Shown: positions 1 through 64,000 of the stretch, one piece after another
How the letters are laid out: every line of letters begins with the position of its first letter
How positions within the stretch are numbered: the stretch's first letter is position 1
Origin: Solirubrobacterales bacterium
Lineage (GTDB): Bacteria > Actinomycetota > Thermoleophilia > Solirubrobacterales > Solirubrobacteraceae
Assembly (NCBI GenBank): GCA_019240115.1
Contig: JAFAYV010000011.1
Location: 62,001 to 126,000 of the forward strand
Reading direction: 5' to 3'
Length of the DNA stretch: 64,000 nucleotides
Program-made: the position numbers and the translations under genes
The notes under the pieces: model-generated
The model's input: only the letters and a program-made list of their open reading frames with translations
Database searches by the model: none
What the model was told of the DNA's origin: nothing

Positions 1-1
1 G

Positions 2-1315
2 GGTGTCCTGACCAGCGAGGGCGGCAAGGCCTCGCACGCCGCGTTGGTGGCGCGGGGGATGGGGCTGCCGGCGGTCGTCGGCGCCCAGGCGCTGGCCATC
101 GATCTCGAGTCAAAGACGGTCAGCGTCAACGGGACCGAGCTCTCCGAGGGCGACGCGATCGCGATCGACGGGACCAAGGGGTTCGTGACCACCGACGACG
201 TCCCCCTCGTCGAGGCTCAGGTCAACGAGAACTTCCAGACGGTGCTGCAGTGGGCCGACGAGCTGCGCCGCATGGAGGTGCGCGCCAACGCCGACAACCC
301 CGATGATGCCCGGCGGGCTCGCGAGCTCGGCGCCCAGGGGATCGGGCTGTGCCGCACCGAGCACATGTTCATAGCCGAGGACCGCCAGCCGAAGATGCGG
401 GCGATGATCATGTCCGACACCCACGAGGCGCGGCGCGAGGCATTGGGCGAGCTGCTCCCGCTCCAGCAGGAGGACTTCGAGGGGATCTTCGAGGCGATGG
501 CCGGCCTGCCGGTGACCGTGCGGCTGCTCGACCCGCCGCTGCACGAGTTCCTGCCCAACGCCGAGGACCTCGCCGCCCAGGTCGAGCGCGCCCGGATCGA
601 GGAGTCCGACGACCTCGAGCGGCTCGAGAAGCTGCTCGCGCGCGTGCACGAGATCGCCGAGGAGAACCCGATGCTCGGGACCCGCGGCTGCCGGCTGGGG
701 ATCCTCTACCCCGAGATCTACGAGATGCAGGTCCGCGCGATCATGCGGGCGGCCAAGGCGGCGTCCGAGCCGCCGCACCTCGAGATCATGATCCCGCTCG
801 TCGACTACGAGCAGGAGCTCGAGATCATCCGCGAGCTGGTGACCAGCATCGGCGAGGACGAGGGGCTGACGGTCGGCGACGACTACACCGTGGGCACGAT
901 GATCGAGCTGCCCCGCGCGTGCTTCGTCGCCGATCGGATCGCCCGCTTCGCCGACTTCTTCTCCTTCGGCACCAACGACCTGACCCAGACCGCGCTCGGG
1001 TTCTCCCGCGACGACGTCGAGTCGGCGTTCGTGCCCACCTACATGGAGCGCAAGATCATCGACCGCAGCCCGTTCGAGACGATCGACAAGCCGGGCGTCG
1101 GCTGGCTCGTGCGGCTCGCCTCCTGGGTGGGGCGCGAGGCCCAGCCGGATCTCAAGCTCGGGATCTGCGGCGAGCATGGCGGCGATCCCGAGTCGGTGGT
1201 CTTCTTTCACCGGGCCGGCCTGGACTACGTCTCCTGCTCGCCCTACCGGGTGCCGATCGCGCGCATCGCGGCCGCTCAGGCCAACGTGGAGTATCCGGTC
1301 GGTCGCTGGGACTGA
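2..1315 (+). CDS. ppdK: Pyruvate, phosphate dikinase, C-terminal part (cut by window start)
   Basis: PPDK interconverts pyruvate + ATP + Pi with PEP + AMP + PPi in the cytosol. The visible part starts in the phosphohistidine swivel domain: TSEGGKASHAALVARG carries the catalytic His at codon 35-37. The C-terminal PEP/pyruvate TIM barrel follows, with the family blocks GIGLCRTEHMF, SFGTNDLTQTALGFSRDD and GICGEHGGDPES (active-site Cys). The N-terminal ATP-grasp domain lies upstream of the window. The residue two before the catalytic His, usually Thr in GGMTSH and the target of PDRP-type regulators, is Ala here. The next gene starts 65 bp downstream, apparently from its own promoter. The family call is secure. 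Confidence 0.97.
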   Translation, partial: GVLTSEGGKASHAALVARGMGLPAVVGAQALAIDLESKTVSVNGTELSEGDAIAIDGTKGFVTTDDVPLVEAQVNENFQTVLQWADELRRMEVRANADNPDDARRARELGAQGIGLCRTEHMFIAEDRQPKMRAMIMSDTHEARREALGELLPLQQEDFEGIFEAMAGLPVTVRLLDPPLHEFLPNAEDLAAQVERARIEESDDLERLEKLLARVHEIAEENPMLGTRGCRLGILYPEIYEMQVRAIMRAAKAASEPPHLEIMIPLVDYEQELEIIRELVTSIGEDEGLTVGDDYTVGTMIELPRACFVADRIARFADFFSFGTNDLTQTALGFSRDDVESAFVPTYMERKIIDRSPFETIDKPGVGWLVRLASWVGREAQPDLKLGICGEHGGDPESVVFFHRAGLDYVSCSPYRVPIARIAAAQANVEYPVGRWD

Positions 1316-1366
1316 GACTCGTCCGGGTCGGGGCTGACGAGACCGCGAGCCCACCCCGCGAACGTA

Positions 1367-1372
1367 TACGGT
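1367..1372 (+). promoter_or_regulatory. -10 hexamer TACGGT, leaderless start of MDR gene
   Basis: TACGGT matches TANNNT and ends 7 nt before the ATG at 1380, so the transcript would begin at or next to the start codon. No Shine-Dalgarno sequence is visible. Confidence 0.5.
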
Positions 1373-1379
1373 GCAGGGC

Positions 1380-2345
1380 ATGCTCGCCGCCTACGCCACC
1401 TCGATCGACGCAGATGACCCGATGGCCGGCCTGGTCATCGGCGACCAGCCCGACCCCGACCCCCCCGCCGGGTGGACGATCGTCACCGTCCGCGCGGCCT
1501 CGCTCAACCACCACGACGTCTGGTCGCTGCGCGGGACCGGCCTGACCGAGGAGCAGCTGCCGATGATCCTCGGCTGCGACGCCGCCGGCGTCGACCCCGA
1601 GGGCAACGAGGTCGTCGTGCACTCGGTGATCACCCAGGACGCCTGGCGCGGCGACGAGACGCTCGACCCGCGTCGCGCGCTGCTCTCCGAGGGCCATCCC
1701 GGGACCCTCGCCGAGAAGGTCGCGGTCCCGACGCGCAACCTCGTCAACAAGCCCCCGGAGCTCTCGTTCGAGCACGCCGCCTGCCTGCCGACGGCGTGGC
1801 TGACCGCCTACCGGATGCTATTCACCCGCGGCGGCGTGACGCCGGGGATGACCGTGCTCGTGCAGGGCGCCGGCGGCGGTGTGGCCAGCGCGCTGACGAT
1901 GCTCGGCCGGGCCGCGGGAGCTCGGGTGTGGGTGACGAGCCGCACCGAGGACAAGCGCGCGCGGGCACTTGAGCTCGGCGCCGACCAGGCCTTCGAGTCC
2001 GGTGAGCGCCTGCCCGAGCGCGTCGACGCGGTGATGGAGACCGTTGGCGAGGCGACCTGGAAGCACTCGATCCAATCGCTGAAGCCCGGCGGCACGCTTG
2101 TCGTCTCGGGGGTGACCTCGGGCGCCGCGCCGCCGGCGCAGCTGACGCGGGTGTTCTTCCTGCAGCTGTCGGTCGTCGGCTCGACGATGGGCACCCGGGA
2201 CGAGCTCGAGCGCCTCATTCGCTTCTGCCTGGAGCGCGACATCCGCCCACCGATCCACGCGACGATGCCGCTCGCCGACGCGCGCGACGGCTTTCAGGCG
2301 ATGGTCGACGGCGAGCTCGTCGGCAAGATCGTCTTCACTCCCTGA
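1380..2345 (+). CDS. MDR-superfamily NAD(P)H-dependent oxidoreductase (quinone reductase-like)
   Basis: 321 aa medium-chain dehydrogenase/reductase. The N-terminal GroES-like domain contains SLNHHDVWSLRG and LGCDAAGVDPEG. The Rossmann domain contains QGAGGGVASALTMLGRAAG followed by WVTSRT. No structural or catalytic zinc-ligand set is evident, which fits the quinone oxidoreductase/enoyl reductase branch; the substrate cannot be read. ATG 1380 is preferred over GTG 1371 because a -10 element lies 7 nt before it and overlaps the GTG. The gene ends 12 bp from the convergent thioesterase. Confidence 0.85.
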   Translation: MLAAYATSIDADDPMAGLVIGDQPDPDPPAGWTIVTVRAASLNHHDVWSLRGTGLTEEQLPMILGCDAAGVDPEGNEVVVHSVITQDAWRGDETLDPRRALLSEGHPGTLAEKVAVPTRNLVNKPPELSFEHAACLPTAWLTAYRMLFTRGGVTPGMTVLVQGAGGGVASALTMLGRAAGARVWVTSRTEDKRARALELGADQAFESGERLPERVDAVMETVGEATWKHSIQSLKPGGTLVVSGVTSGAAPPAQLTRVFFLQLSVVGSTMGTRDELERLIRFCLERDIRPPIHATMPLADARDGFQAMVDGELVGKIVFTP

Positions 2346-2357
2346 CGCGCAGGGGCG

Positions 2358-3101
2358 CTAACGCTCGGCGAAGTCGGCGCCGAGCAGGAACGAGGCGTTG
2401 ATCTCGTCCGCCGGGTCGACGATCCAGCGCCGGTCGCCTCCGGAGAGGATGCGCATATCGCCCGGCTGGGCGGGGGTGCGGTACTCGAGCTCGAGGTCGA
2501 GCCGCTCGGGGTCGGCGCCACCGAGCAGCTCCTCCTCCAGGGGCGTCCAATAGGCGGCGTTGTTGATGTGATCGGCGACGTCGGACTCGGCTGCGCGAAA
2601 CGTCCACGGCCGGACGCGAGCGGTCGCGTCGGGAGGCGGATGGCGCAGGCGAGCGCTGACCCGCGGCGCCGGATAGCGCCCGAAGTAGGTGAGGATCTCG
2701 ATCTCGGAGACCGGCGAGGGCATGTGGCGCTCGACGTCGAGGTGGACCCAGATCGAGGAGCACTCGACATCGGGCACGGTCTCGCCCTCGCGGACGAGGT
2801 CGGTGCCCCGCTCCGCCCACATCCGACCGAGGCCGCTGCAGAAGGTCGTCAGCGTGTAGTGCTCGCCGAAACGCGGGAACCGCTCGACGTGGATCCGCGT
2901 CCGGCGCACGACCCATACGGCGACGTCGGCGAGCCCGGCGTCGTCGATGTCGTCCCAGGCGAGGTCCTGAAGCCATCCGGCGAGCGCGTCGAGGCGCAGC
3001 CGCCGGCTCGGCGAGCAGTCGGCGAACCCCGGCCGGCGCTGGCGGGCGAACGCCCGGGCCCCGTAGGGCCGAGCCGGCAGTGTGCGTGCGGTCGCCGTCA
3101 C
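2358..3101 (-). CDS. Acyl-ACP thioesterase family protein
   Basis: 247 aa with two hot-dog halves, resembling plant/bacterial acyl-ACP thioesterases that release fatty acids from ACP. The N-terminal half has RLRLDALAGWLQDLAWDD and VVRRTRIHVERFPRFGE. The second half has HINNAAYWTPLEEELLGG, with the N/H pattern of the FatA/FatB active site. The GTG start at 3101 overlaps the TGA of the upstream molybdopterin hydroxylase (GTGA, 4 bp), so translation is probably coupled. Its place as the last gene of a DoxX-hydroxylase-thioesterase operon is unusual and suggests acyl-chain or aromatic acid metabolism (inference). Confidence 0.82.
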   Translation of the reverse strand: MTATARTLPARPYGARAFARQRRPGFADCSPSRRLRLDALAGWLQDLAWDDIDDAGLADVAVWVVRRTRIHVERFPRFGEHYTLTTFCSGLGRMWAERGTDLVREGETVPDVECSSIWVHLDVERHMPSPVSEIEILTYFGRYPAPRVSARLRHPPPDATARVRPWTFRAAESDVADHINNAAYWTPLEEELLGGADPERLDLELEYRTPAQPGDMRILSGGDRRWIVDPADEINASFLLGADFAER

Positions 3102-5431
3102 GCCGACGCGCCGGCGCCGGCTCCCGAGATCGCGGCCCCCTGACCCTCCGTGCCGGCGGGGGTGGACCCGTTGCCCCGGCGCGCGTCCTCGATCGCGCGC
3201 CACACGCGCTCGCCGTTGGCCGGCATCGGGAGGTCGCGGACGCCCAGGTACGAGACCGCGTCGAGCACGGCGTTCAGCGTCGCCGGCGTCGAGCCGATCG
3301 TGCCCGATTCGCCGATGCCCTTGGCGCCGAGCGGATTGATCGGGGTGGGGGTCTGGATCCGCAGCGATTCGATCATCGGGAACTCGGTCGCGGCCGGAAT
3401 GCAGTAGGTGACGAAGTTTGCGTTCCCGGGGCTGCCCTGCGCGTCGAAGGTCAGCTCCTCGAACAGCGCCTGGGCGATGCCGGCGGCGACCCCGCCGTGG
3501 ACCTGGCCCTCGGCGATCATCGGGTTGATGATCGTGCCCGCGTCGTCGACGCACACGACGCGCTGCAGCTCGACCGAGCCCGTCTCGGTGTCGACCTCGA
3601 CGACGACCACGTGGGCGCCGAACGGGAACGTCGGCTGCGAGGCCTGAAACTCGGACTCGATGCTCAGCTCCCCGAGGCGGCCCGACTCGGCGAGGCGAGC
3701 CGCCAGCTCGCCCCAGGGCAGCGACGGGCTGGGGGCGCCGGTGACGTGGAACACGCCCGCGCCGAGGTCGAGCACCATGTCGCGCGGGTCGGCCTCGAGC
3801 TGCTCGGCCGCGAGCTCCTTGGCCTTCTCGACGAGCTCCACGGAGGCCTGGCGCGCCGCGACGCCGCCGAGCTGGGTCGACTTCGAGCCGTAGGTGCCGG
3901 TGCCCCGGGCCACCCGATCGGTATCGCCCTTGACGACGGTGATCCGCGCCACCGGAATGCCGAGCTGCTCGGAGGCGATCTGGGCGAACGTCGTCTCGTG
4001 TCCCTGGCCGTGCGAGAACGACCCCGTCTTGACGATCGCGTCGCCCTCGGGGGTGATCTCGGCGGCGCCGAACTCGGTCTCGGGGAAGCCGGCGGTGATC
4101 TCGACGTAGGCGCTCATCCCGATGCCGAGCGCGAGCGACTCGCCGGCCTCGCGGCGGCGGGCCTGCTCGGCGCGCAGCTCGTCGTAGCCGACCGCGGCAA
4201 GCGCCGTGTCGAGCGCGCGCCCGTAGTCCCCGATGTCGTAGACCGCGCCCGTCGAGGTCGTGTAGGGAAAGCTGTCGGCGCCGATGAAGTTGCGCTTGCG
4301 CACCTGCACGGGATCGAGGCCGACGTCCGCGGCGAACAGCTCGATCGCGCGCTCGAGGATCTGTGTCGCCTCGGGCCGGCCGGCGCCGCGCAGCGCGGCC
4401 GTCGGCGTGGTGTTCGTCGCGACCGAGTCAAAGCGCACCTGGACGTTGGGGATCGCGTAGACGCCGGAGGCCATCGTCCGGGTCAGCGTCGGCAGGATCG
4501 CCCCCACCGACGGATAGGCGCCGGCGTCCTGCAGCAGGCGCAGGTAGAGGCTGTGGATGCGGCCCTCGCGGTCGCCGCCGACCCGGAACTCGGCCTCCTG
4601 CGCGCGGCCGTGGCCCATCGCGACCATGTGCTCGGAGCGCGTCTCGGTCCAGCGCACCGGCCGCCCGGTGCGCATCGCCAGCCAGCAGACGAGGACGTCC
4701 TCGACGAGCAGCCCCTTGCCGCCGAAGCCGCCGCCGACGTCGGGCGCGATCACCTGCACGCGCTCGGGCTCCAGCCCCAGGGCCGCGGCGAGGCGATCGC
4801 GGTCCTGATGCGGGGTCTGGGTGCACAGCCAGGCGACGATCCGCCCGTCGACAAAGCGCGCGGCGGCCGACCGCGGCTCGATCGGCGCGACGTGGATCCG
4901 CTGGCTTTTGACCGCGCCCTCGGTGATCACCTCGCAGTTGGCGAACAGGCTCGCGTCGGGCTCCTGCGGACCGTCGGCGAGCGCGAGGTTGGTCCCGAGC
5001 TCCTCGAACAGGACCGTCTCGTCGCGCAGTGCGTCGGCCGGCTCGATCACGACCGGCAGCGGGTCGAACTCGGCGAAGACCAGCTCGGAGCCGTCGGCGG
5101 CCTGCTCCCGCGTCTCCCCCAGCACCACCGCGTAGATATCGCCGACGAAGCGAACCTTGTCGCGGGCCACCGGCGGACGGGCCATGCCCTCGGGAACGCC
5201 GGGGAACGGCGCGCCGAGCGGCTCGAGATCGATGTCGGCGGCGGTCAGGATCTGGACGCCGGGCATCTCGGCGGCCTCCGACGCGTCGATCTCGGTGATC
5301 GTGGCGTGAGCCAGGTCACAGCGCACGAACACCGCGTGCAGCGCGCCTTCGAGATCGAGGTCGTCGACGTAGTTGCCCTTGCCGGTGATGAACCGCGGGT
5401 CCTCGCGGCGGCGAACGCGTTGCCCGATCAT
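3098..5431 (-). CDS. Xanthine dehydrogenase/aldehyde oxidase family, molybdopterin-binding large subunit
   Basis: 777 aa, the normal length for the CoxL/XdhB-type molybdenum hydroxylase subunit. IGQRVRRREDPRFITGKGNY is the classic N-terminus. The active-site loop reads TAALRGAGRPE, close to the form II AYRGAGR signature rather than the VAYRCSFR loop of true CO dehydrogenase, so CO oxidation is unlikely. The catalytic Glu lies in GAKGIGESGTIG near the C-terminus. These enzymes normally need FAD (CoxM) and 2Fe-2S (CoxS) subunits; neither gene is adjacent. ATG and TGA overlap both neighbours by 4 bp. The substrate is unknown; an aldehyde or N-heterocycle is typical of the family. Confidence 0.93.
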   Translation of the reverse strand: MIGQRVRRREDPRFITGKGNYVDDLDLEGALHAVFVRCDLAHATITEIDASEAAEMPGVQILTAADIDLEPLGAPFPGVPEGMARPPVARDKVRFVGDIYAVVLGETREQAADGSELVFAEFDPLPVVIEPADALRDETVLFEELGTNLALADGPQEPDASLFANCEVITEGAVKSQRIHVAPIEPRSAAARFVDGRIVAWLCTQTPHQDRDRLAAALGLEPERVQVIAPDVGGGFGGKGLLVEDVLVCWLAMRTGRPVRWTETRSEHMVAMGHGRAQEAEFRVGGDREGRIHSLYLRLLQDAGAYPSVGAILPTLTRTMASGVYAIPNVQVRFDSVATNTTPTAALRGAGRPEATQILERAIELFAADVGLDPVQVRKRNFIGADSFPYTTSTGAVYDIGDYGRALDTALAAVGYDELRAEQARRREAGESLALGIGMSAYVEITAGFPETEFGAAEITPEGDAIVKTGSFSHGQGHETTFAQIASEQLGIPVARITVVKGDTDRVARGTGTYGSKSTQLGGVAARQASVELVEKAKELAAEQLEADPRDMVLDLGAGVFHVTGAPSPSLPWGELAARLAESGRLGELSIESEFQASQPTFPFGAHVVVVEVDTETGSVELQRVVCVDDAGTIINPMIAEGQVHGGVAAGIAQALFEELTFDAQGSPGNANFVTYCIPAATEFPMIESLRIQTPTPINPLGAKGIGESGTIGSTPATLNAVLDAVSYLGVRDLPMPANGERVWRAIEDARRGNGSTPAGTEGQGAAISGAGAGASA

Positions 5432-5796
5432 GCTCTCTCCCTCCTCATGGCGTCAAGGATCCAGGTGATGAACACGCCCTGGAACGGGATCCGCGCCCAC
5501 AGGGCGGGGGTGCCGCCGGGCACGCGCGGATAGTCGTCGGGGTGCAGAGCCATGTCCACATGGACCGGAACTACCCCGATCATCGTGGCGATCAGCAAGA
5601 GCCCGGCCGGGCGCCGGCGGGCCGCCGACAGCATCCCCGCGCCGCCGACGGCCTCGGTGACGCCGGTGGCGTAGATCATCGCGTCGTGCGCCGGGACCCA
5701 TGACGGCATGATCTTCCGATATGTCGACGGGGTGATGAAGTGCATGACCCCCGCCAGGATGTAGAACGGCCCGACGAGCTGGCGGAGGATGCGCAT
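5428..5796 (-). CDS. DoxX-like small integral membrane protein
   Basis: 122 aa from ATG 5796, with about four hydrophobic segments and the DoxX-like layout LVGPFYILAGVMHFITP, then a segment around residues 45-60, and so on. Function is unknown; DoxX relatives are linked to quinone or redox membrane processes. A longer form from GTG 5832 is possible. ATG 5796 is chosen because TAGCTT lies 8 nt before it (leaderless). Its TGA overlaps the hydroxylase ATG (ATGA), making it the first gene of a three-gene operon. It may anchor or pass electrons for the hydroxylase; that is inference only. Confidence 0.75.
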   Translation of the reverse strand: MRILRQLVGPFYILAGVMHFITPSTYRKIMPSWVPAHDAMIYATGVTEAVGGAGMLSAARRRPAGLLLIATMIGVVPVHVDMALHPDDYPRVPGGTPALWARIPFQGVFITWILDAMRRERA

Positions 5797-5804
5797 CGAA
5801 GCGC

Positions 5805-5810
5805 AAGCTA
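5805..5810 (-). promoter_or_regulatory. -10 hexamer TAGCTT of the DoxX-hydroxylase-thioesterase operon
   Basis: It is read on the minus strand 8 nt before ATG 5796. It lies inside the longer alternative ORF, which argues for the shorter start. Confidence 0.5.
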
Positions 5811-5901
5811 GCGCAGCCGGTCTGAGAGCCACATTTAGACGCTGCTCTTAGACGCCTCATACCGCGGTCTTGGTCGCGGCGGTCAAGCTGGCTGCGTCGC
5901 C

Positions 5902-7062
5902 ATGGCCGTCACCGCCCCCCGCCCACCCGCCGCAGCTGTCGATCCGACCCTCGCCCGGGTCGACATCGTCGTCCCCGTCTACAACGAGCGGGGCGGTCTC
6001 GCCGCCTCCGTGCGCCGGCTCCACGCCTTCCTGAGCTCGGGGTTCCCGTACGACTGGCGGATCGTCATCGCCGACAACGCGAGCACCGACGGGACCCTGG
6101 AGATCGCGCGGCGGCTCGCGTCGGCGCTCGAGCGCACCGAGGCGATCCACCTCGAGCGCAAGGGCCGCGGCCGGGCGCTGCGGGCGGCGTGGTCGGCGTC
6201 GGATGCCGACGTGCTCTGCTACATGGACGTCGACCTCTCGACCGATCTGCGCGCGCTCGCGCCGCTCGTCGCCGGCCTGGTCTCCGGGCACAGCGAGCTC
6301 GCGATCGGCACCCGCCGGGCGTTCGGCGCCCGGATCGTGCGCGGCGCCAGGCGCGAGCTGATCTCCCGCGCCTACAACCGGCTGCTGCGAACCGTCCTGC
6401 GCGCGCGGTTCTCCGACGCGCAGTGCGGCTTCAAGGCGATCCGCGCCGATGCCGCCCGCCGCCTGCTGCCCCTCGTCCGCGACGAGGGCTGGTTCTTCGA
6501 CACCGAGCTGCTCATCGCCGCCCAGCACGCCGGGCTGCGAATCCACGAGGTCGCCGTCGACTGGACCGAGGACCCCGACTCGCGCGTCGACATCCTCTCC
6601 GCCGCGCTCGGGGACCTGCGCGGGGTGCTGCGCCTGCGCTTCGCGAGCGCGCTGGCCCGCTTCCTGGCCATCGGGGTCGCCTGCACGCTGACCTACGCGT
6701 TGCTGTATCTGGCGCTGCGCGGCTGGCTCGGTCCCGCCGCCGCCAACGCGGTCGCGCTCGCGCTGACCGCCGTGGCCAACACCCAGGCCAACCGGCGGTT
6801 GAGCTTTCGCATCCGGGGGCGGGCGGGGCTCCTGCGCCAGCATGCGGTCGGCGGTCTCGTCTACCTGCTGACGCTCGGGCTCACCGACGGGGGGCTGCGG
6901 CTGCTCGGCGCGCTCGATCCCCGGGCCGGGCGCCCGCTCGAGGTCGCGGTCCTGCTGGCGACGAGCCTGGTGGCGACCGGCACCCGCTTCGTCGCGTTGC
7001 GCAGCTGGGTGTTCGCGCGTCGCGCCGAGCGATCGGCCACGCTGCCCGCGATCCCGCGCTGA
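5902..7062 (+). CDS. Family 2 glycosyltransferase fused to GtrA-like membrane domain
   Basis: 386 aa. Residues about 15-250 form a GT2 domain related to polyprenyl-phosphate mannose/glucose synthases: DIVVPVYNERGGL, ADNASTDGTLEIA, the metal-binding DVDLSTD and the acceptor motif QCGFKAIRADAARRLLP. Residues about 250-375 form four hydrophobic helices of the GtrA type with the conserved NTQANRRLSF. The fusion probably makes polyprenyl-phosphate sugar and helps flip it for cell-envelope glycosylation (family inference). It is divergent from the DoxX operon. The 3' end, including the stop codon, is tandemly duplicated (see repeat). Confidence 0.9.
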   Translation: MAVTAPRPPAAAVDPTLARVDIVVPVYNERGGLAASVRRLHAFLSSGFPYDWRIVIADNASTDGTLEIARRLASALERTEAIHLERKGRGRALRAAWSASDADVLCYMDVDLSTDLRALAPLVAGLVSGHSELAIGTRRAFGARIVRGARRELISRAYNRLLRTVLRARFSDAQCGFKAIRADAARRLLPLVRDEGWFFDTELLIAAQHAGLRIHEVAVDWTEDPDSRVDILSAALGDLRGVLRLRFASALARFLAIGVACTLTYALLYLALRGWLGPAAANAVALALTAVANTQANRRLSFRIRGRAGLLRQHAVGGLVYLLTLGLTDGGLRLLGALDPRAGRPLEVAVLLATSLVATGTRFVALRSWVFARRAERSATLPAIPR

Positions 7063-7104
7063 CGCGCCGAGCGGTCGGCCCCGCTGCCCGCGATCCCGCG
7101 CTGA
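7021..7104 (+). repeat. Two 42-bp tandem copies of the glycosyltransferase 3' end including stop
   Basis: Copy 1 (7021-7062) is the last 14 codons of the glycosyltransferase including TGA. Copy 2 (7063-7104) differs at two positions and again ends in an in-frame TGA. The convergent aminotransferase ends 2 bp further on. Confidence 0.9.
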
Positions 7105-7105
7105 G

Positions 7106-8293
7106 CTACGGCGCCGTCCGGCCTCGGTCCTGCACGGCGGCGCGCTCGAGCATCGCCCCCATGCGCGCGAGGCCCTCGCGCAACCGCGGCTCGGCGGCCG
7201 CGTAGGAGATCCGCAGGTGCGCGTCGGCGTGGCGCCCGAACCCCGCGCCGGCCAGCAGCGCGACGCCCTCCTGCACGAGGAGGCGCTCGGCGAGCTCGGC
7301 GCCGCTCATCCCGGTGCCCGACACGTCGGGGAACGCGTAGAAGGCGCCCTCGGGCGTCGCGCACGACACGCCGGGCAGCGCGGCCAGGCCCTGCACCACC
7401 GTGTCCCGGCGCCGCCTGAACGTGCGCACCATCTCATCCACGGCGTCCATCGGCCCGGTCAGGGCCGCGACGGCGGCCCGCTGCACGAACGGGGGCACGC
7501 ACGAGGTCGAGTTGATGATCATGCGGGTCAGCGGCTCGCGCAGCGCCGGCGGCACGGCAGCGAACCCGCAGCGCCAGCCGGTCATCGCGAAGGTCTTCGA
7601 GCAGCTGTCGACGAGCAGGGTTCGCTCGCGCAGCGCCGGCAGCGCGGCCACGCTCGGCGCCGGCGATCCGTAGACGATCCGCGCGTACACCTCGTCGGAG
7701 AGCACCCAGCAGTCGTGGCCCTCGAGGATCTGCTCCAGCGCCCGCAGCTCGCTCTGCGCCAGGACGGCTCCGGTGGGGTTGTTCGGGGAGTTGAGGATCA
7801 CCAGACGCGTCCGCGGCCCGACGAGCGCGGCAAGGCGCTCGGGGTCGAACGGGTGGGGCAGAGCCACCGGGGTCGCGCCCGACCACGCGATCACCGACTC
7901 GTAGATGGGGAACCCCGGATCGGGATGGACGACCTCGTCGCCGGGCCCCGCGCAGGCGAGCACCGCGAACATGAGAAACGGCTTGGCGCCGGTGGCGACG
8001 AGGATCTCCTCGGAGTCGATCGCCAGCCCCCGCGGCGCCGCGAGGTAGCGGGCGGCGGCGTCGCGCAGCTCGGGGAGGCCGGGCGCCGGGCAGTAGCCGG
8101 TCTCGCCGCGACGCATCGCCGCGGCGGCCGCCTCGACGACGTGCGCCGGCGTCGGGAAGTCGGGCTCGCCGAGCTCGAGGTGCACGACGTCGACGCCCTC
8201 GGCCTCGAGCGCGCGGGCGCGCCCGAGGACCTCGAACGCCGACTCGGTGCCGAGCCGGGAGACGCCGGCGGTCAGCGGGGGATGGGCGGACAT
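7106..8293 (-). CDS. PLP-dependent class I/II aminotransferase
   Basis: 395 aa fold-type I aminotransferase of the AspC/alanine-transaminase-like group. Visible motifs are LELGEPDFPTPAHV (N-terminal substrate loop), LNSPNNPTGAV, SDEVYARIVYG and the PLP lysine in DSCSKTFAMTGWRCGF. The amino donor cannot be read. The ATG at 8293 has a CATACT -10 element 8 nt upstream and no Shine-Dalgarno. It is divergent from the membrane protein at 8333, the two starts being about 40 bp apart. Confidence 0.92.
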   Translation of the reverse strand: MSAHPPLTAGVSRLGTESAFEVLGRARALEAEGVDVVHLELGEPDFPTPAHVVEAAAAAMRRGETGYCPAPGLPELRDAAARYLAAPRGLAIDSEEILVATGAKPFLMFAVLACAGPGDEVVHPDPGFPIYESVIAWSGATPVALPHPFDPERLAALVGPRTRLVILNSPNNPTGAVLAQSELRALEQILEGHDCWVLSDEVYARIVYGSPAPSVAALPALRERTLLVDSCSKTFAMTGWRCGFAAVPPALREPLTRMIINSTSCVPPFVQRAAVAALTGPMDAVDEMVRTFRRRRDTVVQGLAALPGVSCATPEGAFYAFPDVSGTGMSGAELAERLLVQEGVALLAGAGFGRHADAHLRISYAAAEPRLREGLARMGAMLERAAVQDRGRTAP

Positions 8294-8301
8294 GGCGACC
8301 A

Positions 8302-8307
8302 AGTATG
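8302..8307 (-). promoter_or_regulatory. -10 hexamer CATACT of aminotransferase
   Basis: Near-consensus TATACT, read on the minus strand 8 nt before ATG 8293. The same hexamer and spacing recur at 37398-37403. Confidence 0.45.
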
Positions 8308-8318
8308 TGGCCTGCGGC

Positions 8319-8324
8319 GACAAT
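8319..8324 (+). promoter_or_regulatory. Candidate -10 hexamer GACAAT of membrane protein gene
   Basis: GACAAT ends 8 nt before GTG 8333, facing away from the CATACT element of the divergent aminotransferase. Confidence 0.35.
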
Positions 8325-8332
8325 CCCGAGTC

Positions 8333-8974
8333 GTGGCCGACACCGTGCCCGCACCCGAGCCGGAGTCGTCGAAGCCGGTCGAGCCGGTCGAGACCGTCGA
8401 GACCGTCGAGACCGTCGAGACCGTCGAGACCGTCGGGGCCGTCGAGACCGTCGGGGCCGTCGAGACCGTCGAGACGGAGCCGCCTGTGGACGGGGTGGCG
8501 CCGTGGTGGCTGCCGACCAACCCGGGCGGGCTCGTCTACGGCACGATCCTCGTCGCCGCGCTGCTGGCCGCCGAGAACCCGAAGTACGTCAACTATCCGC
8601 GGACCGCCGTCGGGCTGGGGGTGACCCTGTTCGGCTACTGGCTGGCGGTCAGCTACTCGCAGTTCACGGGCCGACGGGCGCGGCGCGGCGAGCCGTTCAA
8701 GCTCGCGGACTTCCGCCGCGCCGCCGCGCACGAGCTCGCCGTGCTCGAGGGCGCGCTCGTGCCCGCCGCGGCGCTGCTCATCTGCTGGGCCGCGGGCGCG
8801 CCGCTGAACACCGGGGTCACCGTGGCGATCTGGACCGCGGTGGGGATGATCGTCCTCACCGAGGTCCTGATCGGCCTCCGCGCGCACCTCACGGGTCCGC
8901 AGCTGATGATTCAGACCGTGCTCGGCGCGCTGCTCGGGGTGCTCGTCCTGATCATGCGGCTGCTCCTGCACTGA
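8333..8974 (+). CDS. Uncharacterised membrane protein with N-terminal VET repeats
   Basis: 213 aa from GTG 8333. Residues 16-48 are eleven imperfect three-residue units (VET, VEP, VGA) encoded by 9-bp tandem repeats, giving an acidic, probably disordered cytoplasmic tail. About four hydrophobic helices follow, roughly residues 65-85, 85-105, 140-165 and 185-210. I recognise no catalytic motif and assign no function. The repeat invites copy-number variation in steps of three residues without frameshift. Confidence 0.65.
   Translation: MADTVPAPEPESSKPVEPVETVETVETVETVETVGAVETVGAVETVETEPPVDGVAPWWLPTNPGGLVYGTILVAALLAAENPKYVNYPRTAVGLGVTLFGYWLAVSYSQFTGRRARRGEPFKLADFRRAAAHELAVLEGALVPAAALLICWAAGAPLNTGVTVAIWTAVGMIVLTEVLIGLRAHLTGPQLMIQTVLGALLGVLVLIMRLLLH
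8378..8476 (+). repeat. Eleven 9-bp tandem units (GTCGAGACC type) inside a gene
   Basis: The in-frame units GTC GAG ACC, with variants GTC GGG GCC and GTC GAG CCG, run without interruption and encode the VET tail of the membrane protein. Confidence 0.95.
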
Positions 8975-9012
8975 GTGCGCCGACGCCACCGCCGCCTGGC
9001 CGCCGTACCCGG

Positions 9013-9018
9013 CATAGT
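9013..9018 (+). promoter_or_regulatory. -10 hexamer CATAGT of dehydratase
   Basis: One mismatch to TATAGT; it ends 6 nt before ATG 9025. No Shine-Dalgarno is present. Confidence 0.45.
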
Positions 9019-9024
9019 GTGCGG

Positions 9025-10737
<1,713 letters not shown>

Positions 10738-10809
10738 CGTCAGCGCCGGCGGCTCGAAGGTGACGCGTGAACCCCACTGGCGTCGGCGCCGGCGGCTCGG
10801 AGGTGACGC

Positions 10810-11499
10810 GTGAACCCGGCTAGCCCCCGCCGCGCGCTGGTGACCGGCGGCGCGAGCGGGATCGGCGCCGCCGCCGCGCGGCGCCTGCGCCACGAGCACA
10901 TCGCGGTGACCACGCTCGATCTGCACGGGGATGCCGATCTCGCCGCCGACGTCACCGACGCCGGCGCCCTGCAGCAAGTCCGGGAGACGACCGGGCCGAT
11001 CGACATCCTCGTCAACTGCGCCGGAATCGTCGGCCCCGGCGTCCCGCTCGCGCAGACGACTCCCGACCAGTGGCGCCATGTGCTCGAGGTCAACGTCCTC
11101 GGCACCGTCAACACGATGCGCGCGTTCGTTCCGCTCATGGTGGACCGCGGATGGGGACGCGTCGTGAACATCGCGAGCATGGCCGGCAAGGACGGCAACC
11201 CCAACCTCTCGATCTACTCGGCTTCGAAGGCAGCCGTCATCGCACTGACGAAGTCGGCCGGCAAGGAGCTGGCGACCACCGGTGTCCTCGTCAACGCGAT
11301 CGCGCCCGCCGTGATCGCCACCGAGATGAACGCCGACACCGATCCTGAGGTCCTGGCCCACATCACGAGCCTCATCCCCATGCAGCGCGTCGGTCAGCCC
11401 GAGGAGGCCGCCGAGCTGATCGCGTTCCTCGCCGGCGAGCGCGTGAGCTTCTCCACCGGCGCCGTCTACGACCTCAGCGGCGGACGCGCGACGTACTGA
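10810..11499 (+). CDS. Short-chain dehydrogenase/reductase (FabG-like)
   Basis: 229 aa classical SDR: cofactor loop TGGASGIGAAAARR near the N-terminus, NCAGIVGPG, and the catalytic Ser-Tyr-Lys set in NIASMAGKDG then YSASKAA. The last residues, SGGRATY, are typical. It probably oxidises a sugar or hydroxy acid given the adjacent aldonate dehydratase; a 3-oxoacyl-ACP reductase cannot be excluded. GTG 10810 has a GGAGGTG Shine-Dalgarno inside the third copy of a 43-bp repeat. The distance of 72 nt from the dehydratase stop is two repeat lengths less the copy-3 offset. Confidence 0.9.
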   Translation: MNPASPRRALVTGGASGIGAAAARRLRHEHIAVTTLDLHGDADLAADVTDAGALQQVRETTGPIDILVNCAGIVGPGVPLAQTTPDQWRHVLEVNVLGTVNTMRAFVPLMVDRGWGRVVNIASMAGKDGNPNLSIYSASKAAVIALTKSAGKELATTGVLVNAIAPAVIATEMNADTDPEVLAHITSLIPMQRVGQPEEAAELIAFLAGERVSFSTGAVYDLSGGRATY

Positions 11500-11578
11500 C
11501 GGGCCAATCGCTACCTAGAGGATTTCGGCGTCTCGTCGATCGGGTTGCGACCCCACATCGTGTACGGGCCCGCCGTAT

Positions 11579-12466
11579 TCACACGACCGCGATCGGGCGC
11601 ACCATCGACCCGGTGGCACCCCGGATGCAGAGCGGCAGGCACATGAAGCAGAACTCGTACACCTGATCCCGGGCCAGCTGTTCACAGTTGACCATCTCCA
11701 GGATGAAGATCCCACGCTCGACGAGCAGCGCGATATGGACCGGATGGGGATTGCCGGGGACCGTCGAGGGCAGGACCTCGAGGGATTCGGTGTCGCCGGC
11801 GACGGCGACGACGCCCCGCTCGGCGAGCCAGAGCGCCGCGTCGCGGTCGATGCCGGCCTGCTCGTGAGCGGCGATGAAGTCGGGATCCGGCCAGCCGCTG
11901 AGATAGCCCATCCGCACGAGCACGATGTCGCCGGGTCGGATCTCGACGCCCTGGGCCTCGGACACCGAGCGCAGCTCGTCGGGGCCGATCGGATCGTGAG
12001 CCGGCAGCGCCTCGACGCCGCGGAAGCCGGCAACGTCGAGCAGCACGCCGCGCGTGATGATCGGCGGGATGTCGGTCGCGTCGTCGCGCAGGGGCCCGAA
12101 GTCGCCGAGGTCTCGCTCGGCGTTGCCGCCGCCGAACCAGCCGTGCTCCCCGCCACAGGTGATGTGCGAGAGGGCGTCGATGTGGGTGCCCGAGTGGACG
12201 GTGCCCATCACCATCTCGCTCTGCCAGGCGAACTTGACGGTGTTCTCGCCCAGCCAGTCCTGGTCGCCCTGGTTGTCGATGCCGCGCGGCGTGCGGTAGG
12301 CCAGGACCTGGAAGGGCGGGTGGCCCGGGAACAGCGGCATGCCGGGAAAGCGCTCGCAGTCGAGGTCGTAGACCCTTCCCTGGCGCGCGAGGGCCATCGC
12401 CCCCTGGACGTGCTGGGCACCGAGCTGCGCGGCCGGCGTGGTGGTGGGTGTGGGGGTGGTGCTCAT
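11579..12466 (-). CDS. Cyclase-family metal-dependent hydrolase (kynurenine formamidase-like)
   Basis: 295 aa, longer than bacterial KynB (about 210). The family metal motif HxGTHxDxxxH appears as VHSGTHIDALSH, followed by a typical GDIVLVRMGYLSGW strand and a late His in NPHPVHIALL. Such proteins hydrolyse N-formylkynurenine, isatin or related amides and lactones; the substrate is not readable here. The ATG at 12466 follows a 260-bp region without a recognised gene. The N-terminal 15 residues are Thr/Pro-rich and not conserved. Confidence 0.85.
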   Translation of the reverse strand: MSTTPTPTTTPAAQLGAQHVQGAMALARQGRVYDLDCERFPGMPLFPGHPPFQVLAYRTPRGIDNQGDQDWLGENTVKFAWQSEMVMGTVHSGTHIDALSHITCGGEHGWFGGGNAERDLGDFGPLRDDATDIPPIITRGVLLDVAGFRGVEALPAHDPIGPDELRSVSEAQGVEIRPGDIVLVRMGYLSGWPDPDFIAAHEQAGIDRDAALWLAERGVVAVAGDTESLEVLPSTVPGNPHPVHIALLVERGIFILEMVNCEQLARDQVYEFCFMCLPLCIRGATGSMVRPIAVV

Positions 12467-12726
12467 GTGGTCACGCCCTCGAGGTCGCGGTTGACGGGAA
12501 CGACTTTCCGGTGGGGGGCTTGGCGGTCCTGCCCGGGCACGGCTTGCCGGTGACCGCGGCCGACGGGCAGGGCTCCGGGGCGAGGCCCTCACTGCCCTCC
12601 TGCGTACCCGAGAGGGCCAGGGCCAAACGAGCGCCCCGGCGACCATGCCGCTGGGGGTTGCCGCCGATGAGTGCGGATGGCCGCTGGCGCGCCCAGGAGG
12701 GTCAGATGGGATGGATCGGCTGCCAC
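12467..12726 (-). other. Unassigned 260-bp region between MarR-PDZ gene and cyclase
   Basis: I recognise no gene or riboswitch. Open frames exist on both strands, including a minus-strand frame ending just before the cyclase ATG and a plus-strand frame, but neither matches a family I know. It may be a long 5' leader of the cyclase, a gene remnant or an unnamed RNA. Confidence 0.4.
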
Positions 12727-13464
12727 CTACCGGTCCGCCAGCGTCACCTCCACGCGCCGGGGGTCGGCGCCGCGCAGGACGTCAAGGGCGAGCGCGCCGT
12801 CGGCCATCCGCACCGCGCGCTCGAGGTCCCCGATCGAGCGCACCGGCGACCCGCCGGCGGTGGTGATCAGATCGCCGCGGGTCAGGCCGGCCGTCTGCGC
12901 GGGGCTGTCGCGCTTGACGCGCATGACGAGCACGCCGGGCTCGTCGGCGAGCCCCACGGCCGCGCGCATCCGCTTGGCGACCGCCGCGGTGGCCACCGCG
13001 ACGCCGAGGCGCGGCGCCACCCCCTCGTCGGGCGCAAAGAACGCGAGCCACCCCGCGACCGGCTCGGCGAGCACCCGGGCGCCGTCGCCGGGCACGCCCT
13101 GCAGCAGCCGCCGCGCGCGCTCGAGATAGGCGGGACGCGCCGCCTCCAGCAGCCGCTCGCCGCGCTCGGTCAGCATCACGGTCACGCTGCGCCGGTCCCC
13201 GGCGACCGGCTCACGCTCGATCAGCCACGCGCGCTCGAGCCGCCCGAGGCGGATCGACAGCGTACCGGCGGTACGGCGCAACCGCTCGGCGAGCTCGCGC
13301 TGACCGAGGCGGTGACCGTCGGCGCCCTGCAGCGCGTCGAGCACGAGATAGCTCGGGCGCGACAGCCGGTGCTCGGCGAGCGCCTCCTCGAGCTCGGACT
13401 CGAGATGGGCGGCGACGCTGACGACATCGTCGACGAGCTCGGTGGGAGATGCGGATGAACTCAT
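12727..13464 (-). CDS. MarR-family winged-helix regulator fused to a C-terminal PDZ domain
   Basis: 245 aa. Residues about 10-150 are a MarR fold: the recognition region is GQRELAERLRRTAGTLSIRL and the wing is EREPVAGDRRSVTVMLT. Residues about 155-245 are a PDZ domain: RLGVAVA carboxylate-binding loop, VMRVKRDSPAQTAGLTRGD, then GSPVRSIGDLERAV. MarR proteins are usually about 150 aa and lack PDZ domains. A GGAG Shine-Dalgarno lies 5 nt before ATG 13464. It is divergent from an HtrA-type protease that also carries a PDZ, with only 46 bp between start codons and an operator-like palindrome there. The PDZ probably binds a peptide C-terminus or the protease itself (inference). Confidence 0.88.
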   Translation of the reverse strand: MSSSASPTELVDDVVSVAAHLESELEEALAEHRLSRPSYLVLDALQGADGHRLGQRELAERLRRTAGTLSIRLGRLERAWLIEREPVAGDRRSVTVMLTERGERLLEAARPAYLERARRLLQGVPGDGARVLAEPVAGWLAFFAPDEGVAPRLGVAVATAAVAKRMRAAVGLADEPGVLVMRVKRDSPAQTAGLTRGDLITTAGGSPVRSIGDLERAVRMADGALALDVLRGADPRRVEVTLADR

Positions 13465-13479
13465 TTGTACTCCAAATGT
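13461..13479. promoter_or_regulatory. Palindromic operator-like site between MarR-PDZ and protease genes
   Basis: TCATTTG-TACTC-CAAATGT: two 7-bp arms (6 of 7 matched) around 5 bp. It overlaps the MarR-PDZ start codon and lies about 20 bp upstream of the protease -10 element, a good position for autoregulation and control of the protease. Confidence 0.6.
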
Positions 13480-13498
13480 TTGAGGCGAAAACTTCGTG

Positions 13499-13504
13499 TA
13501 CGAT
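13499..13504 (+). promoter_or_regulatory. -10 hexamer TACGAT of the HtrA-like protease
   Basis: TACGAT ends 6 nt before ATG 13511. It favours this start over the upstream GTG at 13496, which would lie before the transcription start. Confidence 0.55.
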
Positions 13505-13510
13505 CATTGT

Positions 13511-14524
13511 ATGACGAACTCAAACTCGAACGGAACGACGCCGGCTCCGACCTCGCTCCCCGCGCCCGAGCTCGATGCGGCAAGCGACGGGCTCGACGCG
13601 CTCGACGCCTACTCGCGCACCGTGATCTCGGTCGCCGACGCGCTCGGGGACAGCGTCGCCAACCTCCAGGTCCGCCGCCGCACCCGGCGTGGGACCGCGA
13701 CCGGTGCCGGCAGCGGCGTCGCCATCTCCAGCGACGGGTTCATCGTCACGTCGGCGCACGTCATCGAGGGCGCCCGGCGCGGCGTGGCGAGCTTCAGCGA
13801 CGGGCGCGAGACCCAGGTCTCGCTCGTCGGCTCAGACCCGCTGTCCGATCTCGCGGTGCTCCGCGCCGACGGCGGCGAGCTGACCCCAGCGCGGCTCGGC
13901 GACGCCGCGTCGCTGCGCGTGGGACAGCTCGTGGTCGCGATCGGCAACCCGCAGGGCTTCGCCAGTTCGGTGACCGCCGGCGTGGTGTCCGGGCTCGGGC
14001 GCTCACTCCCGGTCGGCTCGCGCGGAGGCCCGCGGCGGCTGGTGGAGAACGTGATCCAGACCGACGCCGCGCTGAACCCCGGCAACTCGGGCGGAGCGCT
14101 CGTCGACGGCGCCGGCGTCGTCGTCGGCATCAACACCGCGCTCGCGGGAGTCGGCCTCGGCCTCGCGGTGCCGATCAACGACGCCACCCACAGCGTCATC
14201 TCGACGCTCATCCGCGAGGGACGCGTGCGCCGCGCGGTGCTCGGCGCCGCCGTCGCGCCGCGGCCGCTGCCGCCCGCGATCGCGCAGCGGCTCGGACGGC
14301 GCGGCGGCGTCGCGCTCATGCAGGTCATCGAGGGCAGCCCGGCGCAGCGCGCGGGGCTCGCGACCGGGGACCTGCTCGTCGAGCTCGACGGCGAGCCGAT
14401 CGCCGACGCGACCGACCTGCAGCGGCTGATGGTCGACGAGCGGATCGGACGCGAGGTCGAGGCGGTCATCGTGCGCGCGGCGCGGCAGCTGACCGTGTCG
14501 GTCGTGCTCGACGAGCTCGCCTGA
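13511..14524 (+). CDS. HtrA/DegP-type serine protease with PDZ domain, no export signal
   Basis: 337 aa. A trypsin-like domain (about 40-225) has the full triad: His83 in VTSAHVIEG, Asp113 in DPLSDLAVL and Ser193 in NPGNSGGAL. One PDZ domain (about 235-330) has VIEGSPAQRAGLATGDLLVE. HtrA proteins are normally membrane-anchored or secreted; the first 40 residues here are polar (Asn/Ser/Thr/Pro/Asp) with no hydrophobic segment, so it should be cytoplasmic. The divergent neighbour is the MarR-PDZ regulator. Together they look like a sensor/protease pair for cytoplasmic misfolded or C-terminally exposed peptides (inference). Confidence 0.92.
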   Translation: MTNSNSNGTTPAPTSLPAPELDAASDGLDALDAYSRTVISVADALGDSVANLQVRRRTRRGTATGAGSGVAISSDGFIVTSAHVIEGARRGVASFSDGRETQVSLVGSDPLSDLAVLRADGGELTPARLGDAASLRVGQLVVAIGNPQGFASSVTAGVVSGLGRSLPVGSRGGPRRLVENVIQTDAALNPGNSGGALVDGAGVVVGINTALAGVGLGLAVPINDATHSVISTLIREGRVRRAVLGAAVAPRPLPPAIAQRLGRRGGVALMQVIEGSPAQRAGLATGDLLVELDGEPIADATDLQRLMVDERIGREVEAVIVRAARQLTVSVVLDELA

Positions 14525-14672
14525 GCGGCCGCCCAGCGGCCTGAGCGCCCGCCCACCGCCTGAAGGCGCCCGCCCACCGGCATGAGGCGCCCGCCCAGCG
14601 GCCTGAGGCGCCCGCCCAGCGGCCTGAGGCGCCCGCCCACCGGCCTGAGGCGCCCCGCCCACCGGGTGGCCC
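14520..14672 (+). repeat. Seven ~21-bp tandem copies carrying the protease stop codon
   Basis: TGA triplets recur at 14522, 14542, 14561, 14583, 14604, 14625 and 14646 inside a CCTGAGGCGCCCGCCCAGCGG-like unit, truncated here for description. The first copy contains the real stop of the protease. It is continuous, so it is not a CRISPR array. Confidence 0.9.
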
Positions 14673-14706
14673 GCGCGCGAATCTGCCACCCCGCGGCGAT
14701 CTGAGT

Positions 14707-14712
14707 TAGCGT
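14707..14712 (+). promoter_or_regulatory. -10 hexamer TAGCGT of class III aminotransferase
   Basis: It ends 8 nt before ATG 14721, directly after the 21-bp repeat tract. Confidence 0.45.
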
Positions 14713-14720
14713 TTCGGTCG

Positions 14721-16025
14721 ATGAGCCACACAAGCGCCCTCTGGCAGCCGCAGGCGCACATGCCGAGCCTCGCCGCCGGCGACCGGCTGACGATTGTCGA
14801 GGGCGATGGCGCGATGGTCACCACCGACGACGGGCGCGTGCTCCTCGACGCGACCGCCGGCCTGTGGCACGCGAACATCGGCCACGGGCGCGCACGGCTC
14901 GCTGAGGCGGCGGCGGCACAGATGCGCAGACTCGAGACCTACCACACGTTCGGCCGGATCGTCAACGATCAGGCGCTGGCGCTCGCCGACCGCCTGGCCG
15001 CCATGAGCCCGATCGAGGATCCCAAGGTGTTCTGGGTCAGCGGCGGCTCGGACGCGATCGACACCGCGGGCAAGCTCACGCGGCGCTTCTGGCAGCACCA
15101 GGGGCAGGCCAACAAGCGCATCATCATCAGCCGCGACTCCTCCTACCACGGCCTGCACGCCTTCGGCACCAGCCTCGCCGGCATCCCGGTCAATCGCGAG
15201 GGCTACGGGTCGGAGTCGCTGATCCCCGAGACCGCTCGGGTGCCGGCCAACGACGCCGACGCGCTCGACGCCGAGATCGTCCGGCTCGGGCCCGATCGGG
15301 TGGCGGCGGTGTTCGCCGAGCCGATCATCGGCACCGGCGGGGTCATCCTGCCCGCGCCCGGCTACCTGCAGCGTCTCGAGGAGATCTGCCGCGAGCACGA
15401 CGTCCTGCTCGTGCTTGACGAGGTCATCACCGGCTTCGGGCGCACCGGCGAGATGTTCGCCACACAACTGTTTGACCTGCACCCCGACATGATCGTCATG
15501 GCCAAGGGGATCACCTCGGGCTACGCGCCGCTCGGCGGCGTGCTGATCGGCCCCAGGGTGTGGCACCCGTTCTTTGACTCGCCCGACGCCCCGATCTTCC
15601 GTCACGGCGTCACCTTCTCGGGGCACGCCACCGCCTGCGCGGTCGCCCAGGCCAACCTCGACGTGCTCGAGGAGGAGGACCTCGTCGCCCGCGTCGCCGA
15701 GCTCGCGCCGGAGCTCGAGCGCGCGATGGCCCAGGTGGCCAAGCATCCCTCGGTCGTCGAGGTCCGCACCGGTATTGGACTGCTTGCGGGCATCCAGCTG
15801 ATCGACGAGGTCTCGGCCGACCTGATCACGCGGGTGTGCCTGGAGAGCGGCGTGCTGCTGCGGGCGATCACCGGCAACACGCTGCAGATCTCGCCGCCGT
15901 TCGTCGTCGAGGCCGGCGCGCTGTGGCGGATCGCGGGCGCGATCGCGGTCGCCCTCGATCACCCCGACCTGCAGGAGGTCCAGGGCCACGGACCCCAGCT
16001 GGACCACATCGAGGACGACGACTAG
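14721..16025 (+). CDS. PLP-dependent class III aminotransferase (omega-transaminase-like)
   Basis: 434 aa fold-type I class III enzyme: LLDATAGLWHANIGHG at the N-terminus, VSGGSDAIDTAGKL (phosphate loop), LLVLDEVITGFGRTGEMF (PLP Asp) and the Schiff-base lysine in MAKGITSGYAPLGGV. These enzymes transfer amino groups from beta-alanine, GABA, diamines or similar amines to keto acids; the donor is not readable. It starts leaderlessly from ATG 14721. Its TAG stop shares the palindrome CTAG (16022-16025) with the convergent Crp-like gene, so both genes stop in the same four bases. Confidence 0.92.
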   Translation: MSHTSALWQPQAHMPSLAAGDRLTIVEGDGAMVTTDDGRVLLDATAGLWHANIGHGRARLAEAAAAQMRRLETYHTFGRIVNDQALALADRLAAMSPIEDPKVFWVSGGSDAIDTAGKLTRRFWQHQGQANKRIIISRDSSYHGLHAFGTSLAGIPVNREGYGSESLIPETARVPANDADALDAEIVRLGPDRVAAVFAEPIIGTGGVILPAPGYLQRLEEICREHDVLLVLDEVITGFGRTGEMFATQLFDLHPDMIVMAKGITSGYAPLGGVLIGPRVWHPFFDSPDAPIFRHGVTFSGHATACAVAQANLDVLEEEDLVARVAELAPELERAMAQVAKHPSVVEVRTGIGLLAGIQLIDEVSADLITRVCLESGVLLRAITGNTLQISPPFVVEAGALWRIAGAIAVALDHPDLQEVQGHGPQLDHIEDDD

Positions 16026-16750
16026 CTGAGCACCGCGGCGAGCGGATGGTGGCGCAGCTCCTCGGGGGGCGCGCCGTGCAGCACCCAGGTGCGGTCCGAC
16101 CGGCGGCTGAGATCGCCCGCGCGCACGAGCTGGCCCATGGCGCTGGTCACCGCGGGCCGGTGGGCGCCCACGAGATCGGCGAGGCGCTGGTGGGAGAGCG
16201 GGAGAGGCACCGCAACTCCCTCGGGCAGGACGCGGCCCCAGCGCTCGGCGAGATGCCACAGCGTCAGCCGGAGTCGATCGTCGACGCGCTGATGGTGGGC
16301 GATGGCCAGCGCCACCGCGAGCGCGTGGGCCCGGCGGGTGCCGCGGCTGAACAGCTCCAGGCCGAGCTGGGGCCACGGGTTGATGCGCAGGATGAGCCGA
16401 TGGTCGAGCACCGCCATCCGGCTGGGCTCGAGCACGACCCAGCCGACCTCGGCCTTGACGTGCGAGCCCGTCTCGTCCCAGCTCCAGGGCCGGATGACGT
16501 CGCCGGGGCCGAGCAGCTCGACGCAGGAGCGCCCGAGCACCTCGACCTCGCGGCTGATGAGCCCGTCGACGATGAGAAACCCCCGGTGGTGGGCCTCGGG
16601 CTCCACCGAGGTACGGACGTCCCACGCGCCCGGCGACACGCGGCGCAGACGGGTCAGCGTCTCGCGCCGAGCGCGCTCACGCTCGTCGGGAGCGAGCAGA
16701 TCCCCGAGCTCGGGGTCGGCATCGATGATGTTGATCACGTCGGCGCTCAT
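16022..16750 (-). CDS. Crp/Fnr-family transcriptional regulator
   Basis: 242 aa: an N-terminal cyclic-nucleotide-binding-like beta barrel (about 40-140, with VLGRSCVELLGPGDVIRPW) and a C-terminal Crp-type winged helix with PLSHQRLADLVGAHRPAVTS as recognition helix. The PRSAL-like phosphate cassette of true CAP is not visible, so cAMP may not be the ligand. It starts 17 bp after the PASTA kinase stop and is probably co-transcribed, so the kinase could act on this regulator (inference). The stop overlaps the convergent aminotransferase stop. Confidence 0.88.
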   Translation of the reverse strand: MSADVINIIDADPELGDLLAPDERERARRETLTRLRRVSPGAWDVRTSVEPEAHHRGFLIVDGLISREVEVLGRSCVELLGPGDVIRPWSWDETGSHVKAEVGWVVLEPSRMAVLDHRLILRINPWPQLGLELFSRGTRRAHALAVALAIAHHQRVDDRLRLTLWHLAERWGRVLPEGVAVPLPLSHQRLADLVGAHRPAVTSAMGQLVRAGDLSRRSDRTWVLHGAPPEELRHHPLAAVLS

Positions 16751-16767
16751 GCCGGTCCCGAAGTCTC

Positions 16768-18651
<1,884 letters not shown>

Positions 18652-18682
18652 CGGTGGGGGAGCGCGGTGCGGCGCCCCCGGC

Positions 18683-18688
18683 ATCTTA
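18683..18688 (-). promoter_or_regulatory. -10 hexamer TAAGAT of PASTA kinase
   Basis: Good TANNNT match overlapping the first possible ATG (18684), leaving ATG 18651 as the first start inside the transcript. Confidence 0.45.
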
Positions 18689-18702
18689 GGCGCGCGGAGC
18701 GC

Positions 18703-19167
18703 TCAGTTGCGCTCGTCCCGCGGCAGCTCGACGATCTCGCACCAGTACTTGCCGATGCCCTGCATGACCTCGGTGAGATGCTTGTGGCTGAACGGCTTCT
18801 GGATGTAAGAGCTCGCGCCGAGGTCGTAGACGGAGCGGACATCGTCCTCGTCGCGCGAGGTCGTCAGCACGACTACGGGGATCCGGCGCAGCATGGCGTC
18901 GGCTTTGAGCTCGGCGAGCGCCTCGCGGCCGTCCTTTCGCGGCATGTTGAGGTCGAGGAGGATGAGCGAGGGCAGCGTCGCCGCCGACTCCTCGTAGGGC
19001 CCGGCGTGACGCAGATAGTCGAGCAGATCCTGGCCGTCGATCACGAACTCCATCAGCTCCGCCAGCGCCGTGCCCTCCAGCGCATCCCGGGCCAGGTCGC
19101 GGTCGTCCTCGTCGTCGTCGGCCATCAGGATGGTGATGGGCCGACCGGTCGCCTCCGGTGCGTGCAT
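18703..19167 (-). CDS. Single-domain response regulator, Rcp1-like
   Basis: 154 aa receiver domain only: acidic pocket MADDDEDDRD, phospho-Asp in LILLDLNMPRKDG, Thr in VVVLTTSRDEDD, and Lys in SYIQKPFSH. The extended acidic pocket and LDLNMPRKDG are typical of Rcp1-type regulators that serve phytochrome-like or PAS-rich hybrid kinases. No histidine kinase is nearby. ATG 19167 has a strong AAGGAG Shine-Dalgarno 5 nt upstream, unlike the leaderless genes around it. It lies 51 bp upstream of the PASTA kinase. Confidence 0.93.
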   Translation of the reverse strand: MHAPEATGRPITILMADDDEDDRDLARDALEGTALAELMEFVIDGQDLLDYLRHAGPYEESAATLPSLILLDLNMPRKDGREALAELKADAMLRRIPVVVLTTSRDEDDVRSVYDLGASSYIQKPFSHKHLTEVMQGIGKYWCEIVELPRDERN

Positions 19168-19319
19168 GGCAACTCCTTGTTGCTTGGCGGAACAGTCGCG
19201 GCGACTGCCGGGGCCGCCGTCGTGGGGCCCCACCGGAGTCGCGCGCGGCGTCTCAACGCTTTCCGCTGTGCGCTCAATTATGGGGTACCCGCTGCGTCAT
19301 GATCAAACCCCGGGAGGAA

Positions 19320-19430
19320 TCAGCCGGTGTTGCGCAGGCCGCTGGCGATGCCGTTGATCGTCAGCTGGCTGACCCGGCGCGCGTAAGCTCGGCCTCGAGC
19401 GTCCGCATACTCGTGCGGCTCCGGGAGCGC
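19320..19430 (-). pseudogene. Fossil C-terminus of phosphoenolpyruvate carboxylase
   Basis: On the minus strand the frame ending at TGA 19320-19322 reads SQLTINGIASGLRNTG, the characteristic extreme C-terminus of PEP carboxylase. Homology fades within about 30 codons; an in-frame TGA lies a little upstream and the other PEPC motifs are absent. The remaining ~350 bp up to recC has no gene I recognise, though DERLLAGGLPEVIELA is open in another minus frame. It looks like the deletion remnant of a full ppc gene. Confidence 0.65.
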
Positions 19431-19766
19431 TCACTGGTGGAGGCCGGGCGAGGACGCGGAAGTCGACGTGTCGCGGCGCTTGACGAGAGGTCGAGGACGG
19501 CCGGACGACGCGGGCGCGGGGTGGGCGGGTCCGAGTCGGAGGCCGGGTCAGCGCCGCCGGACGATCCGCGAGCTCGATGACCTCGGGCAGCCCGCCGGCG
19601 AGCAGCCGCTCGTCGGCCTGCGCTCCTCGGATTGCGACTCGATGTTCGCCACGCGGGCGCCGATCTTCACGCATGACGCCGCCCCACGAGGTAGGCGTGG
19701 AGACCCGGCGCACGACCCGGTCCCCTCGGGTCAGCAGCAGGAAGTCGGCACGTCAATCGCTCCGGC

Positions 19767-19816
19767 GTGTCACTTCTGCACGGGTGAGTGACACCCGCTC
19801 GGATGGGTGACTCACC
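19767..19816. promoter_or_regulatory. Overlapping inverted repeats upstream of recC
   Basis: GTGTCACT (19767-19774) pairs perfectly with AGTGACAC (19787-19794). GGTGAGT...CACCC (19783-19796) pairs with GGGTGACTCACC (19805-19816). The two pairings share 19787-19794 and are mutually exclusive as hairpins. As DNA they form a cluster of GTGA-type half sites ending about 25 bp before the recC -10, suiting an operator array. Confidence 0.55.
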
Positions 19817-19841
19817 GGGGTGGCGATTCTTCGCTCGGGGA

Positions 19842-19847
19842 TACCCT
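19842..19847 (+). promoter_or_regulatory. -10 hexamer TACCCT of recCBD operon
   Basis: It ends 8 nt before ATG 19856 and supports that start over the upstream GTG 19820. Confidence 0.5.
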
Positions 19848-19855
19848 CGGTGGTC

Positions 19856-22800
19856 ATGCTGCACGTCCATCGCGCCGCCCGCGCCGATACCCTCGCCGAC
19901 GCGCTCGGCGCGCTGCTGGGCACGCCCGCGCGGGACCCGTTCTGTCCCGAGGTCGTCGCCGTCCCGACGCGGGGCATGGAGCGCTGGCTGACCCAGCGGA
20001 TGTCCGCCGTGCTCGGCGCCGGCGACGGCCGTGCCGACGGGGTGTGCGCCAACGTCCTGTTTCCCAGCCCGCACCGGTTGCTGGGCGACGCGGTGGCGGT
20101 CGCCTCCGGGATCGACCCCGCCGCCGATCCATGGCTGCCCGAGCGCTCGGTGTGGCCCCTGCTCGACGTCGTCTCCGAGACGCTCGGCGAGCCCTGGCTG
20201 GCCGCGCTCGCGCGCTATCTGGGCGCCGATGGGGATGACGGCGACGACCCGGTGCGGGGCTCGCGGCGGCTGAGCACGCTGCGTCACCTCGCCGGCCTGT
20301 TTGACCGCTACGCGCTGCACCGGCCGGCGATGCTCGAGGCCTGGCGCGAGGGACGCGACGTCGACGACCTCGGGGAGTCGCTGCCGGCGGCCGTCGCGTG
20401 GCAGGCGGAGCTGTGGCGGCGGCTGCGCGCGCGCATCGGGATGGCCGGGCCGGCCGAGCGGCGCGAGCGCGCCCAGGCCCGGCTGCGGGCCGAGCCCGAG
20501 CTGCTGGCCATCGGCGAGCGACTGGCGCTGTTCGGGCTGACCCGCCTGCCCACCGGCCACGTGCGGATGCTCGACGGCCTCGCACACGCGCGAGACGTGC
20601 ACCTGTTCCTCCTGCATCCCTCGCCGGCGCTGTGGCGATCGGTCGCGGAGGTCGCGGGGGCGGGGACCGCGCGGGGTGCAGCGGAGACCGGACGGCGTGC
20701 AGCGGAGACCGGGCGGGGTGCAGCGCAGACCGGGCGGCGTGCAGCGCAGACCGGACGGCGTGCAGCGGAGACCAGGCGGCGTGCCGCCGACCCGAGCGCC
20801 CGCCTGGCGCACGGCCGGCTGCTCGCCTCCTGGGGACGCGACGCGCGAGAGATGCAGGCGGTGCTGGCGAGCGCCGACCCCGTGGACCACCCCCACGAGG
20901 ACCCGCCCGGCCCCCCGACGCTGCTCGGCCGCCTCCAGGCCGACGTGCGCGCCAACCGCGCCTGCCCCGGCTCGCCGTTGCCGGGCCGGCCCGATGCGCG
21001 CGCGCCGCTGGCCGACGACGATTGCAGCGTCGAGCTGCACTCCTGCCACGGGCGCCCGCGTCAGGTCGAGGTCCTGCGCGATGCGATCCTGCACGCCCTG
21101 GCGCGCGATCGGACCCTCGAGCCCCGCGACGTGATCGTCATGTGCCCCGACGTCGAGACGTTCGCCCCGCTCGTCCAGGCGACCTTCGGCGCCGGTGAGC
21201 GCTCGGGCGAGGACGAGCTCGCCGCCGCACAGGATGGCCGGATCGATCTCCGGGTGCGCCTCGCCGACCGCTCGCTGCGCCAGACCAACCCGGTGCTCGG
21301 CGTGATCGCGCAGCTGCTGGCGCTCGTCGGATCACGGTTGACCGCGTCCGAGGTGCTCGACCTCGCCGATCGCGGGCCGGTGCGACGGCGCTTCGGCCTC
21401 GACGACGACGACCTCGTGCGCCTGCAGGAGTGGATCGCGCAGGCCGGCATCCGCTGGGGGCTCGACGCTCCCCATCGCGCGCCCTATCAGCTCGAGAGGA
21501 TCGACAGCGGGACCTGGCGGATGGGGTTGGATCGCCTGCTGCTCGGGGTCGCGATGACCGAGGACGAGCAGCGCCTGTTCGCTGGGGTGCTGCCCCTCGA
21601 CGACGTGGACAGCCGCGCGATCGACCTCGCCGGGCGCTTCGCCGAGCTCGTGGCGCGTCTCGGCGACGCGCTCGATGCCCTCGGGGTTGCCCAGACGCTG
21701 CCGCAGTGGGCGGCCGCGATCGCCCGGGCGGCCGACGCGCTGACCGCCACCGGCCCCCGCGAAAGCTGGCAGCGGGCGGAGCTGCAGCGCGTGCTCGACG
21801 AGCTCATCGAGGAGGCGGGCGCCGGCGAGAGGTCCACCGACCCCAAAGTGGCCCCCGAGGAGGTGCGCGCCTATCTCGGCGACCGGCTCGCCGGGCGTCC
21901 GACGCGCGCCAACTTCCGCACCGGGCATCTCACCGTCTGCACGCTCGTGCCGATGCGGTCGGTGCCGCACCGGGTCGTGTGTCTGCTCGGCCTCGACGAC
22001 GGGGCGTTCCCGCGCCGGGCGCCCCGCGACGGCGACGACCTCATGCTCGGGGACCCGCGGATCGGTGAGCGCGACCCCCGCAGCGAGGATCGCCAGCTCC
22101 TGCTCGACGCGCTGATGGCGGCCACCGAACGGCTGATCGTCACCTACACCGGCAACGACGAGCGGACCAACGCGCCCCGCCCGCCGGCGGTCCCGATCGG
22201 CGAGCTGCTCGACACCGTCGACGCGACGGTGCGCTGCGACGACGGACTCGCGCGCGAGCGGATCATCGTCCGCCACCCGCTGCAGCCGTTCGATCCGCGC
22301 AACTTCGCGCCGGGTGAGCTGATCGCCGGGGCGGCCTGGAGCTTCGATCGCTTCAACCTCCAGGGCGCGCGGGCGCTGATCGGTCCGCGGGCGGCGTCGC
22401 GCCCGTTCCTCGCGCGCGCGCTGCCGTGGCGTCCCGGCCCGGTGATCGAGGTCTCCGACCTCGTCGCCTTCGCCGATCATCCGGTGCGCTTCTTCCTGCG
22501 CCGCCGGCTTGGGGTCAGCCTCCGCGGCGGCGCCGACGAGATCGAGGATCGCCTGACCGTCGAGCTCGATCCGCTCGGGCGCTGGGGCGTGGGCCAGCGG
22601 CTGCTCGAGGCGCTGCTGCGCGGCGTCGACGGCCGCACCGCCTCGCTGGCCGAGATCGCGCGCGGGACGCTGCCGCCCGGCGTGCTCGGCTACCCGGTGA
22701 TCAACGAGCTGTTCGTGACCGTCGAGGAGATCGCCCGCGACGTCGCGCGGGTCACCGGCGAGCGGTCCGCTCCCGAGCCGGTCGACGTGCGGGTGGCGAT

Positions 22801-23398
22801 CGACGACGACCGCCTGCTCAACGGCACGATCGCCGTCCACGGCGACCTGCTGCTGACGACCACCTTCTCGCGCATCGCGGCCAAGCAGCGGCTCGCCTCC
22901 TGGGTGCGACTGCTGGCGCTGACCGCCGCCCGACCCGAGCGCGCGTTCTCGGCGGTCGCGATCGGGCGGGGACGCGGCGGCGACGTCTGCCGCGCGACGA
23001 TCCCGCCGCTCGGCGCCGACGCCGCGCAGCGCCGCGCCACGGCCACCGCGCAGCTCCGGACGCTCGTCGACCTGCACGACCGCGGCCTGCGCGAGCCGCT
23101 GCCGATCTACACGCGGACGTGCGCGGAGTACGCGCGCGCGGCCGCCGCCGGGCAGGATCCCGCGGACGCGGCGCGGCGCGAATGGAAGAGCGGCTTTCGC
23201 TTCGAGCGCGAGGACCGCGACCCCGAGCACCGCCTCGTGCTCAGCGGCGTGCGCGACCTCGACGAGCTGTTGGAGATCGCGCCCGCCCCCGACGAGGCGG
23301 GCGACGGCTGGGCGCCCGAGGAGGCCTCGCGGCTCGGACGCTGCGCGCGGCGGCTGTGGGACGAGCTGCTCGCGCGCGAGGAGATCCGGACGTGGTGA
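19856..23398 (+). CDS. recC: RecBCD complex subunit RecC (exonuclease V gamma)
   Basis: 1180 aa. The start MLHVHRAARADTLADALG and PTRGMERWLTQRM, LFPSPHRLLGD and LFDRYALHRPAMLEAW are standard RecC features of the inactivated helicase domains that recognise Chi. In the middle are HSCHGRPRQVEVLRD and MCPDVETFAPLVQATF; the C-terminal part carries the inactive nuclease-like fold. RecC acts with RecB and RecD in double-strand break resection. A seven-residue tandem repeat (AAETGRR type, nt 20676-20780) interrupts the protein around residues 275-310, just after HLFLLHPSPALWRSVAEV. First gene of recC-recB-recD. Confidence 0.96.
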   Translation: MLHVHRAARADTLADALGALLGTPARDPFCPEVVAVPTRGMERWLTQRMSAVLGAGDGRADGVCANVLFPSPHRLLGDAVAVASGIDPAADPWLPERSVWPLLDVVSETLGEPWLAALARYLGADGDDGDDPVRGSRRLSTLRHLAGLFDRYALHRPAMLEAWREGRDVDDLGESLPAAVAWQAELWRRLRARIGMAGPAERRERAQARLRAEPELLAIGERLALFGLTRLPTGHVRMLDGLAHARDVHLFLLHPSPALWRSVAEVAGAGTARGAAETGRRAAETGRGAAQTGRRAAQTGRRAAETRRRAADPSARLAHGRLLASWGRDAREMQAVLASADPVDHPHEDPPGPPTLLGRLQADVRANRACPGSPLPGRPDARAPLADDDCSVELHSCHGRPRQVEVLRDAILHALARDRTLEPRDVIVMCPDVETFAPLVQATFGAGERSGEDELAAAQDGRIDLRVRLADRSLRQTNPVLGVIAQLLALVGSRLTASEVLDLADRGPVRRRFGLDDDDLVRLQEWIAQAGIRWGLDAPHRAPYQLERIDSGTWRMGLDRLLLGVAMTEDEQRLFAGVLPLDDVDSRAIDLAGRFAELVARLGDALDALGVAQTLPQWAAAIARAADALTATGPRESWQRAELQRVLDELIEEAGAGERSTDPKVAPEEVRAYLGDRLAGRPTRANFRTGHLTVCTLVPMRSVPHRVVCLLGLDDGAFPRRAPRDGDDLMLGDPRIGERDPRSEDRQLLLDALMAATERLIVTYTGNDERTNAPRPPAVPIGELLDTVDATVRCDDGLARERIIVRHPLQPFDPRNFAPGELIAGAAWSFDRFNLQGARALIGPRAASRPFLARALPWRPGPVIEVSDLVAFADHPVRFFLRRRLGVSLRGGADEIEDRLTVELDPLGRWGVGQRLLEALLRGVDGRTASLAEIARGTLPPGVLGYPVINELFVTVEEIARDVARVTGERSAPEPVDVRVAIDDDRLLNGTIAVHGDLLLTTTFSRIAAKQRLASWVRLLALTAARPERAFSAVAIGRGRGGDVCRATIPPLGADAAQRRATATAQLRTLVDLHDRGLREPLPIYTRTCAEYARAAAAGQDPADAARREWKSGFRFEREDRDPEHRLVLSGVRDLDELLEIAPAPDEAGDGWAPEEASRLGRCARRLWDELLAREEIRTW
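20676..20780 (+). repeat. Five 21-bp in-frame tandem repeats inside recC
   Basis: The units start at 20676, 20697, 20718, 20739 and 20760 and encode AAETGRR-like heptads. The insertion keeps frame and lies in a likely surface loop. Confidence 0.95.
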
Positions 23399-23436
23399 GC
23401 GTGTCGGCGGCGCGCGAGGAGCTGCCGACGTGGTGA
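23395..23436 (+). CDS. Mini-ORF 1 in recC/recB junction (VSVSAAREELPTW)
   Basis: 13 codons starting at GTG 23395, which overlaps the recC TGA, and ending in a TGA that overlaps the GTG of mini-ORF 2. It arose from duplication of the recC end and recB start. It is probably translated only as part of a reinitiation relay; the peptide is unlikely to have its own function. Confidence 0.4.
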   Translation: MSVSAAREELPTW

Positions 23437-23474
23437 GCGCGTCGGCGGCGCGCGAGGAGATGCCGACGTGGTGA
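23433..23474 (+). CDS. Mini-ORF 2 in recC/recB junction (VSASAAREEMPTW)
   Basis: 13 codons from GTG 23433 to TGA 23472-23474, which overlaps the recB GTG at 23471. It has the same structure as mini-ORF 1. Confidence 0.4.
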   Translation: MSASAAREEMPTW

Positions 23475-26400
23475 GCGTGTCGGCGGCGCCCGAGCTGGCC
23501 CCGCGCGAGTTCGACCTCGCCGGCCCGCTGCCCACGGGCGTGACCGTGCTCGAGGCCTCGGCCGGCACCGGCAAGACGTACACGATCGCGGGCCTGGCCG
23601 CGCGCTACGTCGCCGACGGGGTGCCCCTGCACGAGCTGCTGCTCGTGACCTTCACCCGGATCGCCACCGGCGAGCTGCGCGAGCGGGTCCGCGACCGTCT
23701 CGTCGAGGTCGAGGCGGCGCTGTGCCGGGCGCAGTCGGGCGATCCGGTCGGCGCGGACCCGGTCGCCCGACTGCTGGCCGCGTGGGACATCCCGCTGCGC
23801 CGGGCGCGGCTGGCAAGCGCGATCGCCGACTTCGACGCGGCGACGATCGCCACCACCCACGGCTTCTGCCAGGAGATGCTCGGCGGCCTCGGGATCGCGG
23901 GCGAGCTCGACCCCGACGTCGCCTTCGTGCAGGACCTCTCCGACCTCGTCGCCGACGTCGTCGACGACCTCTACGTGCGCCGCTTCAGCCCGCCTGGGCG
24001 GGAGGCGGCGTTCGGCCGCCAGGAGGCCGGGCAGATCGCCCGCGCCGCGATCTCGGACCCGTGGGCGGAGATCGTGACCGGCTCGGGCGAGGTGGCCCAG
24101 ATGCGCGGCCGGCTCGCGCTCGCCGCGCGCCAGGAGCTGCACCGGCGCAAGCGCGCGTTGGCGGTGATGACCTACGACGACCTCGTCAGCCGCCTGCGCG
24201 CCGCCCTGACCGGAGCCAACGGCGAGGCGACCACCGCCGCCCTGCGCGCGCGCTATCGCGTCGTCCTCGTCGACGAGTTCCAGGACACCGACCCCGCGCA
24301 GTGGGCGATCCTGCGCCGCGCGTTCGGCGAGGGCGAGACCGCGATGGTGCTGATCGCCGACCCCAAGCAGGCGATCTACGCCTTCCGCGGCGCCGACGTC
24401 TACGCCTATCTCGAGGCGGCGCGCACCGCCGGCGACCGCGCGACGCTGCAGCTCAACCGCCGCTGCGACCAAGGGCTGATCGACGCGCACGACGCGCTGC
24501 TGGCCGGGGTCAAGCTTGGCCACGAGGGGATCGCCTACCGCGAGGTCCGCGCCCCCGAGAGCCACCGCGAATCGCGGCTGCGCGGCGCGCCGGTCGGCGC
24601 TCCGATGCGCATCCGGGTCGCCGGGCGCGACGAGCCTGCGATCTCGCTGACCCAGAACGGCTTCGTGCAGGTCGACAGCGGGCGCGAGTTCGTCGCCCTC
24701 GACCTCGCCGCCGATGTCGTCGCGCTTCTTGACTCGCCGGCGACGATCGACGGCGACCCCATCGCGCCCGAGCACGTCGCGGTCCTCGTGCGCACCAACC
24801 GCCAGGCCGCGATCGTGCGCCAGGCTCTCGGCAACGCCGGGGTGCCCGCGGTCATCAACGGCGCCGGCAGCGTGTTCACGACCGAGATCGCCGCCGAATG
24901 GCTGCGGCTGCTCGAGGCGCTCGAGCGCCCCTCCTCGACGACCCGCGCCCACGCCGCGGCGCTGACCTCGTTCGTCGGCTGGACGGCCGAGCAGGTCGCG
25001 GCGGCGGGCGACGACGAGGACAGCCCGGCCTGGGAGGCGGTCCACCGCGAGCTGCACGACTTCTCGCGGGTGCTGCGGACCCGCGGGGTGGCCTCGCTGC
25101 TGCAGACGATCACGGTCGCGTGCGACCTCGCGCGCAGGGTGCTCGCCGACGCCGACGGCGAGCGCCGGCTCACCGACCTGCGCCACGTCGGCCAGCTGCT
25201 CCACGTCGCCGCCACCGAGGAGCAGCTCGGGCCGACGGCGCTCACCGGCTGGCTGCGCGCCCGGATCGCCGAGGCCGAGTCCGACACCGCCGACGAGGAG
25301 CGCAGCCGCCGCCTGGAGTTCGACGCCCGTGCGGTCCAGGTGCTGACCATCCACCGCAGCAAGGGCCTCGAGTTCCCGATCGTCTACCTGCCCTACCTCT
25401 GGGACATGGGCTGGATCTCCGACGATCGCGAGCCGGTGTTCTTCCACGACCCCGAGCGCGGCGACCGCCGGACGCTCGACGTGGCGCTCGAGGGTCGCGA
25501 CTACCGCGACCATCGCGAACGCTTCATCGCCGAGCAGCGGGGCGAGGACCTGCGGCTGGCCTACGTGGCGCTGACCCGGGCCCGCCACCAGGTCGTCCTG
25601 TGGTGGGCCGGGTCCTACGGCAGCCGCAACTCGCCCCTGGGGCGGCTCCTGTTCGCCCGCGCCGAAAACGGCGACATCGCGCCCGCCGGCACGACGACGC
25701 CCGACGACGCCCGGCTGCTCGCGCGGTTGCGCGGGCTCGTCGAGCGCGCGCCGGGATCGATCGCGGTGCAGCCGGCGCGGCTCGCCCTCCCGGCGCACTT
25801 CAGCGCCGCGGCGGCGGCGTCCTCAGAGCTCGTCGCCTCGGCGTTCACGCGCGATCTGGACCTGCGCTGGCGGCGGACCTCGTTCACCGACATCACCGCC
25901 GCCGCCCACGACGCGTGGGTGGCCTCCGAGCCCGAGGAGCCGCTCGTCGCCGACGAGCCGCCAGCCGATCTCCCGGGCGCGCCCAGCGGAGCCACCGGGC
26001 TCGCGCCGCAGCTGGCGCTCCCGTCGCCGCTCGGCGAGCTGCCCGTCGGTGCGGAGGTGGGGACGTTCGTGCATCGGGTGCTCGAGGCGACCGACTTCGC
26101 GGCTGCCGACCTCGACGCCGAGCTGGCCGCGCGGGTCGACGAGGTCCGGCGCCGGCGCCCGATCGAGATCGGCGATCCGGCTCTCGTCGCCGCCGGCCTG
26201 CGGACGGCGATCGAGACGCCGCTCGGGCCGGTGCTCGGCGGCGCGCGCCTGCGCGACGTCGCCCGCGCCGACCGCCTGGACGAGCTCGGCTTCGAGCTGC
26301 CGCTCGCCGGCGGCGATCGCCCGCGGGACTGGCTGACGCTCGAGCGGGTCGCCGACGTCCTGCGCGAGCGGCTGGACCGGCGCGATCCGCTCGCCGCCTA

Positions 26401-26842
26401 CGCGCGCCGGCTCGCCGACCCGAGCCTGCGCCACAGCGTGCGCGGCTATCTGACCGGCAGCCTCGACCTCGTCGTCCGCCGACGCGACGACGATGCCGAC
26501 CGCTTCGCCGTGCTCGACTACAAGACCAACTGGCTCGGCGAAGCCGACGAGCCGCTGACCGCCTATCACTACCGTCCGCACGCGATCGCCGCCGAGATGA
26601 GCCGCCATCACTACCTGCTGCAGGCGCTGCTCTACCTGGTGGCGCTGCACCGCTTCCTGCGCTGGCGGGTTCCCGGGTATCGCTCCGATCGCCACCTGGC
26701 TGGCGTCGTGTACCTGTTCGTGCGCGGCATGACGGGTCCCGACGGCGGCCTCGGCGACCCGAGCGGCGTGTTCGGCTGGTGCCCGCCGCCCGGGTTCGTC
26801 GACGCGCTGAGCGACGCGCTGGACCACGGGGGCGGGCAGTGA
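23471..26842 (+). CDS. recB: RecBCD complex helicase-nuclease subunit RecB
   Basis: 1123 aa. UvrD-type helicase: Walker A EASAGTGKTYTIAGL near the N-terminus, TTHGFCQEML, Walker B VVLVDEFQDTDPAQW, ADPKQAIYAFRGADVYAY and the C-terminal helicase motifs LTIHRSKGLEFPIVYLP and LAYVALTRARHQ. The C-terminal nuclease begins at GTFVHRVLEATDF and has the catalytic FAVLDYKTNWLG. It drives 3'-5' unwinding and end degradation. GTG 23471 overlaps the TGA of a 13-codon mini-ORF; the adjacent GTG 23468 is an alternative. The TGA overlaps recD (GTGA). Confidence 0.97.
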   Translation: MSVSAAPELAPREFDLAGPLPTGVTVLEASAGTGKTYTIAGLAARYVADGVPLHELLLVTFTRIATGELRERVRDRLVEVEAALCRAQSGDPVGADPVARLLAAWDIPLRRARLASAIADFDAATIATTHGFCQEMLGGLGIAGELDPDVAFVQDLSDLVADVVDDLYVRRFSPPGREAAFGRQEAGQIARAAISDPWAEIVTGSGEVAQMRGRLALAARQELHRRKRALAVMTYDDLVSRLRAALTGANGEATTAALRARYRVVLVDEFQDTDPAQWAILRRAFGEGETAMVLIADPKQAIYAFRGADVYAYLEAARTAGDRATLQLNRRCDQGLIDAHDALLAGVKLGHEGIAYREVRAPESHRESRLRGAPVGAPMRIRVAGRDEPAISLTQNGFVQVDSGREFVALDLAADVVALLDSPATIDGDPIAPEHVAVLVRTNRQAAIVRQALGNAGVPAVINGAGSVFTTEIAAEWLRLLEALERPSSTTRAHAAALTSFVGWTAEQVAAAGDDEDSPAWEAVHRELHDFSRVLRTRGVASLLQTITVACDLARRVLADADGERRLTDLRHVGQLLHVAATEEQLGPTALTGWLRARIAEAESDTADEERSRRLEFDARAVQVLTIHRSKGLEFPIVYLPYLWDMGWISDDREPVFFHDPERGDRRTLDVALEGRDYRDHRERFIAEQRGEDLRLAYVALTRARHQVVLWWAGSYGSRNSPLGRLLFARAENGDIAPAGTTTPDDARLLARLRGLVERAPGSIAVQPARLALPAHFSAAAAASSELVASAFTRDLDLRWRRTSFTDITAAAHDAWVASEPEEPLVADEPPADLPGAPSGATGLAPQLALPSPLGELPVGAEVGTFVHRVLEATDFAAADLDAELAARVDEVRRRRPIEIGDPALVAAGLRTAIETPLGPVLGGARLRDVARADRLDELGFELPLAGGDRPRDWLTLERVADVLRERLDRRDPLAAYARRLADPSLRHSVRGYLTGSLDLVVRRRDDDADRFAVLDYKTNWLGEADEPLTAYHYRPHAIAAEMSRHHYLLQALLYLVALHRFLRWRVPGYRSDRHLAGVVYLFVRGMTGPDGGLGDPSGVFGWCPPPGFVDALSDALDHGGGQ

Positions 26843-28665
26843 GCGCCGTGCGGGCGGACGTCGACCCCGACGCGGTCCGGCTCGCCGCGCACGCCTCGGG
26901 CCCGCTGCGCGCGTTCAACCACGCCGGGGTGCTCGCCGCCTCCGACGTCCACGTCGCCCGGCGCCTCGGCCACCTGGCCGGCGAGGACGACGAGCTCGTG
27001 CTGCTCGCGGTCGCGCTCGCCGTGCGCGCGCCGCGGCTCGGCCACGTGCACGTCGACCTGGCGAAGATCCGCGACACCGCCGCGGTCGACGCCGAGGAGC
27101 CGGTCGACCTCGAGGCGCTCCCCTGGCCCGACGCCGGCGATTGGATCGCGCGCGTCGCGGCCAGCGACCTCGTCGCCGCCGACGACGGTGCGCAGGGCCG
27201 GCCGCTGCGGCTCCTCGGCGGCTGGCTGTACCTCGACCGCTACTGGGCCGAGGAGGTGCACGTCGGCCGCGCGCTGTCGGCGATGGGCGGTGCGCCGGCA
27301 GCGGGCGTGGACGAGACGGTGCTGGCCGACGGCGTCGCGCGGCTGTTCGCAGGCGACGCCGACGGTCGCCAGGCGGCGGCCGCGAGCGCGGCGATCCGTC
27401 GCCGGCTCGCGGTGGTGGCCGGCGGCCCGGGCACCGGGAAGACGACGACGGTGGCGCGGATCGTGGCCCTGGCGCTCGAGCAGGCGCACGCGGCGGGCCG
27501 CCGCAGTCCCCTCCTGGCCCTGGCCGCGCCCACCGGCAAGGCGGCCGCGCGGCTCGCCGAGGCGGTGCACGACGAGGCGGCCCGGATGCCCGTGTCCAAG
27601 GAGGTCCGCGGGGAGCTCGAAGCCCTGACCGCGACGACGCTGCACCGCCTGCTCGGCTGGCGGCCGGGCAGCCACAGCCGCTTTCGCCACTCCGGCGACC
27701 AGCGCCTCCCCCACGACCTCATCATCATCGACGAGACCTCGATGGTCTCGCTGTCGCTGATGGCGCGCGTGATCGAGGCGCTGCGCGCCGATGCGCGCCT
27801 CGTGCTCGTCGGCGACGCCGGACAGCTGGCCTCGATCGAGGCCGGCGCGGTGCTCGGCGACATCGTCGGCGCCCGGACCGCTCCCGCGCTGCGCGAGGGG
27901 ATCGTGGTGCTCGAGCGCGGCCACCGCTTCGGCGGCGGGATCGCCGCGGTGGCGGGAGCGATCCGCCGTGGCGACGTCGACGCCGCGCTCGCCCTGCTCC
28001 GCGATCCGCCGCCCGACGTCACCTGGATCCCCGCCGATCCCGCGCGCGAGATCGCGCCTGCGGCGATCGGCGAGCCCGCACTGGCCGCCGCCCGCGACGT
28101 CGTGCGGGCCGCCCGCGAGGGGCGGGCCAGCGACGCGCTGCGTGCGCTGGGCACCTTCCGGATCCTGTGCGCTCACCGCCGCGGCCCCCACGGGGTGGCG
28201 GGCTGGACCGAGCGGCTCGAGCGCTGGCTCGCCGACGAGCTCCCGGGCCTCGCCGTGCAGGACCGCTGGTACGTCGGGCGGCCGCTCCTGGTGACCGAGA
28301 ACGACCACGAGCTGCGCCTCTCCAACGGCGACTCGGGCGTCGTCGTGGCCACGCCCGACGGGCGGACGGTAGCCGCCTTCGCGCGGGGCGAGCAGACCGT
28401 CGCCTACAGCCCCAGCCGGCTCGGCGCGGTCCAGACCGTCTACGCGATGACGATCCATAAGAGCCAGGGCTCGCAGTTCGACGCCGCCGCGGTCATCCTC
28501 CCCGAGCCCGGCTCGCGGATCCTCACCCGCGAGCTGCTCTACACCGCGGCCACCCGCGCTGCGCAGCGGCTGATCCTGTGCGGCACCGAGGACGCGATCG
28601 TCGCTGCCATCCGGCGGCCGATCGCGCGCGCCTCGGGGCTCGGCGCCCGTCTCGCCTCCGCTTAG
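26839..28665 (+). CDS. recD: RecBCD complex helicase subunit RecD
   Basis: 608 aa SF1B 5'-3' helicase: N-terminal domain, then Walker A VAGGPGTGKTTTVARI (about residue 195), AAPTGKAAARL, Walker B IIIDETSMVSL, LVGDAGQLASIEAGAVL, and the C-terminal AMTIHKSQGSQFDAA with TAATRAAQRL. The GTG start at 26839 overlaps the recB TGA by 4 bp. The gene ends at TAG 28663-28665, overlapping by three bases the last codon of a minus-strand alcohol dehydrogenase pseudogene. The three subunits come from one tightly coupled transcript. Confidence 0.96.
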   Translation: MSAVRADVDPDAVRLAAHASGPLRAFNHAGVLAASDVHVARRLGHLAGEDDELVLLAVALAVRAPRLGHVHVDLAKIRDTAAVDAEEPVDLEALPWPDAGDWIARVAASDLVAADDGAQGRPLRLLGGWLYLDRYWAEEVHVGRALSAMGGAPAAGVDETVLADGVARLFAGDADGRQAAAASAAIRRRLAVVAGGPGTGKTTTVARIVALALEQAHAAGRRSPLLALAAPTGKAAARLAEAVHDEAARMPVSKEVRGELEALTATTLHRLLGWRPGSHSRFRHSGDQRLPHDLIIIDETSMVSLSLMARVIEALRADARLVLVGDAGQLASIEAGAVLGDIVGARTAPALREGIVVLERGHRFGGGIAAVAGAIRRGDVDAALALLRDPPPDVTWIPADPAREIAPAAIGEPALAAARDVVRAAREGRASDALRALGTFRILCAHRRGPHGVAGWTERLERWLADELPGLAVQDRWYVGRPLLVTENDHELRLSNGDSGVVVATPDGRTVAAFARGEQTVAYSPSRLGAVQTVYAMTIHKSQGSQFDAAAVILPEPGSRILTRELLYTAATRAAQRLILCGTEDAIVAAIRRPIARASGLGARLASA

Positions 28666-29625
28666 GGGGGCGTCGCCTCCGCCCACCCGTCGGACGCGTC
28701 GGCCTCGGTCCGCGCGACGACGACCTTGCCGACGACGTGGCCGTCTTCGACGAGCGCGTGGGCCTCGCGCAGCCGCGCCGCGTCGAGCGGCGTCAGCACC
28801 GTCGTCGCGGTCGTGCGGATCGATCCCGCGTCGACGAGCTCGGCGACCCTGGTCAGCAGCCGGTGCTGCTCGAGCTGGGCCTCGCCGCCGGCCGTGGGCC
28901 GGGCGAACATGGACTCCCAGTGCAGGCTCAGGCTCTTGGGCTTCATCGCGAGCCCGTCGAGGCTCTCGGGATCGTCGATGGCCACGATCTCCCCGAACGG
29001 GCGCAAGATGTCGACGTAGAGGTCGAGCTGGCCCTCGACTCCGAGCCCGGAGGTGAAGATCCAGTCCACGCCGTCGGGCGCCGCGGCGACGAGCTCGGCG
29101 CGCAGGTCGCCGCGATGGTTGACGGTCGCTGCTGTCGCTGATCGCCGGCCTCGCGGGTCGGGTCCGCGCCGAGCGAGCGGACCCATTCGTCGGTCTCGGG
29201 CCGCGAGCTGGTGGCGATCACCCGCACCTGCGCCAGCAGCGTCTCGGCGAGCTGCAGGATCATCGAGCCGACCCCGCCGGTTGCGCCGGCGACGAACAGG
29301 GTGCCGCGGCGCTCGGTGGTCAGCTTGAGCTTGTCGAACAGTCCCTCCCAGGCGGTGATCGTAATCAGCGGCAGCGCGGCCGCCTGCGCGAAGCTCAGCG
29401 ACACGGGCTTGCGCGGCGCTCGTCGACGGCGCGCAGCTCGGCGCCGGTCCCCGGGCGCTTGACGCTGCCCGCGTAGTAGACCTCGTCGCCGGGCGAGAAC
29501 AGGCTCGCCTCGGCGCCGACCTCGCGGACGACGCCCGCGGCGTCGAACCCGAGCACGCGCACGTCGTCCTCGGGCGGGCTGCCGGTCCGCAGCTTGATGT
29601 CGACGGGGGTCCGGGGGGGCCGATG
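28662..29625 (-). pseudogene. Zinc-type alcohol dehydrogenase-like (MDR) pseudogene
   Basis: Three reading frames must be joined to recover a zinc-type ADH-like MDR protein. The first contains TPVDIKLRTGSPPEDD and PGDEVYYAGSVKRPGT, the second SLSFAQAAALPLITITAWEG and FVAGATGGVGSMILQLAE, the third VNHRGDLRAELVAAAPDGVD to the C-terminus. Frame breaks lie near 29405-29412 and near 29110-29150, the latter with about 30 extra bases. The first 50 or so residues and a start codon are missing. Sequencing error could explain one break but not the missing 5' end. Confidence 0.8.
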
Positions 29626-29702
29626 CGCCGCGAGCCGCCGGGCGAGCGTGGTCCGGAGGGGCGAGCCCAGCCCCGTGCCGGCGTCCCAGCCGGGGCCCGC
29701 GG

Positions 29703-30347
29703 TCAGGCGAGGGCGGCGAGCGCGTCGGGAATCGCGGTGGAGCCCGCGCGCAGGACGAAGTTGCGGCCGATCGTGCCGGGGTCGTGCAGCACCTCGGCGA
29801 TCGTCGCCGCGACGTCGGCTCGGGAGATCTGCCGCTCGCCCTCCTCGGCGGTCGAGACGGCGTGGGTCGCGGGGTCGTCGGTCAGCGACACCGGGCGCAC
29901 GATCGTGAAGCGAAGGCCGCTGTCGCTCAGCTCGGCGTCGGCCTGGCCCTTGGCGCGCATATAGGTGCCGAACCCGCCGTCGTCGGGCGAGCGCGGATCG
30001 GCGCCCGAGGCCGACACCATCACGTAGCGGGCGATCCCGTTGCTGCGCGCGGCCGAGATCAGCTTGATCGCCCCATCGTGGTCCATCGACCACTTGCGCT
30101 GCGGCCCGCTGCCGGGACCCGCGCCGGCGGCGAAGACGATCGCGTCGGCGGGGCCGATCTCGGCGGCCAGCGCGTCGGCGTCGAGCGCCTCCAGGTCGGC
30201 GACGAGTGGCGTCGCCCCGGCCGCCTGCACGTCGGCGCCATGGTCGGGGTTGCGAATCAGCGCGCGCACCTCGTCGCCGCGATCGGCGAGGATCCGCTCG
30301 AGCAGCAGCGCGATCTTGCCGTGGCCACCGGCGACGACGACGTCCAT
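29703..30347 (-). CDS. Atypical SDR, NAD(P)H-binding protein (YwnB/SDR_a5-like)
   Basis: 214 aa with dinucleotide loop VVAGGHGKIALLLERIL at the N-terminus, VFAAGAGPGSG, and YVMVSASGADPRSPDDGG. It lacks the YxxxK catalytic pair of classical SDRs and resembles NAD(P)-binding, NmrA-like proteins. Function is unknown; redox sensing or flavin reductase-like roles occur in relatives. ATG 30347 is preferred over 30359 because TATGGT lies 7 nt before it. It shares a 37-bp divergent promoter region with mutY. Confidence 0.82.
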   Translation of the reverse strand: MDVVVAGGHGKIALLLERILADRGDEVRALIRNPDHGADVQAAGATPLVADLEALDADALAAEIGPADAIVFAAGAGPGSGPQRKWSMDHDGAIKLISAARSNGIARYVMVSASGADPRSPDDGGFGTYMRAKGQADAELSDSGLRFTIVRPVSLTDDPATHAVSTAEEGERQISRADVAATIAEVLHDPGTIGRNFVLRAGSTAIPDALAALA

Positions 30348-30354
30348 GGTGGCG

Positions 30355-30360
30355 ACCATA
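30355..30360 (-). promoter_or_regulatory. -10 hexamer TATGGT of SDR gene
   Basis: It lies 7 nt before ATG 30347 on the minus strand and faces the mutY -10 element 10 bp away. Confidence 0.5.
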
Positions 30361-30370
30361 GCTCAGGGGG

Positions 30371-30376
30371 TACGCT
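30371..30376 (+). promoter_or_regulatory. -10 hexamer TACGCT of mutY-like gene
   Basis: It ends 8 nt before GTG 30385, indicating a leaderless GTG start. Confidence 0.5.
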
Positions 30377-30384
30377 CCCGCCGG

Positions 30385-31212
30385 GTGAGGGCGTGGAGCG
30401 TGCGCGATCCCGCCGTCGCGGCGGTGATCGAGTGGTGGAGCGCGAACGCGCGGGCGCTGCCCTGGCGCGCGACCCGCGACGTCTACGCGGTCTGGGTGTC
30501 CGAGGTGATGTCCAGCCAGACCACCGTCGCCCGCTCGGCGGCCGCGTGGGAGCGCTGGATGCGGCGCTGGCCGACCGTGCACGCGCTCGCGACGGCCTCG
30601 CTGACCGACGTGCTCGCCGAGTGGCACGGCCTCGGCTACCCCCGGCGGGCGCGCGACCTTCACCGCTCCGCGCGCATCGTCGCGGCGTCGGGATGGCCCG
30701 ACGATCTCACTCAACTGCCCGGCGTCGGCGCCTACGTGGCGGCCGCGATCCGCTGCTTTGCGCTGCAGGAGCCCGTGCTCCCGGTCGACGTCAACGTCCG
30801 CCGGGTGCTCGACCGTCGCCTCCCCGGCGGAATCGACATCGCGGGCGACCCGTGGCGCGCCGGGCAGGCGATCATGGAGTTCGGCCAGCGGATCTGCGCG
30901 GCGCGACCCCGCTGCGGGGAGTGCCCGGTCAGCGACGGGTGTCCAACGGTTGGCGCTCTTGGAGGCGCGGCCGCCGCCCGGAGCGCCCCGCGCGCCCGGA
31001 GCGCCCCGGGTCCGGGGGCCGCCTCGCTTCCCGTCCGCCGGCGCCGGCCCTACGAGGGCAGCGTGCGCCAACGCCGCGGGCGGCTGCTCGGACGCGTGCT
31101 GGCCGAGGGCGTGGTGGAGCTCGCCGCCGACGACCGGGAGGCCGCGCGCGGCCTCGTCGCCGACGGGCTCGCGTTCCTCGACGACGCGGGCCGGCTGCGA
31201 ACGCCGGACTGA
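30385..31212 (+). CDS. A/G-specific adenine DNA glycosylase, MutY type, short form
   Basis: 275 aa HhH-GPD glycosylase. Catalytic Glu is in WVSEVMSSQTTV and catalytic Asp in VLPVDVNVRRVLDRRL; the hairpin is LPGVGAYVAAAIRCFA. The 4Fe-4S cluster motif is CAARPRCGECPVSDGC, with five rather than the usual six residues in the first spacing. The C-terminal NUDIX-like 8-oxoG domain of E. coli MutY is absent; an Ala/Arg/Pro linker and about 60 residues follow instead. MSSQTTV replaces the usual MLQQTQV, so substrate preference may differ. Predicted role: removal of A opposite 8-oxoG. Confidence 0.88.
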   Translation: MRAWSVRDPAVAAVIEWWSANARALPWRATRDVYAVWVSEVMSSQTTVARSAAAWERWMRRWPTVHALATASLTDVLAEWHGLGYPRRARDLHRSARIVAASGWPDDLTQLPGVGAYVAAAIRCFALQEPVLPVDVNVRRVLDRRLPGGIDIAGDPWRAGQAIMEFGQRICAARPRCGECPVSDGCPTVGALGGAAAARSAPRARSAPGPGAASLPVRRRRPYEGSVRQRRGRLLGRVLAEGVVELAADDREAARGLVADGLAFLDDAGRLRTPD

Positions 31213-31254
31213 CCCCGTCGTCTCCGGGCCACGCGACCCCGTAGCCGCGCGCGC

Positions 31255-31278
31255 CGGGCGCCGATGCCGCGGCGCCCG
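31255..31278 (+). terminator. Hairpin after mutY
   Basis: CGGGCGCC (31255-31262), an 8-nt loop and GGCGCCCG (31271-31278) form a perfect 8-bp stem 43 nt after the stop. No T tract follows. Confidence 0.45.
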
Positions 31279-31683
31279 CTCCGGCACTGGGCGCCACACC
31301 GCCTTGGCATGCCGGCTGGATCGAACATCGACTCTGACCCGAGGACCACCTCGGGTGCCGCCGTCGTCGATGTGAGCGGGGGTTGCGCGACTTCGACGCC
31401 AACGGCGACGCGTGGCTGTCGCTTGACCCCCGTCGAGCGGGGGCTCTACGACATGCACCCGCGCGGGTGTCCCGTGTTTGTCGCGCTCCCCCCGGGCGAC
31501 GGGCGGTCCGCCCGTCGCCCGCCAACCGACGCCCGTCGCCCGCCACATCAACCCAGACCACGCGCGGAGCCGGACCGCGCGGACACGAGGGTTCGCCCGA
31601 GCTGTCCTCGCCCGGCCCGCCCGAGCTCTTCTGGCCCGATTCATGCGAGCTCCGGGGCCGGTGGCCGCCGGAACGTCCCGCGG
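31279..31683. other. Non-coding stretch between mutY and the repeat element
   Basis: I see no gene. A perfect hairpin with CCCCCG/CGGGGG arms lies at about 31426-31443, and short direct repeats of CGCCCGTCG type around 31500-31545. A minus-strand frame EVVLGSESMFDPAGMP is open but unrecognised. Possibly decayed coding DNA. Confidence 0.4.
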
Positions 31684-31709
31684 GACCGGCTTATTGGCGG
31701 CCACCCCCC
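31684..31709 (+). repeat. 26-bp dispersed element, copy 1
   Basis: It begins GACCGGCTTATTGGCGGCC and is identical over 26 bp to 59825-59850 on the opposite strand. It is followed by GC-rich tandem repeats, as at the other site. Confidence 0.85.
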
Positions 31710-31805
31710 GGCGGCCACCCCTCGGCGGCTGCCCCACGGCGGCCACCCCCCGGCGGCCACCCCCGGCGGCCACCCCCGGCGGCCACCCCCCGGCGGCCGC
31801 CGACG
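31705..31805 (+). repeat. GC-rich tandem tract (CGGCGGCCACCCC type)
   Basis: About seven imperfect 12-15-bp units between the 26-bp element and the 3' end of the hydroxyproline epimerase gene. Confidence 0.85.
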
Positions 31806-31836
31806 CACGGGGTCCAGCGCGACTCAGCCGTCCGGG

Positions 31837-32838
31837 CTACAGCACGAACCCCGCGGGGAAGGGGTCGTCCTCGGCGAGCAGGTAGCTCGCCAGGCCGGTG
31901 ATCCAGGCGCGTCCCGTGATCTCGGGAACGATCGCGGTGCGACCGGCGATCTTGACGACGTCGACGACGCGGCCGGTGAAGCGGGTGCCCAGCGGCGACT
32001 CGTTGACGAAGGGCTCGCCGAGGGCGAGGACGCCCCGGGCGTGCAGCTGGGCGAGCCGGGCGCACGTGCCGGTGCCGCAGGGCGAGCGGTCGAGCCAGCC
32101 GGGATGGATCGCAGTCGCCGCGCGCGCGTCGGCGCCGTCGCGGCCCGGCGCGTGGAAGACGACGTGACGGCAGCCGTGGATCTGCGGATGCTCGGGGTGG
32201 GTGGGCTCGGCAACGGCGTCGATGGACGCCATGAGGGCCAGGCCCGCCTCGATCAGCTCGCCGCTCCGCGCCGGCGCGACCTCGAGCCCGACCGCCGCAG
32301 CGTCGACGAGCGCATAGAAGTTGCCGCCGAAGGCGAGGTCGTAGACGACCGAGCCGAGGCCGGGCACCTCGACGACGGCGTCGCGATGCTCGAGGAAGGC
32401 GGGAACGTTGCGCAGCGTCACCGATCGGGCGCGGCCGTCGCTGACCTGCACGCGGGCGACGACCAGCCCGGCCGGCGTGTCGAGCCGGACCACGGTCTCG
32501 GGCTCGACGACGGGCACCATGCCCGTCTCCACGAGGACGGTGGCCACGCCCATCGTCCCGTGGCCGCACATGGGCAGGCATCCCGAGACCTCGATGAAGA
32601 GCACCCCCCAATCGGCGTCGGGCCGGGTCGCGGGTTGGAGGATCGCGCCCGACATCGCCCCGTGGCCGCGCGGCTCGTGCATCAGCAGCGTGCGCAGGCC
32701 GTCCATCTCGGACTCGAAGTGGCGCCGGCGCTCGAGCATCGTCGCCCCCGGGATGGGCGCGACGCCGCCGGTGATCACGCGCGTCGGCATCCCCTCGGTG
32801 TGGGAGTCGACGGCCTGCAGGGTGCGGCGGCTGCGCAT
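31837..32838 (-). CDS. 4-hydroxyproline 2-epimerase (proline racemase family)
   Basis: 333 aa, normal for the family. The two catalytic bases are Cys91 in MCGHGTMG and the Cys of DRSPCGTGTCARLAQL, so it is an epimerase/racemase and not the Thr-containing trans-3-hydroxyproline dehydratase. The N-terminus AVDSHTEGMPTRVITGG is typical. It converts trans-4-hydroxy-L-proline to cis-4-hydroxy-D-proline, the substrate of the dehydrogenase encoded by 34600-37360. The assignment over proline racemase rests mainly on context. It starts 6 nt after the deaminase stop in one operon. Confidence 0.9.
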   Translation of the reverse strand: MRSRRTLQAVDSHTEGMPTRVITGGVAPIPGATMLERRRHFESEMDGLRTLLMHEPRGHGAMSGAILQPATRPDADWGVLFIEVSGCLPMCGHGTMGVATVLVETGMVPVVEPETVVRLDTPAGLVVARVQVSDGRARSVTLRNVPAFLEHRDAVVEVPGLGSVVYDLAFGGNFYALVDAAAVGLEVAPARSGELIEAGLALMASIDAVAEPTHPEHPQIHGCRHVVFHAPGRDGADARAATAIHPGWLDRSPCGTGTCARLAQLHARGVLALGEPFVNESPLGTRFTGRVVDVVKIAGRTAIVPEITGRAWITGLASYLLAEDDPFPAGFVL

Positions 32839-32844
32839 GTCCGC

Positions 32845-33723
32845 TCACACCGGCGCCGGGACCAGCGCGGCGATCGCGTCGGCGACCTCGCGCCGCTCGT
32901 CGCCGGTGAGATCGAGGCGCGGCGGGCGGCACGGGCCTCCGTAGCGGCCGATCGCGTCCATGCCGGCTTTGAAGTACTGCACGAGCTTCGGGGTCATGTC
33001 CATCCGCGCCAGCGCGGCGACCCGGGCGTAGAGCTCGCGCGCGGGGGCCAGCTCGCCCGACCGCGCGTGCGCCCACAGCGCCACGCACTCGACGGGCGCG
33101 ACGTTGACCACCCCCGAGACCCACCCCGAGGCCCCGGCGGCCGCGCCCTCGAGCGCCCAGTCGTCGCCGCCGACCATGACGTCGACGTCGCGCTGGAGCA
33201 GCTCGGCGATCCGCCGGGCGTCGCCCGAGCATTCCTTGACCGACACGAGGCCGTCGATCTCCATCAGCTCGGCGATGGCGGCGGCGGGGAGGTCGGTGCC
33301 GCCGCTGGCGTGCGGGTTGTTGTACAGCTGCAGCGGCAGCTCGGTGGCCGCCGCCACCTCGGCGAGGAACGCCCGCACCTCGCGATCGTCGCCGGCGTAG
33401 AGCAGCGGCGGCAGGCACATGAGCGCGTCGGCGCCCGCCGCCGCGGCGTCGCGCGCATAGGCGGCGGCTGCGGCGGCGCCGGTCGCTGAGATGCCGGCGA
33501 TCACCGGGACCCGCCCGGCGGCCGCCTCGACGCAAGCGGCGATCACCGCGGCCCGCTCGTCGCGGGTCAGCGCGGACGCCTCGCCCATCGTGCCGCAGGC
33601 GGTGACGCCGGCGCACCCGGACTCGATCAGCCATTCCACGTGCTCGCGCAGCCGCGCCAGCGCGAGCGTGCCGTCGGCCTCGAACGGGGTGGTCACGGCA
33701 CTGACGACGCCAGTGAAGATCAT
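32845..33723 (-). CDS. DapA-family lyase, probable 1-pyrroline-4-hydroxy-2-carboxylate deaminase
   Basis: 292 aa class I aldolase-fold protein: GTMGEASALTRDE, the catalytic Tyr in LYNNPHASGG and the Schiff-base Lys in GLVSVKECSGD. DapA itself is possible on family grounds, but the position between a hydroxyproline epimerase and its GntR regulator fits the deaminase that makes 2-oxoglutarate semialdehyde. ATG 33723 overlaps the regulator TGA (ATGA), with GGAG 4 nt upstream. The semialdehyde dehydrogenase expected next is not in the window. Confidence 0.85.
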   Translation of the reverse strand: MIFTGVVSAVTTPFEADGTLALARLREHVEWLIESGCAGVTACGTMGEASALTRDERAAVIAACVEAAAGRVPVIAGISATGAAAAAAYARDAAAAGADALMCLPPLLYAGDDREVRAFLAEVAAATELPLQLYNNPHASGGTDLPAAAIAELMEIDGLVSVKECSGDARRIAELLQRDVDVMVGGDDWALEGAAAGASGWVSGVVNVAPVECVALWAHARSGELAPARELYARVAALARMDMTPKLVQYFKAGMDAIGRYGGPCRPPRLDLTGDERREVADAIAALVPAPV

Positions 33724-34460
33724 GGCGCTCCTTCCTCGGTTGGGCCGGACAGCGCCATGTAGCGGCGCACCCGGCGCAGGTGTTCGCGGGCGAACATCTC
33801 GGCGGCGGGGTCGCCGGCGACGATCGCCTCGTAGATCATGCGGTGCTCGGCCCCGTGCAGGCGCATCCGCCCCGGATCGGTCAGCGAGTCGTCGCGCAGG
33901 CGTCGCCAGAAGGGCTGATCCATCATCGTCGCCAGCTGATCGCAGAGCGCCATGACGACCGGGTTGCCGGTCATGACGCCGATCCGGCGGTGAAACCGGC
34001 GATCGCCCTCCGACCATGCGGCGAGCTCAGACGGGCTGGCGGGATCACTGAGGCGGTCCATCTCGGCGAGGATGCGCTCGGCGTCGGGGTCGGGGCGGGC
34101 TCGCAGCGCCGCCATCGCGGCGACCGCCGGCTCGAAGGCCTCGCGAGCGTCGAGCAACGCGGACGGGCCGGCCTCGTGCGCCTGCAGCGCGCTCGCCTCT
34201 GTCGCCTCGGCGCGGCGGTGCGCCTCGCGGGTCACGTAGGAGCCCGAACCGGGTCGGGTCTCGACGATCCCCACGACCTGCAGCAGACCGATCGCCTCGC
34301 GCACCGAGGCCCGGCTGACCTCGAGGCCGCGAGCGAGGTCGCGCTCGGAGGGCAGCCGCTCGCCCGACGGAAGCCGGCCCGCGCGCACATCGGCAAGGAG
34401 CCGCTGCGCGACCTGCTCGTGGACCTGGACCGCGCGGAAGGGCTCGCTCGAGATCGCCAT
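33720..34460 (-). CDS. GntR-family (FadR subfamily) regulator of hydroxyproline genes
   Basis: 246 aa: an N-terminal winged helix with GERLPSERDLARGLEVSRAS and GIVETRPGSGSYV, and an all-helical FCD ligand domain with DRRFHRRIG and HRMIYEAI metal/ligand histidines. It heads the deaminase-epimerase operon and overlaps the deaminase by 4 bp. A TAGATT element lies 10 nt before ATG 34460 within GGTATAGATTATGAACC, a plausible autoregulatory site. It probably responds to hydroxyproline or a catabolite (inference). Confidence 0.9.
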   Translation of the reverse strand: MAISSEPFRAVQVHEQVAQRLLADVRAGRLPSGERLPSERDLARGLEVSRASVREAIGLLQVVGIVETRPGSGSYVTREAHRRAEATEASALQAHEAGPSALLDAREAFEPAVAAMAALRARPDPDAERILAEMDRLSDPASPSELAAWSEGDRRFHRRIGVMTGNPVVMALCDQLATMMDQPFWRRLRDDSLTDPGRMRLHGAEHRMIYEAIVAGDPAAEMFAREHLRRVRRYMALSGPTEEGAP

Positions 34461-34464
34461 TGCG

Positions 34465-34483
34465 GTTCATAATCTATACCAGT
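34465..34483. promoter_or_regulatory. AT-rich promoter/operator candidate of GntR gene
   Basis: On the minus strand this reads GGTATAGATTATGAACC, an island of A/T in GC-rich DNA with an imperfect GGT...ACC symmetry and an embedded TAGATT -10, just upstream of the regulator start. Confidence 0.45.
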
Positions 34484-34599
34484 TCGGCCCGAAACGTGGT
34501 CCGGGAGGAGTCCATGAGCACCGACCCGCGCCAGCGCTTCCCGAACGCTCCGGCGGCGCTCCTGCCCTCGGCGCTGCACGATGAGAACCCGCGCGGCGA

Positions 34600-34845
34600 T
34601 CACCGCGGCGCCGACGGCGGACGCCGTGGCGGCACGCGGCTGACGAGCATGCCCGGCTCGGCCGGGCTCTGGCAGGCGACGACCCGGCCGCGGCCGGCGA
34701 CATCGACGAGGCAGCCCTGGCAGACGCCGATCGCGCAGAACAGGCCGGAGTCGAGCCCGGCGACCAGCAGCGCGGCGGCGACCGTCTGACCCGGACGCGC
34801 AGGGATCGCGACGCCGTCGCAGGTGAACGTGAACGATGCGGTCAT
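34600..34845 (-). CDS. (2Fe-2S)-binding small subunit of D-hydroxyproline dehydrogenase
   Basis: 81 aa ferredoxin-like protein with the four-cysteine pattern FCAIGVCQGCLVDV...VVACQSP, matching the small subunit of three-component hydroxyproline/amine dehydrogenases. It is short at both ends compared with the usual 90-100 residues. Its ATG overlaps the TGA of the FAD subunit (ATGA). Predicted to pass electrons between the catalytic subunit and the FAD/NAD(P) partner. Confidence 0.85.
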   Translation of the reverse strand: MTASFTFTCDGVAIPARPGQTVAAALLVAGLDSGLFCAIGVCQGCLVDVAGRGRVVACQSPAEPGMLVSRVPPRRPPSAPR

Positions 34846-35996
34846 CGCGCGGCTGCCGCGAAGCGATCCGGGGTGAACGGCGTCGCATCGACCGCGGGCT
34901 CGGCCCCGGTGACGAGCGCCGCGACGAGCTCTCCGGTGGCGGGGGCGAGCGCGACCCCGGCGCCCTCGTGCCCGGTGGCGACGATCAGCCCCTCGAGCCC
35001 GTCAAAGCCGCCGATCGCCGGCAGATGGTCCGGGGTGAACGGGCGCAGGCCGGCGTAGACGCGCAGCGCCCGCAGCGTGCCGAGCACGGGGAAGAAGCGG
35101 ATCGCGCGGTCGACGATGGCGCCCGCGACCGCGAGATCGGCGCCGCGATCAAAACCGACGAGCTCGCGGCTGGAGCCGAGCAGCACCGTGCCCGACGCCG
35201 TCGACTCAACGACCATCGCCACCTGGAGCCCCTCGTCGGCGGTCTCGATCGCGGTCAGATAGCCCGCCTCCGAGAGCTTGCGCGCGAACAGCCCGGGCGC
35301 ACGCTCGGTGACGACGATCTGCCCCTTGCGCGGCGCGAGCGGGAGCTCCCGATCGGCGTCGCGCACCAGCGGGGCCGACCACGCGCCGGCCGCGACCACG
35401 ACGGTGCCGGCGGGCACGATCTCGCCATCATGCAGCTGCACCCCGACGACCCGCTCGCCGGCCCGCCGCAGCCGGCGCACGCCGGCGCCGAGACGCACCG
35501 CCGCGCCGTGGGCGCGCGCGTCCGCGAGCAGCGCCTCGACGGCGAGCCGGGGCTCGACCTGGGCGTCGCCGGCGAACAGGAGCCCGCCCGGGAGGTCGGA
35601 CGCCGCGTGTGGCTCCCGTGCGCGAAGCCCGGCGGCGTCGAGCGGCTCGCCGTGGACGCCGAAGGCCTCGAGCTCGCGCGCCAGCGCGGTCACGGCATCG
35701 AGCTCGGCCGGCGTCTCGGCGACGACGATCGAGCCCTTGGGGTCGAACTCGAAACCGAGCCGCAGCTCAGCAGCGAGCCGCTCCCAGAGCGCGCGACTGC
35801 GCAGGTGCAGCGCCAGCTCGCCGGGAACGTGCTTGTCCCAGGCCAGCAGGTTGCCCTCGCAGGCGCCGCTCGCTCCCGCGGCGGGCGCGGCGGCCTCGAG
35901 CACGGTGACGCGCACGCCGCCGCGCGCCAGAAAGGCGGCGCAGGCCGCGCCGACGATGCCCGCCCCGACCACCGCCGCGTCGGCCCCACGGCTCAT
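34842..35996 (-). CDS. FAD-dependent D-hydroxyproline dehydrogenase catalytic subunit (DadA-like)
   Basis: 384 aa DAO-type flavoprotein: AAVVGAGIVGAACAAFLARG dinucleotide motif at the N-terminus, GASGACEGNLLAWDK, and a C-terminal FAD segment with YAGLRPFTPDHLPAIGG and GHEGAGVALAPATGEL. It oxidises cis-4-hydroxy-D-proline to the pyrroline carboxylate in the predicted complex. It overlaps both neighbours by 4 bp. Glycine/sarcosine or D-amino acid oxidation is the alternative; context with the epimerase and deaminase decides. Confidence 0.9.
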   Translation of the reverse strand: MSRGADAAVVGAGIVGAACAAFLARGGVRVTVLEAAAPAAGASGACEGNLLAWDKHVPGELALHLRSRALWERLAAELRLGFEFDPKGSIVVAETPAELDAVTALARELEAFGVHGEPLDAAGLRAREPHAASDLPGGLLFAGDAQVEPRLAVEALLADARAHGAAVRLGAGVRRLRRAGERVVGVQLHDGEIVPAGTVVVAAGAWSAPLVRDADRELPLAPRKGQIVVTERAPGLFARKLSEAGYLTAIETADEGLQVAMVVESTASGTVLLGSSRELVGFDRGADLAVAGAIVDRAIRFFPVLGTLRALRVYAGLRPFTPDHLPAIGGFDGLEGLIVATGHEGAGVALAPATGELVAALVTGAEPAVDATPFTPDRFAAAAR

Positions 35997-37360
35997 CGCC
36001 CGAGCGCCGCCAGCGTGCGCAACGGGACCGGGCGGAGCGGCGGCCGGACGGTGAACGACTCGCCGGCGGCCGCGGGGCGTCCGATGACCTCGGCGATAAG
36101 CCGGGCGACCAGGCCGGCGCACATCCGCCCCTGACAGGGTCCCATGCCGACGCGGGTGGTGCGCTTGAGCTCGTTCGGCGACGCCGCGCCGGCGGCCGCC
36201 GCGGCTCGCACCGCCCCCGCGGTCACGCCCTCGCAGCGGCACACGACGGTGTCCTCGCCGGCGAGCTCCCAGACGCCTGGGCGCGGCGCGTAGGCGTCGG
36301 CGAGCAGCGCGGCCAGGTGGCGGTGGCGGCGACGGGCGCGGCGGGCCGCGTCGCTTGGGCCGGCGCCGAATCCCGCCTCGGCAGCCGCCGCGGCGCCGGC
36401 GACCGCGCCCTCGGCGCGCGCCAGCCCGGCACCGCCGATTCCGGTCGCCTCGCCGGCGGCGAACACGCCCGCGGCGATGGTCCGCTGCTCGCGATCGACG
36501 ACCACCGCCCGCTGCTGGCCGCGAGCGTCCCAGCGGATCTCGCACCCGAGCGCCGCGGCGAGGTCGACGGCGGGCACGAAGCCGTACGCGAGGCAGACGC
36601 AGTCGACCTCGAGTCGCCGCTCGGTTCCCGGCATCGGGCGCCAGTCACCGTCGAGCCGCACGAGGATCGCGCCGCGGACCCGGTCGGGACCCTCGACGCG
36701 CACGATTCCGCGACCGGCGAGCACGGGGACGCCGGCGCGCCGCAGCGCGCGGCGGTAGCGCGCGAGGTCGAGCAGTCGCTCGGGGTGCAGCGCGGCGCGG
36801 TCCGCGTGGCGCGCGAGCGTCCGTCGGGTCGTCGCCTCGAGCACGGCGACGACCTCCGTGCCGGCCCCGGCAAGCCCGAGCGCGGCGACGAGCCCGAACG
36901 GTCCGGCCCCGACGACGAGCGCCCGGGCGCCGGGGCGGACGCATTGGCCCTTGACGAGCGCCTGTGCGCCGCCGGCGGTCAGCACCCCCGGCAGCGTCCA
37001 GCCGGGAAGCGCGATCGGGCGATCGTGCCCGCCGGTAGCGACGACGATCGCGCGCGGCCGCAGGCGCTGTGCCGACCCGTCGGGCCCGCCGAGCAGCAGC
37101 GTCCGCTCGGAGTCGGCGCCCCAGGCCACCGTGTCGGTCAGCACCCGGACCGGCGCACGCTGCAGCTCGCGCACCGCGGCGGCCGGCTCGGCGGCGGCGG
37201 GATCGAGCTCGGGCGCCGGCCGGCGCCAGATCTGGCCGCCCGGTCGGGATCCTTCGTCGATCAGCGTGACCGCGGCTCCGCTCGACGCGGCGGCCAGGGC
37301 GGCGGCGATGCCGGCCGGGCCGGCGCCGACCACGACGACGTCCGGCGACGAGCCGGTCAC
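35993..37360 (-). CDS. NAD(P)/FAD-dependent oxidoreductase subunit with BFD-like 2Fe-2S domain
   Basis: 455 aa. VVVVGAGPAGIAAALAAASS and RALVVGAGPFGLVAALGLAG bind FAD and NAD(P); GGQIWRR is typical of the HcnB/LhpE/SoxA-like family. The C-terminus carries a BFD-like cluster domain, CRCEGVTAG ... GMGPCQGRMCAG. It forms the large subunit of a three-part dehydrogenase with the two downstream genes. GTG 37360 overlaps the TGA of a ten-residue leader ORF, which points to coupled translation. Confidence 0.9.
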   Translation of the reverse strand: MTGSSPDVVVVGAGPAGIAAALAAASSGAAVTLIDEGSRPGGQIWRRPAPELDPAAAEPAAAVRELQRAPVRVLTDTVAWGADSERTLLLGGPDGSAQRLRPRAIVVATGGHDRPIALPGWTLPGVLTAGGAQALVKGQCVRPGARALVVGAGPFGLVAALGLAGAGTEVVAVLEATTRRTLARHADRAALHPERLLDLARYRRALRRAGVPVLAGRGIVRVEGPDRVRGAILVRLDGDWRPMPGTERRLEVDCVCLAYGFVPAVDLAAALGCEIRWDARGQQRAVVVDREQRTIAAGVFAAGEATGIGGAGLARAEGAVAGAAAAAEAGFGAGPSDAARRARRRHRHLAALLADAYAPRPGVWELAGEDTVVCRCEGVTAGAVRAAAAAGAASPNELKRTTRVGMGPCQGRMCAGLVARLIAEVIGRPAAAGESFTVRPPLRPVPLRTLAALGR

Positions 37361-37389
37361 CGCTCGGGGGGCTCGGCCTGGATCGGCAC
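37357..37389 (-). CDS. Ten-residue leader ORF (VPIQAEPPER) before hydroxyproline dehydrogenase
   Basis: GTG 37389 is preceded at 8 nt by a CATACT -10, so the mRNA would begin with this ORF. Its TGA overlaps the GTG of the large subunit (GTGA). Two Pro-Pro/Glu-Pro positions make it a possible ribosome-stalling regulatory peptide for proline-related metabolism (inference). Confidence 0.45.
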   Translation of the reverse strand: MPIQAEPPER

Positions 37390-37397
37390 GACGCTCA

Positions 37398-37403
37398 AGT
37401 ATG
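37398..37403 (-). promoter_or_regulatory. -10 hexamer CATACT of hydroxyproline dehydrogenase operon
   Basis: It is 8 nt before the leader ORF GTG and identical in sequence and spacing to the element at 8302-8307. Confidence 0.45.
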
Positions 37404-37404
37404 G

Positions 37405-37591
37405 CCCCGCCCCGTCCCGTCCCGTCCCGCCGACGCCGCCGCCCCACCCCGGACGCCGCGCCCCGATGCCGCCTCGGCGACCGCACCGCGCGGCCCCGTC
37501 CCGCCAAGCGCCGCCCCGCCCCAAGCGCGTCCCCGCGCCAAGCGCCGCCCCGCCCCGCCCCGCGCGCCGACGTCCACGTCGCCCGACCCGC
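37405..37591. repeat. C-rich low-complexity intergenic tract
   Basis: Strings of CCGTCC and CCGCCC with little else separate the hydroxyproline operon from the GlxA-like regulator. No gene seen. Confidence 0.7.
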
Positions 37592-38527
37592 TCAGGCGGC
37601 AACGCGGAAGGCGCGCCGATAGGCGGTCGGGGTCGTGCCCGCGTCGCGCGCGAGGTGCAGGCGGAGGTTGCCGGCGGTGCCCAGGCCGCACCGTTGGGCG
37701 ATCTCCTCCACCGGGAGGTCGGTGGCCTCCAGCAGCCGGCGCACCTCGTCCAGGCGCTGGAGCGTCAGCCACCGCATCGGCGTCAGGCCGGTCTCGTCGA
37801 CGAAGCGTCGCGCGAGCGTCCGCGGCGAGAAGTGCGCGTGCGCCGCGAGGTCGGCGACGGTGATCGGGCGGTGCATCTCGCCGATCGCCCATTCGCAGGT
37901 GGGGGCGAGGCTCGGCCCCGCCCGCGGGATCGGCCGCCGCATGAACTGCGCCTGGCCGCCGGTCCGGTGCATCGCGGCGACCATCCGGCGCGCGACGTCG
38001 CCGGCCGCGTCGGCGCCATGGTCGGTGCGCACCATGTGCAGGCACAGGTCGATGCCCGCCGCCACGCCGGCGCTGGTCAGGATCCGGCCCTCGTCGATGT
38101 AGAGCACGTCGGGGTTGACGCGCACCGCCGGAAAGCGCGCGGCGAGCTCGTCGGCGTGCTCCCAGTGCGTGGTCGCCCGGCGTCCGTCGAGCAGGCCGGC
38201 CGCGGCGAGCGCGAACGCCCCGACGCACACCGAGGCGATGCGCGCCCCGCGCTCGGCGGCTCGGCGCAGCGCGCCGGCGACCGCCGGACCCGGGTCGGTC
38301 GTCGGCGCGAAGCCGGGGACGATCACCGTGTCCGCGGCGGCGAGGGCCCGCAGCGAGCGATCGACGTGGATGGCGAAACCCGTGGTGGTGGGGACGAGGC
38401 CCGGGCGCTCGGCGCACACCGCGAACACATATCGGCCGGCCTCGTCTCGATGACCGAACACCTGGGCCGGGATCGACAGGTCGAAGGCGACGATCTCCGG
38501 CAGCGCGAGGGCGACGACCCGGTGCAT
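37592..38527 (-). CDS. GlxA-family AraC-type regulator (DJ-1/PfpI domain + HTH)
   Basis: 311 aa. Residues about 5-170 form a DJ-1/PfpI-like domain with the nucleophile-elbow Cys in IASVCVGAFALAAAGLL. Residues about 215-310 are a double AraC helix-turn-helix, ADLAAHAHFSPRTLARRF and VEEIAQRCGLGTAGNLRLHL. Relatives regulate amino-acid and quaternary-amine catabolism in response to metabolites. Located beside the hydroxyproline cluster, but separated by low-complexity DNA, so a regulatory link is only possible. TAGGAT lies 12 nt before ATG 38527. Confidence 0.9.
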   Translation of the reverse strand: MHRVVALALPEIVAFDLSIPAQVFGHRDEAGRYVFAVCAERPGLVPTTTGFAIHVDRSLRALAAADTVIVPGFAPTTDPGPAVAGALRRAAERGARIASVCVGAFALAAAGLLDGRRATTHWEHADELAARFPAVRVNPDVLYIDEGRILTSAGVAAGIDLCLHMVRTDHGADAAGDVARRMVAAMHRTGGQAQFMRRPIPRAGPSLAPTCEWAIGEMHRPITVADLAAHAHFSPRTLARRFVDETGLTPMRWLTLQRLDEVRRLLEATDLPVEEIAQRCGLGTAGNLRLHLARDAGTTPTAYRRAFRVAA

Positions 38528-38803
38528 GGCAGGATGCTCATCCTATCGGTCGTCCCTGCCACTGTCGGATGGCCGTCCAGCCGCCACCGTGAGACCCACA
38601 TCGGCGACGAGAGGACCACCCTGAGCAGCCACATCGACTGTCCAACTGGAATACCTCGTCGAGTCCAAGGCACCCGAGGCCCTACTTCGAAGCCGCGATC
38701 GTCCCGCCCCGCGCCCGCCCGTCGCCCGCGCCCGCCCGTCGCCCCCGCCCGCCCCCGGTCGGCTGAGCGTGACCGAGGGGCACAGCGGGTAGGAGGAGGC
38801 GAG

Positions 38804-39397
38804 ATGCGCGAGATCGCCCCCGGCATCTTCCATTGGACCGCGTTTCACGACGCGATCGGCACCGACGTCAGCTCCTACTACGTCGCCTCGGCGGCCGCCG
38901 CGATCGATCCCAAGCAGCCGCCGGGCGGGTGGGCGCAGCTTCCCGACCGCCCCGCGCAGGTGCTGCTGTCGACGGGCCTGCACACGCGCGACGCCGGAGC
39001 CTGCGCGCAGGCTTTCGGCATCCCGATCCGCGTCTCCCACGAGGCCGCGCAGAGGATCGGCGACCGCCTGACCGTCGAGACGTTCGGCGCCGGCGACACC
39101 GTCGGCGAGGGGATCTCCGCGGTCCACATCGGCGTCCTGTGCGATGACGAGGGCGCGTTTCACATCGAGGCCGGAGGCGGGGCGCTCGAGATCGCCGACG
39201 CGGTCACGCATACGGACGGTCGCCTCGCCTTCTTCCGCGACTCGCTGCTCGGCGACGACCCCGAGCGGGTCAAGCGCGGCCTGCGGCAGGCTCTCGCCGG
39301 CCTGCTCGACCGCGACTTCGAGCACCTCCTGTTCGCCCACGGCGAGCCGATCGTCGGCGAGGGCAAGGCGAAGCTGCGCGAGTTCGTCGGCGCCTGA
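38804..39397 (+). CDS. Metallo-beta-lactamase-fold-like protein, degenerate metal site
   Basis: 197 aa starting MREIAPGIFHWTAFHDAIG, with the strand order of MBL-fold hydrolases (DVSSYYVASAAAAIDPK, then VLLSTGLHTRDAGA) but without HxHxDH. LLFAHGEPIVGEGKAKL near the end is the typical late His segment. The metal site is reduced, so it may be a non-catalytic or altered member. It has a strong GGAGGAGG Shine-Dalgarno 4 nt before ATG 38804. Function unknown. It ends 6 bp from the convergent Fpg/Nei gene. Confidence 0.75.
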   Translation: MREIAPGIFHWTAFHDAIGTDVSSYYVASAAAAIDPKQPPGGWAQLPDRPAQVLLSTGLHTRDAGACAQAFGIPIRVSHEAAQRIGDRLTVETFGAGDTVGEGISAVHIGVLCDDEGAFHIEAGGGALEIADAVTHTDGRLAFFRDSLLGDDPERVKRGLRQALAGLLDRDFEHLLFAHGEPIVGEGKAKLREFVGA

Positions 39398-39403
39398 CTC
39401 GCC

Positions 39404-40153
39404 TTAGCGCTGACACGCGGGGCACCAGTAGGTGGTGCGTCCCCCGACGGTGGCCCGCCGCAGCTCATGGCCGTCGCGCGGGCAGATGCCCTCGTGCCGG
39501 CGCGCCCTGATGAAGCGGCCGGTGTGAACCCCGCCCTTGCGGGTCGCCGAGCGGATCGCCGCGCGCAGCTCGCGGCGCAGGCGGTCGAGATCCTCGGTGC
39601 TCAGGTCGCCGGTGTCGCGCGCCGGCGCGATCCGCGCCTGCCACAGCGCCTGGTCGGCGAGAAGGTTGCCGACGCCGGCGATCGCGCCCTGGTTGAGCAG
39701 TCGCGCCTTGACCGCGGTGTGCCCGCGGCCGATCAGGCGCCGGAACTCGTCGCGCGCGACGCCCGCCGCGTCGGGCCCCACGTGGCCGAAGTCGGGGTTG
39801 AGGACCGCTCGTCCGAGCCGTCGCTTGTCGCGGAGCGCCAGCCGGGTCCCGTCCTCGAAGCGCAGCGCGAAGCGGTCCCACCTCGACGGCTCCTGCGCGG
39901 CGCCGTCGACGACGATCCGGCCTGCCATCCCGAGGTGCAGGCCGAGCGTCGGCCCGTCGTCGGTCTGCAGCCACAGGAACTTGCCGCGGCGGTGCGCGCT
40001 CGTCAGCTCGTGGCCGGCCAGCGCGGCGGAGATCTCGCCGGGGGCGTGCGGGCGGCAGACATAGGTGTCGGCGTCCTCGGCGCGCGCAATCCTGCGGCCG
40101 ACCGCCGACTCGAGCGTCTGGCGGGCCCGCTCAGCCTCGGGGAGCTCGGGCAT
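39404..40153 (-). CDS. Fpg/Nei-family DNA glycosylase/AP lyase
   Basis: 249 aa. MPELPEAERARQTLE gives the catalytic Pro2 and Glu3. GHTAVKARLLNQGAIAGVGN is the H2TH motif, and the C-terminal zinc finger ends in RTTYWCPACQR. The first zinc pair reads CPRDGH instead of CxxC, so Asp or His must replace a cysteine ligand. Predicted to excise oxidised bases, complementing the MutY-type enzyme at 30385. Start supported by TAGGCT 8 nt upstream. Divergent from the DsbA-like gene, 34 bp between starts. Confidence 0.92.
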   Translation of the reverse strand: MPELPEAERARQTLESAVGRRIARAEDADTYVCRPHAPGEISAALAGHELTSAHRRGKFLWLQTDDGPTLGLHLGMAGRIVVDGAAQEPSRWDRFALRFEDGTRLALRDKRRLGRAVLNPDFGHVGPDAAGVARDEFRRLIGRGHTAVKARLLNQGAIAGVGNLLADQALWQARIAPARDTGDLSTEDLDRLRRELRAAIRSATRKGGVHTGRFIRARRHEGICPRDGHELRRATVGGRTTYWCPACQR

Positions 40154-40161
40154 CAGCGCCC

Positions 40162-40167
40162 AGCCTA
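40162..40167 (-). promoter_or_regulatory. -10 hexamer TAGGCT of Fpg/Nei gene
   Basis: Minus-strand element 8 nt before ATG 40153, paired with a divergent -10 at 40175. Confidence 0.5.
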
Positions 40168-40174
40168 TGCCAAG

Positions 40175-40180
40175 TAAGCT
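40175..40180 (+). promoter_or_regulatory. -10 hexamer TAAGCT of DsbA-like gene
   Basis: It ends 6 nt before ATG 40187. CGGAGG also sits directly before the ATG but is too close for a normal Shine-Dalgarno. Confidence 0.5.
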
Positions 40181-40186
40181 CGGAGG

Positions 40187-41038
40187 ATGTCCTCCGCGCT
40201 GACGATCACCGAGTACACCGATCCCGCCTGCCCGTTCGCCTGGTCGGCCGAGCCGTCGCGCCGGCGGCTGCGCTGGCTGTACGGCGATCAGCTCGAGTGG
40301 CGGCCGCGGATGGTCGGCCTCTCCGAGCACGCCGGGGAATACGAGGAGCGAGGGTTCACCCCCGAGCGCCTCTCGGCCTCGCTGGCGCGGCTCGCGCACG
40401 CGCACGGGATGCCGATGGACACCTCGAGGCGGCCTCGGATGGCGGCCACGGTGCCGGCCTGCCGCGCGGTGGTGGCCACGCGCCTGCACGCGCCCGACCG
40501 CGAGGCAGCGATCCTGCGCAACCTCCGGGTCCTGCACTTCTCCGCCAACCTGCTCGACGAGCCGGCCACGCTCGCCGTCGCGGCGCAACGGTCGCAGGTC
40601 GACGCCGCTGCGCTCGAGGACTGGCTGGCCGAGCCCGAGACCGAACGGCGGCTGCGCCGGGACCTCGACGAGGCGCGGCACCCTACCGCCGAGTCGCTGG
40701 CGCTGGCGCACAAGCTGGCCGGCACCGACGACGGCGGCCACCGCTACACCTGTCCGTCGTATGAGATCGTGCGGACCGCGGACGGCGCCTCGCTCAGCGT
40801 GCCGGGGTTCCAGCCGACGGGCGCCTACGAGGTCGCGATCGCCAATCTGGGACCGCAGCTGAGCCGGCGCGCGGCGCCCGACGACGTGGCCGAGGTGCTC
40901 GACTGGGCCGGCGAGCCGCTGGCTTCGGCGGAGGTGGCGGCGGTGTGCGAGATCGATCTCGACGACGCCCGCGAGCGGCTCGGGCGGGTGGCCGTCGAGG
41001 AGCACATCGGCCACGACGGCCTCTGGAGCCTGAACTGA
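40187..41038 (+). CDS. DsbA-family (FrnE-like) thiol oxidoreductase
   Basis: 283 aa with the thioredoxin-fold start ITEYTDPACPFAWSAEPSRR. The active site is ACPFAW, a single cysteine rather than CxxC, as in many FrnE/HCCA-like cytoplasmic members. An alpha-helical insertion (about 60-190) and the cis-Pro strand GASLSVPGFQPTGAYEV follow. No signal peptide, so cytoplasmic. Substrate unknown; glutathione/mycothiol-linked isomerase or disulfide chemistry is possible. It ends in a clear hairpin at 41041. Confidence 0.82.
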   Translation: MSSALTITEYTDPACPFAWSAEPSRRRLRWLYGDQLEWRPRMVGLSEHAGEYEERGFTPERLSASLARLAHAHGMPMDTSRRPRMAATVPACRAVVATRLHAPDREAAILRNLRVLHFSANLLDEPATLAVAAQRSQVDAAALEDWLAEPETERRLRRDLDEARHPTAESLALAHKLAGTDDGGHRYTCPSYEIVRTADGASLSVPGFQPTGAYEVAIANLGPQLSRRAAPDDVAEVLDWAGEPLASAEVAAVCEIDLDDARERLGRVAVEEHIGHDGLWSLN

Positions 41039-41040
41039 CG

Positions 41041-41063
41041 GGTCGCCCGGTGGCCGGGCGACC
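41041..41063 (+). terminator. Perfect 10-bp hairpin after the DsbA-like gene
   Basis: GGTCGCCCGG, a 3-nt loop and CCGGGCGACC, beginning 2 nt after the stop codon. No T tract, as is common for GC-rich actinobacteria. Confidence 0.7.
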
Positions 41064-41123
41064 GCTCCGGATTCTCGCCCCGGGGCCAACCGCGCGGCGC
41101 GCGCCGCGGGGCACACCGAGTGC

Positions 41124-41417
41124 GTGGGCGACGCGCGAGGCGCGCTTGTTGTCGGTGGCGGCATCGCCGGCCGGACGCTGTGCGAGGCGGTCCGCGACCG
41201 CGACCCCGAGGTGCCGCTGACGCTGCTCTGCGGCGAGCCGCACCCTTCCTGCGATCGCGTCAACCTATCCGATGCTCGCCGGCGAGGCGCTGGGGACGCC
41301 GCTCGGCAACCTGCGGCTGCGTCCCGGCGAGTGGTACGAGGACGGCGCCGTCGCGCTGACCACGAGCGCGCGGGTCCGGGCGCCCGCGAGACGCGCGGGA
41401 CGCTGGCGAACGACTGA
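41124..41417 (+). pseudogene. N-terminal fragment of NirB-like NAD(P)/FAD oxidoreductase, frameshifted
   Basis: The first frame reads GALVVGGGIAGRTLCEAVRD and then HPSCDRVNLS, matching the FAD-binding start and YDRVNLS motif of nitrite reductase large-subunit-type oxidoreductases. Homology then continues in another frame as MLAGEALGTPLGNLRLRPGE and YEDGAVALTTSARV before stopping near residue 95. The remaining 300 or more residues are missing. Decayed and probably not functional. Confidence 0.72.
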
Positions 41418-41436
41418 TCGGACCCGGGTTCGTCGC

Positions 41437-41646
41437 TCAGGCGGGATGCAGCGCGCCGGGCTTGTGCACCGCCGTGCGCCCGGTCTTCTCGCTGCGCACG
41501 AGGTACTGGGGGTCGTCCTCGGAGGCCGTGACCGTGCGTCCGCCGGCCTCGGTGTCGGCGGTGATCTTGCGCTCGACGGTGCCCACCGAGCTCTCGTTGC
41601 CGGCGTCCCAGCGAACGCGATCGCCCTTCTTGAAGTCCTGGCTCAT
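41437..41646 (-). CDS. DUF2945/HVA1-type small protein (Tudor-like)
   Basis: 69 aa: SQDFKKGDRVRWDAGNESSV, VGTVERKITADTE and DPQYLVRSEKTGRTAVHKPG match the hypervirulence-associated (HVA1/DUF2945) family of small SH3/Tudor-like proteins. Cytosolic, function unknown. It lies 29 bp downstream of the malic enzyme gene on the same strand and may be co-transcribed. Confidence 0.85.
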   Translation of the reverse strand: MSQDFKKGDRVRWDAGNESSVGTVERKITADTEAGGRTVTASEDDPQYLVRSEKTGRTAVHKPGALHPA

Positions 41647-41675
41647 GGGCGCAGGCTGCCCGCGGAGCCGGGGCA

Positions 41676-43130
<1,455 letters not shown>

Positions 43131-43196
43131 TGTCTCCTCCTTCGCTGATCGACGCTGCAAGCTTACGGCCCGGTGCGCCGCGGGGCCGGCTTCCGG

Positions 43197-44462
43197 TCAG
43201 GCGGCGCTCGGCCTGCCCGGAGGCTCGAGGTCGGACGGCGGCTCGGGACGCCGGCCCGCGCGGCGGCGGGCGATGACGTCGGCGACCCAGCGATCGCCGG
43301 CGCCGGTGATCCACGGTCGCTCGATCACGCGCGAGAAGACGGCCGCCAACGCCAGGACGAAGGCCCAGACGAGGACCGTCTCGCCCATGCCGCCGCCACC
43401 GGCGTCGTGGATCAGGCGCTCGCCGACCGAGAGCAGAATCGGGTGCAGCAGGTAGAGCGAGTAGGAGAACAGGCCGACCGAGGCGAGACCACGGACGAGC
43501 GTCCGCATCGTGGCGCGTTCCAGCAGCCAGCCCTCGCGGTCGATCATCGCCTGCAGCACCACGAAGTAGCCGAGGCCGACCAGCGGGTCGAGCAGCACGT
43601 CGCTGATGTGGAACATATGGCCGCTCAGCGTCGCGAGGCCCACCGGAAAGCGGAACATGAGGGCCGCGACGGCGAGCAGCGCGACGGCGAGCAGCGGCGA
43701 GCGGGTGATGCGCGGCAGCTTCACGCGGCCGAAGTACGCCTCGGCCGCCAGCACGCCGAGAAACCATTCGAAGGCGCGGCTGGGGACCTGCCCGTAGAAG
43801 ACCCGCGAGAGGGGGGTGACGTGATCTCCGGGGAGGAACTGGCCGACGGGGACCGAGGTGGTGACCAGCTCGGCGGCCACCCGCCAGACGAGCGCGATCC
43901 CCAGCGCGGCGAGGACGATGCGCACGACGCCGATCCGCCGCAGGCGGGTGATCAGCAGCGCGTAGACGGCGTAGATCTGGATCTCGAGGCCGAGGCTCCA
44001 GGCGACCGCGACGAAGGGCAGCGTGTACAGCGTGCCCGGGAAGACGAGGATCTGCTCGATGATGGCCAGCCAGCCCGGGATGTTCCCATGGGCCACCACC
44101 ATGGGCACCGGCGCGGTCAACGAGGTGCCGAGCGCGGCGGTGAGGGCGACCGTCAGCGCGACGACGGCCAGGTAGGTGGGATACAGGCGGAAGAAGCGCC
44201 GGCGCGCGAAGCCGCGCCGGGTGAAGCGATGATGGGGCACGTCGCTGGCCGCCCAGCGGAAGTGGATCGAGAAGCCCGAGAGCACCAGGAACAGCCCCAC
44301 GCCCGACCAGCCGAACGCCGCGATCGGCTTGAGCACCGACAGGGGGCCGACGTCGCGCCCGGTGTGGAACACGAGCACCAGCAGGGCGGCCACGCCGCGC
44401 AGGGCGTCGACGCTCGTCAGGCGCGGAAGCCGCGTCCCTCCCGAGGTCCGCTCGGCCGACAT
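43197..44462 (-). CDS. Acyltransferase 3 family membrane protein
   Basis: 421 aa with about ten hydrophobic helices. LTSVDALRGVAALLVLVFHT carries the R/H of the family active site, and GLFLVLSGFSIHFRW and RRRFFRLYPTYL follow as in OafA-like O-acyltransferases that modify sugars of the cell envelope or secondary metabolites. The C-terminal 30 residues are Arg/Pro-rich and cytoplasmic. Acceptor unknown. It starts at ATG 44462, divergent from the polymerase gene. Confidence 0.9.
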   Translation of the reverse strand: MSAERTSGGTRLPRLTSVDALRGVAALLVLVFHTGRDVGPLSVLKPIAAFGWSGVGLFLVLSGFSIHFRWAASDVPHHRFTRRGFARRRFFRLYPTYLAVVALTVALTAALGTSLTAPVPMVVAHGNIPGWLAIIEQILVFPGTLYTLPFVAVAWSLGLEIQIYAVYALLITRLRRIGVVRIVLAALGIALVWRVAAELVTTSVPVGQFLPGDHVTPLSRVFYGQVPSRAFEWFLGVLAAEAYFGRVKLPRITRSPLLAVALLAVAALMFRFPVGLATLSGHMFHISDVLLDPLVGLGYFVVLQAMIDREGWLLERATMRTLVRGLASVGLFSYSLYLLHPILLSVGERLIHDAGGGGMGETVLVWAFVLALAAVFSRVIERPWITGAGDRWVADVIARRRAGRRPEPPSDLEPPGRPSAA

Positions 44463-44531
44463 AACCGATCAACGAACGTCGCGGGCCGGGACTGCCGCGC
44501 CCTCGTGGCGATCGACATCGACTCCGGGTGC

Positions 44532-44537
44532 GACGAT
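44532..44537 (+). promoter_or_regulatory. Candidate -10 hexamer GACGAT of LigD-type polymerase gene
   Basis: One mismatch to TACGAT; ends 8 nt before ATG 44546. Confidence 0.35.
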
Positions 44538-44545
44538 CCGCGGTG

Positions 44546-45490
44546 ATGATGCCCACCCCCGCCGCCGAGATCCGGGTCGCCGAGCGCAGCGTGCGCATCT
44601 CCAACCCCGACCGCGTCTACTTCTCGGCCCGCGGCGAGACCAAGCTCGACCTCGTCAACTACTACCTGAGCGTCGGCGACGGGATCGTGCGGGCGCTGCG
44701 CGAGCGGCCGTGCATGCTGCACCGGTTCCCGAAGGGCGTCGACGACAAGAAGGTCCATCAGAAGCGGATCCCGTCGGGCGCGCCGCCATGGATCGAGACC
44801 GTTCGAGTGACCTTCCCCCGCTACGGGCGCCATGCCGACGAGCTGTGCGTGACCGAGCTCGCCGACGTCATCTGGGCGGTGCAGATGTCGACCGTCGAGT
44901 TCCACCCGTGGAACTCGCGGCGCGCCGACGTGGAGCGGCCCGACGAGTGGCGGATCGATCTCGACCCGATGCCCGACTGTCCGCTGGCGCGGGTGCGCCG
45001 GGTCGCGGGGGTGGCGCGCGAGGTGCTCGACGAGCTCGGGGCGGTCGGCTGGCCCAAGACCTCGGGCGGCAACGGGATCCACATCTATGTCCGGGTCGCC
45101 CCCGAGTACGGGTTCGGCGAGGTCCGCCGGGCCGCGCTCGCGTTCGCCCGCGAGGTGGCGCGCCGCGCGCCCGAGGACGCGACCACGACCTGGTGGCGCA
45201 AGGATCGCGCGCCCGACAAGGTCTTCGTCGACTACAACCAGAACGCCCGCGATCACACGATCGCGAGCGCCTACTCGGTCCGCGGGGTCGCCGAGGGGAC
45301 CGTGTCGGCGCCGATCACCTGGCAGGAGGTCGACGACGTGAGCCCCAACGAGCTGACGATCGCCACCATGCCGGCCCGCTATGCGCGACTCGGCGACCTG
45401 CACGCCGGGATCGACGACACCGTGTTCTCGTTGCGCCCGCTGCTGGAGTGGGCCGACCGCGACGACCTCGAGGTGCCGCCCGACGGCTGA
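44546..45490 (+). CDS. Stand-alone LigD-type polymerase/primase domain (PolDom)
   Basis: 314 aa archaeo-eukaryotic primase-like polymerase: VYFSARGETKLDLVNYYLSV, MLHRFPKGV, WRIDLDPMPD with the metal-binding Asp pair, KTSGGNGIHIYV, and TTWWRKDRAPDKVFVDYNQN. It lacks the ligase and phosphoesterase domains of full LigD, and no Ku gene is in the window. Such proteins fill gaps with ribo- or deoxynucleotides in end joining or excision repair. ATG 44546 chosen for its -10 spacing; an ATG follows immediately. Confidence 0.93.
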   Translation: MMPTPAAEIRVAERSVRISNPDRVYFSARGETKLDLVNYYLSVGDGIVRALRERPCMLHRFPKGVDDKKVHQKRIPSGAPPWIETVRVTFPRYGRHADELCVTELADVIWAVQMSTVEFHPWNSRRADVERPDEWRIDLDPMPDCPLARVRRVAGVAREVLDELGAVGWPKTSGGNGIHIYVRVAPEYGFGEVRRAALAFAREVARRAPEDATTTWWRKDRAPDKVFVDYNQNARDHTIASAYSVRGVAEGTVSAPITWQEVDDVSPNELTIATMPARYARLGDLHAGIDDTVFSLRPLLEWADRDDLEVPPDG

Positions 45491-45531
45491 CTGCTTGCTC
45501 GCGCCGCGCGCGGGGTATCACGGCGGAGAGC

Positions 45532-46065
45532 ATGCCCGAGGCGTTGCTGATCATCGACGTTCAGAACGACTTCCTGCCCGACGGTGCGCTCGCGGTGCCG
45601 GACGGCGACCAGGTCATCGGGCCGATCAACGCGCTCGCCGCCGACCCGCGCTTTGACGTCGTCGTCGCCACCCGCGATTGGCATCCCGCCGACCACGACT
45701 CGTTCGTCGATCAGGGTGGTCCGTGGCCGGCGCACTGCGTGCAGGGAACGCCCGGCGCCGAGCTGTCGGCCGACCTGCGCCGCGAGGCGATCGACGCCGT
45801 GATCGACACCGGCACCGTTCGCGGCGACGAGGGCTACTCCGGCTTCGAGGGCGAGGAGTTGCGCGAGCTGCTGCGCTCCGAGCAGGTCGACGCGGTCACG
45901 ATCGTCGGCCTGGCGACCGACGTGTGCGTGAAGCACACCGCCGCCGACGCGCTGCGCGAGGGGCTGCAGGTGACGATCGAGACCGCCGGGGTGCGCGGGA
46001 TCGACGCGCGGGACAGCCGCGAGGCGCTGCGCGGGCTGGCCGAGTCCGGCGCGCAGGTGAACTGA
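45532..46065 (+). CDS. Nicotinamidase/PncA-like isochorismatase-fold hydrolase, catalytic Lys replaced
   Basis: 177 aa. LLIIDVQNDFLPDGAL has the catalytic Asp (residue 9), ATRDWHPADHDSF the metal ligands, GPWPAHCVQGT is conserved, and GLATDVCVKHTAADA contains the nucleophile Cys. The catalytic Lys expected before G(T/A)x...YSGFEG is Thr (VIDTGTVRGDEGYSGFEG), so activity is uncertain. Nicotinamidase makes nicotinate for NAD salvage. GGCGGAG lies close to ATG 45532. A small NTF2-like gene follows after 5 nt. Confidence 0.88.
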   Translation: MPEALLIIDVQNDFLPDGALAVPDGDQVIGPINALAADPRFDVVVATRDWHPADHDSFVDQGGPWPAHCVQGTPGAELSADLRREAIDAVIDTGTVRGDEGYSGFEGEELRELLRSEQVDAVTIVGLATDVCVKHTAADALREGLQVTIETAGVRGIDARDSREALRGLAESGAQVN

Positions 46066-46070
46066 TCGCG

Positions 46071-46481
46071 ATGGCGCTTCCGGGGCGCGAGGACATCGAG
46101 GACATCTTCGGCAAGCTCGCCGATCCCGACACCGCGATCGAGTTCTTCGAGCGCGTCGCCGACGACGTCGACTGGACGGTGATGGGAACCCACCCGCTCG
46201 CCGGCCGCTACCACGGTCGCAGCGAGTTCATCGAGGCGACGTTCGACCGGCTGGCGCCGCTCATGCGCGACGGCCTGCGCCTCGAGCTCGAGCACGTCCA
46301 CATCGACGGCGACACGGCGATCGTGGAGCTCGAGGCCACCGCGACGACGCTCGAGGGCAAGCCCTTCGCCAATCGCTACTGCTGGGTGTGCCGGTTCGAG
46401 CTCGAGATGATCGTCGAGGTCCGCGCCTACCTGGATTCGGCCATGGTCGCCGAGACCGTGGCCGCCAACGAGCCGGCCTGA
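46071..46481 (+). CDS. NTF2/SnoaL-like protein
   Basis: 136 aa alpha+beta-barrel fold typical of SnoaL-like proteins: FFERVADDVDWTVMGTHPLA, YHGRSEFIEATFDRL and NRYCWVCRFELEMIVEVRAY. No catalytic residues can be assigned. It begins 5 nt after pncA, probably the same transcript. Its TGA lies in the first of three TGATCA-bearing repeats shared with the convergent F420-linked gene. Confidence 0.8.
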   Translation: MALPGREDIEDIFGKLADPDTAIEFFERVADDVDWTVMGTHPLAGRYHGRSEFIEATFDRLAPLMRDGLRLELEHVHIDGDTAIVELEATATTLEGKPFANRYCWVCRFELEMIVEVRAYLDSAMVAETVAANEPA

Positions 46482-46525
46482 TCACCGCTCGGCGCCTGAT
46501 CACCGCTCCGGCGCCTGATCACGGC
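46474..46525. repeat. Three ~19-bp repeats with TGATCA at a convergent gene junction
   Basis: TGATCA occurs at 46479, 46497 and 46516. The plus-strand gene stops at the first (TGA 46479-46481) and the minus-strand gene at the last (TCA 46519-46521). The unit is close to CGGCGCCTGATCACCGCTC. Confidence 0.9.
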
Positions 46526-46929
46526 TCGGCGGCGCTCCAGCCGCTGAAGCGTTCGACGTCGACCGCAAGCACTGCGCCGGTGGTCGTCTGCTGGGGATAG
46601 CGCTCCGCGAGCGCCGCGAGCGCCGCGACCGCCTCGGGTTCGTCGCCCTGCAGGACCCGGGCGGCGCCGTCGGCGCGAACCCACCAGAGCGCCGTCCAGT
46701 CCTCCTCGTAGTGGTCGACGAGCAGGCTGACGCGCGGGTTGACGTCCACGTTGGCCAGCCGCCGCAGCGCGGTCGTGCGCTTGGGCTTGGCGTCGACCGC
46801 GCTGTAGATCGTCTCGCCGCGCGCCGCGAACACGATCGCGACGAGGTGGGGCCGACCGTCGGCGTCGGCCGTGGCCAGGCGCGCCACCCGGGCGGCGAGG
46901 AACCGCGCGCGGGCCTCCTCGGGGGTCAC
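46519..46929 (-). CDS. PPOX-class probable F420-dependent oxidoreductase
   Basis: 136 aa split-barrel flavin/F420-binding protein of the TIGR03668-like group: RFLAARVARLATADADGRPH, IYSAVDAKPKRTTALRRLAN, VSLLVDHYEEDWTALWWVRA. It probably reduces or binds F420 with an unknown substrate. GTG 46929 overlaps the TGA of the upstream luciferase-like oxidoreductase (GTGA), so the two F420-type proteins are made together. Confidence 0.88.
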   Translation of the reverse strand: MTPEEARARFLAARVARLATADADGRPHLVAIVFAARGETIYSAVDAKPKRTTALRRLANVDVNPRVSLLVDHYEEDWTALWWVRADGAARVLQGDEPEAVAALAALAERYPQQTTTGAVLAVDVERFSGWSAAEP

Positions 46930-47762
46930 GTTTCGCCGTGCAGCTTGGCGATCGCGGTCTCCCAGCGCGCGAGCGCGGGCTCGACGACGCCGAGATTGCC
47001 CGACGGGATCCAGTGCACGACGCGCGCGAAGCCGGCCTCCAGCAGCCGCTCGAGCACCGCCGGATCGGCGGGCACGCCCATCGCCATCACCGGGATCGGC
47101 CGGTCGGCCCGGGCGCGCAGCTCGGCGACGCGCTCGAGCAGTTCGTCGCCGCGCGCGAAGTTGGGAAACCACGCGTCGCCGAAGGCGAGCACCCGGTCGA
47201 GCACCGTCGGGCCGTTGCCCCCGACGAGCACCGGCGGGTGTGGGCGCTGCAGCGGCTTGGGCCACGACCAGATCCGCTCGAAGGAGACGAGGTCGCCGTG
47301 GTAGCTGGCCTCGTCGTGGGTCCAGATCGCGCGCATCGCCTCCACCCGTTCGGCGAACAGCCGCATGCGCGTGCGGGGATCGGTGCCGTGGTTGGCCATC
47401 TCCTCGCGATTCCATCCCGCGCCCACCCCGAACTCGAATCGCCCGCCCGAGAGGTGGTCGATCGAAGCCACCTGCTTGGCGCAGATGATCGGGTCGTGCT
47501 CAATGACCAGGCAGATGCCCGAGCCGACCCGCAACCGCGCGGTCGCCTCGGCGGCCGCGGTCAGCGCGACGAACAGGTCGTAGGTGTGGATGTACTTGCG
47601 GGGCAGCTCGCCGCCGCCGGGGTAGGGAGAGTCGCGGCTCGCCGGGATGTGGGTGTGCTCGGCGAAGAACAGCGACTCGTTGCCGTGCTCCTCGACGAGG
47701 CGGGCGAACGCGCCCGGCGACACCGCGTCGTGGGTGGGGAAGTAGCCGATCCCGAATTCCAT
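46926..47762 (-). CDS. LLM-class F420-dependent oxidoreductase
   Basis: 278 aa luciferase-like TIM-barrel protein: MEFGIGYFPTHDAVSPG, FFAEHTHIPASRDSPYPGG, LRVGSGICLVIEHDPIICAK, GRFEFGVGAGWNREEM. These enzymes use F420H2 or FMN to oxidise or reduce alcohols and imines; the substrate is unknown. TAGACT, 8 nt before the ATG, overlaps the stop codon of the upstream membrane protein. Coupled to the PPOX-type gene. Confidence 0.92.
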   Translation of the reverse strand: MEFGIGYFPTHDAVSPGAFARLVEEHGNESLFFAEHTHIPASRDSPYPGGGELPRKYIHTYDLFVALTAAAEATARLRVGSGICLVIEHDPIICAKQVASIDHLSGGRFEFGVGAGWNREEMANHGTDPRTRMRLFAERVEAMRAIWTHDEASYHGDLVSFERIWSWPKPLQRPHPPVLVGGNGPTVLDRVLAFGDAWFPNFARGDELLERVAELRARADRPIPVMAMGVPADPAVLERLLEAGFARVVHWIPSGNLGVVEPALARWETAIAKLHGET

Positions 47763-47770
47763 CGCGCCGA

Positions 47771-47776
47771 AGTCTA
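47771..47776 (-). promoter_or_regulatory. -10 hexamer TAGACT of LLM oxidoreductase
   Basis: Its first three bases are the TAG stop of the preceding gene. 8 nt to ATG 47762. Confidence 0.5.
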
Positions 47777-48259
47777 GGCGTCGGGCCAGGTGGCGCCGTC
47801 GGCGACGGCTCGGTGCTCGATCTGCTCGAGCGTCTCGTCGGTGCGCCGGTCGGCGACCATCGCCTCGAGCGCCTCGGCGATCGTGTCGCCCCACACGCAG
47901 CGCACCACCGCCGGACGACCGGCGTCGCGGCTGAGCTCGGCCCAATGCAGCGCGACCCCTGATCCGGCCCGGTCGAAGAGCGGTCCGTCCGGGTCGCCAA
48001 CGCCCGCCGACATCGAGATCTGGGCGTGCCAGCCGTGCGGGCACAGCTCGCTCATCATCGCCCGCGCGCGCAGCTCGGCCGTCGCCGCCGCGCGCATGCG
48101 CCGCCGCCGGGCGCGCCGGCCGCGCGTCCGGGTCAGGATCAGGCGCGTGACGACCAGCAGCGCGCCGCCCACCAGAGCAGCCGCGGCGATGAGCGCGAGC
48201 GGCTCCAGCAGGCTGTCGGGACCCGGATGCACTCCGTACTGCATCGCGTAGGGGAGCAC
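47774..48259 (-). CDS. Uncharacterised single-pass membrane protein
   Basis: 161 aa. One hydrophobic segment at about residues 20-42 (PLALIAAAALVGGALLVVTR) followed by an Arg-rich stop-transfer region and a soluble cytoplasmic domain with ELCPHGWHAQIS and AVVRCVWGDTIAEALEAM. I do not recognise the family. GTG 48259 is preferred over ATG 48244 because TAGCTT lies 6 nt before it. Confidence 0.65.
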   Translation of the reverse strand: MLPYAMQYGVHPGPDSLLEPLALIAAAALVGGALLVVTRLILTRTRGRRARRRRMRAAATAELRARAMMSELCPHGWHAQISMSAGVGDPDGPLFDRAGSGVALHWAELSRDAGRPAVVRCVWGDTIAEALEAMVADRRTDETLEQIEHRAVADGATWPDA

Positions 48260-48265
48260 GCCGCC

Positions 48266-48271
48266 AAGCTA
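48266..48271 (-). promoter_or_regulatory. -10 hexamer TAGCTT of membrane protein gene
   Basis: 6 nt before GTG 48259 on the minus strand; same hexamer as the DoxX operon. Confidence 0.45.
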
Positions 48272-48585
48272 CCCCTCCAGGGAGCGGTGCAAGCCGGTCA
48301 TCGACGCCCACGCGTGTGCGCGCGCATGCGGCCGGCCGCGGGTCATCGCCGAGGCTCCGCGCCGCAGCACCGAATGCCCCCGTCACCGCCGAACGCGCCC
48401 GCTGCTCGGAGAGGCGGCGGAGCGGCCCTGTGCCCGGGTCGTGGGCGCGAGCGACGACGAGGGACGGCTCGTCGGCTCGTCGACGTGGACGCGTTCGCGC
48501 ACGTCCCCGCCCGCTCCACCGGAGTTTGGCACCATGGTTAGCGTCGGCCGCCGAGACAGGGGGTAGCCGCCGGGAAGGAGATCGC
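48272..48585. other. Intergenic region upstream of NCS1 permease
   Basis: No gene seen. A perfect 7-bp inverted repeat CGACGAG/CTCGTCG lies at 48455-48474. I could not fit a known riboswitch, though a long leader before a permease gene would be a natural place for one. Confidence 0.4.
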
Positions 48586-50001
48586 GTGGCTACCGCTCAG
48601 CACCCGCTCGACAGCGCCGATCACGCCGGCGGCGTCGCCGACGAACCCGCGTTCGAGCGGCGCGGGATCGACTACATCCCCGACACCGAGCGACGCGGGG
48701 GACCCGTCGACCTCATGTGGATGTGGGCGGGCGCGCTGTTCAACGTCGAGTACGTCGTCTACGGCGCGCTGATCATCTCCTTCGGGCTCGCGTTCTGGCA
48801 GGCGGCGCTCGTCATCATCGTCGGCAACCTGTCCTACCTGGTGACCGGCGTGGGCAGCCTTCCGGGTCCCGCCGCCGGCACCGGAGTGTTCACGATCACG
48901 CGCGCGCCGTTCGGCGAACGCGGCGCCAAGCTTGTCTCGGCGTTCAACTGGATGACCCAGGTCGGCTACGAGACCGAGGGCCTCGCGCTCGTAGTGCTCG
49001 CGGGGCTGGCGCTGTTCTCCAAGGCGGGAGTCGGCGGATCGACTCCCCTGAAGATCGCGCTGATCGCGGCGGCGGGCGCGATCCAGCTCGTGCTCCCGCT
49101 GTTCGGGCACCGCGCGATGCTGCGCGTGTTGCGGCGGCTCGTGCCGCCGCTCGTGGTCCTGTTCATCCTGCTGGCGATCTTCGCCCTGCCCAAGGCCAAG
49201 CTCGGCGCCGGCCCGGGCGCCGACTGGGAGACGATGATGGGCGCGCTCGCGCTCATCCTGTCGGCCGGGGGCTACGGCTGGGTGATGAACGCCTCGGACT
49301 TCTCCCGCTACCTGCCGCGCGACTGCAGCCGCTCGCGGATCGTCTGGGCGGTGGCGATCGGCGGCTTCTTGCCCTCGACGCTGCTCAGCCTGCTCGGGGC
49401 CGCGGTCGCCACCGCGGTGTCGTCGGCCTCGGATCCGATCTCCGGCCTCCCGCACGCGTTCCACGGCTGGTTTCTCATCCCCTACCTCCTGTTCGTGATC
49501 GTGCAGCTGTTCGCGATCAACAGCGTCGACCTGTACTCCTCGGGCATGACCCTGCAGGCGCTCATCCCCGCGATCAAGCGCTGGCAGTGCGTGCTGCTCG
49601 ACACCGCCGTCGCCGGCGCGCTGACCGCGGTGGCGATCTTCTCCAGCGGCTTCTACTCGTTCCTCGAGGACTTCCTGCTGTTCATGATCATCTGGATCGC
49701 GCCGTGGGTGGCGATCTTCATCACCGACTGGTGGATGCGCCGCGGCACCTACGACTCGCGCGCCCTGCTCGACGGTCGCGCCGGGATCTACTGGCGCGGC
49801 GGCGGGATCCACCGGCCCGGCGTGATCGCCCAGCTGGTCGGGATGCTCGCGGCGGCCTCGTGGCTGGACACCACCGTCTGGCAGGGACCGCTGTCCAGGG
49901 CCACCGGGCTGTCGGACTTCAGCGTGTTCATGGGCGCGCTGTTCGGCGCCGGCCTCTACTACCTGCTCGCGCACCGCGCCGTCGCCCGCGAGACCGCCTG
50001 A
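48586..50001 (+). CDS. NCS1-family purine/pyrimidine (cytosine permease-like) transporter
   Basis: 471 aa with about twelve TM helices. FERRGIDYIPDTERRGGPVD and MWMWAGALFNVEYVVYGAL are the NCS1 start, and GYGWVMNASDFSRYLPRDCS is the conserved mid-protein motif. Sodium- or proton-driven uptake of a nucleobase or related compound; the substrate cannot be fixed. GTG 48586 has AAGGAG 5 nt upstream. A separate promoter drives the next gene. Confidence 0.9.
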   Translation: MATAQHPLDSADHAGGVADEPAFERRGIDYIPDTERRGGPVDLMWMWAGALFNVEYVVYGALIISFGLAFWQAALVIIVGNLSYLVTGVGSLPGPAAGTGVFTITRAPFGERGAKLVSAFNWMTQVGYETEGLALVVLAGLALFSKAGVGGSTPLKIALIAAAGAIQLVLPLFGHRAMLRVLRRLVPPLVVLFILLAIFALPKAKLGAGPGADWETMMGALALILSAGGYGWVMNASDFSRYLPRDCSRSRIVWAVAIGGFLPSTLLSLLGAAVATAVSSASDPISGLPHAFHGWFLIPYLLFVIVQLFAINSVDLYSSGMTLQALIPAIKRWQCVLLDTAVAGALTAVAIFSSGFYSFLEDFLLFMIIWIAPWVAIFITDWWMRRGTYDSRALLDGRAGIYWRGGGIHRPGVIAQLVGMLAAASWLDTTVWQGPLSRATGLSDFSVFMGALFGAGLYYLLAHRAVARETA

Positions 50002-50016
50002 CGGGTCGTGTGCGGG

Positions 50017-50022
50017 TAGGAT
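50017..50022 (+). promoter_or_regulatory. -10 hexamer TAGGAT of MetE-like gene
   Basis: It ends 8 nt before ATG 50031. Confidence 0.55.
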
Positions 50023-50030
50023 CGCGGTCG

Positions 50031-51227
50031 ATGCCCGACCGGATCCGGACCAGCCACGCCGGCAGCTTGCCCCGGCCCGAGGACCTGGCCGCGGCCAACC
50101 GCGTCCGCGCCGAGGGCCAGAGCGGCGACGCGGCCGCGTTCGACGAGCAGCTGGCGGCGGCGGTCTCCGACGTCGTCGCGCGCCAGCACGAGCTCGGGAT
50201 CGACATCGTCAACGACGGCGAGTACGGCCACGCGATGGGCCAGCGCTACGACTACGGCGCCTGGTGGAGCTACGTGTTCGGCCGCCTCGGCGGGCTCGAG
50301 CTCGTCGAGACGGCGATGCTCGAGATCCCCCAGGCCAAGCCCAAGCCCGGCGGGGTGAAACTCGGGGCGTTCAGCGACCGGCGCGATTGGAAGCAGTTCG
50401 CCGACGCCTACGCGGATCCGAGCTCGGGCTGCGCGCTGCCCAACCGCCCGCGCGTGGCGCCCGTCTGCCGCGCGCCGATCACCTACACCGGGTCTGACCA
50501 GGTGCGGCGCGACATCGCCAATCTCCGCACGTCGCTCGACGCCCACGGCCTCAGCGACGGATACCTGAACTCGGTCGCGCCCGGCAGCTGCGCGCGCTTT
50601 GGCAACGAGTACTACGACAACGACGAGGAGCTCATCTACGCCTGCGCCGACGCGATGCGCGAGGAGTACGCCGCGATCATCGACGCCGGCCTCATCCTTC
50701 AGCTCGACGACCCGGCGATCGCCGAGAACTGGGATCAGATCAACCCCGCGCCGAGCGTCGAGGACTATCGGCGCTTCACGATGGTCCGGGTCGAGGCGCT
50801 CAACCACGCGATCCGCGGCCTGCCGACCGAGCGCATCCGCTTCCATCTGTGCTGGGGCAGCTGGCACGGCCCGCACGTCACCGACATCCCGATGGCCGAC
50901 ATCGTCGACGTGATGCTGCGCATCGACGCCGGCGCGTACTCGTTCGAGGCCGCCAACGTCCGCCACGAGCACGAGTGGCGCGTCTGGCAGGACGTCACGC
51001 TGCCCGAGGGCAAGGTCATCCTGCCCGGCGTGGTCAGCCACAGCACGAACGTCGTCGAGCATCCCGAGCTCGTGGCCGAGCGGATCGCGCGCTTCGCCGA
51101 CGGCGTCGGCGCCGGCCACGTCATCGCCTCGACCGACTGCGGCCTCGGCGGCCGCGTGCATCCGCAGGTGGCGTGGGCCAAGCTGCAGTCGTTGGCCGAG
51201 GGCGCCGCGCTGGCCAGCGGACGGTAG
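50031..51227 (+). CDS. MetE C-terminal-domain-like methyltransferase
   Basis: 398 aa with a single UROD/MetE barrel. The zinc ligands of cobalamin-independent methionine synthase are all present: His and Cys in IRFHLCWGSWHGPH, Glu in YSFEAANVRHEH, Cys in IASTDCGLGGR. The N-terminal folate domain of full MetE is absent, so methyltetrahydrofolate-triglutamate is an unlikely donor; an alternative methyl donor or a cobalamin protein partner is possible. The start DRIRTSHAGSLPRPEDL is typical of this short family. Leaderless ATG. Confidence 0.9.
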   Translation: MPDRIRTSHAGSLPRPEDLAAANRVRAEGQSGDAAAFDEQLAAAVSDVVARQHELGIDIVNDGEYGHAMGQRYDYGAWWSYVFGRLGGLELVETAMLEIPQAKPKPGGVKLGAFSDRRDWKQFADAYADPSSGCALPNRPRVAPVCRAPITYTGSDQVRRDIANLRTSLDAHGLSDGYLNSVAPGSCARFGNEYYDNDEELIYACADAMREEYAAIIDAGLILQLDDPAIAENWDQINPAPSVEDYRRFTMVRVEALNHAIRGLPTERIRFHLCWGSWHGPHVTDIPMADIVDVMLRIDAGAYSFEAANVRHEHEWRVWQDVTLPEGKVILPGVVSHSTNVVEHPELVAERIARFADGVGAGHVIASTDCGLGGRVHPQVAWAKLQSLAEGAALASGR

Positions 51228-51270
51228 CCCATCGGTCGGGGTCGTGGTCGCGGTCGCGGCCGCACCCGGC

Positions 51271-52215
51271 TCAGCTCTCCAGGAGCTGCACCTCGGCCTG
51301 CGCGGCCAGCTCACGCGCCCGCGCGGCCTCGAACCGCGCCGCGCCGGGGAGCTCGGCGTTCGCCGCCGCCGCGCCGAGCGCAAGCCGGAGCGCGTCGCAC
51401 CACGATCCGCCGCGCACCTGCCCGACGAGCAGACCGGCGAGGAACGTGTCCCCGGAGCCGACCGGATAGGTGCCCGTGACCGCGGTGCACCCCCGCCACG
51501 CGCGGCCGCCGGGCTCGATCAGCACCGCGCCGTCCTCGCCGAGCGTGATCGCCACCGCGTGGCCGTCGCCGCCGCAGCGCTCGCGCACCTCGCGCACCGC
51601 CTCGGCCGCCTGTGCCGCGTCGGCCAGCTCGCGGCCGAGCAGCTCGCCGGCCTCGCGGAGGTTGACCTTGACCAGGTCGGGCGCCGCGTCGACGACGTGG
51701 GCGAGCGCGTCGGCCCGCGTATCGGCGGCCACGGGCACCCCGGCCCGCCGGGCGTCGGCGATCAGCCGCGCGTAGCCGTCGACGGGCGCGCCGGGCGGCA
51801 TCGTGCCGGCCAGCGCGAGCCACGATGCCTGGGACAGCAGCCCGAGCACGATGTCCTGCACCGCCCGCCACTCCGCGCCCGAGATGACCGTCCCGTCCTC
51901 GTAGAACTCGGTCAGCCGCCCGGTCTGGCGATCGGCGACCGAGAGGCTCGAGCGGGTCTCCCCCGCTCCCCACGCGAAATGGCCCTGCACGCCCTGCTCG
52001 GCGAGCGCCTCCGCGATCCAGCGCCCGGTGTTCCCGGCGAGCAGCCCGGTGACCACGGTCGCCTCGCCGAGCGCCGCCGACACCTGGGCGACGTGGACTC
52101 CCTTGCCGCCGGGCAGCTGGATGAACTGCTCGGGCCGATGGATCTCGCCGACCTCGATCCGCTCGACCTCGAACAGCTTGTCGATCGACGGGTTTCCGGC
52201 GAGGCAGAGGATCAC
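51271..52215 (-). CDS. PfkB-type hexose kinase (1-phosphofructokinase-like)
   Basis: 314 aa ribokinase fold: ILCLAGNPSIDKLFEVERI, the substrate motif LPGGKGVHVAQVSAALG, LVKVNLREAGELLG, and the catalytic TYPVGSGDTFLAGLLVG. The N- and C-terminal PfkB signatures fit 1-phosphofructokinase/tagatose-6-phosphate kinase relatives. No PTS or aldolase gene is adjacent, so the sugar is undefined. GTG 52215 has TAGAGT 6 nt upstream. It converges on the MetE-like gene with 43 bp between. Confidence 0.9.
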   Translation of the reverse strand: MILCLAGNPSIDKLFEVERIEVGEIHRPEQFIQLPGGKGVHVAQVSAALGEATVVTGLLAGNTGRWIAEALAEQGVQGHFAWGAGETRSSLSVADRQTGRLTEFYEDGTVISGAEWRAVQDIVLGLLSQASWLALAGTMPPGAPVDGYARLIADARRAGVPVAADTRADALAHVVDAAPDLVKVNLREAGELLGRELADAAQAAEAVREVRERCGGDGHAVAITLGEDGAVLIEPGGRAWRGCTAVTGTYPVGSGDTFLAGLLVGQVRGGSWCDALRLALGAAAANAELPGAARFEAARARELAAQAEVQLLES

Positions 52216-52221
52216 GCGCGC

Positions 52222-52227
52222 ACTCTA
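52222..52227 (-). promoter_or_regulatory. -10 hexamer TAGAGT of PfkB gene
   Basis: 6 nt before GTG 52215, minus strand. Confidence 0.5.
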
Positions 52228-52275
52228 CGTCGCCGGGCGGCGGGGGTCGCCGGTGGGCCGGCCGGCGCCGCGACC

Positions 52276-52281
52276 TATGAT
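52276..52281 (+). promoter_or_regulatory. -10 hexamer TATGAT at 52276
   Basis: Near-perfect -10, 6 nt before ATG 52288; among the best leaderless promoters in the window. Confidence 0.6.
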
Positions 52282-52287
52282 CGAGGC

Positions 52288-52926
52288 ATGTCAACTCCAC
52301 CTTCGGCTCGCAGCGTCAAGATCGGCGAGAACGAGCGCACCGGCTGGTCGTCGGAGCGGCCTCGGCGCGAGGGCGGGCCGGCGCGACCGGTCGACGTCTC
52401 GGTCCGCAACACGCTCCTGCGCCCCTCCGACCGGCTGCGCTACTCGCCGGGGAGCCTGCTGCTGGTGACCGGTGCCCGCGCGGCCGGCCTGGATCGCCTG
52501 CTCGCCCGCGTCATCGAGGAGCGCGGGATCGTCTTCACCCCCGCCAAGGTCCGGGCGCTGCTGAGCGGCCGCGTCCCCGAGGACCAGATCGGCGCGCGCA
52601 CCGACGAGCTCATCCGCACCGCGGTGGCCAAGCGGATGGCCGCCGGCGAGACCGCGGTCGTGGCGCTGCCCGACATCGACCCGGCGACCCGGCGCACGTT
52701 CGTCGAGCTCGCCCACGCCCACCGGCGCCCCCGCCATCTCCTGATGGTCGAGGCGCCCAACGACTCGGTCGCCGATGACGAGCGCCGGGTGCTCGCCGAG
52801 CTGCGGCGGGCGCTGACCGCCGGCGAGCTTGGCGCCGAGGGCTTTCACACGTCGATCCGCTTCGCCGGCAACGCTCTCGTCGAGCTCAAGAAGATCGTCT
52901 TCCGCCCCGCTCCGGCCGACGAGTAG
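52288..52926 (+). CDS. Hypothetical P-loop-like protein
   Basis: 212 aa. LLLVTGARAAGLDRLLARVI resembles a P-loop kinase start but has GARAAGLD in place of GxxxxGK[ST], so nucleotide binding is doubtful. VVALPDIDPATRRTFVELAH and HLLMVEAPNDSV suggest a Rossmann-like core. The first 45 residues are polar and probably disordered. I do not recognise the family. Its last 41 bp overlap the convergent nagA gene. Confidence 0.65.
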   Translation: MSTPPSARSVKIGENERTGWSSERPRREGGPARPVDVSVRNTLLRPSDRLRYSPGSLLLVTGARAAGLDRLLARVIEERGIVFTPAKVRALLSGRVPEDQIGARTDELIRTAVAKRMAAGETAVVALPDIDPATRRTFVELAHAHRRPRHLLMVEAPNDSVADDERRVLAELRRALTAGELGAEGFHTSIRFAGNALVELKKIVFRPAPADE

Positions 52927-54163
52927 TCGCCGAGGCGGCTCCCGGCGCCCGGTCGACGAGCACGCCCGCGCGGAGCACGTCGCGGACGGCGAGGTCGTCG
53001 TCGAGCATGACCACGTCGGCCGGCGCTCCCGGCGCCAGCGCGCCGAGGTCGGCGCGGCCGACCCTCCAGGCCGGCCGGCGGGTCACGGCGTGCAGCGCCG
53101 CGGCGGGCGTCGCGCCGAGCCGCACCGCGCGACGTACCCCGGAGGCGAGCGGAGCGGTGCCCCCGGCCAGCGTCCCGTCGGACGCGCGGCGGGCGACGCC
53201 ATCGGTCACGGTGACCTGCGCCTCGCCGAGTCGACATTCCCCGTCGGCCCCGCGGGCCCCGCCGGCCCCGTCGGCCCCGCCGGCTCCGTCGCCCCCCTCG
53301 GGCCCGCCGGCTCCGTCGGCCCTGCCGGCTCCGTCGGCCCCGCCGGCGGCGGCGATCGCGTCGCTGACGAGCGCGAGCCGTTCGCCGGCGCAGCCCAGCA
53401 CGAGGCGGGTCGTCTCGTCGGCGAGGTGGACGCCGTCAAGGATCGCCATCGCGGTCAACGCGCGATGGGTCAGCGCGAGGCCCGCCAGCCCGGGCCGGCG
53501 AGCGGTGATCGGATCCATCGCGTTGAACACGTGGGTCACCGCGCTCGCGCCCGCGGCGATCGCCTCACGCACGGCGGCCGCGTCGGCCGCGCTGTGACCG
53601 AGTGAGACGGTGACGCCGCGCTCGCGCAGCCGCGCGATGAGCGCCCCGCTGCCCGGCAGTTCGGGCGCGAGCGTCATCATCGCCACCGGCCCGGCGTGCA
53701 GAAGACGCTCGGCGAGCGCCGGGTCGGGGTCCCGGCGATGCTCGGCCGGGTGGACGCCGAGCCGGCGGGGCGAGAGGAACGGTCCCTCGAGGTGGACGCC
53801 GAGGAGGCGTGCGCCCGCGGCGGGCGCGTCGATCAGCCGCGCCGCCCGGCGCAGCGCCGCGGCGAGGTCGCGCTCGGAAGCGGTGATGAGCGTCGGCAGG
53901 TACGCGGTCACGCCGTGGGCGAGGAGCGCCCGCCCAACGTGGTCCCAGGCGTCGTCGGAGTCGGCGGTCAGGAGGTCGACGCCGGCGAAGCCGTTGACCT
54001 GGAGGTCGACCAAGCCGGGCGCGGCGATCCGGTCGGCCGCGCGCGACCGGCCGGCGGGAGCCAGCCCGACCTCCGCGATCCGGTCGCCGGCGATCGACAC
54101 GTCGCCGGGCGCCAAGGCGCCGCCGACGAGCGCCGCGGCCACCCCCAGCCGCCGCGTCTTCAC
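52886..54163 (-). CDS. nagA: N-acetylglucosamine-6-phosphate deacetylase
   Basis: 425 aa amidohydrolase: APGLVDLQVNGFAGVDLLT, the Glu metal ligand in GVHLEGPFLSPRRLGVHP, His in VSLGHSAADAAA and THVFNAMDP, and the catalytic Asp in LALVSDAIAAAGG. It deacetylates GlcNAc-6-P in amino-sugar and cell-wall recycling. After the catalytic Asp a Gly/Ala/Asp repeat of about 35 residues is inserted (nt about 53247-53350). GTG 54163 overlaps the TGA of a 13-codon leader ORF. The expected nagB is not adjacent. Confidence 0.93.
   Translation of the reverse strand: MKTRRLGVAAALVGGALAPGDVSIAGDRIAEVGLAPAGRSRAADRIAAPGLVDLQVNGFAGVDLLTADSDDAWDHVGRALLAHGVTAYLPTLITASERDLAAALRRAARLIDAPAAGARLLGVHLEGPFLSPRRLGVHPAEHRRDPDPALAERLLHAGPVAMMTLAPELPGSGALIARLRERGVTVSLGHSAADAAAVREAIAAGASAVTHVFNAMDPITARRPGLAGLALTHRALTAMAILDGVHLADETTRLVLGCAGERLALVSDAIAAAGGADGAGRADGAGGPEGGDGAGGADGAGGARGADGECRLGEAQVTVTDGVARRASDGTLAGGTAPLASGVRRAVRLGATPAAALHAVTRRPAWRVGRADLGALAPGAPADVVMLDDDLAVRDVLRAGVLVDRAPGAASATTRRPERGGRRSS
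53247..53350 (-). repeat. In-frame GGADGAG-type tandem repeats inside nagA
   Basis: Imperfect 9-18-bp units encode a glycine-rich GGADGAG segment directly after the catalytic-site loop. Unlikely to be part of the barrel; probably a flexible surface insertion. Confidence 0.85.
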
Positions 54164-54201
54164 GTCCCGCCGCCGATGCGATGGCACACCGCGCCGCCCA
54201 T
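54160..54201 (-). CDS. 13-residue leader ORF (MGGAVCHRIGGGT) before nagA
   Basis: ATG 54201 is preceded by TAACGT (54212-54217) at 10 nt. The stop TGA 54160-54162 overlaps the nagA GTG. It has the same design as the leader before the hydroxyproline dehydrogenase. The flanks contain a 24-bp imperfect direct repeat (ATGCG(A/G)TGGCACAC). Confidence 0.4.
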   Translation of the reverse strand: MGGAVCHRIGGGT

Positions 54202-54236
54202 GCGGTGGCACACGTTACGCATGCGATCATGCCGCG

Positions 54237-54887
54237 ATGCCCGCCATCGTCCTGCTCGACGTCAACGGCACGCTGACCGATCTGACGCCGATCGGCGCCC
54301 CCTGGGAGGACCCCGGACTCGGCGAGCGCGTGCTGAACACGGCGATCTTCACCGGGATGGTCGACGCGCTGTCAGGCACCGGCCAACGCTCGTTCTCCGA
54401 GCACCTCTCGGCCGCCGTCGAGGTCCGGGTCGCCGACGAGGATCTCGATCCATCCGGCGTCGCGGCCGCGATCCAGGCGGCGGCCGCGCTGCCGGCCCGG
54501 CCCGGGGCCGCCGACGCGCTCGCGCGTCTGCGCGCCGGCGGGGTGACGCTCATCGCACTGACCAACTCGGGCGCGGCGGCCGGCCGGGCGACGCTCGAGG
54601 GCTGCGGTCTGATCGGCTTCGTCGAGCGCGTCCTCGGGGTCGACGCAGTCGCTACGTTCAAGCCCCACCCCGACGTCTACGCCTACGCGCTGGCGCAGGC
54701 CGGCCGCGACCCGGCGCAGGTGACGCTGCTCGCCACCCACGCCTGGGACCTCGCGGGGGCCAAGTACGCCGGGATGGGCACCGCGTGGGTGCGCCACGGC
54801 GCGGTCGGCTGGCCGGCGGTGTTCCCCGAGCCCGACGTCAGCGGCGAGACGCTCGTCGACGTCGCGCAGGCGCTGCTCGCCGCGTGA
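54237..54887 (+). CDS. HAD-family hydrolase (2-haloacid dehalogenase-like)
   Basis: 216 aa HAD: motif I LLDVNGTLTDLTP (nucleophile Asp), motif II LIALTNSGAAAG, motif III TFKPHPDVYAYA, motif IV LLATHAWDLAGAKYAGM. The THAWDLAGA and VYAYAL segments are like type II haloacid dehalogenases, but motif I has DVNGT rather than DAYGT, so phosphatase activity is equally possible. Divergent from nagA. Ends before a strong bidirectional hairpin. Confidence 0.87.
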   Translation: MPAIVLLDVNGTLTDLTPIGAPWEDPGLGERVLNTAIFTGMVDALSGTGQRSFSEHLSAAVEVRVADEDLDPSGVAAAIQAAAALPARPGAADALARLRAGGVTLIALTNSGAAAGRATLEGCGLIGFVERVLGVDAVATFKPHPDVYAYALAQAGRDPAQVTLLATHAWDLAGAKYAGMGTAWVRHGAVGWPAVFPEPDVSGETLVDVAQALLAA

Positions 54888-54905
54888 TCGGGCCCTGAGA
54901 CGCGG

Positions 54906-54929
54906 ATGGCCCCGCCGGGGCGGGGCCAT
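54906..54929. terminator. Bidirectional hairpin between HAD and clp genes
   Basis: ATGGCCCCGCC (54906-54916) and GGCGGGGCCAT (54919-54929) form a perfect 11-bp stem with a minimal loop, located between two convergent genes. Confidence 0.75.
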
Positions 54930-54963
54930 GCCCATCGCGGATGTTCGCGCTGTCGGGACGTGC

Positions 54964-57258
54964 CTACGCGGTGACCGCGTCGGCGAGCTCGAGCACGATC
55001 CCGGGCGCGTCGCCATCGCCGTCGATGGCGACGACCTTGGCGCCCTCGACGAGCCGGCCGTCGAGGATCGCCCGCGTCAGCTCCTTCTCCAGCGTGCGCC
55101 GGAGGTGGCGCTTGAGCGGCCGCGCGCCGAACTCGGGGTCGAAGCCCTCGGCGGCAAGACGCGCGACGAGCCTGGGGGCGACCTCGAGGGTCACGCCGCG
55201 CTCGGCGTGCAGGCGCTCGGCGATCCGGGCGCAGATCAGCTCGCCGATCTCACGGACCTGCTCCTCGGTCAGCGGCTCGAACACCACGACCTCGTCGATC
55301 CGGTTCAGGAACTCCGGCAGGAAGGCGCGCTTGGCCGCCGCGAGCATCCGCTCGTCGGCGGGGTCGGCGTCGCCGCCGGTGAAGCCCAGCGAGCGCTTCG
55401 CCTGCCCAGCGCCGAGGTTGGACGTCATCACGACCACCGTGTTGGTGAAGTCGACCGTCCGGCCCTCGCCGTCGGTCAGGCGACCGTCGTCGAGCACCTG
55501 CAGGAGCACGTTCCAGACCTCGGGGTGCGCCTTCTCGATCTCGTCGAGCAGGATCACCGAATAGGGTCGCCGCCGCACCGGCTCGGTCAGCTGACCGCCG
55601 TCGCCGTACCCGACGTACCCGGGCGGCGATCCGATCAGCCGCGCCACCGTGTGGGGCTCGCGGTACTCGGACATGTCGATCCGCACGAGCGCCTTCTCGG
55701 TCGCGAACAGCCGCTCGGCGAGCGCCTTGACGAGCTCGGTCTTGCCGACCCCGGTCGGGCCCATGAACAGGAAGCTGCCCAGGGGACGATCCGGCTCGGC
55801 GAGCCCCGCCCTCGCGTGGCGCACCGTCTCGGACACCGCGTGCACGGCGTCGCGCTGGCCGATGACCCGGCGGTGCAGGTCCTCCTCCAGCGTGCCGAGC
55901 CGCTCGAGCTCGGCGGCCACCAGCTCCCCGACGGGGATCCCGGTCCGCGCCGCGACGACCTCGGCGATCGCCTGCTCATCGACGCTCCGCGCGACCTCGA
56001 CCGTCGCGGCGGCGGGCTTGGCGAGGCCCGCGAGCTCGGCTTCGAGGCTCTCGATGCGCTCCTTCAGCGCGCCGGCCTCCTCGTAGGCCTCGGCAGCGAC
56101 GGCCGCCTGCTTCTCGGCGCTGCGCTTCTCGATCTCGGCGCGCAGCCGGTCGACGTCGCCGCCCGCGCCGCCGCTCAGCCGCAACCGCGCCCCGGCCTGG
56201 TCGACGAGGTCGATCGCCTTGTCGGGCAGCCGGTACTCGCTGATGTAGCGGTCCGACAGCCGCGCGGCCGCCTCGAGCGCCCCGTCGGCGATCGTCACCT
56301 GATGGTGCTCCTCGTACTGGGAGCGCAGGCCCCGCAGGATCTCGACGGTGTCGGCCACCGACGGCTCCTCGATCATCACCGGCGAGAACCGGCGAGCGAG
56401 CGCCGCGTCGCGCTCGACCTTGCGGTACTCGGCGAGCGTCGTCGCGCCCATCATCCGCAGCTCGCCCCGGGCGAGCATCGGCTTGAGCATATTGGCGGCA
56501 TCCATCGCCCCGTCGGCGCCGCCGGCGCCGAGCACGGTGTGCAGCTCGTCGACGAACAGGATGATCCGGCCCTCGGCGGCCGCGACCTCCTGCAGTGCGG
56601 CCTTCAGCCGCTGCTCGAACGCGCCGCGGTAGTGCGTCCCGGCGACCATGCCCGACAGGTCGAGCGCGACCACCCGGACGCCGTGCAGCGGCTCGGGCAC
56701 CTCGTCCTGCGCGATCCGCAGGGCCAGGCCCTCCGCGATCGCGGTCTTGCCGACGCCGGCCTCGCCGATCAGCGCCGCGTTGTTCTTGCGCCGCCGGCTC
56801 AGGACCTCGATGACCTGCGCGATCTCGGCGTCACGGCCGATCACCGGGTCGATCCGGCCCTCGCGCGCGTCGTCGGTCAGGTCCCGCCCGAAGTGATCGA
56901 GCGCCGGGGTGTCAGACTGCTCGGTGCGCTGGTCCTCGCGCAGCGCGCTGTTGCCGCGCCCGCCCTGGTTGAGAGCGCCCATGCCGGGAGCACCCGGGCC
57001 GCCGATGCCGGCGCCAGCCGGACCGCCCATGCCGGGACCACCCGGACCGCCGGGGCCGAAGGGACCACCGGGACCGAACGGGCCGCCGACCGGCGCCCCG
57101 CCCTGCTGAGCGGCCAGCGCCTGCCGCGCGCAGCGCTCGCAGACCAGACCCGCGCGACGGGCGTCGCCGCTGGCCAGCACCACCGGCACGACGCCGGGCC
57201 GCTCACCGCAGACGTCGCACAGGGGCGCGTTCTGGGGGTTCATATTCTGAATTTCCAC
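54964..57258 (-). CDS. ClpE-like AAA+ unfoldase (Clp protease ATP-binding subunit)
   Basis: 764 aa. The N-terminus has a C4 zinc finger (Cys14, Cys17, Cys40, Cys43 in [10 protein letters not shown] and [10 protein letters not shown]) as in ClpE, in place of the ClpC double N-domain. A Gly/Pro-rich linker of about 45 residues follows. Two AAA+ modules have [46 protein letters not shown] and [16 protein letters not shown], with a UvrB-like coiled coil between them. RSLGF after TSNLGAG is the probable ClpP-binding loop. GTG 57258 or ATG 57243 may start it. A good promoter and an inverted repeat lie upstream. Confidence 0.93.
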
Positions 57259-57272
57259 GTTCTCAAGTCTCC

Positions 57273-57288
57273 GATCTGATCACAGATC
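57273..57288. promoter_or_regulatory. Inverted repeat GATCTG-N4-CAGATC in clpE-like leader
   Basis: Perfect 6-bp arms between promoter and start codon; a candidate repressor site. A lone CTTGAG lies nearer the gene, a half site of the HspR HAIR element, without its partner. Confidence 0.5.
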
Positions 57289-57306
57289 TATGTTGGGTCG
57301 ACTGAG

Positions 57307-57335
57307 ATTTTAGCGCGCGCGCTTTACAAAGTGAA
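57307..57335 (-). promoter_or_regulatory. Sigma-70-type promoter of clpE-like gene
   Basis: On the minus strand TTCACT (-35), 17 bp, TAAAAT (-10). The best two-box promoter in the window, and unlike most others it leaves an untranslated leader of about 40 nt. Confidence 0.65.
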
Positions 57336-57367
57336 GTAGCGTCGTCGCGTCGCGTCGGGGTCGCGGC

Positions 57368-57388
57368 GCCGCGCGTCGGGCGCGCGGC
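57368..57388 (-). terminator. Hairpin after ABC-F gene
   Basis: GCCGCGCG, 5-nt loop, CGCGCGGC: a perfect 8-bp stem 10 nt after the ABC-F stop and just before the clpE promoter. Confidence 0.55.
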
Positions 57389-57398
57389 GGAGTGCGGG

Positions 57399-59183
57399 TC
57401 AGGCCTCGAGCTGCTCGGAGAGCTCCAGCCACGAGGATTCGAGGGCGTCACGGCGCTCGGCGAGCCCACGCAGCTCGAGGGTGAGCTCGGCGAGCCGGGG
57501 CGCGTCGGTCGCCGCCGCGGCCATCGCCTCCTGCAGCTCGGCGTCGCGGGCCTCGGCGCGCTCGAGCTCGCGCTGCACGCGGGCGAGCTCGCGCTGGGCC
57601 GTGCGCCGGGCCGCCCCGGGAGCGACCGCCGCCGATGGCGCCGACGCCGCCGGCTCCACGGCCCCCAGCGCGGTCCGCAGCGACAGGTACTGCTCGACCC
57701 CGCCCGGCAGATGGCGCAGCCCACCATCGCCGGGCAGCGCGAAGACGTCGTCGCAGACGCGCTCGACGAAGTAGCGATCGTGGGAGACCACGACCAGCGT
57801 GCCCGGCCAGCCGTCGAGCAGGTCCTCGAGCGCGGTCAGCGTGTCGATGTCGAGATCGTTGGTCGGCTCGTCGAGGAGCAGGACGTTGGGCTGGGTCAGC
57901 AGCAGGCGCATGAGCTGCAGGCGCCGGCGCTCACCCCCGGAGAGGTCGTCGGTCAGCGTGCGCAACCGCTCGCCGCGGAAGCCGAAGCGCTCGGCGAGCC
58001 GGCCCGCGGTCAGCTCCTCTCCCGCGCTCGTCGTCGCCCGGCCGCGCACCTGCTCGAGCGCCTGCAGGACGCGCACGCCCGGTGGCAGCTCGGCGGTGTC
58101 CTGCAAGAGCTCGGCCAGGCGCACCGTCGCGCCCCAGCGCACCTCGCCGGCGTCGGCGTGCAGGTCGCCGGTGAGCAGCCCGAGAAGCGTCGACTTGCCC
58201 GAGCCGTTGGCGCCGACGAGCGCCACGCGCTGCCCGGGCCCGAGCCGCCAGGTGACGTCGCGCAGCAGCGGGCGCTGCCCGCGCGCCATCGACACGTCGA
58301 CCGCGTCGATCACCCGGTCCCCGAGCCGGGCGGTCGCGAAGCGCAGCAGCTCGACGGCGTCGCGGGCCGGCGGCTCGTCGGCGATCAGCGCGTTGGCGGC
58401 GTCGACGCGGAACCGCGGCTTCGAGGTCCGGGCGGGCGGCCCGCGCCGCAGCCAGGCGAGCTCCTTGCGCACGAGCTGCCGGCGGCGGTCCTCGCGCGCG
58501 GCCGCCACCCGGTCGCGCTCGGCCCGCGCGAGCACATAGGCGGAGTAGCCGCCGTCGTACTGGTGCACCGCGCCGGCGGCCACCTCCCAGGTCCGCTCGC
58601 AGACCGCGTCCAGGAACCAGCGGTCGTGGGTGATGACCAGCAGCGTGCCCCGCCGTCGCGCGAGGAACCGCGCGAGCCAGTCGATGCCCTCGACATCGAG
58701 GTGGTTGGTCGGCTCGTCGAGCGCGAGCAGCTGCGGCGAGTCCAGCAGCGCCCGCGCGAGCGAGATCCGCCGCTGCTCCCCTCCCGACAGCTGGTCCACC
58801 GGCGTCTGCAGGCCGTGCGGGAACCGCGTCAGCGCGACGCCGCCGAGCAGCCCGTCGAGCACCGAGCGAAACCCCGCGTCGCTCGCCCACTGGTGCTGCT
58901 CGCGATCGCCGACGAGCGCCTGGCCGACCGTGGATCCGGACGCGAAGCCGACGCGCTGGGCGACGAGCTCGGTCGTCACGTCGCGCGTGCGCGTCACGAC
59001 GCCCGCGTCGGGCTCCAGCCCGCCGGCGATCAGCGCCAGCAGGGTCGACTTGCCGGCGCCGTTGTCGCCGACGACGCCGATCCGCTCGCCTTCGGAGACC
59101 CCGAGGGTGACGTCATCGAGCACCGCGTGGGCGCCGAAGCCCTTGGCGACCGCCGAGAGGTTGACGAGGTTGCGCGCGGGGAT
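57399..59183 (-). CDS. ABC-F family ATPase (ribosome-associated), apparent AUC start
   Basis: 594 aa with two ABC cassettes and no TM domain. Cassette 1: GVVGDNGAGKSTLLALIAGG, QLSGGEQRRISLARAL, LALDEPTNHLDVEG. Cassette 2: ALVGANGSGKSTLLGLLTGD, DLSGGERRRLQLMRLL, LLLDEPTNDLDIDT. A C-terminal coiled coil (about 540-590) follows. It probably acts in translation as an Uup/EttA-type factor or antibiotic-resistance protein. The expected start PARNLVNLSAVAKGFG has no ATG/GTG/TTG; the codon at 59181-59183 is ATC, 7 nt after a TAGGCT -10. Confidence 0.88.
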   Translation of the reverse strand: MPARNLVNLSAVAKGFGAHAVLDDVTLGVSEGERIGVVGDNGAGKSTLLALIAGGLEPDAGVVTRTRDVTTELVAQRVGFASGSTVGQALVGDREQHQWASDAGFRSVLDGLLGGVALTRFPHGLQTPVDQLSGGEQRRISLARALLDSPQLLALDEPTNHLDVEGIDWLARFLARRRGTLLVITHDRWFLDAVCERTWEVAAGAVHQYDGGYSAYVLARAERDRVAAAREDRRRQLVRKELAWLRRGPPARTSKPRFRVDAANALIADEPPARDAVELLRFATARLGDRVIDAVDVSMARGQRPLLRDVTWRLGPGQRVALVGANGSGKSTLLGLLTGDLHADAGEVRWGATVRLAELLQDTAELPPGVRVLQALEQVRGRATTSAGEELTAGRLAERFGFRGERLRTLTDDLSGGERRRLQLMRLLLTQPNVLLLDEPTNDLDIDTLTALEDLLDGWPGTLVVVSHDRYFVERVCDDVFALPGDGGLRHLPGGVEQYLSLRTALGAVEPAASAPSAAVAPGAARRTAQRELARVQRELERAEARDAELQEAMAAAATDAPRLAELTLELRGLAERRDALESSWLELSEQLEA

Positions 59184-59190
59184 GCCGGGG

Positions 59191-59196
59191 AGCCTA
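59191..59196 (-). promoter_or_regulatory. -10 hexamer TAGGCT of ABC-F gene
   Basis: Overlaps the TAG stop of the macro-domain gene (59194-59196) and lies 7 nt before the ATC codon that aligns with the expected start. Confidence 0.5.
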
Positions 59197-59709
59197 GGCG
59201 GCGTCCAGCGCCCGCGCGAACACCTGCTCGGCGTGCTCGTCGAACAGCCAGAAGCGGGCCTCGCGCACGTCGGGATGCGCGTCGAGGGCTCGGCGAGTCG
59301 CCTCCAGCGCGACCTCGGCGGCCTGTGCCAACGGGTAGCCGTACACGCCCGTCGAGATCGCGGGGAACGCGACCCGGGCGCACCCATGCTCGTCGGCGAG
59401 CTCGATCGCGCGCCGGTAGCAGGACGCGAGCAGCTCGGCCTCCCCGCGGTCGCCGCCGCGCCAGCGAGGGCCGACGGCATGGATGACATGGTCGACCGGC
59501 AGCTCGCCGGCGCCTGTGATCTTCGCGTCGCCGGTCGAGCAGCCCCCGAGCCCGCGGCACTCCTCGAGCAGCGCAGGACCGGCGGCGCGGTGGATCGCGC
59601 CGTCGACGCCGCCGCCCCCGAGCAGGCTCTGGTTGGCGGCGTTGACGATCGCGTCGGCCTCGGCGTCCTGGGTGATATCCCCGCGGTGCAACGTGATCTC
59701 GCCCGCCAT
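59194..59709 (-). CDS. Macro-domain protein, probable O-acetyl-ADP-ribose deacetylase
   Basis: 171 aa MacroD/YmdB-type macro domain: [60 protein letters not shown], and [20 protein letters not shown] (diphosphate loop). It hydrolyses O-acetyl-ADP-ribose or removes ADP-ribose from acidic residues. ATG 59709 is preceded by TAGATT at 7 nt. The upstream extension is repeat DNA. Its stop forms part of the ABC-F promoter. Confidence 0.93.
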
Positions 59710-59716
59710 CAGGCGA

Positions 59717-59722
59717 AATCTA
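59717..59722 (-). promoter_or_regulatory. -10 hexamer TAGATT of macro-domain gene
   Basis: 7 nt before ATG 59709, minus strand, at the edge of the GC-rich repeat tract. Confidence 0.5.
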
Positions 59723-59733
59723 GTGCCCCCGCC

Positions 59734-59824
59734 CGTCGCGGGGGTCCGACGCGCCCGGGAGTCCGGCGCGCCCGGGGGTGGCCGGCGCGCCCGGGGGTCC
59801 GGCGCGCCCGGGGGTGGCCCGCCA
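59734..59824 (-). repeat. GC-rich tandem tract (GGCGCGCCCGGGGGT type)
   Basis: About five imperfect 17-18-bp units follow the 26-bp dispersed element on its own strand, as at 31705-31805 though with a different unit. Confidence 0.85.
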
Positions 59825-59850
59825 GGGGGGTGGCCGCCAATAAGCCGGTC
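59825..59850 (-). repeat. 26-bp dispersed element, copy 2
   Basis: Identical over 26 bp to 31684-31709, in reverse orientation. Lies between the asparaginase 3' repeat and the tandem tract before the macro-domain gene. Confidence 0.85.
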
Positions 59851-59886
59851 GGGCACGGCAATCGGGCTGCCACCTCGTCACGAGGG

Positions 59887-59972
59887 TCAGGCCGCGTGGC
59901 CGCCGGGCCACCCCGGCACAAGGGTCAGGCCGCGTCGCCGCCGGGCCACCCCGGCACAAGGGTCAGGCCGCG
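59887..59972 (-). repeat. 38-bp repeats carrying the asparaginase stop codon
   Basis: The complement of TGA recurs at 59963, 59925 and 59887, exactly 38 bp apart. The first is the real stop of the asparaginase; two further copies of its last bases and stop follow. Confidence 0.9.
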
Positions 59973-60826
59973 TGAACCTCGACCTCGGCGCCCGCGCGCC
60001 ACACCCCCCGGGCCATCGCCTCGGCGCTGAACGGCATCGCCACCGCGCCGTCGGCGCCGAGCGCGATCAGCCCGCCGCGCGCGCCGAGGCTCGCGACGTC
60101 GTCGAGCGTCGCGGCGGCGGCCGCGGCCAGCGCCTCGCCCGCGACCACGCGGCCGGCCAGCTGGTGCGCGGCGGCCGCGCGGATGAACGCCTCGCCGTCG
60201 CCGGTGCAGGAGACCGCCACGCGTCCATCGGCCCAGGTGCCGGCACCGATCAGCGGCGAGTCGCCGATCCGGCCCGCGGCCTGTCCGCGGGCGCCGCCGG
60301 TCGAGGTGGCCGCCGCCAGCCCACCGGCGCCGTCGAGGGCGACCGCGCCGACGGTGCCGCGGCCGTCCTGCACCAGGCGCCGTTGCTGGCGTTCGGTGAT
60401 GAAGTAGGCCGGCGGGCGCTGCTCGATCCCGGCCGCGTCGGCCAGCGCATCGGCCGCCGGGCCCGCGAGCAGCACGTGGGGGCTGCGCTCGAGCACGGCG
60501 CGGGCGCCGGCGATCGGCGACCGGCTCGTGCGCAGGAGCGCCATCGCCCCGGCCGCTCGGTCGCGTCCTCGCATCAGCGATGCCGACATCTCGACGCCGC
60601 CGTCGGAGCAGAGGACCGATCCGCGCCCGGCGTTCAGGAAGTCGGCCTCGTCCTCCATGCACATGACGGCCGCCTGCGCGGCGTCGAGCGCGTCGCCGCC
60701 GCGGTCCAGCGCGGCGCCGCCGCGCCGCAGCGCCTCACCGAGCGCGCGCTCGATGGCGGCGGCCCGCGCCGCGAGCTCCGGGGCCCTCGCGCCCGCTCCC
60801 CCGTGCACGAGGATCACCGGTTGCAC
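59963..60826 (-). CDS. Isoaspartyl peptidase / type 2 L-asparaginase (Ntn hydrolase)
   Basis: 287 aa. VILVHGGAGA start, EDEADFLNAGRGSVLCSDGG, the autoprocessing site GRGTVGAVALDGAGGLAAAT with nucleophile Thr, and GDSPLIGAGTWAD, GDGEAFIRAAAA. It is self-cleaved into two chains and hydrolyses isoaspartyl dipeptides and asparagine. GTG 60826 (VQPVILVHGG) is preferred over GTG 60844 because TACCCT lies 7 nt before it. Divergent from the ArsR-like regulator. Confidence 0.92.
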   Translation of the reverse strand: MQPVILVHGGAGARAPELAARAAAIERALGEALRRGGAALDRGGDALDAAQAAVMCMEDEADFLNAGRGSVLCSDGGVEMSASLMRGRDRAAGAMALLRTSRSPIAGARAVLERSPHVLLAGPAADALADAAGIEQRPPAYFITERQQRRLVQDGRGTVGAVALDGAGGLAAATSTGGARGQAAGRIGDSPLIGAGTWADGRVAVSCTGDGEAFIRAAAAHQLAGRVVAGEALAAAAAATLDDVASLGARGGLIALGADGAVAMPFSAEAMARGVWRAGAEVEVHAA

Positions 60827-60833
60827 CCGGCGC

Positions 60834-60839
60834 AGGGTA
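60834..60839 (-). promoter_or_regulatory. -10 hexamer TACCCT of asparaginase gene
   Basis: 7 nt before GTG 60826, minus strand; lies inside the longer alternative ORF. Confidence 0.5.
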
Positions 60840-60854
60840 GACACGCGCTCTAGG

Positions 60855-60877
60855 TTAGTGATAACTTACCGTTAGCC
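60855..60877. promoter_or_regulatory. AT-rich promoter/operator region of ArsR-like gene
   Basis: TTAGTGATAACTTACCGTTAG precedes ATG 60878: repeated TTA/TAA steps with partial symmetry and embedded TAACTT and TACCGT hexamers. Likely promoter and self-binding site of the regulator. Confidence 0.45.
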
Positions 60878-61207
60878 ATGACGAACGGTCCTGAGATGAT
60901 GACCGCCCTCGGCGATCCAACGCGGCGCGAGATCTTCGAGCGCCTGTCGGCGCGACCGAGTCCCGTCGGCGAGCTGGCGGCGAGCCTGCCGGTCAGCCGC
61001 CCCGCGGTCTCCCAGCATCTCCGCGTCCTGCGCGACGTCGGCTTGGTGCGCGATGAGCCGGCGGGAACGCGGCGGATCTACTCGGTCGACCACGCCGGCC
61101 TCGCGGTCCTGCGGACCTACCTGGACCAGTTCTGGAGCCGGTCGTTGACGGCGTTTGCAGCCCATGCGCAACGGGAGGAGACAGAGGACGATGCGAACAG
61201 CGATTGA
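60878..61207 (+). CDS. ArsR-family winged-helix regulator
   Basis: 109 aa: MTALGDPTRREIFERLSARP, recognition helix VSRPAVSQHLRVLRDVGLV and wing RDEPAGTRRIYSVD. It has no metal-binding Cys pairs, so it belongs to the group paired with SRPBCC proteins rather than metal sensors. It overlaps the next gene by 17 bp. Probably represses its own operon (family inference). Confidence 0.92.
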   Translation: MTNGPEMMTALGDPTRREIFERLSARPSPVGELAASLPVSRPAVSQHLRVLRDVGLVRDEPAGTRRIYSVDHAGLAVLRTYLDQFWSRSLTAFAAHAQREETEDDANSD

Positions 61208-61661
61208 GACGGTGCGCCGCCACGTGGTCGTGGCCACGGGCCAGCGACGGGCGTTCGAGGTGTTCACCGCGGAGATGACGAGCTGGTGGCCGCCCGACCA
61301 CCACATCGGCGCGGCGCCGATCGAGGAGATCGTGATCGAGCCGCGCGAGGGCGGGCGCTGGTACACCCGCCACCAGGATGGCAGCGAGACCTCGACGGGG
61401 TTCGTCAGCGTCTGGGAGCCCTACGAGCGCGTCGCGCTCGCGTGGCAGATCGGCGCCGACTGGAAGTACGACCCGAAGCTGGTCACGACCGTCGACCTGC
61501 GCTTCGTCGCCGAGACGCCGGAGCGTACGCGCGTCGAGCTCGAGCATCGCGATCTGGAGGCCTTTGGCCCCGAGGCCGAGCGTATGCGCGCGATGTTCGA
61601 GGGCCCCGGAGCCTGGAACCGGACGCTCGAGGCCTTCGCGGCGGTCGCGGGACGGCGATGA
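61191..61661 (+). CDS. SRPBCC/AHSA1-like ligand-binding protein
   Basis: 156 aa START-like fold: VVATGQRRAFEVFTAEMTSW, IVIEPREGGRWYTRHQDGSE, VALAWQIGADWKYDP. Many such proteins sit with an ArsR regulator and bind hydrophobic ligands. ATG 61191 lies inside the ArsR gene with GGGAGGAG about 10 nt upstream. Its TGA overlaps an ATG (ATGA) that opens the broken YciI-like gene. Confidence 0.9.
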   Translation: MRTAIETVRRHVVVATGQRRAFEVFTAEMTSWWPPDHHIGAAPIEEIVIEPREGGRWYTRHQDGSETSTGFVSVWEPYERVALAWQIGADWKYDPKLVTTVDLRFVAETPERTRVELEHRDLEAFGPEAERMRAMFEGPGAWNRTLEAFAAVAGRR

Positions 61662-62011
61662 GCGTCGTCGTGCTCGCCCCGTGTGGTCCTCGGCGGCAGC
61701 ATCATGGTCTTCGGCTACGCCTCGGCCGACGGCGTGGCGCGCGCGCCGCACCGCACCTCGCCGACCAGGTGGCCCGCGCCGAGCGCTTCGTCGCGACGGC
61801 ACGCTGATCGCCTACGGGACCTTCGGCGATCCCCCAGACGCAGGGACCGATGTCGATCTTCACCAGGTGCGAGGCCGCCGAGGAGTTCGCATCGGGCGAC
61901 CCATTCGTCGTCCACGGCGTCGTGGCCGGCTACGAGATCCGCGAGTGGAGCGCGGAGGTGGCCAGGCCGCGGCCAGATCGCCGCTCGGGCGCGACGACCG
62001 CTGATCGAGGT
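61658..62011 (+). pseudogene. YciI-like gene with frameshifts
   Basis: The ATG overlapping the SRPBCC stop opens a frame that reads HLADQVARAERFVATAR; the family similarity then moves to a second frame, DGTLIAYGTFGDPPDAGTDV, and a third, SIFTRCEAAEEFASGDPFVV then HGVVAGYEIREWSAEVA. At least two frameshifts are needed for a YciI/YCII-domain protein of about 100 aa. It was the third gene of the ArsR operon. Three frame changes make sequencing error unlikely as the only cause. Confidence 0.75.
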
Positions 62012-62055
62012 TGCGCGCGTCAAGCGGATCTCCCACGCAGACGACGGAGTCCGCG

Positions 62056-62150
62056 ACGCGCCGGGATCTTCCCCTGCCGCCCCCCGGACGCGCCGGGATT
62101 CTCCCCTCCCGCCCCCGGACGCGCCGGGATTCTCCCCCCGCCGCCCCGGA
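62056..62150 (+). repeat. Three 31-32-bp tandem repeats upstream of ggt
   Basis: The units beginning GACGCGCCGGGAT start at 62056, 62088 and 62119. No reading frame is conserved. The gamma-glutamyltransferase gene begins 45 bp downstream. Confidence 0.9.
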
Positions 62151-62194
62151 GATAGGATGCGCGCCCCGTCGCACATCGATCGAGGAGGAAGAGC

Positions 62195-64000
62195 ATGCGA
62201 CGCTCGCTCACGGCGCTGGTCGCCGCCGCGCTGGCCGCCGCCCTCGCCGCGCTGACCGCCACCCTCGCCCCCCTTGCCGCGCTGCCCTCGGTGGCGTCGG
62301 CGGCCCCGCCCCGGCGGCCCGCCCAGCACCCCCTCGCGATCGGCACCGGCGGCGCCGTGGCGTCGATGGACGTCGACGCCAGCCAGGCCGGGATCGACGT
62401 GCTCCAGCGCGGCGGCAACGCGATCGACGCCGCGGTGGCGACGGCGAGCGCACTCGGCGTCACGATCCCGTTCGTGGCCGGCCCGGGCGGCGGCGGGTTC
62501 ATGGTCATCTACCTGGCCAGGACGCATCGCGTGGTGACGATCGATGGCCGCGAGACGTGCCCGGCGGCGTGCACCTCGACGACCTTCATCGATCCGGCGA
62601 CCGGCATGCCCTACGACTACGACTACGCCTCGGCGCAGCCGCTGTCGACCGGCGTGCCGGGGATGGTGGCCACGTGGGCGCAGGCGCTGCGCTTGTACGG
62701 CCGGCGGTCGCTGGCGGCCGACCTGCAGCCGGCGATCGCCGTCGCCCAGCACGGCTTCCGCGTCAACCGCGACTTCCGCCAGCTCACCCAGTCCGGGCTC
62801 GCCGAGCTGCGGGCTTATCCGGCGAGCCGCAAGCTGCTGCTGACCACGTCGGGCAGTCCGCTGCCGCTCGGCCAACTGCTGCGCAACCCCGACCTCGCCC
62901 GGACCTATCGGCTGATCGCGCGCCACGGCGCCGGCTACCTGTACGACGGGCCGCTCGGCCGCGCGATCGTCCGCGCCGTCGACCACCCGCGGCTGACGCC
63001 GGGCACGCAGCTGATCACCCGGCCGGGGATCATGACCGTCAACGACCTGCGCGCCTATCGGGCGAGGTCGCTGCCCTCGACGCGCGTCAGGTATCGAGGA
63101 CTCGACATCTACGGGATGGAGCCGCCGTCGAGCGGCGGGTCGACGATCGGCGAGGCGCTGAACATCCTCAGCGGCTGGAACCTCGGCTCCGAGCCGCGGG
63201 CGCTGGCCCTGTATCACTACCTTGAGGCGTCGCGGCTGGCCTACGCCGACCGCGATGCCTGGGTCGGCGATCCGGCGTACGAGCGGGTGCCGCTCTCAGG
63301 GCTGCTCAGCCCCGCCTACGCGGCGACCCGGCGCTGCCTGGTCGGCGACCACGCGCTGACCTCGCCGCTGGCGCCCGGCCAGCCGTTCCCGCCGTTCGCG
63401 GGGACCTGCCCGGCGGCGGCGCCCGCCTCGAGCGTGCCGGCGACGACGGCCTCGCCCGAGCTCCACCACACGAACAACATCGTCACCACCGACAGGGCCG
63501 GAGACATCGTCGCCTACACGAACACGATCAACTTCTTCGGCGGCAGCGGGATGACGGTCCCCGGATACGGCTTCCTGCTCAACAACGAGCTCACCGACTT
63601 CGACTTCGCCCCCGCGCAGCCGGGCACGTATGACCCGAACCTCCCCGCGGGCGGCAAGGAGCCGCGGTCGAGCATGGGCCCGGTGATCGCGTTGCGCGAC
63701 GGCAGGCCGCAGTTCACCGTCGGCGCGGCCGGAGGCTCGACGATCATCACGACGATCCTGCAGACGCTGATCAACCATGTCGACTTCGGGATGTCGCTGC
63801 CCGCCGCGCTCGCCGCGCCGCGGGTCAGCCAGACCAACACGAGCACCTCGCTCGCCGAGCCGGCGTTCTACCACAGCGCGCTCGCCCAGCAGCTGACCCA
63901 GCAGTACGGGGAGAAGTTCACGCTGGCGACGGGACCGGTGCTGCCGCTCGATCACTATCCGGGCGACGCGACGGCGCTGGCGCTGCTCGGCCACGGCCGC
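62195..64000 (+). CDS. ggt: Secreted gamma-glutamyltransferase (cut by window end)
   Basis: At least 602 aa visible. A signal peptide covers residues 1-39 (MRRSLTALVAAALAAALAAL..., cleavage near ASAAPPRR). The family start GTGGAVASMDVDASQAGIDV, RGGNAIDAAVATASALGV, GPGGGGFMVIYL and STGVPGMVATW follow, then PPSSGGSTIGEALNIL, and the beta-subunit start HHTNNIVTTDRAGDIVAYTN, where the nucleophile Thr is kept but the usual TTH is TNN. GPVIALRDGRPQFTVGAAGG is the late conserved block. It cleaves glutathione or gamma-glutamyl compounds outside the cell. GAGGAGG lies 6 nt before ATG 62195. Confidence 0.94.
   Translation, partial: MRRSLTALVAAALAAALAALTATLAPLAALPSVASAAPPRRPAQHPLAIGTGGAVASMDVDASQAGIDVLQRGGNAIDAAVATASALGVTIPFVAGPGGGGFMVIYLARTHRVVTIDGRETCPAACTSTTFIDPATGMPYDYDYASAQPLSTGVPGMVATWAQALRLYGRRSLAADLQPAIAVAQHGFRVNRDFRQLTQSGLAELRAYPASRKLLLTTSGSPLPLGQLLRNPDLARTYRLIARHGAGYLYDGPLGRAIVRAVDHPRLTPGTQLITRPGIMTVNDLRAYRARSLPSTRVRYRGLDIYGMEPPSSGGSTIGEALNILSGWNLGSEPRALALYHYLEASRLAYADRDAWVGDPAYERVPLSGLLSPAYAATRRCLVGDHALTSPLAPGQPFPPFAGTCPAAAPASSVPATTASPELHHTNNIVTTDRAGDIVAYTNTINFFGGSGMTVPGYGFLLNNELTDFDFAPAQPGTYDPNLPAGGKEPRSSMGPVIALRDGRPQFTVGAAGGSTIITTILQTLINHVDFGMSLPAALAAPRVSQTNTSTSLAEPAFYHSALAQQLTQQYGEKFTLATGPVLPLDHYPGDATALALLGHGR

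What the first reader, a model, noticed from the sequence alone, without database searches (positions are those of the whole stretch)
12727..14524. MarR-PDZ fusion regulator divergent from a cytoplasmic HtrA-PDZ protease
The sequence shows a MarR winged helix fused to a PDZ domain, 46 bp from a trypsin-PDZ protease with an intact His-Asp-Ser triad but no signal peptide or TM helix. A 7-bp-arm palindrome covers the regulator start and sits upstream of the protease -10. PDZ domains bind C-terminal peptides and HtrA proteases use them for activation. The inference is that regulator and protease read the same peptide signal, or that the regulator PDZ is the protease substrate/partner, giving a cytoplasmic proteotoxic-stress switch. 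I know of no described MarR-PDZ system.
Basis: partly seen in the sequence, partly recalled or inferred. Interest (0 to 1): 0.78.

Follow-up and report, generated by a model that had tools for sequence, protein, structure and literature searches.

The report
MarR-PDZ repressor paired with cytoplasmic HtrA
A soil bacterium makes a DNA-binding repressor that carries the same kind of peptide-reading (PDZ) domain as a protease-like protein often found beside its neighbour gene, a damage-control protease, which suggests a one-protein switch that senses damaged protein inside the cell.

Summary
12727-13464(-) encodes a MarR winged helix fused to a PDZ domain; 46 bp away 13511-14524(+) encodes a signal-less HtrA (trypsin + PDZ, triad H83-D113-S193). 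The pair is not chance. In Solirubrobacteraceae relatives the 58-61% identical fusion lies beside the same protease (HtrA-B) in every locus with readable context but one, in both orientations and with otherwise different neighbours. The fusion's PDZ belongs with the PDZ of a second protein, HtrA-A, which elsewhere precedes HtrA-B and is always accompanied by a divergent HxlR repressor (28 of 28). HtrA-A has lost catalytic residues in 8 of 29 copies, HtrA-B in none of 33. So a repressor, this PDZ type and HtrA-B recur together, as three genes or as two with repressor and PDZ fused. A second MarR-PDZ branch sits beside DJ-1/PfpI genes instead, sometimes in genomes without HtrA-B, so the PDZ is more likely a sensor than a dock for HtrA-B. 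A palindromic operator-like motif recurs upstream of both branches. Best reading: an autoregulated repressor released when peptide ends bind its PDZ. Ligand, DNA binding and regulation are inferred. I found no description of MarR-PDZ regulators.

The parts
12727..13464 (-). MarR-PDZ fusion regulator (245 aa): MarR winged helix about residues 7-122, flexible linker about 134-140, PDZ about 152-245 with carboxylate-binding loop RLGV (152-155)
   Evidence: Pfam, AlphaFold2, Foldseek/VIA-align, orthologs
13511..14524 (+). cytoplasmic HtrA-B: trypsin-like protease (H83, D113, S193) with one PDZ domain
   Evidence: Pfam, PDB phmmer 5e-49 to DegP-like proteases, triad intact in 33/33 homologs and hydropathy
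13465..13510 (.). 46-bp intergenic region, AT-rich in a 73% GC genome (80 bp upstream of the regulator 46% GC), presumed shared promoter/operator
   Evidence: sequence; promoter not identified by consensus
13462..13478 (.). palindrome CATTTGTACTCCAAATG (6-bp arms, 5-bp spacer), candidate operator; spans regulator start codon and ribosome-binding site
   Evidence: only exact copy in the genome; same motif class upstream of other MarR-PDZ genes
13479..13490 (.). second, weaker match to the shared motif (TTTCGCCTCAAA on the minus strand), between the palindrome and the protease start
   Evidence: tentative

Best explanation
The locus is a two-gene damage-response unit. The MarR half binds, as a dimer, palindromic operator(s) in the 46-bp gap and represses its own gene and the divergent cytoplasmic protease HtrA-B (inferred from domain, motif and arrangement). 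The PDZ half, of the type otherwise found on HtrA-A, is the sensor: free C-terminal ends or peptides of damaged or partly digested cytoplasmic proteins bind its groove and release the MarR half from DNA, so HtrA-B rises until the peptides are cleared (inferred). The commoner arrangement has the same parts as separate genes: a divergent HxlR repressor, HtrA-A (PDZ carrier that often loses catalysis) and HtrA-B. Shown here: both domains, intact HtrA-B triad, lack of export signal, conserved adjacency, shared PDZ type, recurring motif. Not shown: DNA binding, peptide binding, repression, induction.
For: Fusion and fold. Conserved link: orthologous fusions in G148 and G150 (same strand just upstream of HtrA-B, in G150 overlapping by one base) and G186 (divergent, as here), with otherwise different neighbours. 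PDZ origin: fusion PDZs and HtrA-A PDZs form one group apart from HtrA-B PDZs (98/98). Three-gene counterpart: HxlR divergent from HtrA-A in 28/28 loci with room, HtrA-B next in 25/30. HtrA-A loses catalytic residues in 8/29, HtrA-B in 0/33, so the retained part of HtrA-A is the PDZ. Motif: YTTSN3-5SAAR within 80 bp upstream in 15/18 fusions, 0.79 expected from shuffles, 19/527 control genes. Sensor rather than dock: the second branch keeps the PDZ beside DJ-1/PfpI in 11/15 loci, HtrA in 0/15, and in G127, G330, G321 and G292 without an HtrA-B ortholog. The loop PRLGV aligns with the peptide-binding PDZ of HtrA2 (range 152-245).
Against: No direct evidence of DNA or peptide binding. The motif pattern was chosen after seeing the sequences, and palindromes judged alone are weak (combined p 0.04 over all). 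One group I genome (G138) has the fusion beside DUF899 and no HtrA-B found (65% complete, gene split over two contigs). HtrA-B occurs without any such partner in 15 of 53 loci, so it does not need it. The HtrA-B tree puts the fusion-linked HtrA-B outside the HtrA-A-linked group, so an in-place replacement of HtrA-A is not supported and the direction of evolution is open. In the same-strand orthologs co-transcription could explain the link without any sensing.
Confidence: 0.42

Rival explanations
1. Docking or feedback: the regulator's PDZ binds HtrA-B itself (or HtrA-B cleaves the regulator), so idle or busy protease sets repressor activity, as in repressor-protease loops of the CtsR-Clp type.
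For: Adjacency conserved across genera; HtrA-A, carrier of the same PDZ type, is the usual genomic partner of HtrA-B; fusion-linked HtrA-B proteins form one clade (100/99).
Against: Second-branch MarR-PDZ proteins exist in genomes without an HtrA-B ortholog and lie beside DJ-1/PfpI. The '-EL' ending of HtrA-B is also present in partnerless HtrA-B, so no partner-specific C-terminal tag is seen.
Confidence: 0.22
2. Ordinary MarR sensing: a small molecule or electrophile binds the MarR pocket; the PDZ only helps dimerise or tethers the protein, and HtrA-B is one output.
For: Nearest solved MarR relatives are ligand-responsive PecS, MftR and AbsC types; the second branch sits next to DJ-1/PfpI and F420-dependent oxidoreductase genes, typical of chemical stress.
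Against: The PDZ keeps its fold and the carboxylate-binding loop in both branches; a mere tether need not keep it.
Confidence: 0.22
3. The regulator controls only itself; the neighbouring protease is constitutive and the link reflects shared ancestry of four related loci.
For: The linked HtrA-B genes form one clade, so the pairing may have arisen once; palindrome 13462-13478 covers the regulator's own start rather than the protease's.
Against: The pair persists through a change of orientation and of all other neighbours at about 60% identity.
Confidence: 0.1

Closest known systems
PecS/MftR/AbsC-type MarR regulators
   Same: Winged helix of MarR type, long flanking helices, palindromic site by own promoter
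   Different: Known members have no PDZ domain and answer to small molecules
DegS/RseA/sigma-E stress pathway (from general knowledge)
   Same: A PDZ domain reads C-terminal peptides to switch on a protease-based stress response
   Different: There the PDZ is on a membrane-anchored periplasmic protease and the signal crosses the membrane by proteolysis; here it would be on the repressor, in the cytoplasm
HtrA/DegP/DegQ/HtrA2 proteases
   Same: Trypsin_2 + PDZ with intact triad
   Different: HtrA-B has no signal peptide or membrane anchor
CtsR-Clp type repressor-protease loops (from general knowledge)
   Same: Repressor next to the protease genes of protein quality control
   Different: CtsR is not a MarR protein and has no PDZ; Clp is ATP-dependent
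Twelve microbial PDZ protein families of PMC6411480
   Same: PDZ tied to proteases and stress response
   Different: Families listed (Htr, Ctp, RseP, APN, Lon, GspC, FeSo, SpoIVB, AP, ComP, ChaN, ZEP) include no MarR-PDZ; the word MarR does not occur in the main text

Membership tests
MarR family regulators | MarR-type winged helix above the Pfam cut-off | tested here: met
   MarR_2 37.6 bits (cut-off 27), MarR 29.9 (24.6); fold match to MarR structures
MarR family regulators | Dimer that binds a palindromic operator | not testable with these tools
   Dimer helices predicted and palindromes present, but no binding data
HtrA-type PDZ domain (on the regulator) | PDZ fold with Phi-G-Phi carboxylate-binding loop | tested here: met
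   PDZ_2 1.7e-9; RLGV at 152-155; aligned to 2pzd and DegQ PDZ
HtrA-type PDZ domain (on the regulator) | Binds C-terminal peptides | not testable with these tools
   no binding assay
HtrA proteases (HtrA-B) | Trypsin-like domain with His-Asp-Ser triad plus C-terminal PDZ | tested here: met
HtrA proteases (HtrA-B) | Envelope location by signal peptide or anchor (typical bacterial HtrA) | tested here: not met
   No hydrophobic N-terminal segment, unlike the anchored HtrA of the same genome; so HtrA by domain, not a typical envelope HtrA
HtrA proteases (HtrA-B) | Trimeric or higher assembly | not testable with these tools
   AlphaFold2 model unusable (pLDDT 45.7)
DegS/sigma-E pathway | Membrane-anchored PDZ protease cleaving an anti-sigma factor | tested here: not met
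   No anchor on HtrA-B; the PDZ of interest is on a DNA-binding protein
One of the 12 microbial PDZ families of PMC6411480 | Domain partners as listed there | tested here: not met
   Regulator carries MarR + PDZ only; list

The most novel reading that the evidence does not exclude
A PDZ type specialised as reader of damaged cytoplasmic proteins is shared between catalytically decaying HtrA-A proteins and a family of one-component MarR-PDZ repressors, so that in Thermoleophilia the protease's damage sensor has been joined directly to DNA binding; the PDZ-carrying partner and the HxlR repressor of the three-gene version would then also work as one sensing complex.
Probability: 0.3. Interest if true: 0.82.

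Novelty: new variant of a known kind. Interest (0 to 1): 0.66.

Why it matters
If right, it is a transcription repressor whose sensor is a PDZ domain of HtrA type: protein damage would be read and turned into transcription by one protein, without a membrane relay. It would also give a function to the cytoplasmic HtrA pairs of this class, of which one member keeps losing its catalytic residues. The hypothesis is directly testable with short peptides and one small promoter.

Tried and rejected
In-place replacement of HtrA-A by MarR-PDZ: attractive at first, but the HtrA-B tree places fusion-linked HtrA-B outside the HtrA-A-linked group, so I dropped it. 'Every HtrA-B has a PDZ-A partner': false, 15 of 53 loci have none. 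Two separate MarR-PDZ fusion events: neither shown nor excluded (MarR halves on one side of a branch at only 48/77; PDZ halves need at least two changes). Palindrome strength alone: weak. AlphaFold2 of HtrA-B: useless. A sigma-70 promoter scan found nothing. No full-length fusion outside the class in 396 evenly drawn genomes of the phylum, nor outside Solirubrobacterales in the pattern-based scan of 84,980 species (Methylobacterium-group hits cover one domain only). Literature searches for MarR with PDZ and HtrA, or HxlR with HtrA, gave nothing relevant, within an open-access library only.

Full report
What is there. The window (73% GC; a 4.03-Mb assembly whose nearest named relatives are Solirubrobacteraceae/Conexibacter metagenome genomes) holds two divergent genes. 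12727-13464(-) is a 245-aa protein with a MarR winged helix and a C-terminal PDZ domain. 13511-14524(+) is a 337-aa HtrA: Trypsin_2 and one PDZ, triad H83-D113-S193, no export signal. They are 46 bp apart. AlphaFold2 on five native sequences folds both halves of the regulator, mostly at pLDDT 80-93; structure comparison finds MarR regulators (AbsC, MarR, MexR, MftR, PecS) for the first half and HtrA PDZ domains (DegQ, HtrA2, including the peptide-bound 2pzd) for the second. The palindrome is real but shorter than stated: 13462-13478, 6-bp arms, the only exact copy in the window and genome. It also contains the regulator's likely ribosome-binding site.

Orthologs of the pair. Of 232 genomes of the order, four besides the window's own show clear orthologs of the fusion (58-61% identity): G148, G186, G150 and, split over contigs, G138; G137 has a further piece. 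In G148 and G150 the fusion lies directly upstream of HtrA-B on the same strand (in G150 its stop and the HtrA-B start overlap by one base); in G186 the two are divergent, as in the window. Other neighbours differ: here a putative cyclase and a class-III aminotransferase, in G186 an ExoD-type protein. The exception is G138, with DUF899 upstream, a different gene downstream and no HtrA-B found, in a 65% complete assembly. G137 is cut by the contig end.

Where the PDZ belongs. In many other genomes of the class, HtrA-B is the second gene of a tandem pair. The first, HtrA-A, also has trypsin and PDZ domains. The regulator's PDZ is 41-53% identical to the HtrA-A PDZ, and in a tree fusion PDZs and HtrA-A PDZs form one group (98/98) apart from HtrA-B PDZs. 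All 28 HtrA-A genes with enough upstream sequence have a divergent HxlR-family repressor. HtrA-A has lost at least one catalytic residue in 8 of 29 readable rows (7 distinct genes), in several families; HtrA-B in none of 33. So selection keeps the catalysis of HtrA-B, while in HtrA-A it keeps something else, most simply the PDZ. Repressor, this PDZ type and HtrA-B thus recur together, as three genes or as two with repressor and PDZ fused. By the logic of gene fusions this points to a functional link between the repressor and the PDZ carrier (inference).

Limits of that picture. A survey centred on HtrA-B (52 of 232 genomes) gives 53 distinct loci: 32 with HtrA-A, 4 with MarR-PDZ, 15 with neither, 1 with HxlR only, 1 at a contig end. 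In the HtrA-B tree the MarR-PDZ-linked proteins form one clade (100/99) outside the clade of HtrA-A-linked ones (98/96). So MarR-PDZ did not simply replace HtrA-A inside that lineage. HtrA-B appears to have been associated on separate occasions with two different carriers of the same PDZ type, in an order I cannot resolve.

A second branch. Fifteen more distant MarR-PDZ genes (33-39% identity, longer N-terminus) occur in the same genus, elsewhere in the family and order, and in another family of the class. None is next to HtrA; 11 of 15 are next to the same DJ-1/PfpI gene (PF01965). Four of these genomes (G127, G330, G321, G292; 78-100% complete) have no HtrA-B ortholog, only distant HtrAs. 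This is the main reason I favour the PDZ as sensor over the PDZ as dock for HtrA-B. No full-length fusion was found outside the class in 396 genomes sampled across the phylum.

Operators. Upstream of the regulators of both branches a short palindromic motif recurs, for example TTAGTTTGAGATCAAACTAA, TTGCTTGGACTCAAGCAA, GCTTCGACCGAAGC and here CATTTGGAGTACAAATG. YTTS-N3-5-SAAR is present within 80 bp upstream of 15 of 18 fusions against 0.79 expected from shuffles, and in 19 of 527 control genes. The pattern was chosen after viewing the data and the sequences are related, so this is support, not proof, of autoregulation. The window may carry a second site at 13479-13490.

Mechanism. Most likely (0.42): an autoregulated repressor released when peptide ends bind its PDZ, raising the cytoplasmic protease. 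Rivals: docking or cleavage feedback with HtrA-B (0.22), ordinary small-molecule sensing with a passive PDZ (0.22), self-regulation only (0.1).

Compared with what is known. The regulator passes the sequence and fold tests for MarR and for an HtrA-type PDZ; HtrA-B passes those for HtrA but not the usual envelope location. It works, if the reading is right, like DegS in that a PDZ reads peptide ends, but it is not a DegS system: no anchor, and the PDZ is on the DNA-binding protein. A survey of 7,852 microbial PDZ proteins (PMC6411480) names twelve families, none MarR-PDZ. I found no description of MarR-PDZ regulators or of the HxlR/HtrA-A/HtrA-B cassette in the held library; subscription papers and current annotation databases were not searched.

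Noticed in passing
L045:6098-7487, L040, L116, L118, L160 and others: Conserved three-gene cassette in Thermoleophilia: divergent HxlR repressor, HtrA-A, HtrA-B, all apparently cytoplasmic; HxlR present in 28/28 readable HtrA-A loci.
   Followed up: partly
L017, L018, L019, L020, L156, L157, L160: HtrA-A repeatedly loses catalytic residues (for example GSAGG, GAGGG, His to Arg) while keeping its PDZ: recurrent pseudoprotease formation.
   Followed up: partly
L032, L034, L036, L037, L113, L152-L155, L016: Second MarR-PDZ branch beside a DJ-1/PfpI gene (11/15), sometimes with an F420-dependent oxidoreductase; DUF899 beside both branches (L110, L038).
   Followed up: partly
L050, L116, L118: In some genomes of the window's genus the HxlR/HtrA-A/HtrA-B cassette lies just upstream of nusG and the L11/L1/L10 ribosomal protein genes (names from sequence).
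   Followed up: no
window 14518-14665, also 8378-8475, 17690-17789, 20660-20784: Many short tandem repeats of units of multiples of 3 (9, 21, 33 bp), between genes and inside frames, for example in the protein kinase gene; 7 copies of a 21-bp unit directly after htrA-B.
   Followed up: no
window 16768-18684: Serine/threonine protein kinase with PASTA domains, next to a response-regulator gene and a Crp-type regulator, downstream of the aminotransferase.
   Followed up: no
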